A DNA stretch of 34,218 bases from an uncultured Bacilli bacterium (lineage in GTDB: Bacteria; Bacillota_I; Bacilli_A; RF39; UBA660), in contig CANPZX010000008.1 of NCBI GenBank assembly GCA_947589195.1, positions 1-34,218 on the forward strand, in the 5' to 3' direction. The number at the start of each line of letters is the position of its first letter. The stretch's first letter is position 1. The notes under the pieces were generated by a model. That model made no database searches. It saw nothing but the letters and a program-made list of their open reading frames with translations, and was not told where the DNA came from. A program made the translations under genes and the position numbers. Below are positions 1 to 34,218 of the stretch, one piece after another.

Positions 1-1150
1 CTAACTCTAGGGCTAATCAGCGTTCTGGGGGGGGGGTATTTTAGTCTATAGGACATATGCTTTGTACCAGGAAGAAAAAGAGTATAATGTCATAAAAGGA
101 ATAATTCCCGATTTTGGCTATGATGTGAAACTAGCTATTAAAGTAGATAAAGAAGAAGTTCAGAGTGTTCCCGAAAGGGGAAATGGTTTATATAAAACCA
201 ATGTAGTATGTAATAATAAAGTAATAGGTAAGTGGGATTATAATGCCTGGAATTTAAAAATTGAAAATCCGAAGAAAGATACAAGATGTACGATAGAATT
301 TACAACTGATGGAATAACTAAAGAACAATACGATGAATATATATCAGAGGGAGTAAGTTTAAGAAGAAATACTTATCGAGGAAAAGATATAACTTCTTAT
401 TATGAAGATGAAAGTTTATATGAGATGATTAGTAGTTGTAGATTTGATGATATTTATGTTGGCGATTATATAAAATCTAGCAACAATACAGAAAATAAAG
501 AAATAACTTGGTTAATCGCGGATTTAAATAATTATTTACATTCGGGATATACTGACTTAAATACATGTCATGCGACAATAATTCCAGCAGAACCTTTAAA
601 AGATGATAAGATGAATGATAGTGCTACTACTGGTGTAGTAAATTCCAATTTAAAACTTAAACAATTGGGTTCTGATACAGAAAGAACTAGCATAGGAGCA
701 TATATGGGAAGTAAAATGAAACAAGAAACATTGCCAAGTATATTTGATACATACATAAAACCAGTCTTTGGTGATAATGTAATAGAATATACCAATTTAT
801 TGGCTGACCAAATGGAAAGTAGTCGTTCGAATCAATTTGGAACAATAAGTGGAGCATCGTCTGGCTGGGCTTGGTATGATAGTCAAGTAGACTTAATGAG
901 TGAAGTCAATGTCTATGGTTCGACTATTTGGTCAAGTAGTGGCTACGACATAGGCATCGATAATAGGCAATATGCTATTTTTAAACTAAAACCGGAATTT
1001 ATCAATAGTTATGGGGATAAAAGATTTAATTATTGGTTAAAGGCGGTCGCCCGCTCTGCGAACTTTGCTACGGTCAGCAACGATGGCGTTGCCAGCACGT
1101 ACGGCGCCTCCAGCTCGCGTGGTGTCCGTCCCCGCTTCCTAATCAAATAA
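1..1150 (+). CDS. Surface-anchored variable protein, 5'-truncated, frame broken at a poly-G tract
   Basis: The gene runs in from the left edge. Bases 1-36 read, in frame 1, as a hydrophobic segment (LTLGLISVLGGG). From base 35 on, frame 2 continues as ILVYRTYALYQEEKEY and then a long extracellular-type protein to 1150. The two halves are separated by ten G (27-36). Nine G would join them into one signal anchor plus ectodomain, while ten G lead to a TAG at 49-51. The TTG at 62 opens the longest uninterrupted frame but has no ribosome site. The middle has a beta-rich repeat-like segment (residues about 20-100). The C-terminus (YWLKAVARSANF to GVRPRFLIK) resembles the C-type-lectin-like domains of the DUF6273 kind found on phage tails and Firmicute surfaces. 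That tail is GC-rich and full of NNC codons, unlike the rest. The family assignment is by eye, and the true start lies outside the window. Confidence 0.7.
27..36 (+). repeat. Poly-G tract (10 G), likely slippage site
   Basis: This is the only long G run I noticed in a very AT-rich window. It lies inside the hydrophobic N-terminal segment of the surface protein. Removing one G restores a continuous reading frame from the window edge to 1150. A homopolymer indel error in the assembly would look the same. Confidence 0.75.
1042..1147 (+). other. Candidate DGR variable region at the 3' end of the surface protein
   Basis: The last ~35 codons switch abruptly to high GC and to C-ending codons (GCC, CGC, AGC, AAC, GGC, TAC, TCC). 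These are the codons produced when AAC/AAT-rich template codons are mutated at adenines. The end, GGTGTCCGTCCCCGCTTC, encodes GVRPRF and is GC-rich like an initiation-of-mutagenic-homing site. No reverse transcriptase or template repeat is in the window, so the call rests on base composition, codon pattern and position at the C-terminus of a lectin-like domain. Confidence 0.55.
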
Positions 1151-1192
1151 TTTAAAAAATAGTATAATTGAAACAATTTTGGTGAATTTTAT

Positions 1193-1221
1193 TTGACTTT
1201 TTATGGGCTTTTGCATATAAT
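1193..1221 (+). promoter_or_regulatory. Promoter of rplM-rpsI
   Basis: TTGACT at 1193-1198 and a perfect TATAAT at 1216-1221 are separated by 17 bp. Transcription would start near 1228, leaving a leader of about 75 nt before rplM. Confidence 0.75.
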
Positions 1222-1227
1222 TTTAAC

Positions 1228-1302
1228 TGGTACATTTTATTTGTTTGAAATACCTAGCCCTGGGTAAGTGATGGTGTGGATAACTAATGAAAGGATATTG
1301 TT
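1228..1302 (+). promoter_or_regulatory. Probable L13 leader (autoregulatory 5' UTR)
   Basis: The ~75-nt leader is long for this genome, where other 5' UTRs look about 10-20 nt. It contains paired-looking stretches (AGCCCTGGGT near 1257-1266) and a G-rich GGTGTGGATAA segment. Firmicute rplM operons often carry an L13 leader in this position. Position and length support the call, but I could not verify the consensus fold. Confidence 0.4.
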
Positions 1303-1734
1303 ATGAAGACATTCATGCAAAAAAAAGAAAATATTGAACGTAAGTGGTATGTAATCGATGCTGAAGGTGAAACTTTAGGTAGACTTGCTACTAAAGCAGC
1401 AACTGTTTTAAGAGGTAAACATAAAGTTACTTATACTCCTCATGTTGATTGTGGTGATTACGTAATTATTGTTAATGCCGCCAAAGTCAAATTAACTGGT
1501 AATAAACTAAATGATAAGATGTATTACAATCATAGTGGTTATCCAGGAGGACTTAGAGAAAGAAATGCAAAAACAATGATTGAAAATTATCCATGCGAAA
1601 TGGTGGAAAGAGCAGTTAAAGGTATGCTTCCTCATAACAGATTAGGTCGTCAAATGGCTAAAAAATTGTTTGTTTATGCTGATGCAGACCACAAACATCA
1701 AGCTCAAAAACCAGAAAGTATGAAGGTTTTATAG
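1303..1734 (+). CDS. rplM: 50S ribosomal protein L13
   Basis: This 143-residue protein matches L13 along its whole length. It has the N-terminal [17 protein letters not shown] segment, the central [13 protein letters not shown], and [11 protein letters not shown] near residues 108-118. L13 is an early-assembling large-subunit protein. The ATG at 1303 is preceded by AAAGGA at 1290-1295. The gene heads the usual rplM-rpsI operon, with rpsI following after 9 nt. Confidence 0.97.
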
Positions 1735-1743
1735 GAGGGTATT

Positions 1744-2163
1744 ATGGCAAATAAACAAAGTTGGTCAGCAACTGGAAGAAGAAAACGTTCTAGTGCACAA
1801 GTTACGCTTACAAGTGGAACAGGTATTATTACGATTAATGGTGTAGACGTTAATGAATATATGCCTTATGAAACTTTAGTAATGGATTTAAAACAACCTT
1901 TAACAATTACAAATAATGAAAATAAGTTTGATGTTATAGTTAATGTTAAAGGTGGCGGTTTTTCTGGTCAAACTGGAGCTATCCGTTTAGGAATAACAAG
2001 AGCATTACTTAAATATGATGCTACTTCTGATCAAACTAGAGATGATTCTTATCGTCATATTTTAAAAAATGCTGGTTTCGTTACAAGAGACCCAAGAGTT
2101 AAAGAACGGAAGAAACCTGGTCTTAAGAAAGCTCGTCGAGCACCACAATTTAGTAAACGTTAA
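1744..2163 (+). CDS. rpsI: 30S ribosomal protein S9
   Basis: The 139-residue protein has the S9 hallmarks. These are [12 protein letters not shown] near the start, [19 protein letters not shown] around residues 72-90, and the basic tail [12 protein letters not shown] that reaches the ribosomal P-site. It is slightly longer than the common 130 residues. AGGAGG just upstream (1734-1739) gives a strong ribosome site. It is cotranscribed with rplM and ends at the terminator at 2183-2209. Confidence 0.97.
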
Positions 2164-2182
2164 AACTTATATCAATATTTTA

Positions 2183-2209
2183 AAAAAGTTCGGATTAGCC
2201 GAACTTTTT
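2183..2209. terminator. Bidirectional terminator between rpsI and the GH3 gene
   Basis: An 11-bp stem (AAAAAGTTCGG / CCGAACTTTTT) encloses a 5-nt loop, with A-rich and T-rich flanks, so it can serve both convergent genes. Confidence 0.85.
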
Positions 2210-2225
2210 GCATGTAATAGAAAAA

Positions 2226-3557
2226 TTAAATTAAATGTTTATAATATTTCCAAGCTAATATTTTAAAAACGTGATGGTTAAGAATATCTTCGGAAATAGT
2301 ATTATTTGCTAAAGAATCTTTTATTTCTTGAAAACTTTTGGCATAATCAGTAGTTATTAAAAGGTCATTACCAGCTAAAATAGCTTTAGTGTTAGGCATG
2401 GAAATTTGGGTTATAGCTCCCATACTTAAATCATCCGTAATAATTATACCTGTGAAATTTAAGTCTTTTAATAAAATATCATGAATTTTTAAAGATAATG
2501 AAGAAGGATTTTCACTATCAATATTTTCCATAATATTATGACTTACCATGATGGCTTCAGCTCCAGCTTCAATTCCAAAGATAAATGGTGGCAAGTAATT
2601 ATTTTGAATACTTTCTAAACTTTCTTTGTTTATCGCCATTCCTTTATGAGTATCTTTAGAATTACCATAACCAGGGAAATGTTTTAAAGTATAAGAAACA
2701 GTTCCTTCTTTACTAGCTTCGATAACAGTTTTAGCATAAATATTTACGAGATTAGTTGGTAGTTTTAAAGTTCTTTCATAAATATAATCAGCCTTATTAG
2801 TCGATACATCAACAACGGGAGCTAAATTTAAATTTAAGCCTAAACTAGATAGTAATTTACTTTTATTTATAGTGTCTTCTCTTATGGCTTCATAACCGCC
2901 CTCTAAATAAATTTCACTAGGTGATAAAAAAGGCGTTGGAGCTAAATTTTGATATTTGCTTACTCTTATAACTTTTCCTCCTTCTTCATCAACGGCGGTT
3001 AAAAGAGGAATGGAAGTGTTTGTTTGTATATTACTAATCATATTCTTTACTTGTTCTGTAGTCTTATTTTTAAAATCACTCGCAAAGAAGACATATCCCC
3101 CTAAATGATAAGTTTGGGCGTCCTTTACATCATTATTACTAGGATGACGAGCTAAAAGTAATTGGCCAATCTTTTCATCTAAACTAAGAGTATTTAAAAG
3201 ATTATAAGCTTGTTCATAATAATCTTTAAATAAACCATTATCTTGCCAAGCAATGGGTACTAAACTTTCTTTTTCTTGTTGTTCATAAGATATTATTTTA
3301 AAATCTTTAGAAGTACTAAGATTACCTTGATATTTTAATATTAAAGTATTTTCTAATTGTAAGTCATGAGAATCAAGGGCAATATTATATTCTACGTTAT
3401 CGGTAGTTGTAATAGTAATTATATTATCTTTAATATTAGTAATTGTTCCAGTTAAAGTTTTTATTTCTCTTTTTTCGTTGTAGGAAAAAGTTGTGGTAAG
3501 GATTAGAGCTAATAAAGTAAAAGTTAAAATAAGAGTATAACTTAAAGTTTTTTTCAT
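2226..3557 (-). CDS. Secreted glycoside hydrolase family 3 beta-N-acetylhexosaminidase (NagZ-like)
   Basis: Residues 1-25 form a signal peptide or membrane anchor (MKKTLSYTLILTFTLLALIL). Residues ~34-90 look like a small all-beta domain. Residues ~115-440 are the GH3 barrel. The NagZ-type loop KHFPGYGNSKDTHKG (292-306) carries the Asp-His acid/base pair. TDDLSMGA (374-381) holds the nucleophilic aspartate. Enzymes of this type remove GlcNAc from muropeptides and cell-wall glycans, here outside the membrane. It stands alone, convergent with rpsI and divergent from the HerA-like gene. Its exact glycan substrate cannot be read from the sequence. Confidence 0.9.
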   Translation of the reverse strand: MKKTLSYTLILTFTLLALILTTTFSYNEKREIKTLTGTITNIKDNIITITTTDNVEYNIALDSHDLQLENTLILKYQGNLSTSKDFKIISYEQQEKESLVPIAWQDNGLFKDYYEQAYNLLNTLSLDEKIGQLLLARHPSNNDVKDAQTYHLGGYVFFASDFKNKTTEQVKNMISNIQTNTSIPLLTAVDEEGGKVIRVSKYQNLAPTPFLSPSEIYLEGGYEAIREDTINKSKLLSSLGLNLNLAPVVDVSTNKADYIYERTLKLPTNLVNIYAKTVIEASKEGTVSYTLKHFPGYGNSKDTHKGMAINKESLESIQNNYLPPFIFGIEAGAEAIMVSHNIMENIDSENPSSLSLKIHDILLKDLNFTGIIITDDLSMGAITQISMPNTKAILAGNDLLITTDYAKSFQEIKDSLANNTISEDILNHHVFKILAWKYYKHLI

Positions 3558-3674
3558 ATGTCCACCTATTTTTCTATATTTAGATTAGCACTTTTTTTTA
3601 AATTCGTAAATGTTATTTTAAGGGGATATTTGTCGATAATTCTAATTTTGCTTTATTAAATTTTTATTCTAGTG

Positions 3675-3680
3675 TATAAT
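3675..3680 (+). promoter_or_regulatory. -10 box of the HerA-like gene
   Basis: TATAAT at 3675-3680 lies 27 bp before the ATG at 3708, so the upstream in-frame ATG at 3672 overlaps the promoter and is not a start. No convincing -35 is seen. Confidence 0.6.
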
Positions 3681-3707
3681 TGGTTTAGAAAAGTAAAGGG
3701 ATTTATT

Positions 3708-5462
3708 ATGTTAGGTGAAATACTAGAAATAAGAAATAATTTTATAAAAATTAAAAATAATACCGATGTTAATAACAATATTGTTAATTATTATGTCAAG
3801 GTCCAAGATAAAGAAAATACTTTTGTAGGTGAAATAATTACGTTTACAAAAGAGTTAATCGAGATTAAGTTAATCGGGGAAATTAAAGATAATAAATTTA
3901 TTCATGGTATTAGTAATAAACCAGCCTTTACTTCACAAGTAAGTTTGTTATCGACCGAAGAAATAAAAATCCTTTTTGGAATTAATAATTATAAACCGGA
4001 ACAAAAATTGTATTTAGGAAAAAGTGCTGTTTATAAGGATTATCCAATTTATTTAGATATTAATAATTTATTTGCTAGTCATTTAGTTATTTTAGGAAAT
4101 ACTGGGAGTGGTAAATCTTGTGGAACGGCCCGCCTTTTACAAAATTTATTTTATAAAAAAGATGCTGACCCAGTTAATTCAACTTTCTTTATTATTGATG
4201 CTTATGGGGAATATGAAAATGCTTTTAAAATGATTAATTATTTTAATAAAGATTTACAGTTTAAAAGTTATAAAACGAAAATAAATAGTGATAATATATT
4301 ACAGATTCCGTTGTGGCTTTTAAGCTTGGATGATATTTGTTTGCTTTTAGAAGTTAAAAGTAAAAGTCAAATTCCTATTGTAGAGAAAGCTTTGAAGTTA
4401 GTAAATGTTTTTAAAAGAGAAGAAGAACAAGTAATAAAGTATAAAAATAGTATTATTGCTAGTGCATTATTAGATATTTTTATTAATGGGAAAACTCCCG
4501 CGCAAATAAGAGACCAAATATTTTCGGTTTTATCAAGATATAATACGAAAGCTTTAAATTTGGATACACCAGTTTATGTACCAGGTTATACGAGACCACT
4601 TAGACAATGCTTGTTAATCGATGCATCTGGTAAAATTAGAGAAATGGAATTAGTAGTTAAGTTTTTGCAATCATTTTTATTAGATGAGATGCATTTAGAT
4701 TTACCAGATGGCACGTTTGTTTATTCGTTAAATGATTTGTTATATGCTTTTGATTTTGCTTTAATTAATGAAGGGTTATTAAATAATGGCGAAGTATTTA
4801 ATAATGCTAATGATTTGCGAGTAAGATTAAAGAGTTTAGCAGATAGTGAATTAAGTAAATTTTTTACTTTTACAAAACATTTTACCAAAAAGGAATTTTT
4901 TAATAATTTAACACAACAAAATGGGAAAAAGGTCCAAGTAATAAATCTTAATTTAAGTGAATTAGATGATAGATTTGCTAAAATTGTTGCCAAAATTTAT
5001 TCAAAATTTTTATTTGATTATGTAAAATATGAGGTGCAAAGAGTTGAACTACCTATACATATTATTTTAGAAGAAGCCCATCGTTATGTGCAAAATGATG
5101 CGGATTTAGAAATACTAGGTTATAATATTTTTGAAAGAATAGCTAAAGAAGGAAGAAAATATGGAGTTCTTTTGAATTTAATAAGTCAAAGACCATCGGA
5201 GTTATCACAAACAGTTTTATCCCAATGTAGTAATTTCTTAGTTTTTAAAATAACTCATCCAGCTGATTTGGAATATATTCAGGCGATGATACCTTTTATT
5301 GATGAAGAAATTACTTATAAAATTAAAAATTTACCAACTGGACATTGTTTAGTATTTGGGAGTGCCTTAATGCTACCGACGATAGTTAAAGTTGATTTAG
5401 CGAGTCCAACTCCAAGTAGTAGTAGTTGTGATGTGGCGAATATTTGGTTTAAGAAAAACTAG
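3708..5462 (+). CDS. HerA-type DNA-translocating ATPase (DUF87)
   Basis: The start is the ATG at 3708 behind AAAGGG (584 residues). Residues 1-100 form a beta-rich N-terminal barrel of the HAS type. Walker A is GNTGSGKS near 130-137. Walker B is IILEEAHRYV near 452-461, followed by the arginine-rich EGRKYG segment and ISQRPSE. HerA proteins form hexameric rings that pump double-stranded DNA, usually with the nuclease NurA in end resection or with other effectors in phage defence. No NurA, SIR2 or DUF4297 partner gene lies next to it, so the biological role is open. Confidence 0.85.
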   Translation: MLGEILEIRNNFIKIKNNTDVNNNIVNYYVKVQDKENTFVGEIITFTKELIEIKLIGEIKDNKFIHGISNKPAFTSQVSLLSTEEIKILFGINNYKPEQKLYLGKSAVYKDYPIYLDINNLFASHLVILGNTGSGKSCGTARLLQNLFYKKDADPVNSTFFIIDAYGEYENAFKMINYFNKDLQFKSYKTKINSDNILQIPLWLLSLDDICLLLEVKSKSQIPIVEKALKLVNVFKREEEQVIKYKNSIIASALLDIFINGKTPAQIRDQIFSVLSRYNTKALNLDTPVYVPGYTRPLRQCLLIDASGKIREMELVVKFLQSFLLDEMHLDLPDGTFVYSLNDLLYAFDFALINEGLLNNGEVFNNANDLRVRLKSLADSELSKFFTFTKHFTKKEFFNNLTQQNGKKVQVINLNLSELDDRFAKIVAKIYSKFLFDYVKYEVQRVELPIHIILEEAHRYVQNDADLEILGYNIFERIAKEGRKYGVLLNLISQRPSELSQTVLSQCSNFLVFKITHPADLEYIQAMIPFIDEEITYKIKNLPTGHCLVFGSALMLPTIVKVDLASPTPSSSSCDVANIWFKKN

Positions 5463-5521
5463 ATTTTAGATTATGATTGAAGTAAAATAAGATTATGGAA
5501 GTTTAAAGAAGTTGGTAAAAA

Positions 5522-6178
5522 ATGTTTAATAAATTTATTATATTTTTTCTATTATTTATGATTTATTCTTTTTTGGGATGGCTAATGGAAGTTTTACTTA
5601 TTTTAATAAAGAATAAAAAATTTGTTAATCGGGGTTTTTTAATTGGGCCATATTGTCCGATTTATGGTTATGGGGTAATAGGTATTTTGCTTTTAATTGG
5701 GCAAAATAGTAAAGATATCCTGGCAGTTTTCTTAAAATCAATTTTGATTTGTTCAGTTTTGGAATATTTAACTTCTTATTTGATGGAAAAGTTATTTAAA
5801 GCTAGATGGTGGGATTATTCAGATAAGAAATTTAATATTAATGGACGTATTTGCTTAGAGACAATGGTTCCGTTTGGAATTCTTGGAACAGTTTGTTTTT
5901 ATATTTTAAATCCTTTATTTATAAAAATAATATCTTTAATTAATCCAATTATACGGAATATTATAGGAATAATTTTACTTGTTATTTATATAACTGATAA
6001 TATTGTTTCATTTAATATAATGAATAAGATTAAGGGGAAAATTAAATCCCAAAAAAGAGATAATACGGAAAAGGTTAAGGAAAATGTAATTAAATGGTTA
6101 GAAGAAAATTCTAGATTCTATCGCCATATTAAAAATGCTTATCCTAATTTTGCTATAAGAAAAAAAGTAAAAAAATAG
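5522..6178 (+). CDS. CmpB-like multi-pass membrane protein (putative ABC transporter permease family)
   Basis: This 218-residue hydrophobic protein has about five membrane spans: residues ~5-27, 43-62, 66-85, 115-135 and 145-165. It ends in a basic cytoplasmic tail. Family-typical motifs are FLGWLMEV near 18-25, GPYCPIYGYG near 42-51 and the W-W-D-Y-S segment near 95-100. The family (PF06541) is annotated as an ABC-transporter permease but usually lacks a cognate ATPase gene, as here, so transport is unproven. It lies 59 nt after the HerA-like gene, possibly in the same transcript. Confidence 0.75.
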   Translation: MFNKFIIFFLLFMIYSFLGWLMEVLLILIKNKKFVNRGFLIGPYCPIYGYGVIGILLLIGQNSKDILAVFLKSILICSVLEYLTSYLMEKLFKARWWDYSDKKFNINGRICLETMVPFGILGTVCFYILNPLFIKIISLINPIIRNIIGIILLVIYITDNIVSFNIMNKIKGKIKSQKRDNTEKVKENVIKWLEENSRFYRHIKNAYPNFAIRKKVKK

Positions 6179-6192
6179 ATTATGATATGAAA

Positions 6193-6217
6193 TGCCGATT
6201 TTTTTCGGTGTTTTTTT
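6193..6217 (+). terminator. Weak terminator after the CmpB-like gene
   Basis: A short stem GCCGA/TCGGT with a T-only loop is followed by seven T. It lies 15 nt after the stop codon. Confidence 0.5.
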
Positions 6218-6220
6218 AAA

Positions 6221-6306
6221 AGTGGGTGCAAAAAGGTGTAATTTTCTTCAAAAAGTGGGTGCAAAAAGGTGTAAATTTTGTTAAAAAGTGGGTGCAAAAA
6301 GGTGTA
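6221..6306 (+). repeat. Three tandem 33-bp repeats upstream of the AAA_14 ATPase
   Basis: AGTGGGTGCAAAAAGGTGTA occurs identically at 6221-6240, 6254-6273 and 6287-6306, a strict 33-bp period with diverged 13-nt linkers. The array ends next to TATAAT at 6315-6320. The last copy therefore overlaps the -35 region of the downstream gene, which suggests a regulatory or operator role rather than coding sequence. Confidence 0.8.
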
Positions 6307-6345
6307 AGGAATGCTATAATTAAGGTAATTAAGGAGTTGATAATA

Positions 6346-7665
6346 GTGAAAAGAAAAATATATGAACAATTAATTGATTGGAAAAATACGGAATCTTTTA
6401 AACCTTTAATTGTTTTAGGCGTAAGACAATGTGGGAAGACATATATAATTGATGAATTTTGTAAAAATGAATTTAAAAGTTATAAAAAAATAAATTTATT
6501 ATATGATTTAGATATTGTTAAATTATATGCTTCGAATGAGTCATCAGATAAAAAATATAATGATTTAAAGACTTTATTAGATTTTGATTTTGAACAAGAG
6601 GATAGTATTTTATTTATTGATGAAATTCAAGAAAGTGAAGAGCTTATTTCAGATTTAAAGTATTTTTATGAAAAACATAATAATGTCCGGATAATATGTG
6701 CTGGTTCTTTATTAGGAGTTAAATTAGCTAGGCTAAATAAACCTTTTCCTGTGGGAAAAATAACTAGATTATATATGTATCCAATGGATTTTGAAGAATT
6801 TTTAATAGCTTTTAATCAACAACCACTTTTAGATAAGATTAAAGATTGTTTTGAAAATAATAGGACTATGGGTATACTTCATAATAAAGCAATTGACTAT
6901 TATAGAAGATATTTATTATCGGGGGGAATGCCAGAAAGTGTTAAAGCACTAGTTGATTGTGGAGACAATTACTATTATTATGATTTATCTTCGTTAAATG
7001 ATATCGTAGAAGATTATAAAAATGATATGAATCATCATGTTGCAAATGCTACTGAAACTTTAAAAATTAGAAATATATATAATTCTTTGTCATCTCAATT
7101 ACAAAATGCTTCGAAAAAGTTTCAATATTCAGTTGTTGACTCTAATGCCAAATCAAGAGAATATTCATTACCATTAAATTGGCTTGAAGAAAGTAATATG
7201 GTTCAAATATGCAAGTGTGTTAAATTACCAGAAAAACCATTGTTAGGTTTTGTGGATAATGATGTATTTAAAGTATATTATTCAGATGTTGGCATTTTTA
7301 ATAGATTGGTCAATAATGATATTAAAACAGTTATGCTTGATGATATGAAAATATATAAAGGTATAATAACAGAAAATTATGTTGCTAATCAATTAAAGGC
7401 AAATGGTATTGATTTAGTATATTGGAAAGGAAATAGAAATTCGGAAGTTGATTTTTTGATTTCTACAAAAGATGATGGAATAATTCCTATTGAAGTAAAA
7501 GCTGAGGAACATACTCAATCTAAAAGTTTAAAAATTTATGAAGAACTATATCATCCAAAATATATGATTAGAATTAGTTTAAAGGATTTTGGATATAATC
7601 CCGAAACAAAGATTAAATCTATTCCTTTGTATGCAACCTTTTTAATTAAAAATTTAGTATATTAA
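6346..7665 (+). CDS. AAA_14 ATPase with C-terminal DUF4143
   Basis: The GTG at 6346 follows AAGGAG (6331-6336) and gives 439 residues. The frame is open upstream through the tandem repeats, but that part overlaps the promoter (TATAAT at 6315-6320). Walker A is GVRQCGKT (25-32) and Walker B is ILFIDEIQ near 87-94. The C-terminal third (from about residue 330) is DUF4143 with YWKGNRNSEVDFLI near 365-378, a PD-(D/E)XK-like pattern continued by IPIEVKAE. These ATPases are common, often multicopy, in anaerobic gut bacteria and archaea, and their function is unknown. It stands alone between terminator-like and decayed sequence. Confidence 0.85.
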   Translation: MKRKIYEQLIDWKNTESFKPLIVLGVRQCGKTYIIDEFCKNEFKSYKKINLLYDLDIVKLYASNESSDKKYNDLKTLLDFDFEQEDSILFIDEIQESEELISDLKYFYEKHNNVRIICAGSLLGVKLARLNKPFPVGKITRLYMYPMDFEEFLIAFNQQPLLDKIKDCFENNRTMGILHNKAIDYYRRYLLSGGMPESVKALVDCGDNYYYYDLSSLNDIVEDYKNDMNHHVANATETLKIRNIYNSLSSQLQNASKKFQYSVVDSNAKSREYSLPLNWLEESNMVQICKCVKLPEKPLLGFVDNDVFKVYYSDVGIFNRLVNNDIKTVMLDDMKIYKGIITENYVANQLKANGIDLVYWKGNRNSEVDFLISTKDDGIIPIEVKAEEHTQSKSLKIYEELYHPKYMIRISLKDFGYNPETKIKSIPLYATFLIKNLVY

Positions 7666-7765
7666 TTTATAGTTAGATGTGTGATTAGGTTAAATTGGTT
7701 AAGAATGATGAGATAATTGGTCTATAAATTTAAATATTATTTTAAAGATGGAACAAGTAAGTTAA

Positions 7766-7945
7766 GTGATTGTTTTGGTAAAAACACCTACTTCTTTATA
7801 TAATGATATTGATGACTTAATGGATTGGGAACATTTTTATGCTTTAAATGAAGAAGATACGACAATTAAAGAAGAATTAGAAATGGCTATTTTGGTAAGT
7901 AAATACAAGAGTTTAAGGCACTTGATAGAAGTATCTTTTGCTTAA
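7766..7945 (+). pseudogene. Short ORF, probably a gene remnant
   Basis: GTG at 7766 opens a 59-codon frame (IVLVKTPTSLYNDIDDLM...ILVSKYKSLRHLIEVSFA). No ribosome site or recognisable domain is seen. Bases 7880-7921 recur with two differences at 34177-34218, in the same reading phase, which argues for leftovers of a duplicated gene. Confidence 0.4.
7880..7921 (+). repeat. 42-nt dispersed repeat, copy 1
   Basis: 40 of 42 bases match 34177-34218. Both copies encode ILVSKYKSLR after a methionine codon. Confidence 0.75.
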
Positions 7946-7996
7946 AAAATATTTATAAATATAGTATAATGATGTTTGTAATCCGAGGTGATATAA

Positions 7997-8692
7997 TTGA
8001 TAGAGCTATATTGTGATGAAAGCAGACAAGATCTTTTCTATAATAAAGATGTTATTTCCAATACTAATAAATATATATTTATTGGTGGAGTAATGATTAG
8101 TAGAGATGATAGGTTAGAAATAAAAAACAAAATAAATGATTTGAAAAAAAAGTATAATCTAAACATTAAAACTGAGTTAAAATGGAATAGAGTGACTAAA
8201 AAGTATTTAAATTTATATAAAGAAATGATAGATATATATGTTACTTATAATATTAATTTTAGAACAATTTGCATTGACTCAAATAAGATAGATTTAAAAT
8301 ATCATAATGATAATGCTGAATTGGGTTTTTATAAGTTCTATTATCAATTATTAAATAATTGGATTTCATCAGATTCAAAATATACGATATATACAGATAT
8401 AAAAACTTATAGCGATCCAAATGTACTAAATGATTTAAAGAGATGTTTAAATAATAAGAATCATTCTGATAATATAGAGAAAATATATGCTATAGAGTCA
8501 CATGAATCAGTTTTTCTACAATTAGAAGATATATTGATGGGCGCAACATCGTATAAAATGAATTTTGGCAAAGATGGTAATTCAAAAGTAAAGTTAGAAT
8601 TAATTAGTTATCTTGAAACTAAATTGGGGTATGAATTGAAACCAACTACAAAAAATGCTACAAAATTCAATTTATTTGAAATAATGTTATAG
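7997..8692 (+). CDS. DUF3800 protein
   Basis: The TTG at 7997 is the best start, six nt after GAGGTG (7985-7990), and a TATAAT lies at 7965-7970. The 231-residue protein begins MIELYCDESRQD and continues with YIFIGGVMI, KTELKWNRV and a downstream IYTDIKTYSD segment. This is the acidic-residue pattern of DUF3800, an RNase H-fold-like family. DUF3800 genes are frequent near toxin-antitoxin and phage-defence loci, but their activity is not established. Only one base separates it from the next gene, so the two are translationally coupled and probably work together. Confidence 0.8.
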   Translation: MIELYCDESRQDLFYNKDVISNTNKYIFIGGVMISRDDRLEIKNKINDLKKKYNLNIKTELKWNRVTKKYLNLYKEMIDIYVTYNINFRTICIDSNKIDLKYHNDNAELGFYKFYYQLLNNWISSDSKYTIYTDIKTYSDPNVLNDLKRCLNNKNHSDNIEKIYAIESHESVFLQLEDILMGATSYKMNFGKDGNSKVKLELISYLETKLGYELKPTTKNATKFNLFEIML

Positions 8693-8693
8693 T

Positions 8694-9131
8694 ATGAATG
8701 ATGTGCCAAGTTTTGTAATTTTATCTACTCCAGATGAATATAAAAAATATTATGTAGAAAAATACTGTAAAAAGGGAATACAAACATTTGATGGAATTGA
8801 AGTTAAATTTTATGAAGATCAGTTTGAACACGCATTTTATGAATCTTCAAATAAATTAAAGCGAAATAAAGATGTGTTTTCTGTGAATAGATCATTAAGA
8901 ATTGATTGGATAGAATATGTATTAAAAAATCCTAAAGCTGAATTGCATTTAGGATGGGATAGAGATAAGAAAAGATATAGCAAAGATAGACGAGTTGCTA
9001 TAATAAGTCCAGAAAATTATGTTGTAATTATTAGAATTAATAGTAATAATACAGCAAAGTTTATTACTGCTTATTATGCCGATAATTCTGCAAATGAGAT
9101 AAGAAAGATGCCACTATGGACTAAATATTAA
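8694..9131 (+). CDS. BECR-fold nuclease-like protein (PBECR type), partner of DUF3800
   Basis: This 145-residue protein starts one base after the DUF3800 stop with no ribosome site of its own. The C-terminal half resembles phage Barnase-EndoU-ColicinE5/RelE-like RNases: RSLRIDWIEYVLKNP (residues ~67-81), LHLGWDRDKKRYSKDRRVAIISPENYVVIIRI in two beta segments, and the closing FITAYYAD followed by IRKMPLW. The proposed role is an RNase toxin or effector controlled by, or acting with, the DUF3800 protein. The family assignment is from motif memory, and the catalytic residues are not certain. Confidence 0.5.
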   Translation: MNDVPSFVILSTPDEYKKYYVEKYCKKGIQTFDGIEVKFYEDQFEHAFYESSNKLKRNKDVFSVNRSLRIDWIEYVLKNPKAELHLGWDRDKKRYSKDRRVAIISPENYVVIIRINSNNTAKFITAYYADNSANEIRKMPLWTKY

Positions 9132-9443
9132 ATCTTTTTTATAATAAAAAACCATTGCTTACTGGCGCAACGGTTAAAGCCTCTATAAGTCCCAGACTAT
9201 AAGTAAAGGACTAATAATGATGGATATACTACACTATAAAAATATATTTGTCAAATTATATTCATCATTAGTATACTATTCCAATCTTCAATAAAAATAT
9301 ACCAAAATATATAAAAAAATTCAATAAATTGTTAATCTTTGTGTTAATCCTTGTTAATCCTCTTTAGAAATGTCTACAATTTATCATTAGTTAAAATGTC
9401 CACAATAAGGCATTATAAAAGTCATAAGTAGTTATAAAAAAGA
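9132..9443. other. Gene-free, structured remnant region
   Basis: I see no gene here. The segment holds a hairpin ACCATTGC/GCAACGGT (9150-9173) and imperfect inverted copies of an AATGATG/CATCATT element around 9215-9275. It also has three GTTAATC repeats (9331, 9343, 9353) and two direct repeats, AAATGTCTACAAT (9368-9380) and AAATGTCCACAAT (9394-9406). Such TGTCCACAAT repeats are typical of insertion-sequence ends, so the region is probably decayed mobile DNA. Confidence 0.45.
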
Positions 9444-9605
9444 ATGCATAACAAAGAATATGCATTAAAACTTGTTCAAGATAAAATAAATGGATTAAAT
9501 AATTTATTTTATTTTAAAATTGCTAGTATAACCAGTTATAGTAAAAAGCGAATATATCTTTTAAATAAAAGATTAAGAGAAAAAGATATTTATTTTCTTT
9601 TTTAA
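9444..9605 (+). pseudogene. Decayed 5' fragment of an HTH transposase/integrase-like gene
   Basis: This is a 53-codon frame. KEYALKLVQDKING...SYSKKRIYLLNKRLREKDI reads like the N-terminal helix-turn-helix of IS transposases of the IS1202/integrase-core kind (resolvase-like helix, then S-K-K-R-I-Y-x-L). It stops at 9603 with no catalytic domain following. TGTCCACAAT-type repeats lie just upstream. Assignment is tentative. Confidence 0.35.
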
Positions 9606-9642
9606 TTTCTAATATAAATTATTTGTAAGCATAAAATTTAAT

Positions 9643-10302
9643 ATGAAAAGATATTGGTTTAAATTAAGTGTTATTTTGTTAATTTTATTATCTTTAATAA
9701 TCGTAAGTAAAACTTTGGCTAAATTACCTTTGGAGGGTAAAACGATAGTTTTAGATGCCGGACATGGAGGTTTGGACCCGGGAACTATGTATCAAAATAT
9801 TTATGAAAAAGATATTAATTTAGCTATTGTTTTAACTTTGGAAAATGAATTAAAAGAATTGGGAGCTAAAGTTATTTTAACAAGAAGTGGGGATTATGAT
9901 TTAGCTAAACCTAAAGCTAAGTGGCGGAAAAAAAGTGATTTTGATAACCGAATAAATTTAATTAATAATAGCAATGCTGATATGTATTTATCTATTCATT
10001 TAAATTATTTAGAAAATAAAAAATATTATGGACCACAAGTATTTTATAATGAAAAAGAAGCTATAAATAAAGATATAGCCCTTAAATTACAAGAATTTTT
10101 AAATCAAGAATTGAAAACGGATAGAGAAGTTAAATTAATTCCTAATCGAACTTATATGTATGATAAATTAACAATTCCGGGAGTATTAATTGAATGTGGT
10201 TTTTTATCAAATAGTTATGAAAGAGAAAAATTAGTTAAAGTTGAGTATCAAAGAAAACTAGCTGAGGCAATAGTTAGGGCTTTAAGAGAAGTCAATTTTT
10301 AA
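9643..10302 (+). CDS. N-acetylmuramoyl-L-alanine amidase, CwlD-like (Amidase_3)
   Basis: The 219-residue protein starts with a membrane anchor or signal (residues 6-26) followed directly by the Amidase_3 domain. The zinc ligands are visible as His41 (DAGHGG), Glu55 (YEKDIN) and His119 (SIHLN). The catalytic glutamate is Glu184 in LIECGFLSN. It cleaves the amide bond between muramic acid and the stem peptide. The compact single-domain layout and the segment RTYMYDKLTIPGVLIE are close to CwlD. No sporulation gene is nearby, so a general wall role is equally possible. No ribosome site is evident before ATG 9643. It overlaps the convergent next gene by 4 nt. Confidence 0.88.
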   Translation: MKRYWFKLSVILLILLSLIIVSKTLAKLPLEGKTIVLDAGHGGLDPGTMYQNIYEKDINLAIVLTLENELKELGAKVILTRSGDYDLAKPKAKWRKKSDFDNRINLINNSNADMYLSIHLNYLENKKYYGPQVFYNEKEAINKDIALKLQEFLNQELKTDREVKLIPNRTYMYDKLTIPGVLIECGFLSNSYEREKLVKVEYQRKLAEAIVRALREVNF

Positions 10303-11249
10303 AATGATAATTTTAGATTAGAATAATGATTAGTATAAGGTAAACCTGTAACGTATGATTTGGCTTGTAATACTTTTTGATATTCTTTTAAAGTTATTTT
10401 ATCTTCTAAATAATTGATGGTGGCTTCAAATATTTCTAAACATTCTTTTTTGGCATCAGCATATATATCTAAAACAGAAGAGTTCTTTTTCGTTTTATCC
10501 CAGGGATTATACCATGTTTCATGTTCAAGATTTAAAAACTCAGTATTTTCTAAGATAACATTACTAGAATAAACAGCATATTTCGTTTTAAAAATAGAAT
10601 CAATCGTTTGATAAATTTTAGTTTTTAGGCCATGGGGGTCATAAATTAAATGTTTAAGAGAAAAGTGCATCCAATTTAACCCATCTTGATATAAAGAACC
10701 ACCATTTTTAAAATTAAAAACTTTTAGATAAACTTGATTTAAGATAGCTATTAAGTTTGGTTCTAATTTAGTTTTGGGGGCAAGTTCTTTAGCTAAGTTA
10801 AATTTATTAAAGGGCTTTTGATATTTTTTCTCATAAAAATAAGCATCTAGTTGAAATTCTAAAGCTGTGTGTAATCCTTGATATTTTTTGGACTTGGGAT
10901 GATCTTTGTTATATATTCCTGTTTTATAAACAATATAAGGGTGCATGTTGGAATCTAAAACATAATGAGTTAAGTGGCCAAATAAAGCTTGAAGAATTAG
11001 TTTATTATGAGTTAACTTTTCTTTTTTTATTAAATCAATAAATTCACAAAAAAATTTATCAGTATTGTTCTTATGACAAAAGGCAGAATGTTTAAATTTA
11101 GAAAATTTAAAAAAGTCATGATAAAAAAAGGGGTCGAAACCTTGGGCAAATAGTCCATATATAGTTGGTTTACCAATTAATTTTTTAGTATGTGGTGAAC
11201 TTTCTAAGCAGTCAAGAGCAAAGAAAGTATGAGTAGTTATATAAGGCAT
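10299..11249 (-). CDS. Zn-dependent phospholipase C-like protein
   Basis: This 316-residue protein lacks a signal peptide. The N-terminal MPYITTHTFFALD, GLFAQGFDPFFYHDF (~32-46), a central LFGHLTHYVLDSNMHPYIVYKTG (~89-111) and GLHTALEFQLDAYFYEK (~124-140) are the histidine/aspartate zinc-site blocks of PF00882-type proteins. Low-GC Firmicute members are usually cytoplasmic and uncharacterised, so lipase activity is inferred only from the fold. The tail overlaps the amidase gene by 4 nt in convergent orientation. Confidence 0.8.
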   Translation of the reverse strand: MPYITTHTFFALDCLESSPHTKKLIGKPTIYGLFAQGFDPFFYHDFFKFSKFKHSAFCHKNNTDKFFCEFIDLIKKEKLTHNKLILQALFGHLTHYVLDSNMHPYIVYKTGIYNKDHPKSKKYQGLHTALEFQLDAYFYEKKYQKPFNKFNLAKELAPKTKLEPNLIAILNQVYLKVFNFKNGGSLYQDGLNWMHFSLKHLIYDPHGLKTKIYQTIDSIFKTKYAVYSSNVILENTEFLNLEHETWYNPWDKTKKNSSVLDIYADAKKECLEIFEATINYLEDKITLKEYQKVLQAKSYVTGLPYTNHYSNLKLSF

Positions 11250-11318
11250 AATTTCACTTTCCTTTCACAATATTATAACATAAAGTTCATTTTAAAAATA
11301 TACAATGAAATAGGGTTG

Positions 11319-11327
11319 TGGTATAAT
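11319..11327 (+). promoter_or_regulatory. Extended -10 promoter of the abi gene
   Basis: TGGTATAAT (TG at 11319-11320, TATAAT at 11322-11327) lies 19 bp before the ATG at 11347. The transcript leader would be only about a dozen nt. Confidence 0.65.
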
Positions 11328-11346
11328 TAGACAATAGGTGAGAATA

Positions 11347-12276
11347 ATGGATAAGATATTTAAAAATATTGATGAACAGTTGGAGATTCTAAAAAAGAAA
11401 GGTTTAATAATTGAAGATGATTTATATACTAAGGAAGTCCTTTTAAGAGAAAATTATTTTTTTATTAATGGTTATCGGTCTTTATTTATAAAATCAGCTT
11501 ATGATAAAACTTTTATTCCGGGGGCTACCTTTAGAGAATTATATGCTGTTTTTAATTTTGATAGACAGGTTCGTAATATTTTATTTAAAAATTTACTTAT
11601 TATTGAAAATAATATTAAAAGTGTAATATCTTATCAATTATCTAAAACTTATGGAATTAGAGAAAACGATTATTTGAATCCCAAAAATTTTACTAGGGCT
11701 CCAGAAAGAATGCGGCAAATTAATGATTTGATTAAAAAAATGAAAAGACAAATTAGAAATAATGCTGGTGGTCATACAGCGACCGCTCATTATGTAGCTA
11801 ATTATGGATATATTCCTTTTTGGATTGCAGTGAAAGTTTTATCTTTTGGGATTGTAAGTGAATTATATTTAATTTTAAAAACAGTTGATCAAGCGGAAGT
11901 AGCTAAGGTATTTAATGTAAATCCTAATGATCTAGCTTTATATTTACCAATTTTGTCTAATTATCGTAATTTATGTGCCCATGAAGAAATTTTATATGAC
12001 TACCATGTACAGCGAAGAATTAATGATACAAGATTTCATGAAAAATTAGGAATTCCGAAAATGAATGGGGAATATATTTATGGAAAAGATGATTTGTTTG
12101 CTTTAACTATTATGTTAAAACAATTACTTAGAAAAGATGATTTTAAATTGATGTTTGAAGAGTTAAACTATGAAATAAGTTTATTAAGTGGAAGACTAAA
12201 ATCAATTAGTATTGGTAAAGTATTAGATAAAATGGGTTTTCCAGCTAATTATTTAGATTTAGAAAGGATTGATTGA
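11347..12276 (+). CDS. Abi_2 family protein (AbiD/AbiF-like, HEPN)
   Basis: I take ATG 11347 (309 residues), five nt after AGGTGA. The GTG at 11338 lies inside that ribosome site. It matches the Abi_2 family: the N-terminal DEQLEILKKKGLIIEDD block, ENYFFINGYR near residue 36, FNFDRQVRNILFKNLL and a conserved NYRNLCAHEEILYDY. The last contains the HEPN RNase motif R-x4-H (about residues 206-211). Such proteins abort phage infection in lactococci and pair with a non-coding RNA or act alone. The stop codon is one base from the start of the HtrA protease gene, an unusual partnership. Confidence 0.85.
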   Translation: MDKIFKNIDEQLEILKKKGLIIEDDLYTKEVLLRENYFFINGYRSLFIKSAYDKTFIPGATFRELYAVFNFDRQVRNILFKNLLIIENNIKSVISYQLSKTYGIRENDYLNPKNFTRAPERMRQINDLIKKMKRQIRNNAGGHTATAHYVANYGYIPFWIAVKVLSFGIVSELYLILKTVDQAEVAKVFNVNPNDLALYLPILSNYRNLCAHEEILYDYHVQRRINDTRFHEKLGIPKMNGEYIYGKDDLFALTIMLKQLLRKDDFKLMFEELNYEISLLSGRLKSISIGKVLDKMGFPANYLDLERID

Positions 12277-12277
12277 T

Positions 12278-13387
12278 ATGCAAGAATATCGAAAAGATGA
12301 TAAATTTAGAAAGATAGTTATTTTACTTATTGTATTTTTCCTTGGGGCATTAACGATGTATGGTGTGGTGCGAAAATTTCCTTTAACAGTTGCTAATAAT
12401 ATTACCAAAGAAATTAAAGATGTGACGGTAACTGATACCGGTATTGCTGATGCTGTGGAAAAAGTTTATGATTCTGTTGTGACAGTAGAAACTTATGTTA
12501 AAAGGCGGGGGTCAACGAATGTATCGTTATATGCAACAGGAACTGGTTTTGTTTATAAAGAAGATAAAGGAAAAGCTTATATTTTAACTAATAACCATGT
12601 TATTGAAGATGGTGATGAAATACATGTTGTTTTTACTAATGGAAATGCGGTTAAGGTTTCGGTTGTGGGAAGTGATATCTATGCTGATATAGCGGTGCTT
12701 AGTTTAGATAGTAAAGAAATTATTAGTGTCGCTGATATTGGTAGTAGTGTTGATTTAAGACTAGGAGATACAGTTTTTGCAGTTGGAGCACCAGTGGATA
12801 GCAGTGCTTATTCTTGGAGTGTGACACGAGGAATTATATCTGGTAAAGATAGATTAGTTGAAGTAAGTTTACAAAATGATTCCGTAAGTGATTGGGTAAT
12901 GAGTGTTTTGCAAACTGATACGGCAATTAATTCGGGAAATAGTGGCGGACCTTTATCAAATTCTAATGGTGAAGTGATTGGAATTAATTCGATGAAGTTA
13001 GCTAGTGAAAAAATTGAAGGAATGGGATTTGCAATTCCAATTGAAACAGCCTTAGAGTATGCTGAGAAAATTATGAATAATGAAAAAATTGAAAGACCAT
13101 ATCTAGGTATATCGATGTACAATGTTTCCCAAGTATTAGGACAATTAAATACTTCCGTTAATAGTGGAGTTTATATTGAAAGTGTTGAAAATGGTAGTCC
13201 GGCTAGTGAAGCGGGCTTAAAAAGTGGTGATATTATTGTTAAAATTAATGGCGATAATGTGACTAGTGTGGCATTCTTAAGATATCAATTATATAAACAT
13301 AAAATAGGTGATACGATTACCATTTCATATTATCGCAATGATGATTTAAAAACAACATCAATTAAATTAACAAAAGCTGCAAGTTAG
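12278..13387 (+). CDS. HtrA/DegP-type membrane-anchored serine protease
   Basis: The ATG at 12278 (369 residues) is used, with AAAGGA at 12263-12268 inside the abi gene. A single membrane anchor spans residues ~14-32. The trypsin-like domain has the full triad: His107 (TNNHVI), Asp137 (ADIAVL) and Ser222 (GNSGGPL). One C-terminal PDZ domain (~280-360) contains SPASEAGLKSGDIIVKING. It degrades or checks misfolded proteins at the outer face of the membrane. Its start is one base after the abi stop, so the two are cotranscribed. A terminator overlaps its stop codon. Confidence 0.93.
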   Translation: MQEYRKDDKFRKIVILLIVFFLGALTMYGVVRKFPLTVANNITKEIKDVTVTDTGIADAVEKVYDSVVTVETYVKRRGSTNVSLYATGTGFVYKEDKGKAYILTNNHVIEDGDEIHVVFTNGNAVKVSVVGSDIYADIAVLSLDSKEIISVADIGSSVDLRLGDTVFAVGAPVDSSAYSWSVTRGIISGKDRLVEVSLQNDSVSDWVMSVLQTDTAINSGNSGGPLSNSNGEVIGINSMKLASEKIEGMGFAIPIETALEYAEKIMNNEKIERPYLGISMYNVSQVLGQLNTSVNSGVYIESVENGSPASEAGLKSGDIIVKINGDNVTSVAFLRYQLYKHKIGDTITISYYRNDDLKTTSIKLTKAAS

Positions 13388-13397
13388 CAGTTTTTTT
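13372..13397 (+). terminator. Terminator after the HtrA gene
   Basis: The stem AAAAGCTGC/GCAGTTTTT has a 6-nt loop and a T run. It overlaps the stop codon at 13385-13387. Confidence 0.75.
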
Positions 13398-13407
13398 ATG
13401 AAATAAT

Positions 13408-13436
13408 TTGGCTATTTAAAAAGTTAATGTTATAAT
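13408..13436 (+). promoter_or_regulatory. Promoter of the DUF4268 gene
   Basis: TTGGCT (13408-13413), 17 bp, then TATAAT (13431-13436) preceded by TGT as an extended -10. It sits directly behind the HtrA terminator. Confidence 0.75.
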
Positions 13437-13460
13437 GAAGAAAAGAAAGGAAAATTTTAA

Positions 13461-14387
13461 ATGGAACTTGGAAAATTAAAAAAAGTAGAGAATTTACGGG
13501 AAATTTGGGAAAATGAAGAACGTTGTTTTACACCATGGTTAGCTCAAGAAGAAAATATGAAATTATTAAGTGAAACAATAGGTATCCCAATCAAAGTAAT
13601 GACAAATGAAGCAAAAGTGGGAAAGTATGAACTAGATATTTATGGTATTAATGAGGATACAGGAGATAATATTATTATTGAAAATCAAATTGAAGCATCT
13701 GATCATCCTCATTTAGGAAAACTTCTTTTATATGGAGCAGGATATGATGCTAAAACGTTAATTTGGATCGTAAAAGAAGCAACAGATGAACATAAGCAAG
13801 CTGTTGAATGGTTAAATGAACATTCTGATGAAAGTATTAATATTTTCTTGATTAAAATTGAATTATTTAAAATTGATGATTCTTTACCAGCTCCGCATTT
13901 TGAGGTTATTGCCGAACCAAATAATTGGACAAAAATTTTAAGAAATAGTGGTAAAAATATTGAATTATCTGGAGCTAAGTTGAAAGATTTAAATTTTTGG
14001 CAAGGTTTTGTGGATTATTGTAAAAGAAATAGGACAACTTTTTCCATGCGAAAAGCACTTCCTCAACAATGGTATGATTTATCTTTAGGCTCAAATGGAA
14101 ATCTTATTCGTTTAACTGTAAGTCAACACGGAGATTTAAATTGTTCTTTATATATCAATAATAATAAAGAATTATTTAATGAGTTATATGCTAATAAAGA
14201 TAATATTGAGACCTTATTGGGATATTCGGTTATTTGGGATTATAAAGAAAATCGAGGAGCCAGTAGTGTAGATTTAAAATGTAATTTTAATGTCGATTGG
14301 GATAGTGAAAATTATGATGAAAGTTATGAATGGCTGATGAAAACAGCAGAAAATTTTAAAAAAGTATTTAAAAAATTTTTAAAATAG
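13461..14387 (+). CDS. DUF4268 protein with N-terminal PD-(D/E)XK-like nuclease domain
   Basis: The 308-residue protein has a nuclease-like N-terminal half. YELDIYGIN around Asp59 and IIIENQIEASDHPHLGK (Glu74-x-Gln76, Lys87) match a D-ExQ variant of the PD-(D/E)XK site. IWIVKEATDEHKQAVEWLN is a conserved helix. Residues ~165-308 form the DUF4268 domain (FWQGFVDYC...LYINNNKELFNELY...WLMKTAENFKKVF). Relatives are found singly near restriction and defence genes, and their substrate is unknown. It has its own promoter and terminator, so it is a one-gene unit at the left edge of the defence island. Confidence 0.75.
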   Translation: MELGKLKKVENLREIWENEERCFTPWLAQEENMKLLSETIGIPIKVMTNEAKVGKYELDIYGINEDTGDNIIIENQIEASDHPHLGKLLLYGAGYDAKTLIWIVKEATDEHKQAVEWLNEHSDESINIFLIKIELFKIDDSLPAPHFEVIAEPNNWTKILRNSGKNIELSGAKLKDLNFWQGFVDYCKRNRTTFSMRKALPQQWYDLSLGSNGNLIRLTVSQHGDLNCSLYINNNKELFNELYANKDNIETLLGYSVIWDYKENRGASSVDLKCNFNVDWDSENYDESYEWLMKTAENFKKVFKKFLK

Positions 14388-14417
14388 GTAGGTAATTAAT
14401 CTTATCTATTTTTTTTA
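14381..14417 (+). terminator. Terminator after the DUF4268 gene
   Basis: The stem AAAATAGGTAGG pairs with the downstream CTTATCTATTTT (two G-T pairs) and is followed by a long T run. Confidence 0.75.
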
Positions 14418-14424
14418 TGATATT

Positions 14425-14475
14425 TGATGTAAGTGACATCAATATATCTATGTAAAGAAATATAAATGGTTTACA
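14425..14475 (+). promoter_or_regulatory. Composite palindromic operator upstream of the SNF2 gene
   Basis: TGATGTAAGTGACATCA (14425-14441) is a near-perfect palindrome. After a 9-nt spacer follows TGTAAA-N13-TTTACA (14451-14475), which ends 12 nt before the -35 box. The same two-part arrangement, with the same 9-nt spacer, occurs at 28703-28750 before the Wadjet operon. Confidence 0.7.
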
Positions 14476-14487
14476 CGATAAAAATAA

Positions 14488-14515
14488 TTGCAAAATACCA
14501 AATAATGGTTATAAT
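14488..14515 (+). promoter_or_regulatory. Promoter of the SWIM-SNF2 gene
   Basis: TTGCAA (14488-14493), 16 bp, then TATAAT (14510-14515). The leader to ATG 14539 is about 18 nt. Confidence 0.65.
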
Positions 14516-14538
14516 AACTTTATATGTGGGGTGACGTA

Positions 14539-17500
14539 ATGCAAGAATCTTTAATAAATCAAATTGCTGGTTATATTTATGATTTTCATATCGCGGAAGG
14601 AAAAAGAATACCGAAAGATAACATTCAAGAAGTAGCTTCAAAGGAAGAAAATGGCAACATTTATAAAATGTTTGAAGTGATGGACCAATTAAATCAAAAA
14701 GAAGCTGTCAAATTGACATTAAAAAATAATCGTTTAGTGGCTTTTGGTTGTACTTGTAGTTATTTTCAAGCTATTCATTCATGTTCACATATTCCGGCAG
14801 TATTAGTCAATAAAGGTAATGAACTTATTAAATTAGATGAAAAAGAAGTACGGAAAATATCTAGGAAAATTTTAAATAATTTTGTACTTAATAATTCACC
14901 TAAAATAAAAGTTAAATTAAATGTGGAATATGAAATGGAATTTTTCAGTAATTATTATGAAAAAGAATTAAGATTGAAAATAAAACTGGGAACTACAAAA
15001 TTATATAATTTAGGGCAAAGGTTTCGTAATTTTAATACTACTTATATGAAACAAAATGGTAAAGTTTATTTTGGAAAAGAATTTGAATATGATCCCCAAA
15101 TACATTATTTTGATTCTGAAGATGAAAAAATATTTGATTATTTAGTTAATTTTGATGAATTAAGTTTTTATAACCAAGATATAAACAATATTTTAAAGTT
15201 ATTTACACATAAGAATTTTTATGTTGTAGGTACCGGTTTAATTAATGGAATTATTGAGGGATTACCATTTGAGGCAAATTTAACCAAAGAAAATAATGAA
15301 TATATTTTAAAGTTTGATTTTGATAAAGATATCCAAATTTTAACTTATAATTTAAGATATGTTTTATATAATAATAAAATTTATCATTTAAATAATGAAT
15401 ATGCTAGGTTAGTAAAGATGCTTGATGATATGAAAATGAATACTATTGTTTTTAATAAAAAAGAACTAGATAATTTTAGTAAAGGGCTTTTACCAGTTAT
15501 TAAAAACGATTTAATTTTAGATAATAATATTAAAGAAATTAGTATTTTAAATACATCTAAAGTAAAGTTATATTTTGATTTAACTCAAAGTTTTATTAGT
15601 TGTAAAATTAAATTATTTTATAGTAAAGAAATTGATTATTTTGATACAGCTAAAGATATAGTAAGAGACGTAGATTTTGAAAATATGATTATTGAGGATT
15701 TAAAACAAAATAATTTTAAAATTTTGGAAAATAAAATTATTATTGAGGATTTAGATGATATGGTTGAATTTATGGAAAATGGATTAGCTGTACTAGCCGA
15801 GAAATATCAAGTATATACATCAGAAAAATTAAAGAGCGCCGATATTATTAAAAAACCAAAAGTTAAAAATAATTTTTCTATTGGAACCGATAATATAATG
15901 AGATATGATTTTGAAATTGATAATGTAGATAGTTCGGAAATAAATGATTTATTAAATTCTTTAAGAAAAAAGAAAAAGTATCATCGGTTAAAAAATGGAA
16001 ATATTGTATCTTTAGAAAATGATTCTTTAGAGGATTTAAATAACTTGGTAGACGATCTGAATATTAATATGAAAGAAAGTTCGGGACAAATTCCTAAGTA
16101 CCAAGCAATATATCTTGATTATTTAAAAAAAGAAAAGTATCCTTTTATTGAAACAAATAATTTGTTTGTCGATTTTATTAATAATTTTAAAAAATATCAA
16201 AATGTTGATTTAAAAATAGATGATGATATTTTAAGGGATTATCAAAAAGATGGAGTTAAATGGTTATATACTATCTATAAATGTAATTTGGGAGGAATAC
16301 TGGCCGATGAAATGGGTCTTGGAAAGACTATTCAAACTATTTACTTTATAAAAGAGTTATTGAAAGAAAATAAAGATAATAAATTTTTGATAGTATGCCC
16401 AACAGCTTTAGTTTATAACTGGGTAAGAGAATTTGAAACATTTGGTAAAAATATAAATTTAAAAGTGATTCATGGTTATAATCGGGATAAGAAGTTTAAG
16501 GATAAAAGTAGTAGTGTATATATCACTTCTTATGGAACTTTAAGAGAAGATATTCTTAAATATGAAAATTTTAATTTTAAAGCCATGATTATCGATGAAG
16601 CTCAAAATATAAAAAATCCTAATGCGTTGCTTACTAAGTCAGTTAAAGAAATAAAAGCCGAGGTGAAAATTGCTCTTACGGGAACTCCACTTGAAAACTC
16701 AATTGTGGAATTATGGAGTATTTTTGATTTTATTATGCCTGGTTTTTTAGGGAGTCTAAATAAATTTAATGAGAAATATCATTTTAAAGATGAAGATAGT
16801 GAATATCAAGAAAAAATGACTAAGTTAAAAAGGGTAATTTCGCCATTTATTATGCGCCGGAAAAAACAAGATGTGGCTCAAGAGTTGCCAGAGAAAATAG
16901 AAAATAATATTTATATTGATTTAAGTGAAAAACAAAAGGTTTTATATAGTGAAGAAGTAAAGAAAGTCCAAGAAGAAGTTGAAGATATGATTGGAAATAA
17001 TGGCTTTAATGCTTCTCGCGCTAAGATATTGCAACTTTTAACCCGCTTACGGCAATTATGTATTGATCCAAGACTTGTTTTTGAAAACTATACGGGAGAA
17101 AGTACGAAAATTATTACCTTAATTGAAATGCTAAAGGAAATTATAAGTAATGGTCATAAAATTTTGTTATTTACGAGTTTTAAGCAAGCTTTAGATATTG
17201 TTAAAGATGAGTTAGATAAACAACAAATTTCTTATTATGTAATTGATGGAAGTGTCAGTGCTAAAACAAGAATGGAGTTAGTTGATAAGTTTAATAAAGA
17301 TGAAACTAATGTATTTCTAATTACAATTAAAAGTGGCGGTACTGGTTTAAATCTAACTAGTGCTGATGTGGTTATTCACTTGGATTTATGGTGGAATCCT
17401 CAAGTAGAAAATCAAGCAACGGATAGAACACATCGATTAGGTCAAACTAAAAATGTCGAGGTTATTAAGTTAATAACTAAGGGGACTATTGAAGAAAGAA

Positions 17501-17628
17501 TTTTGGAATTACAAAATAAAAAGCGTAAATTAAGTAATGATTTAATTGAAAAAAATGGTGTTGATAACTTTGAAGTATCTTCTTTAACTGAAAAAGATAT
17601 TAAAAAATTATTAGAAATAGATGGCTAG
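14539..17628 (+). CDS. SWIM-domain SNF2/Rad54-type DNA-dependent ATPase
   Basis: ATG 14539 (1029 residues) follows GGGGTGA. An earlier in-frame ATG at 14524 lies before that site. An N-terminal SWIM zinc finger CTCSYFQAIHSCSH sits at about residues 70-83. Residues ~130-560 form the bacterial SNF2-associated region. The motor follows: DEMGLGKT near 589-596, the DEAQ box IIDEAQ near 683, LTGTPLENS near 712, and motifs V-VI GGTGLNLTSADVV...ATDRTHRLGQ near 932-968. These enzymes translocate on duplex DNA and remodel protein-DNA complexes. SWIM-SNF2 proteins are widespread in Firmicutes without a settled role. The shared operator with Wadjet suggests a defence or DNA-surveillance function here. 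Confidence 0.9.
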   Translation: MQESLINQIAGYIYDFHIAEGKRIPKDNIQEVASKEENGNIYKMFEVMDQLNQKEAVKLTLKNNRLVAFGCTCSYFQAIHSCSHIPAVLVNKGNELIKLDEKEVRKISRKILNNFVLNNSPKIKVKLNVEYEMEFFSNYYEKELRLKIKLGTTKLYNLGQRFRNFNTTYMKQNGKVYFGKEFEYDPQIHYFDSEDEKIFDYLVNFDELSFYNQDINNILKLFTHKNFYVVGTGLINGIIEGLPFEANLTKENNEYILKFDFDKDIQILTYNLRYVLYNNKIYHLNNEYARLVKMLDDMKMNTIVFNKKELDNFSKGLLPVIKNDLILDNNIKEISILNTSKVKLYFDLTQSFISCKIKLFYSKEIDYFDTAKDIVRDVDFENMIIEDLKQNNFKILENKIIIEDLDDMVEFMENGLAVLAEKYQVYTSEKLKSADIIKKPKVKNNFSIGTDNIMRYDFEIDNVDSSEINDLLNSLRKKKKYHRLKNGNIVSLENDSLEDLNNLVDDLNINMKESSGQIPKYQAIYLDYLKKEKYPFIETNNLFVDFINNFKKYQNVDLKIDDDILRDYQKDGVKWLYTIYKCNLGGILADEMGLGKTIQTIYFIKELLKENKDNKFLIVCPTALVYNWVREFETFGKNINLKVIHGYNRDKKFKDKSSSVYITSYGTLREDILKYENFNFKAMIIDEAQNIKNPNALLTKSVKEIKAEVKIALTGTPLENSIVELWSIFDFIMPGFLGSLNKFNEKYHFKDEDSEYQEKMTKLKRVISPFIMRRKKQDVAQELPEKIENNIYIDLSEKQKVLYSEEVKKVQEEVEDMIGNNGFNASRAKILQLLTRLRQLCIDPRLVFENYTGESTKIITLIEMLKEIISNGHKILLFTSFKQALDIVKDELDKQQISYYVIDGSVSAKTRMELVDKFNKDETNVFLITIKSGGTGLNLTSADVVIHLDLWWNPQVENQATDRTHRLGQTKNVEVIKLITKGTIEERILELQNKKRKLSNDLIEKNGVDNFEVSSLTEKDIKKLLEIDG

Positions 17629-17644
17629 ATAAATTTAAAATAAA

Positions 17645-17678
17645 TAAAAAAGCAAGTTTGATGTGAACTTGTTTTTTT
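17645..17678 (+). terminator. Terminator after the SNF2 gene
   Basis: AAAAAAGCAAGTT/AACTTGTTTTTTT forms a long stem with a 6-7-nt loop. Its arms are nearly the same as those of the terminator at 20561-20586. Confidence 0.85.
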
Positions 17679-17704
17679 ATATGCAAATTATTTGAATTAA
17701 ATAT

Positions 17705-17731
17705 TAAAAAGATTAGTTGTTTTAACTAATC
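17705..17731 (-). terminator. Terminator after the Panacea-associated toxin gene
   Basis: The inverted repeat GATTAGTT/AACTAATC (17711-17718 and 17724-17731) is followed on the minus strand by a T run. It overlaps the stop codon. Confidence 0.75.
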
Positions 17732-18153
17732 TCATTTAATTCCAATATTTCATATTTTGTCATATGCACAATTCTTTCTTCTTGAATTCTATTATTACTT
17801 TGATATTCTTTATAATCATTTAACAATTCAGTTAATTTTGTTTTTGATAATAGATCCTTGGTTTTTCTATATTTTTTCAAATCAGCAAAATTTTCTATTG
17901 TTAATTTTGTATTTAATTGGGCATAACTATCTTCATATATTACTGTTTCTTGAGGCTCTTTTGAATTAATGTAATGGTTGTATGGATAATATAAGTTTTG
18001 TAATTTACCAGCAGTTTTGTCAATTGCTATAATTTCAATATATTCATCATTAATTTCAGCAATTAACATAGGGTGTTTAATATCAGATACTTTGTCTATT
18101 TGATATCTAACTTTTAGCCAAAGTATTTGACCAACTTTTAAATTTTCAATCAT
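17722..18153 (-). CDS. Toxin partner of a Panacea antitoxin (PemK/MazF-like SH3 barrel)
   Basis: The 143-residue protein starts GQILWLKVRYQIDKVSDIKHPMLIAEIND. This is the beta-barrel opening typical of PemK/MazF-like RNases (strand, basic loop, H-P, strand). IEIIAIDKTAG and the later DSYAQLNTKLTIENF follow, and the C-terminus is helical. Its ATG overlaps the antitoxin stop by 4 nt (18150-18153), the classic toxin-antitoxin arrangement with the antitoxin gene first. The proposed action is RNA cleavage or another translation block. PanA antitoxins pair with many unrelated toxins, so only the partnership is firm. Confidence 0.6.
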   Translation of the reverse strand: MIENLKVGQILWLKVRYQIDKVSDIKHPMLIAEINDEYIEIIAIDKTAGKLQNLYYPYNHYINSKEPQETVIYEDSYAQLNTKLTIENFADLKKYRKTKDLLSKTKLTELLNDYKEYQSNNRIQEERIVHMTKYEILELNEIS

Positions 18154-18632
18154 ATTTTTAATGCGGCAATTAATCCTTTATATCTTTTCTTATATTCAGC
18201 TATATTTTTTTCCAAATTCATTACCGGAGCATTATATGTATCCTTACTTAAAATTTGCCATTCTGGATCCTCATGAGTTATTTCTATTAATTCTTCGAAT
18301 GTTGCATTTTCTAAAGATAAATATATTTTATCCAAAAAATTTTTTTCTACTTCATTAATGTTTTTATTATCATAATGCCCTACCAATCTACCATATGAAT
18401 TCATTATTGATTCAACAACAGGACCATTATCATAGGCTACAAAATCATCAGAAAATAATTTTTTATTATATTTAGCTAAATGAACAACTTGAGCTAAAAA
18501 TAAATATTTATTTATTCTGGCATTACCTTCATAGAATTTTCTACCATTATATGAAACTACATTATGATTAAAAAGTTTTCTTTCATGATCTTTGGAAAGA
18601 AAATATTCAGCAACTTGTTTTGCAGTTAACAT
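18150..18632 (-). CDS. Panacea-domain (DUF4065, SocA/PanA) antitoxin
   Basis: This 160-residue protein has the Panacea signature: LTAKQVAEYFLSK, NKYLFLAQVVHLAKYNKKLFSDDFVAYDNGPVVESI (residues ~41-76) and an acidic central helix. The C-terminal ITHEDPEWQIL motif (~115-125) is typical of SocA/GepA-like proteins. The domain neutralises diverse toxins by direct binding. AGGAGA lies upstream of the ATG. It is the first gene of a two-gene unit divergent from the SAP-domain gene. Confidence 0.85.
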   Translation of the reverse strand: MLTAKQVAEYFLSKDHERKLFNHNVVSYNGRKFYEGNARINKYLFLAQVVHLAKYNKKLFSDDFVAYDNGPVVESIMNSYGRLVGHYDNKNINEVEKNFLDKIYLSLENATFEELIEITHEDPEWQILSKDTYNAPVMNLEKNIAEYKKRYKGLIAALKI

Positions 18633-18887
18633 ACTATCAATCTCCTATTCATTTATATTTTATCAGAAAAAAATAATATTGTGTAAACTATTTCGAAGTA
18701 AGCGATATTATATATTATTTTAACTTATTATTCAAATAAAATGTTATGTGTGCTAAATAAATTTTTTATCAATTACTTTTATTTATAAGTAAAATTGGTG
18801 AGTATTTTAATAGATTTTTTGAATAAGATAAATATTCTTTAGAAAGAGTAATAAATATGATAAAATTTAGTTATGGAAGTGAGTAAA
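18633..18887. promoter_or_regulatory. Divergent intergenic region between the PanA and SAP-domain genes
   Basis: This is about 255 nt of very AT-rich sequence that must hold both promoters. A likely -10 (TATGAT or TAAAAT) lies at 18855-18866 for the plus-strand gene. One isolated TGTAAA (18682-18687) resembles the half-site of the SNF2/Wadjet operator, but no partner arm is seen. Confidence 0.4.
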
Positions 18888-20561
18888 ATGTTAGAAGAAA
18901 TAAATGAAATATTAAAATATATGCGTGTTGTTGACTTAAGTAAACAAGCTAGTAAGTTAGGTTTAACAAAAAGTGGTACAAGTTATGATTTACAAAAAAG
19001 AATTTTAGACTTTTATAATAAACCTAATTTTGTAGAAAATACTTATAAAGAGTTAAATCCTTATGAAAAAGAATATTTAGATACGATAGTAAGTCAACGA
19101 TATACTCCTTTTGATGAGACGCTAGAGGCAATAGCTGAGAAATATAAAAAATCTCAATATAAATTAGAAAAAATTAATTATTTTTTTATTAATGGTGTTA
19201 TTCCTAAGAATTTTCAAAAAATTTTAGAAAGTATTATTCCAGCTTATGAAATAAAATTGGAAAAAACAAAAGATAATATAATTGAAGATGATCAAATTTT
19301 TTATGTAAAAATATCAGATAAAGTAAATTTATATATTGATGAATTTATTAAATATATAAATGAAAAAAGGATTAAAATTACATCTAAAAAAGGCTTATTA
19401 TCTAAAAAATATTGTTTGGAGTTTATTCAAAAATTAGATATTCCAGAATTAAGTAAAAATATTGATTATGAAATTGAGAATAATACTATTGATAATATTA
19501 ATGATATTAAAGATACAATTATTGTAAATGGTTTATTTAATCTATTAGTTTCAGCAAAAATTATTGATAATAAAAAAGAATATTTTACTTTAGGAAAAAA
19601 TTATAAGGATTTTATTAAATTAAATAAAATATCAAAAATAAGATTTTTGTTAGAAGAATATTTAAAAAGTAATGTAATAAATGAAGTTGAGGAAATTAAA
19701 ATTGGTTCATATAGATATGATTATGCTGATTTTGAAAAGCCTCGTAATTTTATTTTAGAAACTATTAAGAAATTACCAATTAATGAATGGGTTAATGTTT
19801 CTGATTTTCGAAAACAAATTAGGATGAAAGATGGCAATTTTATAAGAAAATATTTGGGAATGGTAACAAAAAGATTTGATTATGATAATTATTATTATAA
19901 TTGCGGTTATAGTGAATTTGATTATCCATTTATTGATGTTTGTTTAATGGGATATTTTGCCGTTTTAGGTTTAATTGATGTTATTTTAGATATTGAAGAA
20001 GATGATTATGGTAGATGTTATTATTATGATTGTACCTATATTCGACTTACAGATTTTGGAGCTCAAATTTTAAATTTAAAAGAGGAAAATACCGAAATTA
20101 AAATCGATAATGTTCCATTAATTATTAATGATAACAAAATTATTATACCTGATGAGTCTTTTACTTTAGAGTATCAGTTATTCTTTGATAGATTTATTAC
20201 TCCTATAAAAAATAATCGGCAGTTAGAATATGAATTAGATTTTAAAAGTATTGCTAAAGCTGTGGATTTAGGAATTAGTTTAGATGAAATATTAAATTAT
20301 ATTAACGATAATGCTTTAGAGGTTCCAACAAAAATATTAGAAGATTTTAGTTATTATAAAAAAATATTAAATAAAATAAAAATAAAAACGGTTAAAATAC
20401 TTGAATTTCCTGATAATTTAGCAGATACTATACCAAAGTTAGATAAATATTTAAAGATTGATGATAACAAAGTTCATTTAATTGTAAATGATAATAAAAT
20501 TAAAGAGATAAAAAAAGTATTAGAAGATAATAATTTGTTTTGTGATATTGAAGAAAAATAA
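18888..20561 (+). CDS. SAP-domain protein with helicase-associated (XPB-like) C-terminus
   Basis: I choose ATG 18888 behind GGAAGTGAG. The in-frame ATG 18873 lies at the likely transcription start. The N-terminus (about residues 8-45) reads as a SAP DNA-binding motif (MRVVDLSKQASKLGLTKSG..LQKRILDFY). The middle is helical with tyrosine-rich YDNYYYNCGYSEFDYPF. Residues ~410-480 (VPLIINDNKIIIPDES...LEYELDFKSIAKAVDLGISLDEILNYI) resemble the Helicase_C_3/XPB-like accessory domain found in phage-defence helicase partners. No ATPase motif is present. The gene is convergent with jetD and shares a terminator with it. The role may be to load or position a DNA motor such as the SNF2 protein. This is inference. 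Confidence 0.6.
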   Translation: MLEEINEILKYMRVVDLSKQASKLGLTKSGTSYDLQKRILDFYNKPNFVENTYKELNPYEKEYLDTIVSQRYTPFDETLEAIAEKYKKSQYKLEKINYFFINGVIPKNFQKILESIIPAYEIKLEKTKDNIIEDDQIFYVKISDKVNLYIDEFIKYINEKRIKITSKKGLLSKKYCLEFIQKLDIPELSKNIDYEIENNTIDNINDIKDTIIVNGLFNLLVSAKIIDNKKEYFTLGKNYKDFIKLNKISKIRFLLEEYLKSNVINEVEEIKIGSYRYDYADFEKPRNFILETIKKLPINEWVNVSDFRKQIRMKDGNFIRKYLGMVTKRFDYDNYYYNCGYSEFDYPFIDVCLMGYFAVLGLIDVILDIEEDDYGRCYYYDCTYIRLTDFGAQILNLKEENTEIKIDNVPLIINDNKIIIPDESFTLEYQLFFDRFITPIKNNRQLEYELDFKSIAKAVDLGISLDEILNYINDNALEVPTKILEDFSYYKKILNKIKIKTVKILEFPDNLADTIPKLDKYLKIDDNKVHLIVNDNKIKEIKKVLEDNNLFCDIEEK

Positions 20562-20586
20562 AAAAGCAAGGTTGAACTTGTTTTTT
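20561..20586. terminator. Bidirectional terminator between the SAP gene and jetD
   Basis: AAAAAGCAAG/CTTGTTTTTT stem, 6-nt loop, T runs on both strands. Near-duplicate arms to the SNF2 terminator. Confidence 0.85.
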
Positions 20587-21831
20587 TTACGCTTTTAATT
20601 TAATAAAATTTAAAATATTTTCTTGATTATTTTCTTGATAACCGGCTTTCTTAGTTTGACAAATTATATTTTTTATTTCTGTTAATTCGGGAGTTTTGAT
20701 ATTATTTAAAATATTTAAGCGTTTTTGACTAATATTACTATTTGCTGAAGTTGCCTTATAATCAGCAAGACTATAGCAAAATAAATTTAGTTGCTCTGGA
20801 TATTTTTCTTTGAATTTACTAGCAATAAGTAATCCTTCGGGATCAAAGTCGCCATTGTAATATAAAGTATTACCTGATTCAAGAAGTTTTTCTAATAGTA
20901 GATAGACACTAGAATTAGAAAAACCATTGGCAATAACAATTGTAGCTTTAATGTTGTCATTAATAATTTTAGTTAAAATTGAAGGATTTTCTAAAATAAA
21001 GACTTTTTTATTGAAACTATCAAATTTTTCAGTAGTTAAAATATTTTGAATATTTAAAATTAAACTTTCTTTGTTTTTGGCAAAATCATTAATATATGAT
21101 TTATTGGATATAAGGTTATAAGTAAGAACAAAATTAGAGTAATTGTCAATTACAATATTATTTTCTTTAAGTAAGTTTATTTTTTCTTCTCGGGTAGTAG
21201 GAAATTCTTTATTTTTTAAGTTGGCTAAATAGTAAAGAAAAAGAATACATTCTTTATTATCAATATCTAAATAATGGGGATTAGCAGTATATGTGGAGGA
21301 GAAAATTGGTAATAAAGTTGATTCGCTCGGTAAATTATCAATTAATAATATTAAATTTTTTAATTCTTTTTGAAGATCATTTTTATTTTTTAAATATCTT
21401 TTATGAATGATATTATAAGGACTTTTTCGGGATTCTATTGTTTTTTTTAACCAGTCTGTTCCTAAAGAGTTTTTATTTGTTAAAATAGATTTATAGTAAT
21501 TTTGTTCAACAAGTTGTTTTTGATAGTTAATTTCTTTATTAGTAATTAAGTTAGTATTTAAGTATTCACTGATAAAAATTGTTATGTCAAAATCAGTAAA
21601 TTTGGAATTTTGCATAATGGTTAAAAATTTTTTTAAAGAAATAGTAAGGTCATCATGAATATTTATTTTATGTCCTAAAAATTTAGACAAAGTTTCAGAT
21701 TCTTCGATAGTTAAGTCAGAAAGTTTGATTGTACCAGAAAAGGTTCCTAAAGATTGGTATTTTTGATAAATAGCAAGAATTAAACGATTAAATCCTGGTT
21801 TTTCTAAAAAATATTTAGTATAATCATGCAT
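20587..21831 (-). CDS. jetD: Wadjet nuclease subunit JetD
   Basis: The 414-residue protein has an N-terminal helical arm and a C-terminal TOPRIM-like nuclease domain. VFILENPSIL (about residues 276-285) supplies the glutamate. TLYYNGDFDPEGLLIA (about 315-330) supplies the aspartates. JetD relates to topoisomerase VI A/Spo11 and cuts closed circular DNA once the Wadjet SMC complex has fully extruded it. All predicted metal ligands are present. Its ATG overlaps the jetC stop by 8 nt. It is the last gene of the operon and ends at a bidirectional terminator. Confidence 0.9.
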   Translation of the reverse strand: MHDYTKYFLEKPGFNRLILAIYQKYQSLGTFSGTIKLSDLTIEESETLSKFLGHKINIHDDLTISLKKFLTIMQNSKFTDFDITIFISEYLNTNLITNKEINYQKQLVEQNYYKSILTNKNSLGTDWLKKTIESRKSPYNIIHKRYLKNKNDLQKELKNLILLIDNLPSESTLLPIFSSTYTANPHYLDIDNKECILFLYYLANLKNKEFPTTREEKINLLKENNIVIDNYSNFVLTYNLISNKSYINDFAKNKESLILNIQNILTTEKFDSFNKKVFILENPSILTKIINDNIKATIVIANGFSNSSVYLLLEKLLESGNTLYYNGDFDPEGLLIASKFKEKYPEQLNLFCYSLADYKATSANSNISQKRLNILNNIKTPELTEIKNIICQTKKAGYQENNQENILNFIKLKA

Positions 21832-24800
21832 TTTCTATTTCCTCATTATATTCTTTACGATTATTAATTATTTCTTTTATTTTACCATTCCACCGATATC
21901 TTTCGACTGATACGGTTTGTGAATTTTGAGGTCTAATTAATTCACAAATTGATAAATCACTAATAGTATCGTAATCACCCCATAGAACTTGAGAGTTAAT
22001 TACGAAATCTAAATTTAAATTATTTAGAATTCCAAACATTTCGCGAATATTATCCTCATCAACACCGGCAAAAGCTTCATCTAAAGCAATTAATCTTAAA
22101 GCATTATTTCGAGCCATATTAAGTTTAGCATAGACACTAGCAAAAAGGGGAATATACATACTCTTGGCTCTTTCACCACCACTGAATCTAGCAAAGGTTT
22201 TATCAGTAAGTTCTTTAAAATCTTCACCTTTACGTTCATATAATAATTGAAAACTAAACCAAGTACGATAATCAAGAATTTCTTCCATAATTTTAGCAAA
22301 TGGGGTATAAGAATCTTCATATAGTTCTTCCGCTTTTTTAATTTTACTCCGGAAATGATTAGTTAATTTTTCTTTATCTTCGTCTTTTAACATATCAGGT
22401 GATATTTTTAAAATTCTTACTAGTTCTTTAGTATCAATTTCGCCTTCGTTATCGGCAGAAATACTTTTCCAAATTAGTTTAAAACGTAGGGCACTATTTT
22501 CTTGCATTGTAGCCATTATTTTATTGATTTTTTCAATCCATTCTCGAGATGAATTAATGCGATTTCTAATTTTTTCACCAACAGTATTAAGTAAAATTTC
22601 TTCAAATAAACGACGATCTTGAGTACTGATTAAATCTTTATTTTCAGCGATATCAGCTTCTAATTTATGAAATAACTCAATAATATTTAATTTTATACCT
22701 TGATACATAGCACTTACATCATTGCGAATATTTTCGGCATAGAGGTTCTTTAATTCTTCATTTGTTGTTTCGTAATCATTAAAGATATAGAAAGATTTTA
22801 AAGAATATTCATTTAATTCTAAAGAGTATTTATTAAAGCTAGAGATAAAATTTTCCTTGGCTATATTTAAGTTATATTCCTTTTGTTCTTTGTTATCATT
22901 AAGTATTTTTTTAATTGTCGAAGCAATATCTATTACTTCATCTTGATAAACATATCCTAATTTATATTCTCGAAGAAAGATTTCATAGTAAACATCTAGT
23001 TTTTGTTGTTTAATAGTTTTTTCTTCATTAAGATTTTTGATTTCAGTTTCTTTATATGATATATCATGAGATAAACCTGAAGTTTCTTTTATTAATTTTT
23101 CTTTTTCTTGATTTAAATTAGTTAGATTTTGTTCAAGTTTAAGAAGTTGTTCTTTTTGATTTTGATACTCAGAGGTTTCTAATAAAGCATTTATGTTTTT
23201 TTCATTAGCTAGATTAATATTTAATTCTTTAGTCCTTTCATTTTTATCAGCTTCTAAATAAGCAATATTATTAATAATGTCAGCTAAGGTATTTTGATAA
23301 TTTATTAAAAATTCATTTTTATGCCAATAAGTATTTTCGTTTAATTTTAAATTATCGAGTTTTTCTTTTAAGGAAGCAAGTAGTGAGAAAACTTCTTGAT
23401 AAGCATTTAAATTAAGAGGAATTTCTAAACCTTGTTTGCCTTTTAGAATATGATCTTTTATTTCTTTTAATTTATTATTAGCTAAAGTAAGTTTGGCTTC
23501 AATTTCTTTTTGATGTTGATCATTCCAATTTATATTTTGCGAGATATCGGCAATGGTATTTAAAATATCATTTATTAATTTATTATTGGGAAAATTGTTA
23601 ATTTCAGAGTTAATTATTTCTGCTTTATGCTTATTGTTTTCAATAATGTTTTCTAAAGTAGATATTTCCTGTTTTAAAATTGTGATTTTTTCGTTTAATT
23701 TATTAAGTTCATTTTTCTTAAGTTCTAAACGTTTTAAAAAGCCAATAAATGTTTGTTTATAATTCTTATCAGCAATAGAGTTTAAAATACCTATTTTAGC
23801 TAAACCATTTTTATTGATGACGATTTCATCAGTATCATCAATACTTATAGATTCTAATATTTCTTTAATATAATTAGGATCTAATGTAGAGTTTTCTGGT
23901 AGTTTGATATCAAAATATGCAGTTAAATTATTTTTCTTTTTAGTTCCTTTAGTTAAATAAATAATTTCAGTATTTAAATTAGATATTTTAGGAATGTCAT
24001 TTTCTTTGATTATTTTAGCATTTAAGATATTTAGATCAAGTAAGGATGATTCAAGATTATTTTTGATATTTTCCGGAATGTTTGCTTTAAATTCAAGACA
24101 TTTATATAAAGGAAGGCTTTCAATATGATTAAGTTTTAAAAGTTCCTCAGAATTGTTATTTAATAGGGGAAGTTCAAAATCTTCTTTGTTTTCTAATTCT
24201 TGATATTCATTTTCGATAATTTTTAAATCTTCTTTTTTCGTATTAAGTTTAGTTTCTTGCTTTAAAATATCACTAATTAAGTTATTTTTAAGTTCCCAAG
24301 CATAATTTGTATATAATTCTTTTGCTAGATCATAATTTTCTTTAGAATAAAAATTTATTAATTCGAAAATTTTTTGCTTAATATCATCACTTATTTTTAA
24401 TTCAGCATTATTATTAATTTTGTTAATAAAATCTTCTTCCCAACTCATGATACTTTCTCTTAGATTTTGTTCAGTATTTTTTAAATTATTTTCTAATTCT
24501 TTATAAGAATTGATTAGTTTTTCTAGTTCAATATGGGAATTTTCGTTTTCTAAAAGAATCTTTTGTTCTTCTTCTAAGAGATTTTTAATTTTTGATACTT
24601 TATCTTTATAGAGTTTTAAAGAATCATTGATAGTTTCATAAAGATTAGGATTATTATCTTTTAAAATATTATCTAAAAAGATATTAAGTTCTTTAAAATA
24701 AGTATCGTTAGCTATTTCTTTTAAGTCAGTAATGTTTTCGGTAATTTCCTTTTTAATTTTATATATTTCATTTTCCGTTTCAGTTATGTTATTATTGGTC

Positions 24801-25903
24801 CTTATTTTAGTTTGTTCATTATTATCTATTTTAGTTTCTAGTTCAGCTAATTTAATTTTTAAAGTATTAATATTTTCTTTAATGGTATTTAATGATTCAA
24901 CTTTTTGTTTTAAATCACTATTGTCAAATTGTTTTTTGGTTTCTTCATTAATAGCAATTTCTTCTATTACTTTTTGATGACGATTTTCTTTTTGGGTATA
25001 CTCGTCTTTAAAGTTTTGAAGTTCTTGATTAGAAATATTGATTTTATTTATGTGAGCATTAAATTCATCACTTGCTTTTTTATAGTTTCTAGCTTTAGTT
25101 AAGAGATTTAGAGTGTTATAGTTATTATAAACTTTTAAAAAATCTTTTAAACATTTATGATTTTTTTCTAATTTTTCAATTTGTTCTTTAGTTTTGTTCA
25201 TTTGTTCAATAGCTTCGGATAAGGGACGTAAGTCATCTTCCGTAAGGGGTTGTAATACTTTGTTTAAAACATCAATTAAATTTGTTGGTTTATAATCTCT
25301 AGATAGTTTATTACTTCGTAGCTGTAAAAGTAGTTTTATAAACTCATCATAGGTATCTAAGTTAGGAAAGCCAAATAATAAATCATTTACCATCGCTTTG
25401 TAGTCTTTAGTATTATCCGTAAAATTATTGACAGGACCTAATCTTGATTTTAATTCATTTTTTGATAAAGGAATTTTATTAACTGGATCTTTATATAAAT
25501 AAAAATCTTTATTTATTCGTTTGCCATCTTTTAAGGCAAAACCCCATGATTCAACCGGTTTTCCTTTACGTCCACGAAAGCCTAGACCAATTGTTATATA
25601 TTTCTTTTCATTTTCTAAATAAGTTTCCATATAAAGATAAGATGTAGCTTCTTCTTTTTGTATATTTTCGGCATCTCCTAATATGTAATCTTCGATTTTT
25701 CTTTCTTTGGAACCAAAAGGATCTAAACGATCTGGACTTTTATTGCCATCTAAAATTAAGGGAATAAATGATTGCATGGTGACGGATTTACCACTGCCAT
25801 TCGCTCCTCGTAATATTAGTTTTCCACCATAAAAATCATATTCTTCTTCATCATATAACCAGAAATTCAATAATCCGATTTTATTTACTCTAAATCTATT
25901 CAT
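21824..25903 (-). CDS. jetC: Wadjet SMC-like ATPase JetC
   Basis: ATG 25903 (1359 residues) is preceded by GGAGGT at 8 nt spacing. A TTG at 25918 and an ATG at 25909 overlap that site. Walker A is GANGSGKS (33-40). Two very long coiled coils occupy about residues 240-1150, with a hinge-like globular part near 620-740. The ABC signature RFSGGERAKSM lies near 1238 and Walker B LIALDEAFAGVDED near 1274. It is the MukB-like motor that extrudes small circular DNA and recognises plasmids by topology. It overlaps jetB by 8 nt and jetD by 8 nt. Confidence 0.93.
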   Translation of the reverse strand: MNRFRVNKIGLLNFWLYDEEEYDFYGGKLILRGANGSGKSVTMQSFIPLILDGNKSPDRLDPFGSKERKIEDYILGDAENIQKEEATSYLYMETYLENEKKYITIGLGFRGRKGKPVESWGFALKDGKRINKDFYLYKDPVNKIPLSKNELKSRLGPVNNFTDNTKDYKAMVNDLLFGFPNLDTYDEFIKLLLQLRSNKLSRDYKPTNLIDVLNKVLQPLTEDDLRPLSEAIEQMNKTKEQIEKLEKNHKCLKDFLKVYNNYNTLNLLTKARNYKKASDEFNAHINKINISNQELQNFKDEYTQKENRHQKVIEEIAINEETKKQFDNSDLKQKVESLNTIKENINTLKIKLAELETKIDNNEQTKIRTNNNITETENEIYKIKKEITENITDLKEIANDTYFKELNIFLDNILKDNNPNLYETINDSLKLYKDKVSKIKNLLEEEQKILLENENSHIELEKLINSYKELENNLKNTEQNLRESIMSWEEDFINKINNNAELKISDDIKQKIFELINFYSKENYDLAKELYTNYAWELKNNLISDILKQETKLNTKKEDLKIIENEYQELENKEDFELPLLNNNSEELLKLNHIESLPLYKCLEFKANIPENIKNNLESSLLDLNILNAKIIKENDIPKISNLNTEIIYLTKGTKKKNNLTAYFDIKLPENSTLDPNYIKEILESISIDDTDEIVINKNGLAKIGILNSIADKNYKQTFIGFLKRLELKKNELNKLNEKITILKQEISTLENIIENNKHKAEIINSEINNFPNNKLINDILNTIADISQNINWNDQHQKEIEAKLTLANNKLKEIKDHILKGKQGLEIPLNLNAYQEVFSLLASLKEKLDNLKLNENTYWHKNEFLINYQNTLADIINNIAYLEADKNERTKELNINLANEKNINALLETSEYQNQKEQLLKLEQNLTNLNQEKEKLIKETSGLSHDISYKETEIKNLNEEKTIKQQKLDVYYEIFLREYKLGYVYQDEVIDIASTIKKILNDNKEQKEYNLNIAKENFISSFNKYSLELNEYSLKSFYIFNDYETTNEELKNLYAENIRNDVSAMYQGIKLNIIELFHKLEADIAENKDLISTQDRRLFEEILLNTVGEKIRNRINSSREWIEKINKIMATMQENSALRFKLIWKSISADNEGEIDTKELVRILKISPDMLKDEDKEKLTNHFRSKIKKAEELYEDSYTPFAKIMEEILDYRTWFSFQLLYERKGEDFKELTDKTFARFSGGERAKSMYIPLFASVYAKLNMARNNALRLIALDEAFAGVDEDNIREMFGILNNLNLDFVINSQVLWGDYDTISDLSICELIRPQNSQTVSVERYRWNGKIKEIINNRKEYNEEIENA

Positions 25904-27071
25904 TTTCATTACCTCCAAATAGTTCTAATTGTTTTTCATCATTTTCTGGAATGTATCCAGTTATTTTTCCAACCATCGGAAAAATTTCATAGCCTAATTC
26001 ATTTTCTCTTATGAAGTCATATTCACTCATATAGTTAATAACTGTAGTCGTAAAAACATCTAAGGTCATTTCTTTTAAATTTTTACTAAAATATTTTTCA
26101 TTTTTTTCTTTTGTTTCTTTGATTAAACGATTTAATTTTTCTTTGGTTAATAAAGCAACTTCATTTTGATTTAATTTTATTTCGTCGTTATTTATTTTTT
26201 CTAATAGTTCAGTATTTAAAAGTAAAACAATATCTGTTATAGCTTTATTATTAGGGAAATCAAATTTTTCTTTGGTATTATCAGCGTATAGTAATAAAGC
26301 CATGTTTTTGGTTATTTCTAATTCAGCATCAAGATATTTATCTAGTTCATTTTTTATTGAACTACGAAATTTTTTTAGATAGTCTAATTCAAATTCGGTT
26401 AAATCTTGAGAATAGGCCACCAAGGAATAAATAAGGTGACGGTATACCCGATATCTTCTTACATCACCAATATTTTCATTTTGATCATTAAATTCATCAT
26501 TAATAAAATCATTTATTGTATTAAATTCACTAAGATCATTTTTAAATTCTCGAACATAATAGTTAGATAAACCAGTTGTTTCGTATAATCCTTCAGCTTT
26601 TTTGTCTTCGGTAAAAGTGCTTATTTCTTCAACTACTTTTATTAACCCTTGTTCTTTTAGATGATTTAAGACATTTACTAGGCATTTACGATGTTTGGTA
26701 ATGTTCCAATCAGGAATAGTGTTTAATTCTAAAGTAATTGCAGTATTTCTTATATATTCAATTAAATTTGAAAGAATGAATTGTTCTAAACGGGGTTTAT
26801 CTTCTAAAAATAGTAAAACAATCATTAGTATGGAATATTCTAAGGGAGTAGTAAATTCGGTAATTCCCATGTAGCTTTTAGGAACACTAGGGACTTTTTC
26901 CAGTTTTATAATTCGATCATTTACGATAAGTTTGCTTCCTAATTTAGTATGAATAAAATCTTTATAATAATCAAGATTATTTTTGATAGTGTAATAAAGA
27001 GATGGATTATCTTCTTTTATACACCAATAGTTATTAAGTAAATATTCTAATTCTTCAGTATGAATATCCAT
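25896..27071 (-). CDS. jetB: Wadjet KITE subunit JetB (DUF4194)
   Basis: The 391-residue protein has winged-helix content: LEYSILMIVLLFLEDKPR (~77-95), VLNHLKEQGLIKVVEE (~133-148), then RVYRHLIYSLVAYSQ (~206-220). Its C-terminal MSEYDFIRENELGYEIFPMVGKITGYIPE is typical of the MukE-like JetB family. It binds the kleisin JetA and the SMC. Its ATG overlaps the jetA stop by one base, which shows tight coupling. Length fits the family. Confidence 0.9.
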   Translation of the reverse strand: MDIHTEELEYLLNNYWCIKEDNPSLYYTIKNNLDYYKDFIHTKLGSKLIVNDRIIKLEKVPSVPKSYMGITEFTTPLEYSILMIVLLFLEDKPRLEQFILSNLIEYIRNTAITLELNTIPDWNITKHRKCLVNVLNHLKEQGLIKVVEEISTFTEDKKAEGLYETTGLSNYYVREFKNDLSEFNTINDFINDEFNDQNENIGDVRRYRVYRHLIYSLVAYSQDLTEFELDYLKKFRSSIKNELDKYLDAELEITKNMALLLYADNTKEKFDFPNNKAITDIVLLLNTELLEKINNDEIKLNQNEVALLTKEKLNRLIKETKEKNEKYFSKNLKEMTLDVFTTTVINYMSEYDFIRENELGYEIFPMVGKITGYIPENDEKQLELFGGNENE

Positions 27072-28534
27072 TAAATATCACCTTCAAATTTTATTTCGAC
27101 ACTATCCATGATAAATGTCCCATCTTCACTAGTTATAGTGCATTTTCCCGGCTTTTTTAAAATTGAGTACGATAAACCAAATTCCGTTTCTTTTTTGGCA
27201 CTTGAGGAAGAAAGAAGTTTAGTTATATAGCGTCTTTCGATTTTGCTTAAATTTACAGTATCAGTTAAAATTATTTTTTTATCTTTAATTAGCTTTTTTA
27301 AAAGTTCTTTGTTTTCGGCTTGAATTTTTCGATATTCTTCAAGAAGTCTTTTTTTCTCAGCTGATTTATCAGTGATAGGAACAATTTTTACTTTTTCTTT
27401 GCGTTCCCGAGTTCTTGATGATAAAACAATTTCAAGAGGAGGAATGTCATAAGAGTTTACTAATACATCAGTATTTAAATTGGAATTACCAACAAAATGT
27501 TTAACATTTGAAATTCCAAAGATAACGGAAGCATATTTGTGGGCTTCTTCAATATCAGTTATGTTATCAAATATTTTGCATAATTTTTTATAGTCTTCTC
27601 TTCGGCTGGTCATATTACCATGTAATTCGATTAAAGAGTTAGCGTATTTAGTTATGAGAACAATTATATTATCGGTAGTATCCATTAGTTTTTGCCCTTC
27701 GCTGATTTTACTTTCACTACCAGTAAACCATTTAAAAATGTTTAAGATTTTGCCATGGTTAATTTCTTTTAGATGAGAAAAGTCAAAATTTTGATTTAGC
27801 ATTGGATTTAGTTGGGTGTAATTGTTTATTTTAGTTAGAAAATTTTCAATTTTTTCGGGTGTTATTTTGGAAATACTATATTTTATTAAATGGATATTAG
27901 ATTGATATCCTTGAACAAATTCTTTTAAGTATTTAACAATTTCGGATTTAAATTGGAGAAATAATACACTTTGCATAAGTTCTTCAGATTTGGGTTCGTT
28001 AAATTTTTTTAAGAAGTCTTGATAGTTTTGATTTAACTTGGTAAAGTCGTCATTTAGATCATTCCATATTTCGTAAGCTTCTTCGATAGTTTTTTCTTCA
28101 ATATCGATAAGTTTAGTAATAGTTTGACGTAAGCGATCAAATAATTTAGGTTCTAGGGAAGCCGCTTTTACTTCCATATCTTCTAAAGAAATAGTTAACC
28201 TTTCTATTTCAGTTGCGTATTCGGTCATTTGATAACGAAATTTCTTGTTTTTAAATTCGTCGATTGAGGTAGCATTTTTCGTATCTTGCATGCGAGATAA
28301 ACTTAACCATTCAGTTAATTGTTCTAAATCACGTTCACAGTCGTCAATGGTGTAGTCATTAAATAAAGCATTTTCTTTAAGTTCATTATAGACGTCTTCT
28401 TTGTATAACCAATATTCTAATTTTTCATAATTGCGATAAAAAATACGCATGATTGGCCGATAACGCCATGAGTTTTCAGTACTTAAATATTTAGTTTCAT
28501 CAATTTGTTTAATTAATTTTTCATATACTTCCAT
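27071..28534 (-). CDS. jetA: Wadjet kleisin subunit JetA
   Basis: This is a 487-residue MukF-like protein and the first gene of the operon. The N-terminal winged-helix segment is YRPIMRIFYRNYEKLEYWLYKEDVY (~25-49). A helical middle (~80-330) includes the dimerisation region, and the C-terminal part is a lysine-rich helix followed by a small beta domain. The family is annotated as DUF5716/JetA. It bridges the two JetC heads and the JetB dimer. AAAGGGA precedes ATG 28534. The regulatory region of 268 nt upstream carries direct repeats and a composite operator. Confidence 0.9.
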   Translation of the reverse strand: MEVYEKLIKQIDETKYLSTENSWRYRPIMRIFYRNYEKLEYWLYKEDVYNELKENALFNDYTIDDCERDLEQLTEWLSLSRMQDTKNATSIDEFKNKKFRYQMTEYATEIERLTISLEDMEVKAASLEPKLFDRLRQTITKLIDIEEKTIEEAYEIWNDLNDDFTKLNQNYQDFLKKFNEPKSEELMQSVLFLQFKSEIVKYLKEFVQGYQSNIHLIKYSISKITPEKIENFLTKINNYTQLNPMLNQNFDFSHLKEINHGKILNIFKWFTGSESKISEGQKLMDTTDNIIVLITKYANSLIELHGNMTSRREDYKKLCKIFDNITDIEEAHKYASVIFGISNVKHFVGNSNLNTDVLVNSYDIPPLEIVLSSRTRERKEKVKIVPITDKSAEKKRLLEEYRKIQAENKELLKKLIKDKKIILTDTVNLSKIERRYITKLLSSSSAKKETEFGLSYSILKKPGKCTITSEDGTFIMDSVEIKFEGDI

Positions 28535-28589
28535 AATTTAAAATCCCTTTGTTTGGCATATATTACCATATTTAGTTGTTTTTTTAAAG

Positions 28590-28632
28590 TATTTTATGAT
28601 GGATGAGAATTTTTATATTTTATGATGGATGA
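28590..28632. repeat. Two 17-bp direct repeats upstream of jetA
   Basis: TATTTTATGATGGATGA occurs at 28590-28606 and 28616-28632, a 26-bp period with similar flanking T runs. It lies 56-98 bp before the jetA start and so could be a regulator site or overlap the promoter. Confidence 0.65.
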
Positions 28633-28702
28633 AGATTTTTAAAAGATATGACCTAATTTTAATGGTATGTTTTTCAATGAAAATGCCCTATTGATAAATA
28701 TA

Positions 28703-28750
28703 TGATGTAATTAGCATCACATAGTTGATGTAAATATTAGAATGTTTACA
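28703..28750. promoter_or_regulatory. Composite palindromic operator upstream of the Wadjet operon
   Basis: TGATGTAATTAGCATCA (28703-28719), a 9-nt spacer, then TGTAAA-N10-TTTACA (28729-28750). The arms and the 9-nt spacer match the element at 14425-14475 before the SNF2 gene. ATGTAA half-sites recur within it. It lies between the terminator of the XRE gene and jetA. Confidence 0.7.
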
Positions 28751-28754
28751 TTAG

Positions 28755-28783
28755 AAAAAAAGCCTTTTGATAGGCTTAAATAA
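28755..28783 (-). terminator. Terminator of the XRE regulator gene
   Basis: Read on the minus strand, AAGCCT/AGGCTT forms a hairpin followed by seven T. This separates the regulator transcript from the Wadjet operon. Confidence 0.75.
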
Positions 28784-28802
28784 GAAAAATTGAATTTAAA
28801 AG

Positions 28803-29336
28803 TTAACTTTGCTTTTTGGAGTTGACATTAATGTTAATGTCGGGGTATTTAGCTTTATCAAATTTTTCTAAATTTGGAGTTAATATGCTAGTAATTTCTT
28901 TTAAAATTATAATGACATCTTTTTTAGTAGTAGGTTTTTCGTATAAATCAGGATTTTCTAAGCGGTCAATTAAATTCATAATTATTTTTTGACATTCAGT
29001 ATCATTAGCTCTTCTTTTATTTATATCTTTTAAAACGGCAAAAAAGAATTTAGTAAAATTTTCAACTTGGTCATCATTTTGGTTAGAAGATGAATTAAGG
29101 TTAATATCTTCGTTATTATATCCGGCAAGGTTGGATAGATCTTTAAAATCTAAATTTAAGACTTTGGCAATTTTATTTAAAATTAAAACGTTTGGTTTTT
29201 GCCTTAATCCAGCTTCAATTCTTGAAATTTCTCCTGAATCAACATGAGCTAGTCTAGCTAGTTCTCTTTGAGAAATCTTTAATTTGGTCCGAGCTTCACT
29301 GATTTTTTGACCTAATAAATTTATATTTTTTCCCAC
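28803..29336 (-). CDS. XRE-family transcriptional regulator
   Basis: The preferred start is GTG 29336 (177 residues), seven nt after AGAGGG. The TTG at 29354 lies within the -10 box TATAAT (29359-29354 on the minus strand). The helix-turn-helix is in the first 60 residues: LGQKISEARTKLKISQRELARLAHVDSGEISRIEAGLRQKP, then LNKIAKVLNLDFKDL. The C-terminal half is a helical, acidic tail with no metalloprotease motif. Lying just upstream of jetA in the same direction, it is the best candidate to bind the shared operator, but this is unproven. Confidence 0.88.
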   Translation of the reverse strand: MGKNINLLGQKISEARTKLKISQRELARLAHVDSGEISRIEAGLRQKPNVLILNKIAKVLNLDFKDLSNLAGYNNEDINLNSSSNQNDDQVENFTKFFFAVLKDINKRRANDTECQKIIMNLIDRLENPDLYEKPTTKKDVIIILKEITSILTPNLEKFDKAKYPDININVNSKKQS

Positions 29337-29389
29337 TTTAAAACCCTCTTTCAATTATACTTTAATTATATTATTTAACTTAAATAAAT

Positions 29390-29403
29390 GCAATAAATAT
29401 TGC
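29390..29403. promoter_or_regulatory. Perfect palindrome between the XRE gene and the Ham1 gene
   Basis: GCAATAAATATTGC is a 6+2+6 palindrome just upstream of the -35 region of the XRE gene and 84 bp before the divergent pyrophosphatase gene. It suits an autoregulatory operator. It could also be chance in AT-rich DNA. Confidence 0.4.
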
Positions 29404-29486
29404 TGACAAATTCATCATTTTAAGATTTTGTGAAATGAGAAAAATAATAATCCTTGTGTTATAATAATTTTAGGAGTGTGAAGTAA

Positions 29487-30047
29487 ATGAAAAAAATAAC
29501 TTATGTAACGGGTAATTGGTCCAAAGTAATGAGTGCTAAAAATATTTTAGAACCATTGGGAATAGAAATCGATAACGTAAAAATGGATACAACTGAGATT
29601 CAAGCGGATACGGTTGAAGAAATAGCAAAGTTTTCAGCTAAAGAAGCAAGTGATAAGTTAAAATGTGCCGTATTAAAAAATGATACAGGATTATTTGTCG
29701 AGGCTTTAGGTGGTTTTCCTGGCCCATATACCCATTATGTAGATGAAAAAATAGGTGAAGATGGATTATTAAAACTTTTAGAAAAAGAAGAAAATCGTAA
29801 TGCTTGTTTTATCGAAGCTTTTGCTTTTTGTGAATATGGCAATGAGCCAGTTGTGTTTAAATCAATTACTAAAGGAAAAATTGCTAAAGAGAAATCAGGT
29901 CAATATGGTTGGAGTTGGGATTTTATTTTTATACCTGATGGATATGAAAAGGCTATGGGAAATTATCCTGATGAAGAAAGATGTTTAATGTGGAATACAG
30001 ATGCTTACTATGATTTAGCAAAATATTTAAAAAATAAGATAGATTAA
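29487..30047 (+). CDS. Ham1/RdgB-like non-canonical purine NTP pyrophosphatase
   Basis: The 186-residue protein begins with the substrate loop ITYVTGNWSKVMSAKNIL (T-G-N-x-x-K). KNDTGLFVEALGGFPGPYTHYV (~69-90) is the metal- and base-binding segment of the ITPase family. GWSWDFIFIPDGYEKAMG follows near 141-158. It would hydrolyse dITP/XTP-type nucleotides to monophosphates. The terminal residues are shorter than the usual SHR motif and read DEERCLMWNTDAYYDLAKYL, an atypical subfamily. AGGAG lies 12 nt upstream and TATAAT at 29460-29465. It is a single gene between the XRE regulator and the HipA-like kinase. Confidence 0.85.
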   Translation: MKKITYVTGNWSKVMSAKNILEPLGIEIDNVKMDTTEIQADTVEEIAKFSAKEASDKLKCAVLKNDTGLFVEALGGFPGPYTHYVDEKIGEDGLLKLLEKEENRNACFIEAFAFCEYGNEPVVFKSITKGKIAKEKSGQYGWSWDFIFIPDGYEKAMGNYPDEERCLMWNTDAYYDLAKYLKNKID

Positions 30048-30152
30048 TTATTTTGTTAATATATGATATAGAATATTGGAAGATTGGGATATTATCAATT
30101 TTTCTTTTTTGTATGATATAATAAGTTTAAATAACCAAGCGAGGTGTTTTGG

Positions 30153-31337
30153 ATGAAATGTATTTTAATGAATAAAAATAAAGAAGTATTGGTTGCGGAA
30201 TATGATCCAGCTACAAGTGTTTTTACTAAAATATATGAAATTCAAGATATTAATTATGCTCCCTATATTTTGAAAAGTTTTTATATAGAAGATGACATTA
30301 ATGATACTCCTTTTAGAACTAATTTAAGTGAATGGTTTAAAGGAAGAAGTATACCTTTATGGCGGGATAAATTAGACTTATTATTACACAGGCTTAATAT
30401 AACTGCACCTTATGAACTTTTAGATAAAGCTTTTGGATTATCTTTATCGGATCAATATTGGTTAAAACCAGAAGACAGTGATATTAAGTATGATGATATT
30501 AATTTTTTTGATAATGATTTTGATTATGTTGAGTTTATGGAGGCATCCTTATCAACAAATAGTAGTCAAATAACTAAAGAAACCTCTTTAAAAACTCCTA
30601 ATAATACGACAGATGGAATGTTAAAAAAGGCTTGGATTATAGATAATGGAATAAGATATTTATTAAAGGCGGGTTATAAAAATGAAACTTTACAACCTTT
30701 TAATGAAGTATTAGCTAGTGAAATATGTAAAAGATTAGGTTTTAAGCATGTAGAATATACAATTGATACATATAAAGATATGGTTGTATCTAAATGTCCT
30801 TGTTTTATAACCAAGGATACAGAATTTATTACTTGTAATCAAATAAGAAACGATATGTTAAGACATGATAGTATAGATGATTATGAAGAATATATTAAAA
30901 AATTAGAAGATAATGGAATAGCTAAAGCTCGGGAAAAAGTAGAAAATATGTATATTTTAGATTTTTTAATTATGAACGAAGATAGACATTTAAATAATTT
31001 TGGAATTATAAGAGATGTTAATACTTTAGAATGGTTAGATGTAGCTCCGATATTTGATAATGGCCAAAGTTTAAATATAGAGTATTATGATGAAGAAGAA
31101 GTACATATTTCAGGAACGGGAAGACTATTTTATGAAATAAAACCTTTTGATGAAATAATAAAGGTAGTAAAAGATATAAAAAGAATAGATATATCTAAAT
31201 TAAATGGTTTAGTAGAATGGTTTGATGATCTATTACATAAATATCAATATTTGACAGGATATTCTGAAGCACGAATTAGTAAATTATGTATTTTACTAAA
31301 TAGACAAATTGATAAATTAAAGAAAATTAGTAAGTAA
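30153..31337 (+). CDS. HipA-like serine/threonine kinase
   Basis: ATG 30153 (394 residues) follows GAGGTG by 6 nt. The TTG at 30144 overlaps that site. The N-terminal ~130 residues are variable. The kinase core has AWIIDNGIRYLLKAG (ATP-binding lysine) and FNEVLASEICKRLG. The catalytic loop is NEDRHLNNFGI with Asp277 and Asn282, and the metal-binding loop is APIFDNGQSL near 301-310. HipA kinases phosphorylate translation factors or other targets and cause growth arrest. No hipB-like antitoxin gene adjoins it, so it may be a solitary or differently controlled kinase. It is followed 56 nt later by the SWIM protein gene. Confidence 0.8.
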   Translation: MKCILMNKNKEVLVAEYDPATSVFTKIYEIQDINYAPYILKSFYIEDDINDTPFRTNLSEWFKGRSIPLWRDKLDLLLHRLNITAPYELLDKAFGLSLSDQYWLKPEDSDIKYDDINFFDNDFDYVEFMEASLSTNSSQITKETSLKTPNNTTDGMLKKAWIIDNGIRYLLKAGYKNETLQPFNEVLASEICKRLGFKHVEYTIDTYKDMVVSKCPCFITKDTEFITCNQIRNDMLRHDSIDDYEEYIKKLEDNGIAKAREKVENMYILDFLIMNEDRHLNNFGIIRDVNTLEWLDVAPIFDNGQSLNIEYYDEEEVHISGTGRLFYEIKPFDEIIKVVKDIKRIDISKLNGLVEWFDDLLHKYQYLTGYSEARISKLCILLNRQIDKLKKISK

Positions 31338-31393
31338 GATATTAATGATTTTGATTTAGTTAAGGGCAAAAAAATATATTATTAGGTGAAGTT

Positions 31394-33046
31394 ATGGATA
31401 TTGATTTTGAAGATGAATTTTTAGATTATATTTTAGATAGGGGATATGAGTATTATATTAATAATAAAGTAAGTGATGTAGTAATTAATCATAATGTTGT
31501 AAGTGCAATAGTAAAGGGAAATTATAAATATGAAGTAAATTTAGAGATAGAAGATGAAATTTTTATTGAAGGAAATTGTAGTTGTCCTTATTTTGAATCT
31601 AATGGTAATTGTAAACATATGGCGGCAGTATTATATTATTTAAAGGAAAATGGCCCGCAAAAATCAAATAGTAAGTATGATCTAAAAGGTATTATAAATA
31701 GGGTTTCTGATAAAGATGTAAGAAAATTTCTTTATAATAATTTAGTAAATAATTCGGAGTTATTAAATAAGTTTAGGATAGCATTCAGTAAATTTTTCCC
31801 TAAATTATCTAAAGAAGAATATAAAAGTAAAATTTATCAAGCTATCAATAAATGCTGTGGTCGAGAAGGCTTTATTGATTATAGTAAAGTAGCAAATTAT
31901 AGACGGATAGTGAATGAATATCTTGATGAAGCAAGAGATTTAGTAGCTCGTGAAGATTATGAAACTGCATTTATAATTGTTTCGATTATATTAGATTCAA
32001 TTCCTAATACAAATATTGATGATTCAAATGGTACCACTGGTGATATAGCAACCGATGCCATTGGAATAATTTTAGATATTTTAGAAGAAATAGATGAAGA
32101 AAATGAGGCTGTTTTAAAAAATATAGTTAATTATGTAATTACGGAAATAAAAACTTCTAAGTTATTGAATTATGGAATAGATTTAAAAATAATAGTAGGG
32201 TATTTTATTAATGCTGAATTATATTTAGATGAAATTAAAACTGCTTTAGAAATAGCACTTGATCAATCTAGAGATAAAATTTACTTTTATGATCGAGAGT
32301 CTTATATAAACTATTTACTAGAAATTGGTGAGTTAAGAGGAGAAGCAGATCAAAAATTTAAAATTTTAGAAAAATATTCTTATGATAAAGGTATATTTTT
32401 TAAATATATTGATGAATTAATTAAGAAAGGGAATTCTTCTTATGCTATTGAAATTTTAGAAGAAAGATTACATAAAGAAGATTATTATAGTAAAGATTAT
32501 GCTGAAAAATTAGCTGATATATATTTAAATAATAAAATGATGGATAAATATACCGATATTTTATATAAACTGTTTTATAAATATGATAAGTATGATATAG
32601 ATGTTTATCGTAAGATTAAGAATTTGTATTCTAGTAAGGATTGGAGTGTCGAAAAAGATAAAATAATAAATACAATTAAAAATATTAAAAACAATGATAG
32701 GGTAAATAAAATATTAATAGAAGAAGAATTGTATGACGAATTGTATTTGATTGTTCGTGATTGTATTATGGTAAATCAGATAAGAAAATATGAACAATAT
32801 TTACTTCCTAAATATAAAAATGAATTATTGAAACTTTATAAAGATGATTGTTTAAAAGAGGTTGAGCGGGCAAATAATCGAGTTATGTATCGGGAAGTTG
32901 CAAGAAAAGTAAATCATATAAGGGAAATGGATAATGAAGTAGTTAAATCAATATTAAAAGAAATTAATTATAAATATTTTATGAAAAGACCAGCAATGTT
33001 AGATGAGTTTAAGAAAGAAATAAATGATTTAAATGAATATATATAG
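31394..33046 (+). CDS. SWIM zinc-finger protein with helical (TPR-like) repeats
   Basis: This 550-residue protein has an N-terminal SWIM finger CSCPYFESNGNCKHMAAVL (about residues 62-80, C-x-C...C-x-H). It follows a beta-rich lead-in (DYILDRGYEYYINNKVSDVVINHNVVSAIVKG). The remainder is all-helical, with TPR-like pairs around 290-420. SWIM domains bind DNA or protein and are frequent in SNF2-linked and uncharacterised bacterial proteins. It begins a run of three closely spaced genes (31394, 33086, 33538) with good ribosome sites. It has the same type of finger as the SNF2 protein upstream. Confidence 0.75.
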   Translation: MDIDFEDEFLDYILDRGYEYYINNKVSDVVINHNVVSAIVKGNYKYEVNLEIEDEIFIEGNCSCPYFESNGNCKHMAAVLYYLKENGPQKSNSKYDLKGIINRVSDKDVRKFLYNNLVNNSELLNKFRIAFSKFFPKLSKEEYKSKIYQAINKCCGREGFIDYSKVANYRRIVNEYLDEARDLVAREDYETAFIIVSIILDSIPNTNIDDSNGTTGDIATDAIGIILDILEEIDEENEAVLKNIVNYVITEIKTSKLLNYGIDLKIIVGYFINAELYLDEIKTALEIALDQSRDKIYFYDRESYINYLLEIGELRGEADQKFKILEKYSYDKGIFFKYIDELIKKGNSSYAIEILEERLHKEDYYSKDYAEKLADIYLNNKMMDKYTDILYKLFYKYDKYDIDVYRKIKNLYSSKDWSVEKDKIINTIKNIKNNDRVNKILIEEELYDELYLIVRDCIMVNQIRKYEQYLLPKYKNELLKLYKDDCLKEVERANNRVMYREVARKVNHIREMDNEVVKSILKEINYKYFMKRPAMLDEFKKEINDLNEYI

Positions 33047-33085
33047 TAAATTTGATTTGTTTATTTGATGAGGAGATTTATATAA

Positions 33086-33523
33086 ATGAAAGATTATGAA
33101 GTATATGAACTAAATTTAAAAAAGAATAATAAAAGAAATGACAAATTTTTAAAAATATTTGAAAAGTGGTTAAATGAACAAAAATTAACTAAAAAAACAA
33201 TTAATAAGCATTTATGTAATGTTGATTTATATATTAATGATTATTTAAATTATTATGAAATAACTAATATGGAAGCTGGAGTTAATATGATTTATACATT
33301 TTTGGATGATTGGTTTATTAGAAAATGTATGTGGTCGTCAGTTTCTTCAATTAAAGATATCGCGGCAAGTATTAAAAAATTTTATCAATGTATGAGTGAA
33401 AAAGATTATATAAAAAATGAAGACTATAAACGTTTGTGCCAAGAAATAAAGGATCATATGGATGAATTTATAAATTCTTTTATAAAATATGAGCAGTATG
33501 AAGAATATGAAGAATTTTTTTAG
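33086..33523 (+). CDS. Small protein resembling an integrase core-binding (SAM-like) domain
   Basis: The 145-residue basic-then-acidic helical protein reads like the N-terminal SAM-like domain of tyrosine recombinases (FEKWLNEQKLTKKTINKHLCNVDLYINDYL, then IKKFYQCMSEKDYI). It has no catalytic domain (no R-H-R-Y). It could be a DNA-binding accessory factor. AGGAG precedes it, 39 nt after the SWIM gene. Family not recognised with confidence. Confidence 0.5.
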   Translation: MKDYEVYELNLKKNNKRNDKFLKIFEKWLNEQKLTKKTINKHLCNVDLYINDYLNYYEITNMEAGVNMIYTFLDDWFIRKCMWSSVSSIKDIAASIKKFYQCMSEKDYIKNEDYKRLCQEIKDHMDEFINSFIKYEQYEEYEEFF

Positions 33524-33537
33524 AAAAGGAGAAGTTT

Positions 33538-34023
33538 ATGATTGAAATAAAAGAAATTAGTGAAGAAAAATTAGAAGAAAATTATAGATTTAGAACATAT
33601 TTGAAAATGCATGCCGATGAAAAAATTTTAGATGAACAATTTAAGGAATTACATAATAAATATTTTAAAAATTTTGATTGCAGTAAATGTCGAAATTGTT
33701 GCAAGGTTTTGGGGGTATCTATGAATGAATATGAATTAAATTCAATTTGTAAGCATTATTATTTAGATGATTATAAATTAAAAAACGAAGTTTTAAAAGA
33801 AAATTATGGAAAATATATTGCTAAGCCATGTCCATTTTTAAATAAAGATAATAGTTGCCAAATAGAAGAGTGTCTTCCAGAATCTTGCTTAGATTATCCA
33901 TATACAAATAAAGATGAGAGGTTATTTAGCTTACTTGCAATAGTTAATAATAGTAAAGTTTGCCCAGTAGTATACAAAATATTAGAAGATTTAAAAGACT
34001 TGTATGGTTTTAAAAGTAAATGA
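33538..34023 (+). CDS. YkgJ-type CxxCxxCC cysteine-cluster protein
   Basis: The 161-residue protein has CSKCRNCC (Cys48, 51, 54, 55). Further cysteines in PCPFLNKDNSCQIEECLPESCLDYP make the conserved metal-binding pattern of PF03692. Relatives bind zinc or an iron-sulfur cluster, and their role is unknown. AAGGAG lies 8 nt upstream, and the gene follows the previous one by 14 nt, so it is cotranscribed. Confidence 0.8.
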   Translation: MIEIKEISEEKLEENYRFRTYLKMHADEKILDEQFKELHNKYFKNFDCSKCRNCCKVLGVSMNEYELNSICKHYYLDDYKLKNEVLKENYGKYIAKPCPFLNKDNSCQIEECLPESCLDYPYTNKDERLFSLLAIVNNSKVCPVVYKILEDLKDLYGFKSK

Positions 34024-34102
34024 ATCTATTTGAGTTTTATGATGGTAATAAAAAGGTAGAACAAAGTTTTTCTTTTTTCATACTTTATATTAGGTGATTA
34101 AC

Positions 34103-34218
34103 ATGAATGAAAGAGCAACAAAAAAGGTGATAATTGATGCCGGACATGGAGGTATCGGTTAAATCCAAAAATAGAAGAAATGACTATTTTGGTAAGTAAA
34201 TACAAGAGTTTAAGGTAC
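34103..34218 (+). pseudogene. Broken amidase gene start, runs off the window
   Basis: ATG 34103 behind AGGTGA encodes MNERATKKVIIDAGHGGIG and then TAA at 34160. VIIDAGHGG is the opening zinc motif of Amidase_3 proteins. The body does not follow. In another frame the sequence continues into NPKIEEMTILVSKYKSLRY, shared with the remnant at 7.9 kb. It looks like a truncated or rearranged gene. Confidence 0.5.
34177..34218 (+). repeat. 42-nt dispersed repeat, copy 2
   Basis: Matches 7880-7921 at 40 of 42 positions. It touches the right edge, so the full repeat length is unknown. Confidence 0.7.

Follow-up and report, generated by a model that had tools for sequence, protein, structure and literature searches.

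The window (the whole stretch of DNA analysed, 34,218 nucleotides; G000:C8:1-34218) opens on a gene for a putative surface protein, the features of which are collected in Table 1. Window base 1 is also contig base 1, and the assembly therefore lacks the start codon of this copy; in complete relatives the ATG is located 24 codons (subfamily A) or 16 codons (subfamily B) upstream of the tract. Inspection of the window confirmed what the initial annotation had described, namely a run of ten G (G10) within a hydrophobic N-terminal segment and, with ten G, an early stop: the hydrophobic frame reads LTLGLISVLGGGYFSL and then meets TAG, and 3′ of the tract an open frame of 370 codons extends to the stop at 1148-1150. 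The longest other run of G or C in the window is 6, and GGG, outside the tract, is used less often in these genes than any other glycine codon (103 of 1522).

Table 1. Coordinates of the surface-protein gene and its parts in the window
Feature	Position	Strand	Remark
3′ part of N-terminal membrane anchor	1..60	+	Start codon left of contig end; intact paralogue L041 begins MKLEKFKKNKRLRNTLLTLGAITALGGGLLVYRTYAL
Poly-G tract, 10 G (putative off length; on length 9)	27..36	+	
TAG met in anchor frame with ten G	49..51	+	
Ectodomain frame, 370 codons and stop	38..1150	+	Member of family with 37 tract-bearing paralogues
Predicted C-type-lectin-like domain, model residues 125-370	410..1147	+	AlphaFold2 model and VIA structure matches
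Putative variable repeat (VR) of a diversity-generating retroelement, 26 variable positions in NNC/NNT/NCG codons, remainder near invariant	1043..1138	+	Matching template repeat in relative, L106 4958-5053

An AlphaFold2 model built from 42 relatives (pLDDT 86.1, pTM 0.81), which supersedes a first model made from the paralogues alone and of low confidence over the variable end, predicts a C-type-lectin-like fold for residues 125-370. VIA matched these residues to 9qa6, the N-terminal part of a Thomasclavelia IgA peptidase (Z 12.9), to a Bacteroides fimbrial protein (Z 8.1), to the C-terminal domain of Legionella Lcl (Z 7.8) and, with middling scores (Z 5-6), to many animal C-type lectins. A sequence search of the PDB with the family profile gave no meaningful match, and scores against Pfam DUF6273 (PF19789) were 16.2 bits for the window and 18.7 bits for the related locus L106, below the cut-off of 23.5 bits. 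The VR corresponds to residues 336-367, which form the final strands and loops in the model, and the tip formed there may bind host, food or phage ligands.

Poly-G tracts across the genome

The gene in the window is present at about 45 places in the 1.35 Mb genome, and a tract is found at the same place in about 62 loci of two surface-protein families. The AT-rich background that had been noted for this tract is borne out (25% GC), and the G-runs far exceed chance: 77 runs of at least 9 G were found against 0.27 expected from a second-order model built from the window (runs of at least 9, 1.35 Mb, both strands). Tracts and copies were read in the DNA stretches around G-runs and family copies, which gave 75 distinct runs of at least 7 G; a length of exactly ten was found in 55. 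When the runs were sorted by the protein that follows them, 37 were assigned to subfamilies A and B of the window's family and 21 to a second one. Judged by local context, the two surface-protein families together contain 62 tracts, with lengths of G10 (51), G9 (5), G8 (3) and G11 (3).

Proteins of the second family have their start a few codons ahead of the tract, followed by LFKSKKV..., a secretion-signal-like segment with a weak SipW-type match (E 0.096), and their ends vary, including PARCEL/DUF285 repeats, FGE-like domains and, by eye, DUF6273-like domains. In some of the G10 copies the tract itself forms an ATG (ATGGGGGGGGGG TTA) 15 bases behind the proper start, which is a possible leak; the ribosome site is not at the right place for this ATG. 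Among individual loci, L065 413-2878 encodes a protein under poly-G control that has 14 repeats of the PARCEL type (Listeria/Mycoplasma lipoprotein), and an acyltransferase-3 gene (Pfam PF01757) has a G10 at its start (L036 551-560), for which the on length is ten. The second-family ends at L017 1944-2156 and L043 1890-2108 consist of GC-rich variable sequence of another kind, which precedes a conserved CCA GTC CTA TAT CTA AAA and is probably a second type of variable repeat with a template of its own.

In both surface families nine G joins the start to the body and ten G leads to a stop within a few codons, the required tract length being a multiple of three in all loci of both families. The prediction that nine G would give an unbroken frame from anchor to ectodomain can be read directly from naturally occurring on copies, with no sequence edited: the G9 copies L041 (393 aa), L080 (375 aa), L057 and L070 have an intact frame, and L086 is in frame. 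A Shine-Dalgarno-like site is present in 24 of the 26 first-family copies that have enough upstream DNA, and promoter-like hexamers, often TTGAAA-17-TATACT, are located about 57 nt before the ATG in many (in 12 copies the promoter-like site scores at least 10 of 12). Since most copies with upstream sequence have their own ribosome site and promoter-like site, they look like switchable genes and not like silent donors. A permanently silent archive, in which most copies serve as gene-conversion donors held off by the frame breaks in their tracts, would fit the many paralogues, the mosaic subfamilies A and B and the fact that almost all copies are off, but is quite improbable given these expression signals, a break that is always the same reversible one, and bodies that are otherwise nearly all open.

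The length of the tract was also checked in relatives. In rabbit-gut Bacilli (two species; mostly Lapin-005 bin63 and bin86) it is found at the same place in 12 loci, 11 of which are G10. These data bear on whether the true length might be nine throughout, with all genes on and G10 a consensus or sequencing artefact. The sequences come from metagenome assembly and many contigs break in these repeats, the rabbit-gut contigs, like those of the window's own genome, tending to end at these copies; however, paralogous tracts of 8, 9, 10 or 11 G are reported at different loci by a single assembly, and G9 is found nearly everywhere in another genome of the bacterial family (G042). Because the same G10 recurs at dozens of loci and in the separate rabbit-gut assemblies, sequencing error is very unlikely. 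Contig C70 has two ends that share 157 bases, one with G9 and one with G10, which may be two copies.

The tract is most likely an on/off switch that changes length by slipped strands, as first proposed for the window's copy. The sequence side of that proposal is strongly supported (by the recurrence at about 62 loci, the frame rule, the G9 copies and the ribosome sites), while the lengths differ among paralogues only; tract length presumably changes in living cells.

The variable repeat and its probable retroelement

The last ~100 bases of the gene have a GC content of 62% compared with 34% upstream, and follow the pattern GCGGTCGCC NNC TCT NCG NNC TTT GCT NNT GTC NNC NNC NNT GGC NNT GCC ... 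GTCCGTCCCCGCTTC. In the window's own genome, 41 distinct ends of this kind were read. Pairwise identity among the 23 best-kept repeats is 0.92 at fixed columns and 0.34 at NN columns; because the two kinds of column were defined on this same alignment, a comparison by codon position provides the independent test. Across 31 copies, identity at the three codon positions is 0.52/0.56/0.64 in the variable end compared with 0.82/0.85/0.60 upstream, an inversion of the usual pattern.

In a diversity-generating retroelement (DGR), a fixed template is copied by a reverse transcriptase that errs at A, and the copy is substituted for the variable end of the target gene. Changes in the 3′ repeat at template A positions, as looked for in a DGR target, were found here: in the 40 repeats of the window's own genome that could be aligned to the L106 template, 61% of template A positions are changed, compared with 15-23% of other bases. 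As read from these alignments, the inverted codon pattern and the A-directed variation are the signature of a DGR, and the window's family can with strong confidence be regarded as a DGR target.

A full retroelement is present in relatives. Locus L106 (rabbit bin86; the same genome as G008, 100% match) carries in a row a target gene, an Avd-like gene (PHROG 3206 'Avd protein of DGR', E 1.1e-7), the template (A at 25 of its 26 variable positions) and a reverse transcriptase (RVT_1, 4e-13) with YMDD and GSQISQ motifs. Three more species of the genus (G019, G017 and G007) have homologous cassettes, with reverse transcriptases of ~70% identity to that of L106 and, in G017 and G007, template-variable pairs. 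A search of the assembly of the window's own genome (88.6% complete) for a reverse transcriptase and template found neither; the retroelement is presumably present in this strain, and we lean towards its still being active there. The two targets adjoining a reverse transcriptase that were read whole (L106 and L279) are intact and have no poly-G; the poly-G tract belongs to the dispersed copies.

Two further repeats were observed. The DGR cassette of L106 also contains, 280 bases before the template and in no target gene, a mutated version of the template repeat (4676-4770), with 16 of its 17-18 differences from the template at template A. A distant relative of the target in Prevotella (roe deer) has beside it a template-like repeat, L143 6591-6686, in which 92% of the same variable positions are A.

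Tracts in other genera and the preferred tract length

Runs of at least 9 G occur in 79 of the 145 genomes of the bacterial family, with a maximum of 77 in the window's own genome and 52 in another, and only 11 genomes of the bacterial family were found to encode the window's protein family. In the sampled genomes of other genera the tracts are located ahead of genes, often between promoter hexamers: TTGCAA-(18-19)-TATAAT in G154 and TTGACA-(18-19)-TATACT in G090. The genes behind the G154 tracts encode secreted proteins with hypervariable ends that by eye are DUF6273-like, and those behind the G042 tracts encode secreted proteins, some with FGE-like ends. In nine G154 genes, codon-position identity is 0.55/0.61/0.57 in the variable end compared with 0.81/0.80/0.62 elsewhere, the codon pattern being lost in the former as it is in the window's family. 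The G154 arrangement appears to be a promoter form of the pairing of poly-G with a variable end in another genus.

Loci L208-L226 are the G154 examples, with a poly-G of 9-10 between TTGCAA and TATAAT (spacer 18-19; for example L208 521-530) before paralogous secreted proteins; in L227-L246, from G042, nearly all tracts are ahead of secreted-protein genes. The window's own genome also has promoter-type tracts, at L023 and L078: a G8 between TTGACA and TATAAT with a spacer of 18 (L078 561-568, minus strand) and a G11 between TTGACA and TATAGT with a spacer of 19 (L023 471-481, minus strand). The small protein behind the L023 tract resembles EsaB/YukD of type VII secretion by eye and has no Pfam match.

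With 51 of 62 tracts at G10, the two surface families are more uniform than a freely drifting tract in a clone would suggest, which counts against switching. In Campylobacter jejuni, tracts of G8-G9 are biased to insertion and those of G10-G11 to deletion (PMC8224891), and a bias of this type, with gain at the shorter and loss at the longer lengths, would hold tracts near 9-10. By analogy, we infer that G10 may be the modal length: because the most common length is what a consensus assembly gives at every locus when the population is mixed, uniform G10 would be no argument against switching. The preferred length differs between genomes, G042 having G9 in 23 of 24 sampled tracts and G154 having 16 tracts of G10 and 6 of G9, and so seems to belong to the genome and not to the gene, which argues against a gene-specific programmed frameshift.

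Such a frameshift, with G10 as a fixed site of polymerase or ribosome slippage through which all copies yield some full-length protein from unchanged DNA, would account for the sharp preference for exactly ten G at about 62 loci and in relatives. It is nonetheless unlikely, as the preferred length looks genome-specific, most G154 tracts are in promoter spacers, where such slippage plays no role, natural G9, G8 and G11 copies exist, and a modal length at all loci is expected from consensus assembly. For the length switch, the fact that nearly all copies are at G10, the off length, makes a mostly-off library the likely design, and we somewhat favour this arrangement over others.

Two proposed layers of variation and their relation to known systems

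The explanation that best joins these observations, to which we assign a probability of roughly 0.8, is that two hypermutation systems act on one gene. In this view the gene encodes a secreted surface protein with a lectin tip, and the tract in its membrane-anchor codons is a length switch worked by slipped strands: nine G would give the full-length protein and ten G a peptide of ~30 residues. The retroelement would rewrite the last ~100 bases of ~40 dispersed copies. The binding properties of the tip would thus be set by the retroelement, and display of a given copy by the G tract; in a mostly-off library each cell would display a few members after losing one G. The initial annotation had recognised the tract switch in one gene, but overlooked the other loci and the retroelement-diversified lectin tip.

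DGRs with C-type-lectin targets, such as BPP-1 Mtd, Treponema TvpA and Legionella LdtA, have a 3′ VR, A-directed variation, Avd, a template, a reverse transcriptase and a C-type-lectin-like fold. The family described here shares with them the 3′ VR, the A-directed variation and the predicted C-type-lectin-like fold, and has the Avd, template and reverse transcriptase in relatives; unlike in those systems, the targets are dispersed away from the reverse transcriptase and carry putative poly-G switches. DGRs with many targets are already known (PMC6642488, PMC10907252): a genome of Thiohalocapsa PB-PSB1 type likewise has numerous targets, part of which are diversified in trans, but there the targets are putative defence sensors, and the paper makes no mention of 'phase variation' (PMC10907252).

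Poly-G phase variation in C. jejuni likewise involves tracts (there G7-G13) in the coding frames of surface genes (PMC8224891), with 29 loci in strain NCTC11168 (PMC4965091); unlike in C. jejuni, here there are 77 tracts of at least 9 G, mostly on two paralogous families of an uncultured gut member of the Bacilli, and the window's family is also the apparent target of a DGR. The Opa proteins of Neisseria gonorrhoeae are adhesins encoded by a dispersed family of ~11 genes that switch by phase variation (PMC3745409). The two systems are alike in being dispersed and, presumably here too, phase variable, and differ in that there are ~40 copies and a mutagenic 3′ end here. Opa variation is not known to have a retroelement origin. 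In the open-licence literature, part of it represented by titles and abstracts, no paper was found that placed a slipped-strand switch and a DGR on the same genes; in one review containing both 'phase variation' and 'homopolymer', the terms stood in unrelated passages. What is new is the combination of two known mechanisms, together with a switchable repertoire that is unusually large for the size of the genome.

For the wider lineage of uncultured gut Bacilli, the chances are about even that there is a two-layer antigen or receptor library, with retroelement-diversified tips and poly-G switches located in reading frames or, in other genera, in promoter spacers, most members being off, and that the family has evolved the pairing in at least two forms. 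The cell appears to vary both the proteins shown and the ligands bound. If this is true, a bacterium would keep the choice of displayed protein apart from its binding specificity, much like immune receptor systems, and the purpose of gut DGRs would become directly testable, since gut metagenomes already available allow both tract length and variable end to be determined for ~40 genes.

Follow-up and report, generated by a model that had tools for sequence, protein, structure and literature searches.

Putative retroelement-driven variation in a poly-G-bearing family of lectin-like genes of an uncultured Bacilli bacterium

At the very start of a contig from an uncultured Bacilli bacterium, an open reading frame with a poly-G tract near its beginning ends in a GC-rich tail. 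A preliminary description of this locus, made from the sequence alone, proposed that the tail is the hypervariable C-terminus of a target of a diversity-generating retroelement (DGR) and that, together with the poly-G tract, one protein would combine on/off switching with targeted hypermutation. This raises the question of whether the tail has indeed been rewritten by a retroelement, and by which route. The window (the whole stretch of DNA analysed, 34,218 nucleotides) comprises bases 1-34218 of contig C8 of genome G000, a 1.35-Mb draft in 90 contigs that is 88.6% complete. Our data make it very likely that the tail is the variable region (VR) of a cellular DGR, rewritten from a template and belonging to a poly-G-switched gene family. 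Both the rewriting (mutation) of the VR and the switching are inferred from sequence and were not observed directly. The features of the gene are collected in Table 1.

Table 1. Features of the target gene, in window positions.
Feature	Position	Strand	Basis
DGR target gene (variable protein)	17..1150	+	Open reading frame, 377 codons to contig edge
Poly-G tract, G10	27..36	+	Upstream frame (LTLGLISVLGGGYFSL*) stops at 49-51
C-terminal C-type-lectin-like domain, predicted to display the variable residues	338..1147	+	AlphaFold2 pLDDT 95.6 with 64 homologues
VR block homogenised to the template repeat	~1040..1123	+	Codon profile over 18 intact copies; low third-position diversity, sharp edges at ends of TR homology
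Hypervariable codons NNC/NNT, from AAC/AAT in the template	1052..1120	+	17/28 adenine sites changed versus G008 TR
GVRPRF, invariant end	1121-1138	+	Tail comparison
GGTGTCCGTCCCC, invariant GC-rich 3' end common to TR and VR	1121..1133	+	Window versus G008 TR

Composition and variation of the tail

The description of the tail as GC-rich and dominated by NNC codons held. Positions 1043-1138 have a GC content of 67.7%, versus 31.8% for the rest of the open reading frame, and form the sole 96-bp stretch at such GC in the 34-kb window; NNC codons predominate, with a third-position C in 19/32 codons here versus 31/342 elsewhere (p = 8.5e-11). The VR proper occupies positions 1043-1133. The gene is cut by the contig edge, beyond which its start codon lies, and stops at 1150. 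The segment GGTGTCCGTCCCC is identical in the template repeat (TR) of the congener G008, with the two sequences diverging directly after it; judged by position, it takes the place of an initiation-of-mutagenic-homing site.

A phage origin of the window locus was rejected, since the locus adjoins two ribosomal-protein genes at 1303-2163, which we take to be rplM- and rpsI-like from their translations. Further along the window, the reverse strand carries a complete JetABCD (Wadjet type II) anti-plasmid defence operon (20587-28534), and at 17722-18632 (reverse strand) a SocA/Panacea-domain antitoxin gene adjoining a 143-aa gene without Pfam match, which together are likely to be a toxin-antitoxin pair.

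The TR of G008, being the template of a congener, was used as independent reference for the window tail. The window VR differs from it at 17 of 28 template adenines versus 6 of 62 other sites (p = 9e-7). Over 30 standard-length copies (the first set, decayed copies included), 540/840 adenine cells versus 310/1860 other cells differ from the same template, and the window tail departs at only 2 of 62 non-adenine sites from a leave-one-out consensus built on the remaining 35 copies. The columns of the tail alternate between invariant positions and codons in which positions 1 and 2 vary freely next to a fixed third C or T. Substitutions in the VR are concentrated at template adenines, and the copies in G000 share a common template signature.

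Codon positions show the same structure. In 19 less drifted full-length core copies, third-position divergence is 0.37 upstream versus 0.12 in the VR, and divergence at positions 1 and 2 is 0.15 upstream versus 0.64 in the AAY codons of the VR; in intact copies, third positions are thus three times more conserved inside the VR than outside it, and AAY positions 1 and 2 are four times more variable. The third-position contrast is partly selected, because the core copies were picked after decayed ones had been dropped. Over 35 copies of G000, third positions diverge by 0.42 upstream versus 0.35 in the VR, and positions 1 and 2 by 0.21 upstream versus 0.43 across all VR codons. According to the codon profile, the edges of the homogenised block are sharp and coincide with the ends of TR-VR homology in copies with different flanks. 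About 20 tails of G000 carry only 0-5 non-adenine changes; 16 of the 36 are drifted.

The claim that the tail is a DGR hypervariable region is thus supported, both by adenine-specific variation against the AAC-rich template of congeners and by the pattern in 36 paralogues of G000.

The gene family, its lectin-like domain and its poly-G tracts

The preliminary description treated one gene, whereas G000 has about 40 such genes. The window tail as query gives 34 matches in this genome, and 36 tails can be aligned without length change, so that there are at least as many copies; 40 open reading frames carrying the tail motif were recovered, and a protein profile returns 53 family matches, fragments included. 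The window protein is 54-78% identical to 27 full-length paralogues in G000, and a related protein with 59% identity is found in an uncultured Tenericutes bacterium. The family proteins have in common a membrane-anchor start, an LGGG encoded by the poly-G tract and an N-terminal module, and their C-terminal domain closes with GVRPRFLI.

Modelling of the whole protein gave a low-quality C-terminal half and no informative Foldseek match, and a model of the domain was used instead. The AlphaFold2 model of the C-terminal 270 residues (pLDDT 95.6) has as its top VIA-align match a T. ramosa IgA peptidase domain (9qa6, Z 12.7), followed by a Bacteroides fimbrial protein (4eps, Z 8.0) and the C-terminal domain of Legionella Lcl (8q4e, Z 7.3); the rows after these three are almost all C-type lectin-like domains (Z 3.5-5.2). 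The hypervariable domain is accordingly predicted, on the basis of this model, to have a C-type-lectin fold that carries the VR. This is the known fold of DGR targets (see also PMC7517822; PMC10907252). Surface display and a binding function of the domain are inferred only. The domain also occurs in phage tail fibres, including that of a prophage DGR of the family member G024, and domestication of a phage DGR is therefore plausible. The G024 locus (L093, contig C2) is an apparent prophage in which a 590-aa tail-fibre-like target, with the C-terminal domain as in the window family, adjoins Avd, a template, a reverse transcriptase (RT) and a probable endolysin gene.

A tract of nine G in the window gene would join the two frames (LGGGILVYRTYALYQ); as assembled, the window copy is OFF. 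In G000, 28 of 32 tracts are G10, and in all 23 of these G10 copies with enough upstream sequence the upstream frame hits a stop and the gene is OFF; two copies with G9 (L018, L037) are in frame. All tracts of G011 are G10, and G008 has two G10 (OFF) and two G9 (ON) tracts, while its cassette-linked target has no tract and is in frame. In the congener G001 (L170-L180), the poly-G tract follows a short leader and precedes the membrane-anchor codons rather than lying inside them. Tract length sets the reading frame, and differences in length are seen between paralogues, none yet within one locus. The lengths were taken from metagenome assembly. The frame state of the copies is shown, and slippage is inferred. 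The proposed combination of a poly-G tract and a DGR tail on one protein held, and it extends across the whole family; on/off switching itself was not observed directly.

Cassettes, proposed mechanism and alternative explanations

The preliminary description predicted an AAC-rich template, nearly identical to the tail, in the neighbourhood of a reverse transcriptase. Such a template is present in cassettes of congeners, and was not found in the window's own assembly. An intact Avd gene is found in 4/22 genomes of the genus. The gene order is target gene, Avd, second template-like copy, template and RT in G008; target gene, Avd, template and RT in G011; and Avd, template and RT in G021; in G010, Avd and RT adjoin a target gene. 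Among PHROGs families, the Avd protein matches 'Avd protein of DGR' (E 5e-8); the congener RT matches a phage RT family. The closest solved relative of the RT is 8ub7 (E 5.6e-15 and 2.2e-21), which we take to be the BPP-1 RT, and the congener RTs carry an IGxxxSQ motif (SIGIGSQISQ) as well as YMDD. Three species share a conserved spacer of ~150 bases that separates the template from the RT. The tail linked to the cassette of G011 is changed at 14/23 adenines and 1/58 non-adenine sites. The second template-like copy of G008 is non-coding and lies upstream of the template (L091, contig C19, 5332-5424, reverse strand); it differs from the G008 template at 16/28 adenines and 2/65 other sites (p = 9e-9), a mutagenesis signature without protein selection. 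This copy also hints that rewriting may extend to copies of the template. Genome G001 was considered as a possible DGR-free control: no RT or Avd was found in it and its tails are more drifted, and this draft is also incomplete.

In the 88.6% complete, 90-contig draft of G000, no RT (searched with the RT family and the G008 protein), no template repeat and no TR-RT spacer were found, and the exact template pattern was not found in viral contigs. Avd is present in fragments only, behind target genes or at contig ends; contig C22 terminates inside Avd. Two loci (L113 on contig C60, L111 on C78) contain a broken Avd that runs into the end of a target gene (RPRFLIN stop) in place of its own 3' part; we regard both as remnants of duplicated cassettes. 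The preliminary description would have been refuted by the lack of an RT or template repeat in a complete genome; neither was found in G000, but the assembly is incomplete. As only broken Avd, no RT and no template were found, the DGR machinery of this species is inferred, and so are its cassette and current activity. A working cassette is either located in the missing 11% of the genome, or the element was recently lost.

In the mechanism that we propose, an AAC-rich template RNA would be copied by the RT (with Avd), with misincorporation at adenines, and the cDNA would take the place of the final ~80 bp of the target, thereby changing about a dozen surface residues of the C-type-lectin-like domain. 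One template would recently have rewritten at least 20 dispersed paralogues in G000, mostly in trans, ~16 more copies being older and decaying. Each gene also has a poly-G tract, located either within its membrane-anchor codons or behind them, with G10 as the out-of-frame (OFF) and G9 as the in-frame (ON) state. Most copies, the window's included, are OFF as assembled; therefore variants could arise in silent genes and be shown on tract slippage. A bolder reading is that dozens of silent (G10) surface-lectin genes are under continual rewriting in trans by one and the same retroelement, and that slippage to G9 exposes a few of them at a time. Chance would then govern both the sequence and the expression of the repertoire, and variants would arise ahead of their exposure to selection. 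We offer this reading tentatively, as in our judgement the odds are somewhat against it.

The alternative that survives best, and remains possible, is that G10 is not OFF in the cell, owing to assembly error or to transcriptional slippage that restores the frame, and that there is no true phase variation. In its favour, nearly every tract is of one length, G10, and homopolymers can be misjudged by metagenome assemblies. However, G9 and G10 both occur, and frame state matches length, in several species.

It appears unlikely that the DGR was lost in this species, with the tails as recent relics of rewriting that has ended. The failure to find RT, TR and spacer, the broken or cut-off state of every Avd piece and the drifted tails (16/36) speak for such a loss. 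On the other hand, 11% of the genome is absent and these repeats are where contigs often end, as C22 does inside Avd. Moreover, ~20 tails have 0-5 non-adenine changes although ~37% of third positions differ in the remainder of the gene, which argues that rewriting was recent; its continuation is not proven.

Likewise unlikely is a two-step archive, in which the DGR rewrites the cassette-linked target only and gene conversion then copies its tail to dispersed paralogues, the silent copies being stored snapshots. That a tail can be copied is indicated by two diverged genes of G000 (L012, contig C71; L013, contig C16) with tails identical at all 28 adenine sites, an identity confined to the VR block; this may reflect transfer from one paralogue to the other, use of a single cDNA at both genes, or an error of assembly. 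The archive is also supported by a GC hairpin of the type ACCCC-TTTAT-GGGGT (imperfect in some), which follows cassette-linked targets in several species and Avd-linked copies of G000 (L091, L092, L188, L100; L010, L014, L017, L018); no such hairpin follows the window VR, and dispersed copies are mostly without it. A hairpin/cruciform downstream of the VR is required in phage BPP-1 (PMC3240598), and its lack after the window VR also weighs against the reading that we favour. A general requirement is not established, and we do not treat the hairpin as defining for all DGRs; as a mark of actively rewritten copies it was dropped, as intact tails occur without it. Against the archive, L012/L013 is the only close pair among 36 copies, and the block edges fall where TR homology stops, even in copies whose flanks differ. 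Direct rewriting is favoured by these edges and by the independence of the other tails.

Diversifying selection of the ordinary kind, or shuffling among the paralogues, with no retroelement involved, is all but excluded: a multigene family of exposed lectins would be a plausible target, but the variation tracks template adenines even in the non-coding copy of G008, and VR third positions are more conserved than elsewhere, by copying from one template and not by protein-level selection.

Comparison with known systems

The DGR of Bordetella phage BPP-1 (Mtd, Avd, bRT) is alike in its VR at the 3' end of a gene for a C-type-lectin-fold protein, its Avd, TR and RT (known here from the congener cassettes), its adenine-specific changes and its GC-rich common 3' end; the congener RT is related in sequence to 8ub7. 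It differs in having one phage tail target and a required GRNA-loop hairpin (PMC3240598), whereas G000 has dozens of chromosomal targets, most without hairpin and each with poly-G. Nine DGR loci with 15 targets are described for Thiohalocapsa PB-PSB1 (PMC10907252), and DGRs with remote variable proteins for cyanobacteria (PMC7517822). These systems share dispersed lectin-fold targets, some far from any RT, and evidence of trans action; they differ in fewer targets per genome, other taxa and other domain partners, and poly-G switching is not reported for them in the bearing sections of these two papers.

The C-terminal domain of the window family is also found in the G024 prophage DGR, Lactobacillus phage JCL1032 and Acutalibacter phage Fontainebleau, and in G024 and Fontainebleau the domain gene adjoins a DGR-type RT. 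There it belongs to a tail fibre, whereas the window family has it in many copies, joined to a membrane anchor and an N-terminal module. Phase-variable surface genes of Campylobacter and Neisseria with poly-G/poly-C tracts resemble this family in the homopolymer within the coding sequence and the G9/G10 frame shift; to our knowledge, these genes are not themselves rewritten by a retroelement.

DGRs as such are known. No description was found of a case in which a single DGR appears to act on dozens of dispersed targets that are also frame-switched. The statement of the preliminary description that the combination was not known likewise met no contrary report, as DGRs combined with phase variation or homopolymer switching were not found in the open-licence literature searched, mostly by title and abstract. 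If our reading is true, some 40 genes in a genome of 1.35 Mb belong to a rewritten and switched lectin family, a number which exceeds the 15 targets reported for Thiohalocapsa. It would then provide a natural case for DGR trans action on many targets and for a link between diversification and stochastic expression, and would suggest a route from a phage receptor-binding DGR to a cell-surface repertoire.

Follow-up and report, generated by a model that had tools for sequence, protein, structure and literature searches.

A putative XRE operator common to an SNF2-family translocase gene and the type II Wadjet operon of an uncultured gut-type bacterium

Local repressors of bacterial defense islands are already established, with RptR, BrxR, and CapW as examples. 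RptR represses a restriction/DarTG2 defense island of E. coli (PMC12255303). Like the XRE regulator considered here, it is a small regulator encoded with defense genes, is autoregulated, as the XRE is predicted to be, and has repeated palindromic promoter sites; it differs in being an unrelated 4-helix protein that recognizes a 6-bp palindrome and whose conservation goes along with type I RM systems (PMC12255303), whereas the present regulator is an HTH_3 protein with predicted 17-bp operators and Wadjet and SNF2 targets in an arrangement that is not conserved. BrxR and CapW, described as WYL-domain repressors of BREX and CBASS (PMC9122601, PMC9122589, PMC9122588), share with it the local transcriptional control of a defense island but have another fold and operator, and no WYL domain was found in the protein studied here, which matched HTH families only. 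No dedicated regulator of Wadjet was found in the open literature searched, which included a review (PMC10586767) and had subscription papers mostly outside its scope.

The locus lies in a stretch of 34,218 nucleotides (the window; contig C8, about 25.6% G+C) from the genome of an uncultured gut-type bacterium (assembly of 1.35 Mb in 90 contigs, 88.6% complete). Its Wadjet system, a plasmid-destroying defense of type II, is complete, with the JetA2–D2 subunits in order in a single operon and with strong PADLOC matches (Table 1). Described type II Wadjet systems (JetABCD) have the same four subunits in the same order, and the window copy differs from them by the predicted association with a dedicated regulator and operator. 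The SNF2 gene encodes a translocase of 1034 residues with PF00176 (E 1e-73) and PF08455 (SNF2_assoc, E 3e-59) domains; its real start is likely the ATG at 14539, after GGGGTGA. A CxC-x8-CxH motif (CTCSYFQAIHSCSH) is seen in the translation near the N-terminus, where Pfam SWIM was unreported at E 0.001. The protein scored below the NCBIfam equivalog cut-offs of the known SNF2 defense families (283 against 1500 bits for ZorD, 106 against 950 for DrmD, and 85 against 500 for DpdE), and the neighbors of SNF2 in the inspected relatives looked ordinary rather than defense-like, as judged by eye from translations. Two other features of the surroundings may be mentioned. A DUF4268 protein encoded directly upstream of the SNF2 element (13461–14387) matches the PADLOC phage-defense candidate PDC-S11 (E 2e-105). 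A SocA/Panacea antitoxin-like gene and its 143-aa partner (17722–18632) share 86–93% protein identity with a locus of another species of the same genus (L106) and are far closer to it than the surrounding genes are, so they are probably a recently moved toxin-antitoxin pair.

Table 1. Genes, promoter and terminator signals, and operator-like sites in the window.
Feature	Coordinates	Strand	Remarks
Operator palindrome TGATGTAAGTGACATCA before SNF2	14425..14441	+	Half-sites 1 and 2 of 4; matrix score 16.0, third in window
Second inverted half-site pair, SNF2	14448..14478	+	CTATGTAAA 14448-14456 (+), TCGTGTAAA 14470-14478 (-); 2 mismatches each to TGATGTAAA
Predicted SNF2 promoter TTGCAA-N16-TATAAT	14488..14515	+	Consensus match only; 1 found vs 1.9 in shuffles
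SNF2-family translocase gene (SNF2_assoc, SNF2, Helicase_C)	14524..17628	+	CxC...CxH motif near N-terminus
jetD, nuclease subunit of type II Wadjet (DUF3323/DUF2399)	20587..21831	-	PADLOC JetD2, E 2e-108
jetC, SMC subunit of type II Wadjet	21824..25918	-	PADLOC JetC2, E 0
Matrix match TGATGACGATTTCATCA inside jetC coding sequence	23815..23831	.	Matrix score 16.2
jetB, type II Wadjet (DUF2398)	25896..27071	-	
jetA, type II Wadjet (DUF2397)	27071..28534	-	PADLOC JetA2, E 2e-149
Operator palindrome TGATGTAATTAGCATCA before jetA	28703..28719	+	Half-sites 1 and 2 of 4; matrix score 16.3, top in window
Second inverted half-site pair, jetA	28726..28753	+	TGATGTAAA 28726-28734 (+), exact; TAATGTAAA 28745-28753 (-)
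Intrinsic terminator after xre	28760..28777	-	1 found vs 0.0 expected in shuffles
XRE (HTH_3) regulator gene xre, proposed binder	28803..29336	-	GTG start 29336; open frame reaching TTG 29354
Operator-like site TGATGAATTTGTCAGCA (xre strand) upstream of xre	29401..29417	-	Matrix score 15.2, fourth in window; intergenic

A composite element recurs upstream of SNF2 and of jetA. Before SNF2, the palindrome (14425–14441) is followed by N9, TGTAAA from 14451, N13, and TTTACA ending at 14475; before jetA, the palindrome (28703–28719) is followed by N9, TGTAAA from 28729, N10, and TTTACA ending at 28750. The two elements quoted in an earlier sequence-only reading match the window letter for letter (14425–14475 and 28703–28750), and its judgment that they are unlikely to recur by chance holds, as the composite TGATGT-N5-RCATCA-N7..11-TGTAAA has two occurrences in this genome, each within the window, and 385 other genomes of the family, including four from the same genus, have none. 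The parts are less rare: the assembly holds four copies of the strict 17-bp palindrome TGATGT-N5-RCATCA (two in the window and one each within ligA and a sigma-factor-like ORF) and seven of TGTAAA-N8..15-TTTACA by itself. The two copies lie 14 kb apart, and as the jet operon is on the minus strand, their orientations are opposite relative to their respective genes. The distance from the element to the start codon is about 170 bp for jetA vs about 65 bp for SNF2. The terminator (28777–28760) separates xre from the element, which thus belongs to the control region of the jet operon, where the position of the jetA promoter is uncertain. A tandem repeat of TATTTTATGATGGATGA (two copies about 26 bp apart, 28590–28640) also lies between the operator and jetA and is a possible leader or further regulatory element.

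A half-site scan allowing up to two mismatches resolved each composite element into four half-sites of the type TGATGTAAA in the order > < > <, at offsets of 0, 8, 23, and 45 in the SNF2 copy and 0, 8, 23, and 42 in the jetA copy; the second pair of the jetA copy has 0 and 1 mismatches. The two-part description in the sequence-only reading was thus right in its letters, but its TGTAAA...TTTACA part is built from the half-site of the first palindrome. For this reason, that part is most simply read as a further pair, with wider spacing, that serves the same protein and at which XRE would also bind.

The window XRE has 23 relatives elsewhere in the family (about 41–52% identity, mostly over about 170 residues), and all of those inspected are located in mobile elements (loci L091–L095, L111–L133, and L140–L143). 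The same-genus relatives reside in mobilizable elements that carry a large serine recombinase, a Mob_Pre relaxase, and an HTH_36 gene, several of them positioned downstream of htrA. TGATGAGTTTTACATCA or a near variant is present upstream of almost all 23 relatives. The divergent promoter region of the xre genes in the same-genus elements holds TTGATGAGTTTTACATCAA, an operator that is found within 0–3 mismatches in nearly all 23. The recognition helix is nearly identical, DSGEISRIEAG in the window and DCAEVSRIEAG or DSAEVSRIEAG in the relatives. The window regulator thus shares with the mobile-element regulators full-length homology, the recognition helix, the operator core, and a TGATG-N7-CATCA-type site upstream of its own gene. 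This last site (TGATGAATTTGTCAGCA) was overlooked in the earlier inventory, which had the other two right; about 7 bp separate it from a weak downstream -35 (TTGCAT), which precedes a TATAAT, a promoter read by eye. Unlike its relatives, the window XRE lies outside any recognizable mobile element, and its predicted operators precede SNF2 and Wadjet, whereas those of the relatives precede a divergent mobile-element gene. A tblastn search of the window with the relatives' proteins found no recombinase, Mob, or HTH_36 gene near xre. The only sign of a resident element of the same type was a distant recombinase match (32%) on another contig, with no operators within 16 kb around it, a result that is not final at 88.6% completeness. 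A search for closer XRE relatives gave only 44–46% matches in four genomes among genomic contigs and none among viral contigs. At L147:2916-5260 (G197), an XRE relative with a single operator adjoins an apparent tyrosine integrase rather than a serine recombinase, so these repressors seem to be used by elements of more than one kind. At L108:340-1286, a more distant XRE gene has a similar divergent neighbor and a different upstream palindrome (TTAACATT...AATGTTAA), which suggests that the family changes its operator along with the recognition helix.

The main evidence for XRE as the binder is an operator matrix that is independent of the pattern noted earlier, as it was trained only on sites upstream of the 23 relatives in other genomes, with the window's own site excluded. 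Its four best matches in the window are, in order, those before jetA, inside jetC, before SNF2, and before xre (Table 1), with the fifth at 8.75; these scores are rough because the training sites are few and alike (eight distinct sequences). No site of at least 15.2 was found in 568 kb of other family DNA, and no comparable site at the control loci (six distant family XREs and one further XRE; best 13.2). The matrix was applied to the window and this 568-kb background, and sites were counted genome-wide by the IUPAC core pattern TGMTG-N7-CAKCA. There are 12 such sites in the genome (two per strand for the reversed-pattern control), and the only three that are intergenic stand before SNF2, jetA, and xre, compared with a mean of 0.001 in the intergenic DNA of the window after shuffling. 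The remaining nine lie inside ORFs, including jetC and, by translation, ligA, pcrA/uvrD-like, ftsH-like, and whiA-like genes. Matches inside jetC and unrelated coding genes indicate that coding sequence can give rise to the core motif, and the jetC-internal match, a comparable site to which is lacking from four other jet loci, is probably due to chance or accessory. Copies before unrelated genes, which would have spoken against a dedicated regulon, were absent from the genome-wide scan, all other matches being within coding sequence. The matrix, the helix, the intergenic sites, and the shared half-site together favor the earlier guess that the adjacent XRE protein binds the element, and they support a single regulon joining SNF2 and Wadjet. 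The element is very probably the binding site of the small XRE repressor encoded beside Wadjet.

The explanation that we prefer, with a probability of roughly 0.8, is that the element is an XRE operator through which XRE, most likely a mobile-element-type repressor, controls SNF2, jetABCD, and itself. The four half-sites of each SNF2 or jetA element would form two inverted pairs, probably filled by two XRE dimers. Three transcription units within a 15-kb stretch (the SNF2 gene, jetABCD, and xre) would then be kept low until released by some signal, under a regulator that may be descended from, or shared with, the regulators of mobile elements. Against this explanation stand the lack of the element before SNF2 and jetA in relatives and the modest identity, about 50%, of even the nearest XRE relatives.

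Other readings of the repeated element were weighed. A chance likeness of AT-rich upstream regions would fit the low general similarity of the two 32-mers and the fact that the 17-bp pattern with three mismatches is not commoner in the window than in shuffles; it is barely credible, given that 385 other genomes lack the composite, that the matrix derived from other genomes agrees, and that shuffled DNA is nearly empty of sites. It is highly improbable that the copies, instead of being operators, are direct repeats around 14.3 kb that mark the ends or the attachment sites of a mobile island, and we reject this reading. They do have the same orientation and flank the stretch from SNF2 to jetA, in a hot spot of variable insertion that extends from htrA to the amidase gene. 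But they have no long identical core (22 of the first 32 bases are shared), the boundaries in relatives are others, no empty site joined at these elements was seen among the relatives inspected, and the actual mobile-element junction lies elsewhere, at the amidase start (34103–34153); the copies are better accounted for by their match to the family operator and by the existence of a third site, at xre. More weight, within the bounds of the unlikely, attaches to a two-factor arrangement with XRE on the 17-bp palindrome and a different factor on TGTAAA-N10/13-TTTACA, since the spacing of the second pair differs between the copies and is wider than in the 17-bp operator, and the operators of the mobile-element relatives are without such a wide pair. 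Both halves of the second pair nevertheless fit TGATGTAAA in either copy, so that a second independent palindrome factor is not needed, and four of the five other genomic TGTAAA-N-TTTACA sites are inside ORFs, which gives no indication of a separate regulon.

The direction of control is a further question, and we infer repression from the relatives. In three of them that were checked, a strong divergent TTGACA-N17 promoter has one operator immediately downstream of its -10, and the other operator covers the -35 of the xre promoter. This overlap with promoters is a repressor layout, by analogy with which repression by the window XRE is likely. The window elements themselves lie upstream of the predicted -35 boxes, and that of jetA about 170 bp from the start codon, positions that fit activation as well as repression. 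The SNF2 element ends 9–12 bp upstream of the predicted -35, like the sites of class I activators, and the xre site is likewise just upstream of its weak -35. Activation of SNF2 and jet by XRE is nonetheless the less probable mode, although the strongest of the alternatives considered here, as the window promoters are consensus predictions only, that of jetA is uncertain, and the relatives' operators argue for repression. As the window and mobilizable-element XREs share the helix and operator core, the regulon could also be a sensor or target of mobile DNA. Several operators on an incoming element could titrate the XRE of the host, which would turn on Wadjet and SNF2; alternatively, the element could bring an XRE of its own that silences them. 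This idea is speculative and on balance doubtful; if true, Wadjet would be tied into the control circuit of a type of element against which it may act.

The stretch from htrA to the amidase start (13387–34103) is a hot spot of variable insertion: in two relatives (G398 and G318; loci L093 and L096) no more than about 200 bp separate the two genes, and other relatives carry mobilizable elements there. The amidase gene starts at 34103 in the window and breaks off after the HGG codons (about 34153; 34103–34218), and the sequence beyond is 96% identical to the start of L102 and 93% to L090:2416-2470. Because serine-recombinase elements of relatives join the same amidase codons, the break looks like the attachment-site junction of an integrated element. 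An AbiD/Abi_2-like gene (11338–12276) adjoins htrA in nearly all same-genus loci inspected and thus behaves like part of the backbone, not like a defense gene that was acquired.

Conservation and co-occurrence were assessed in a sample of 243 genomes of the family, of which 12 have a jetA relative and about 60 have the long SNF2 type. The conservation in relatives expected by the sequence-only reading was not borne out: the element is upstream of none of 10 other jetA and none of 29 other SNF2 loci, the arrangement is therefore local, and the regulon looks local to this genome. The expected co-occurrence fared better. SNF2 is present in seven of 11 other Wadjet genomes vs 52 of 231 without Wadjet, which is above expectation (Fisher p = 0.005, size-matched p = 0.024, with genomes counted without regard to kinship). 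In the other genomes having both, SNF2 and Wadjet are on different contigs, so their physical linkage is not conserved. The two may act together, but common control of neighbors by a local XRE does not alone imply a common mechanism.

What appears to be new at this locus is the probable control of a type II Wadjet operon and a neighboring SNF2 gene by an XRE of a mobile-element family. How Wadjet is switched on has hardly been described, and the window XRE provides a candidate regulator with a defined operator and a small closed regulon. Since mobile elements use the family to which this regulator belongs, defense and mobile DNA may have one control signal in common. In addition, the shared regulon offers a concrete, if tentative, reason to ask whether this common SNF2 enzyme adds to plasmid defense.
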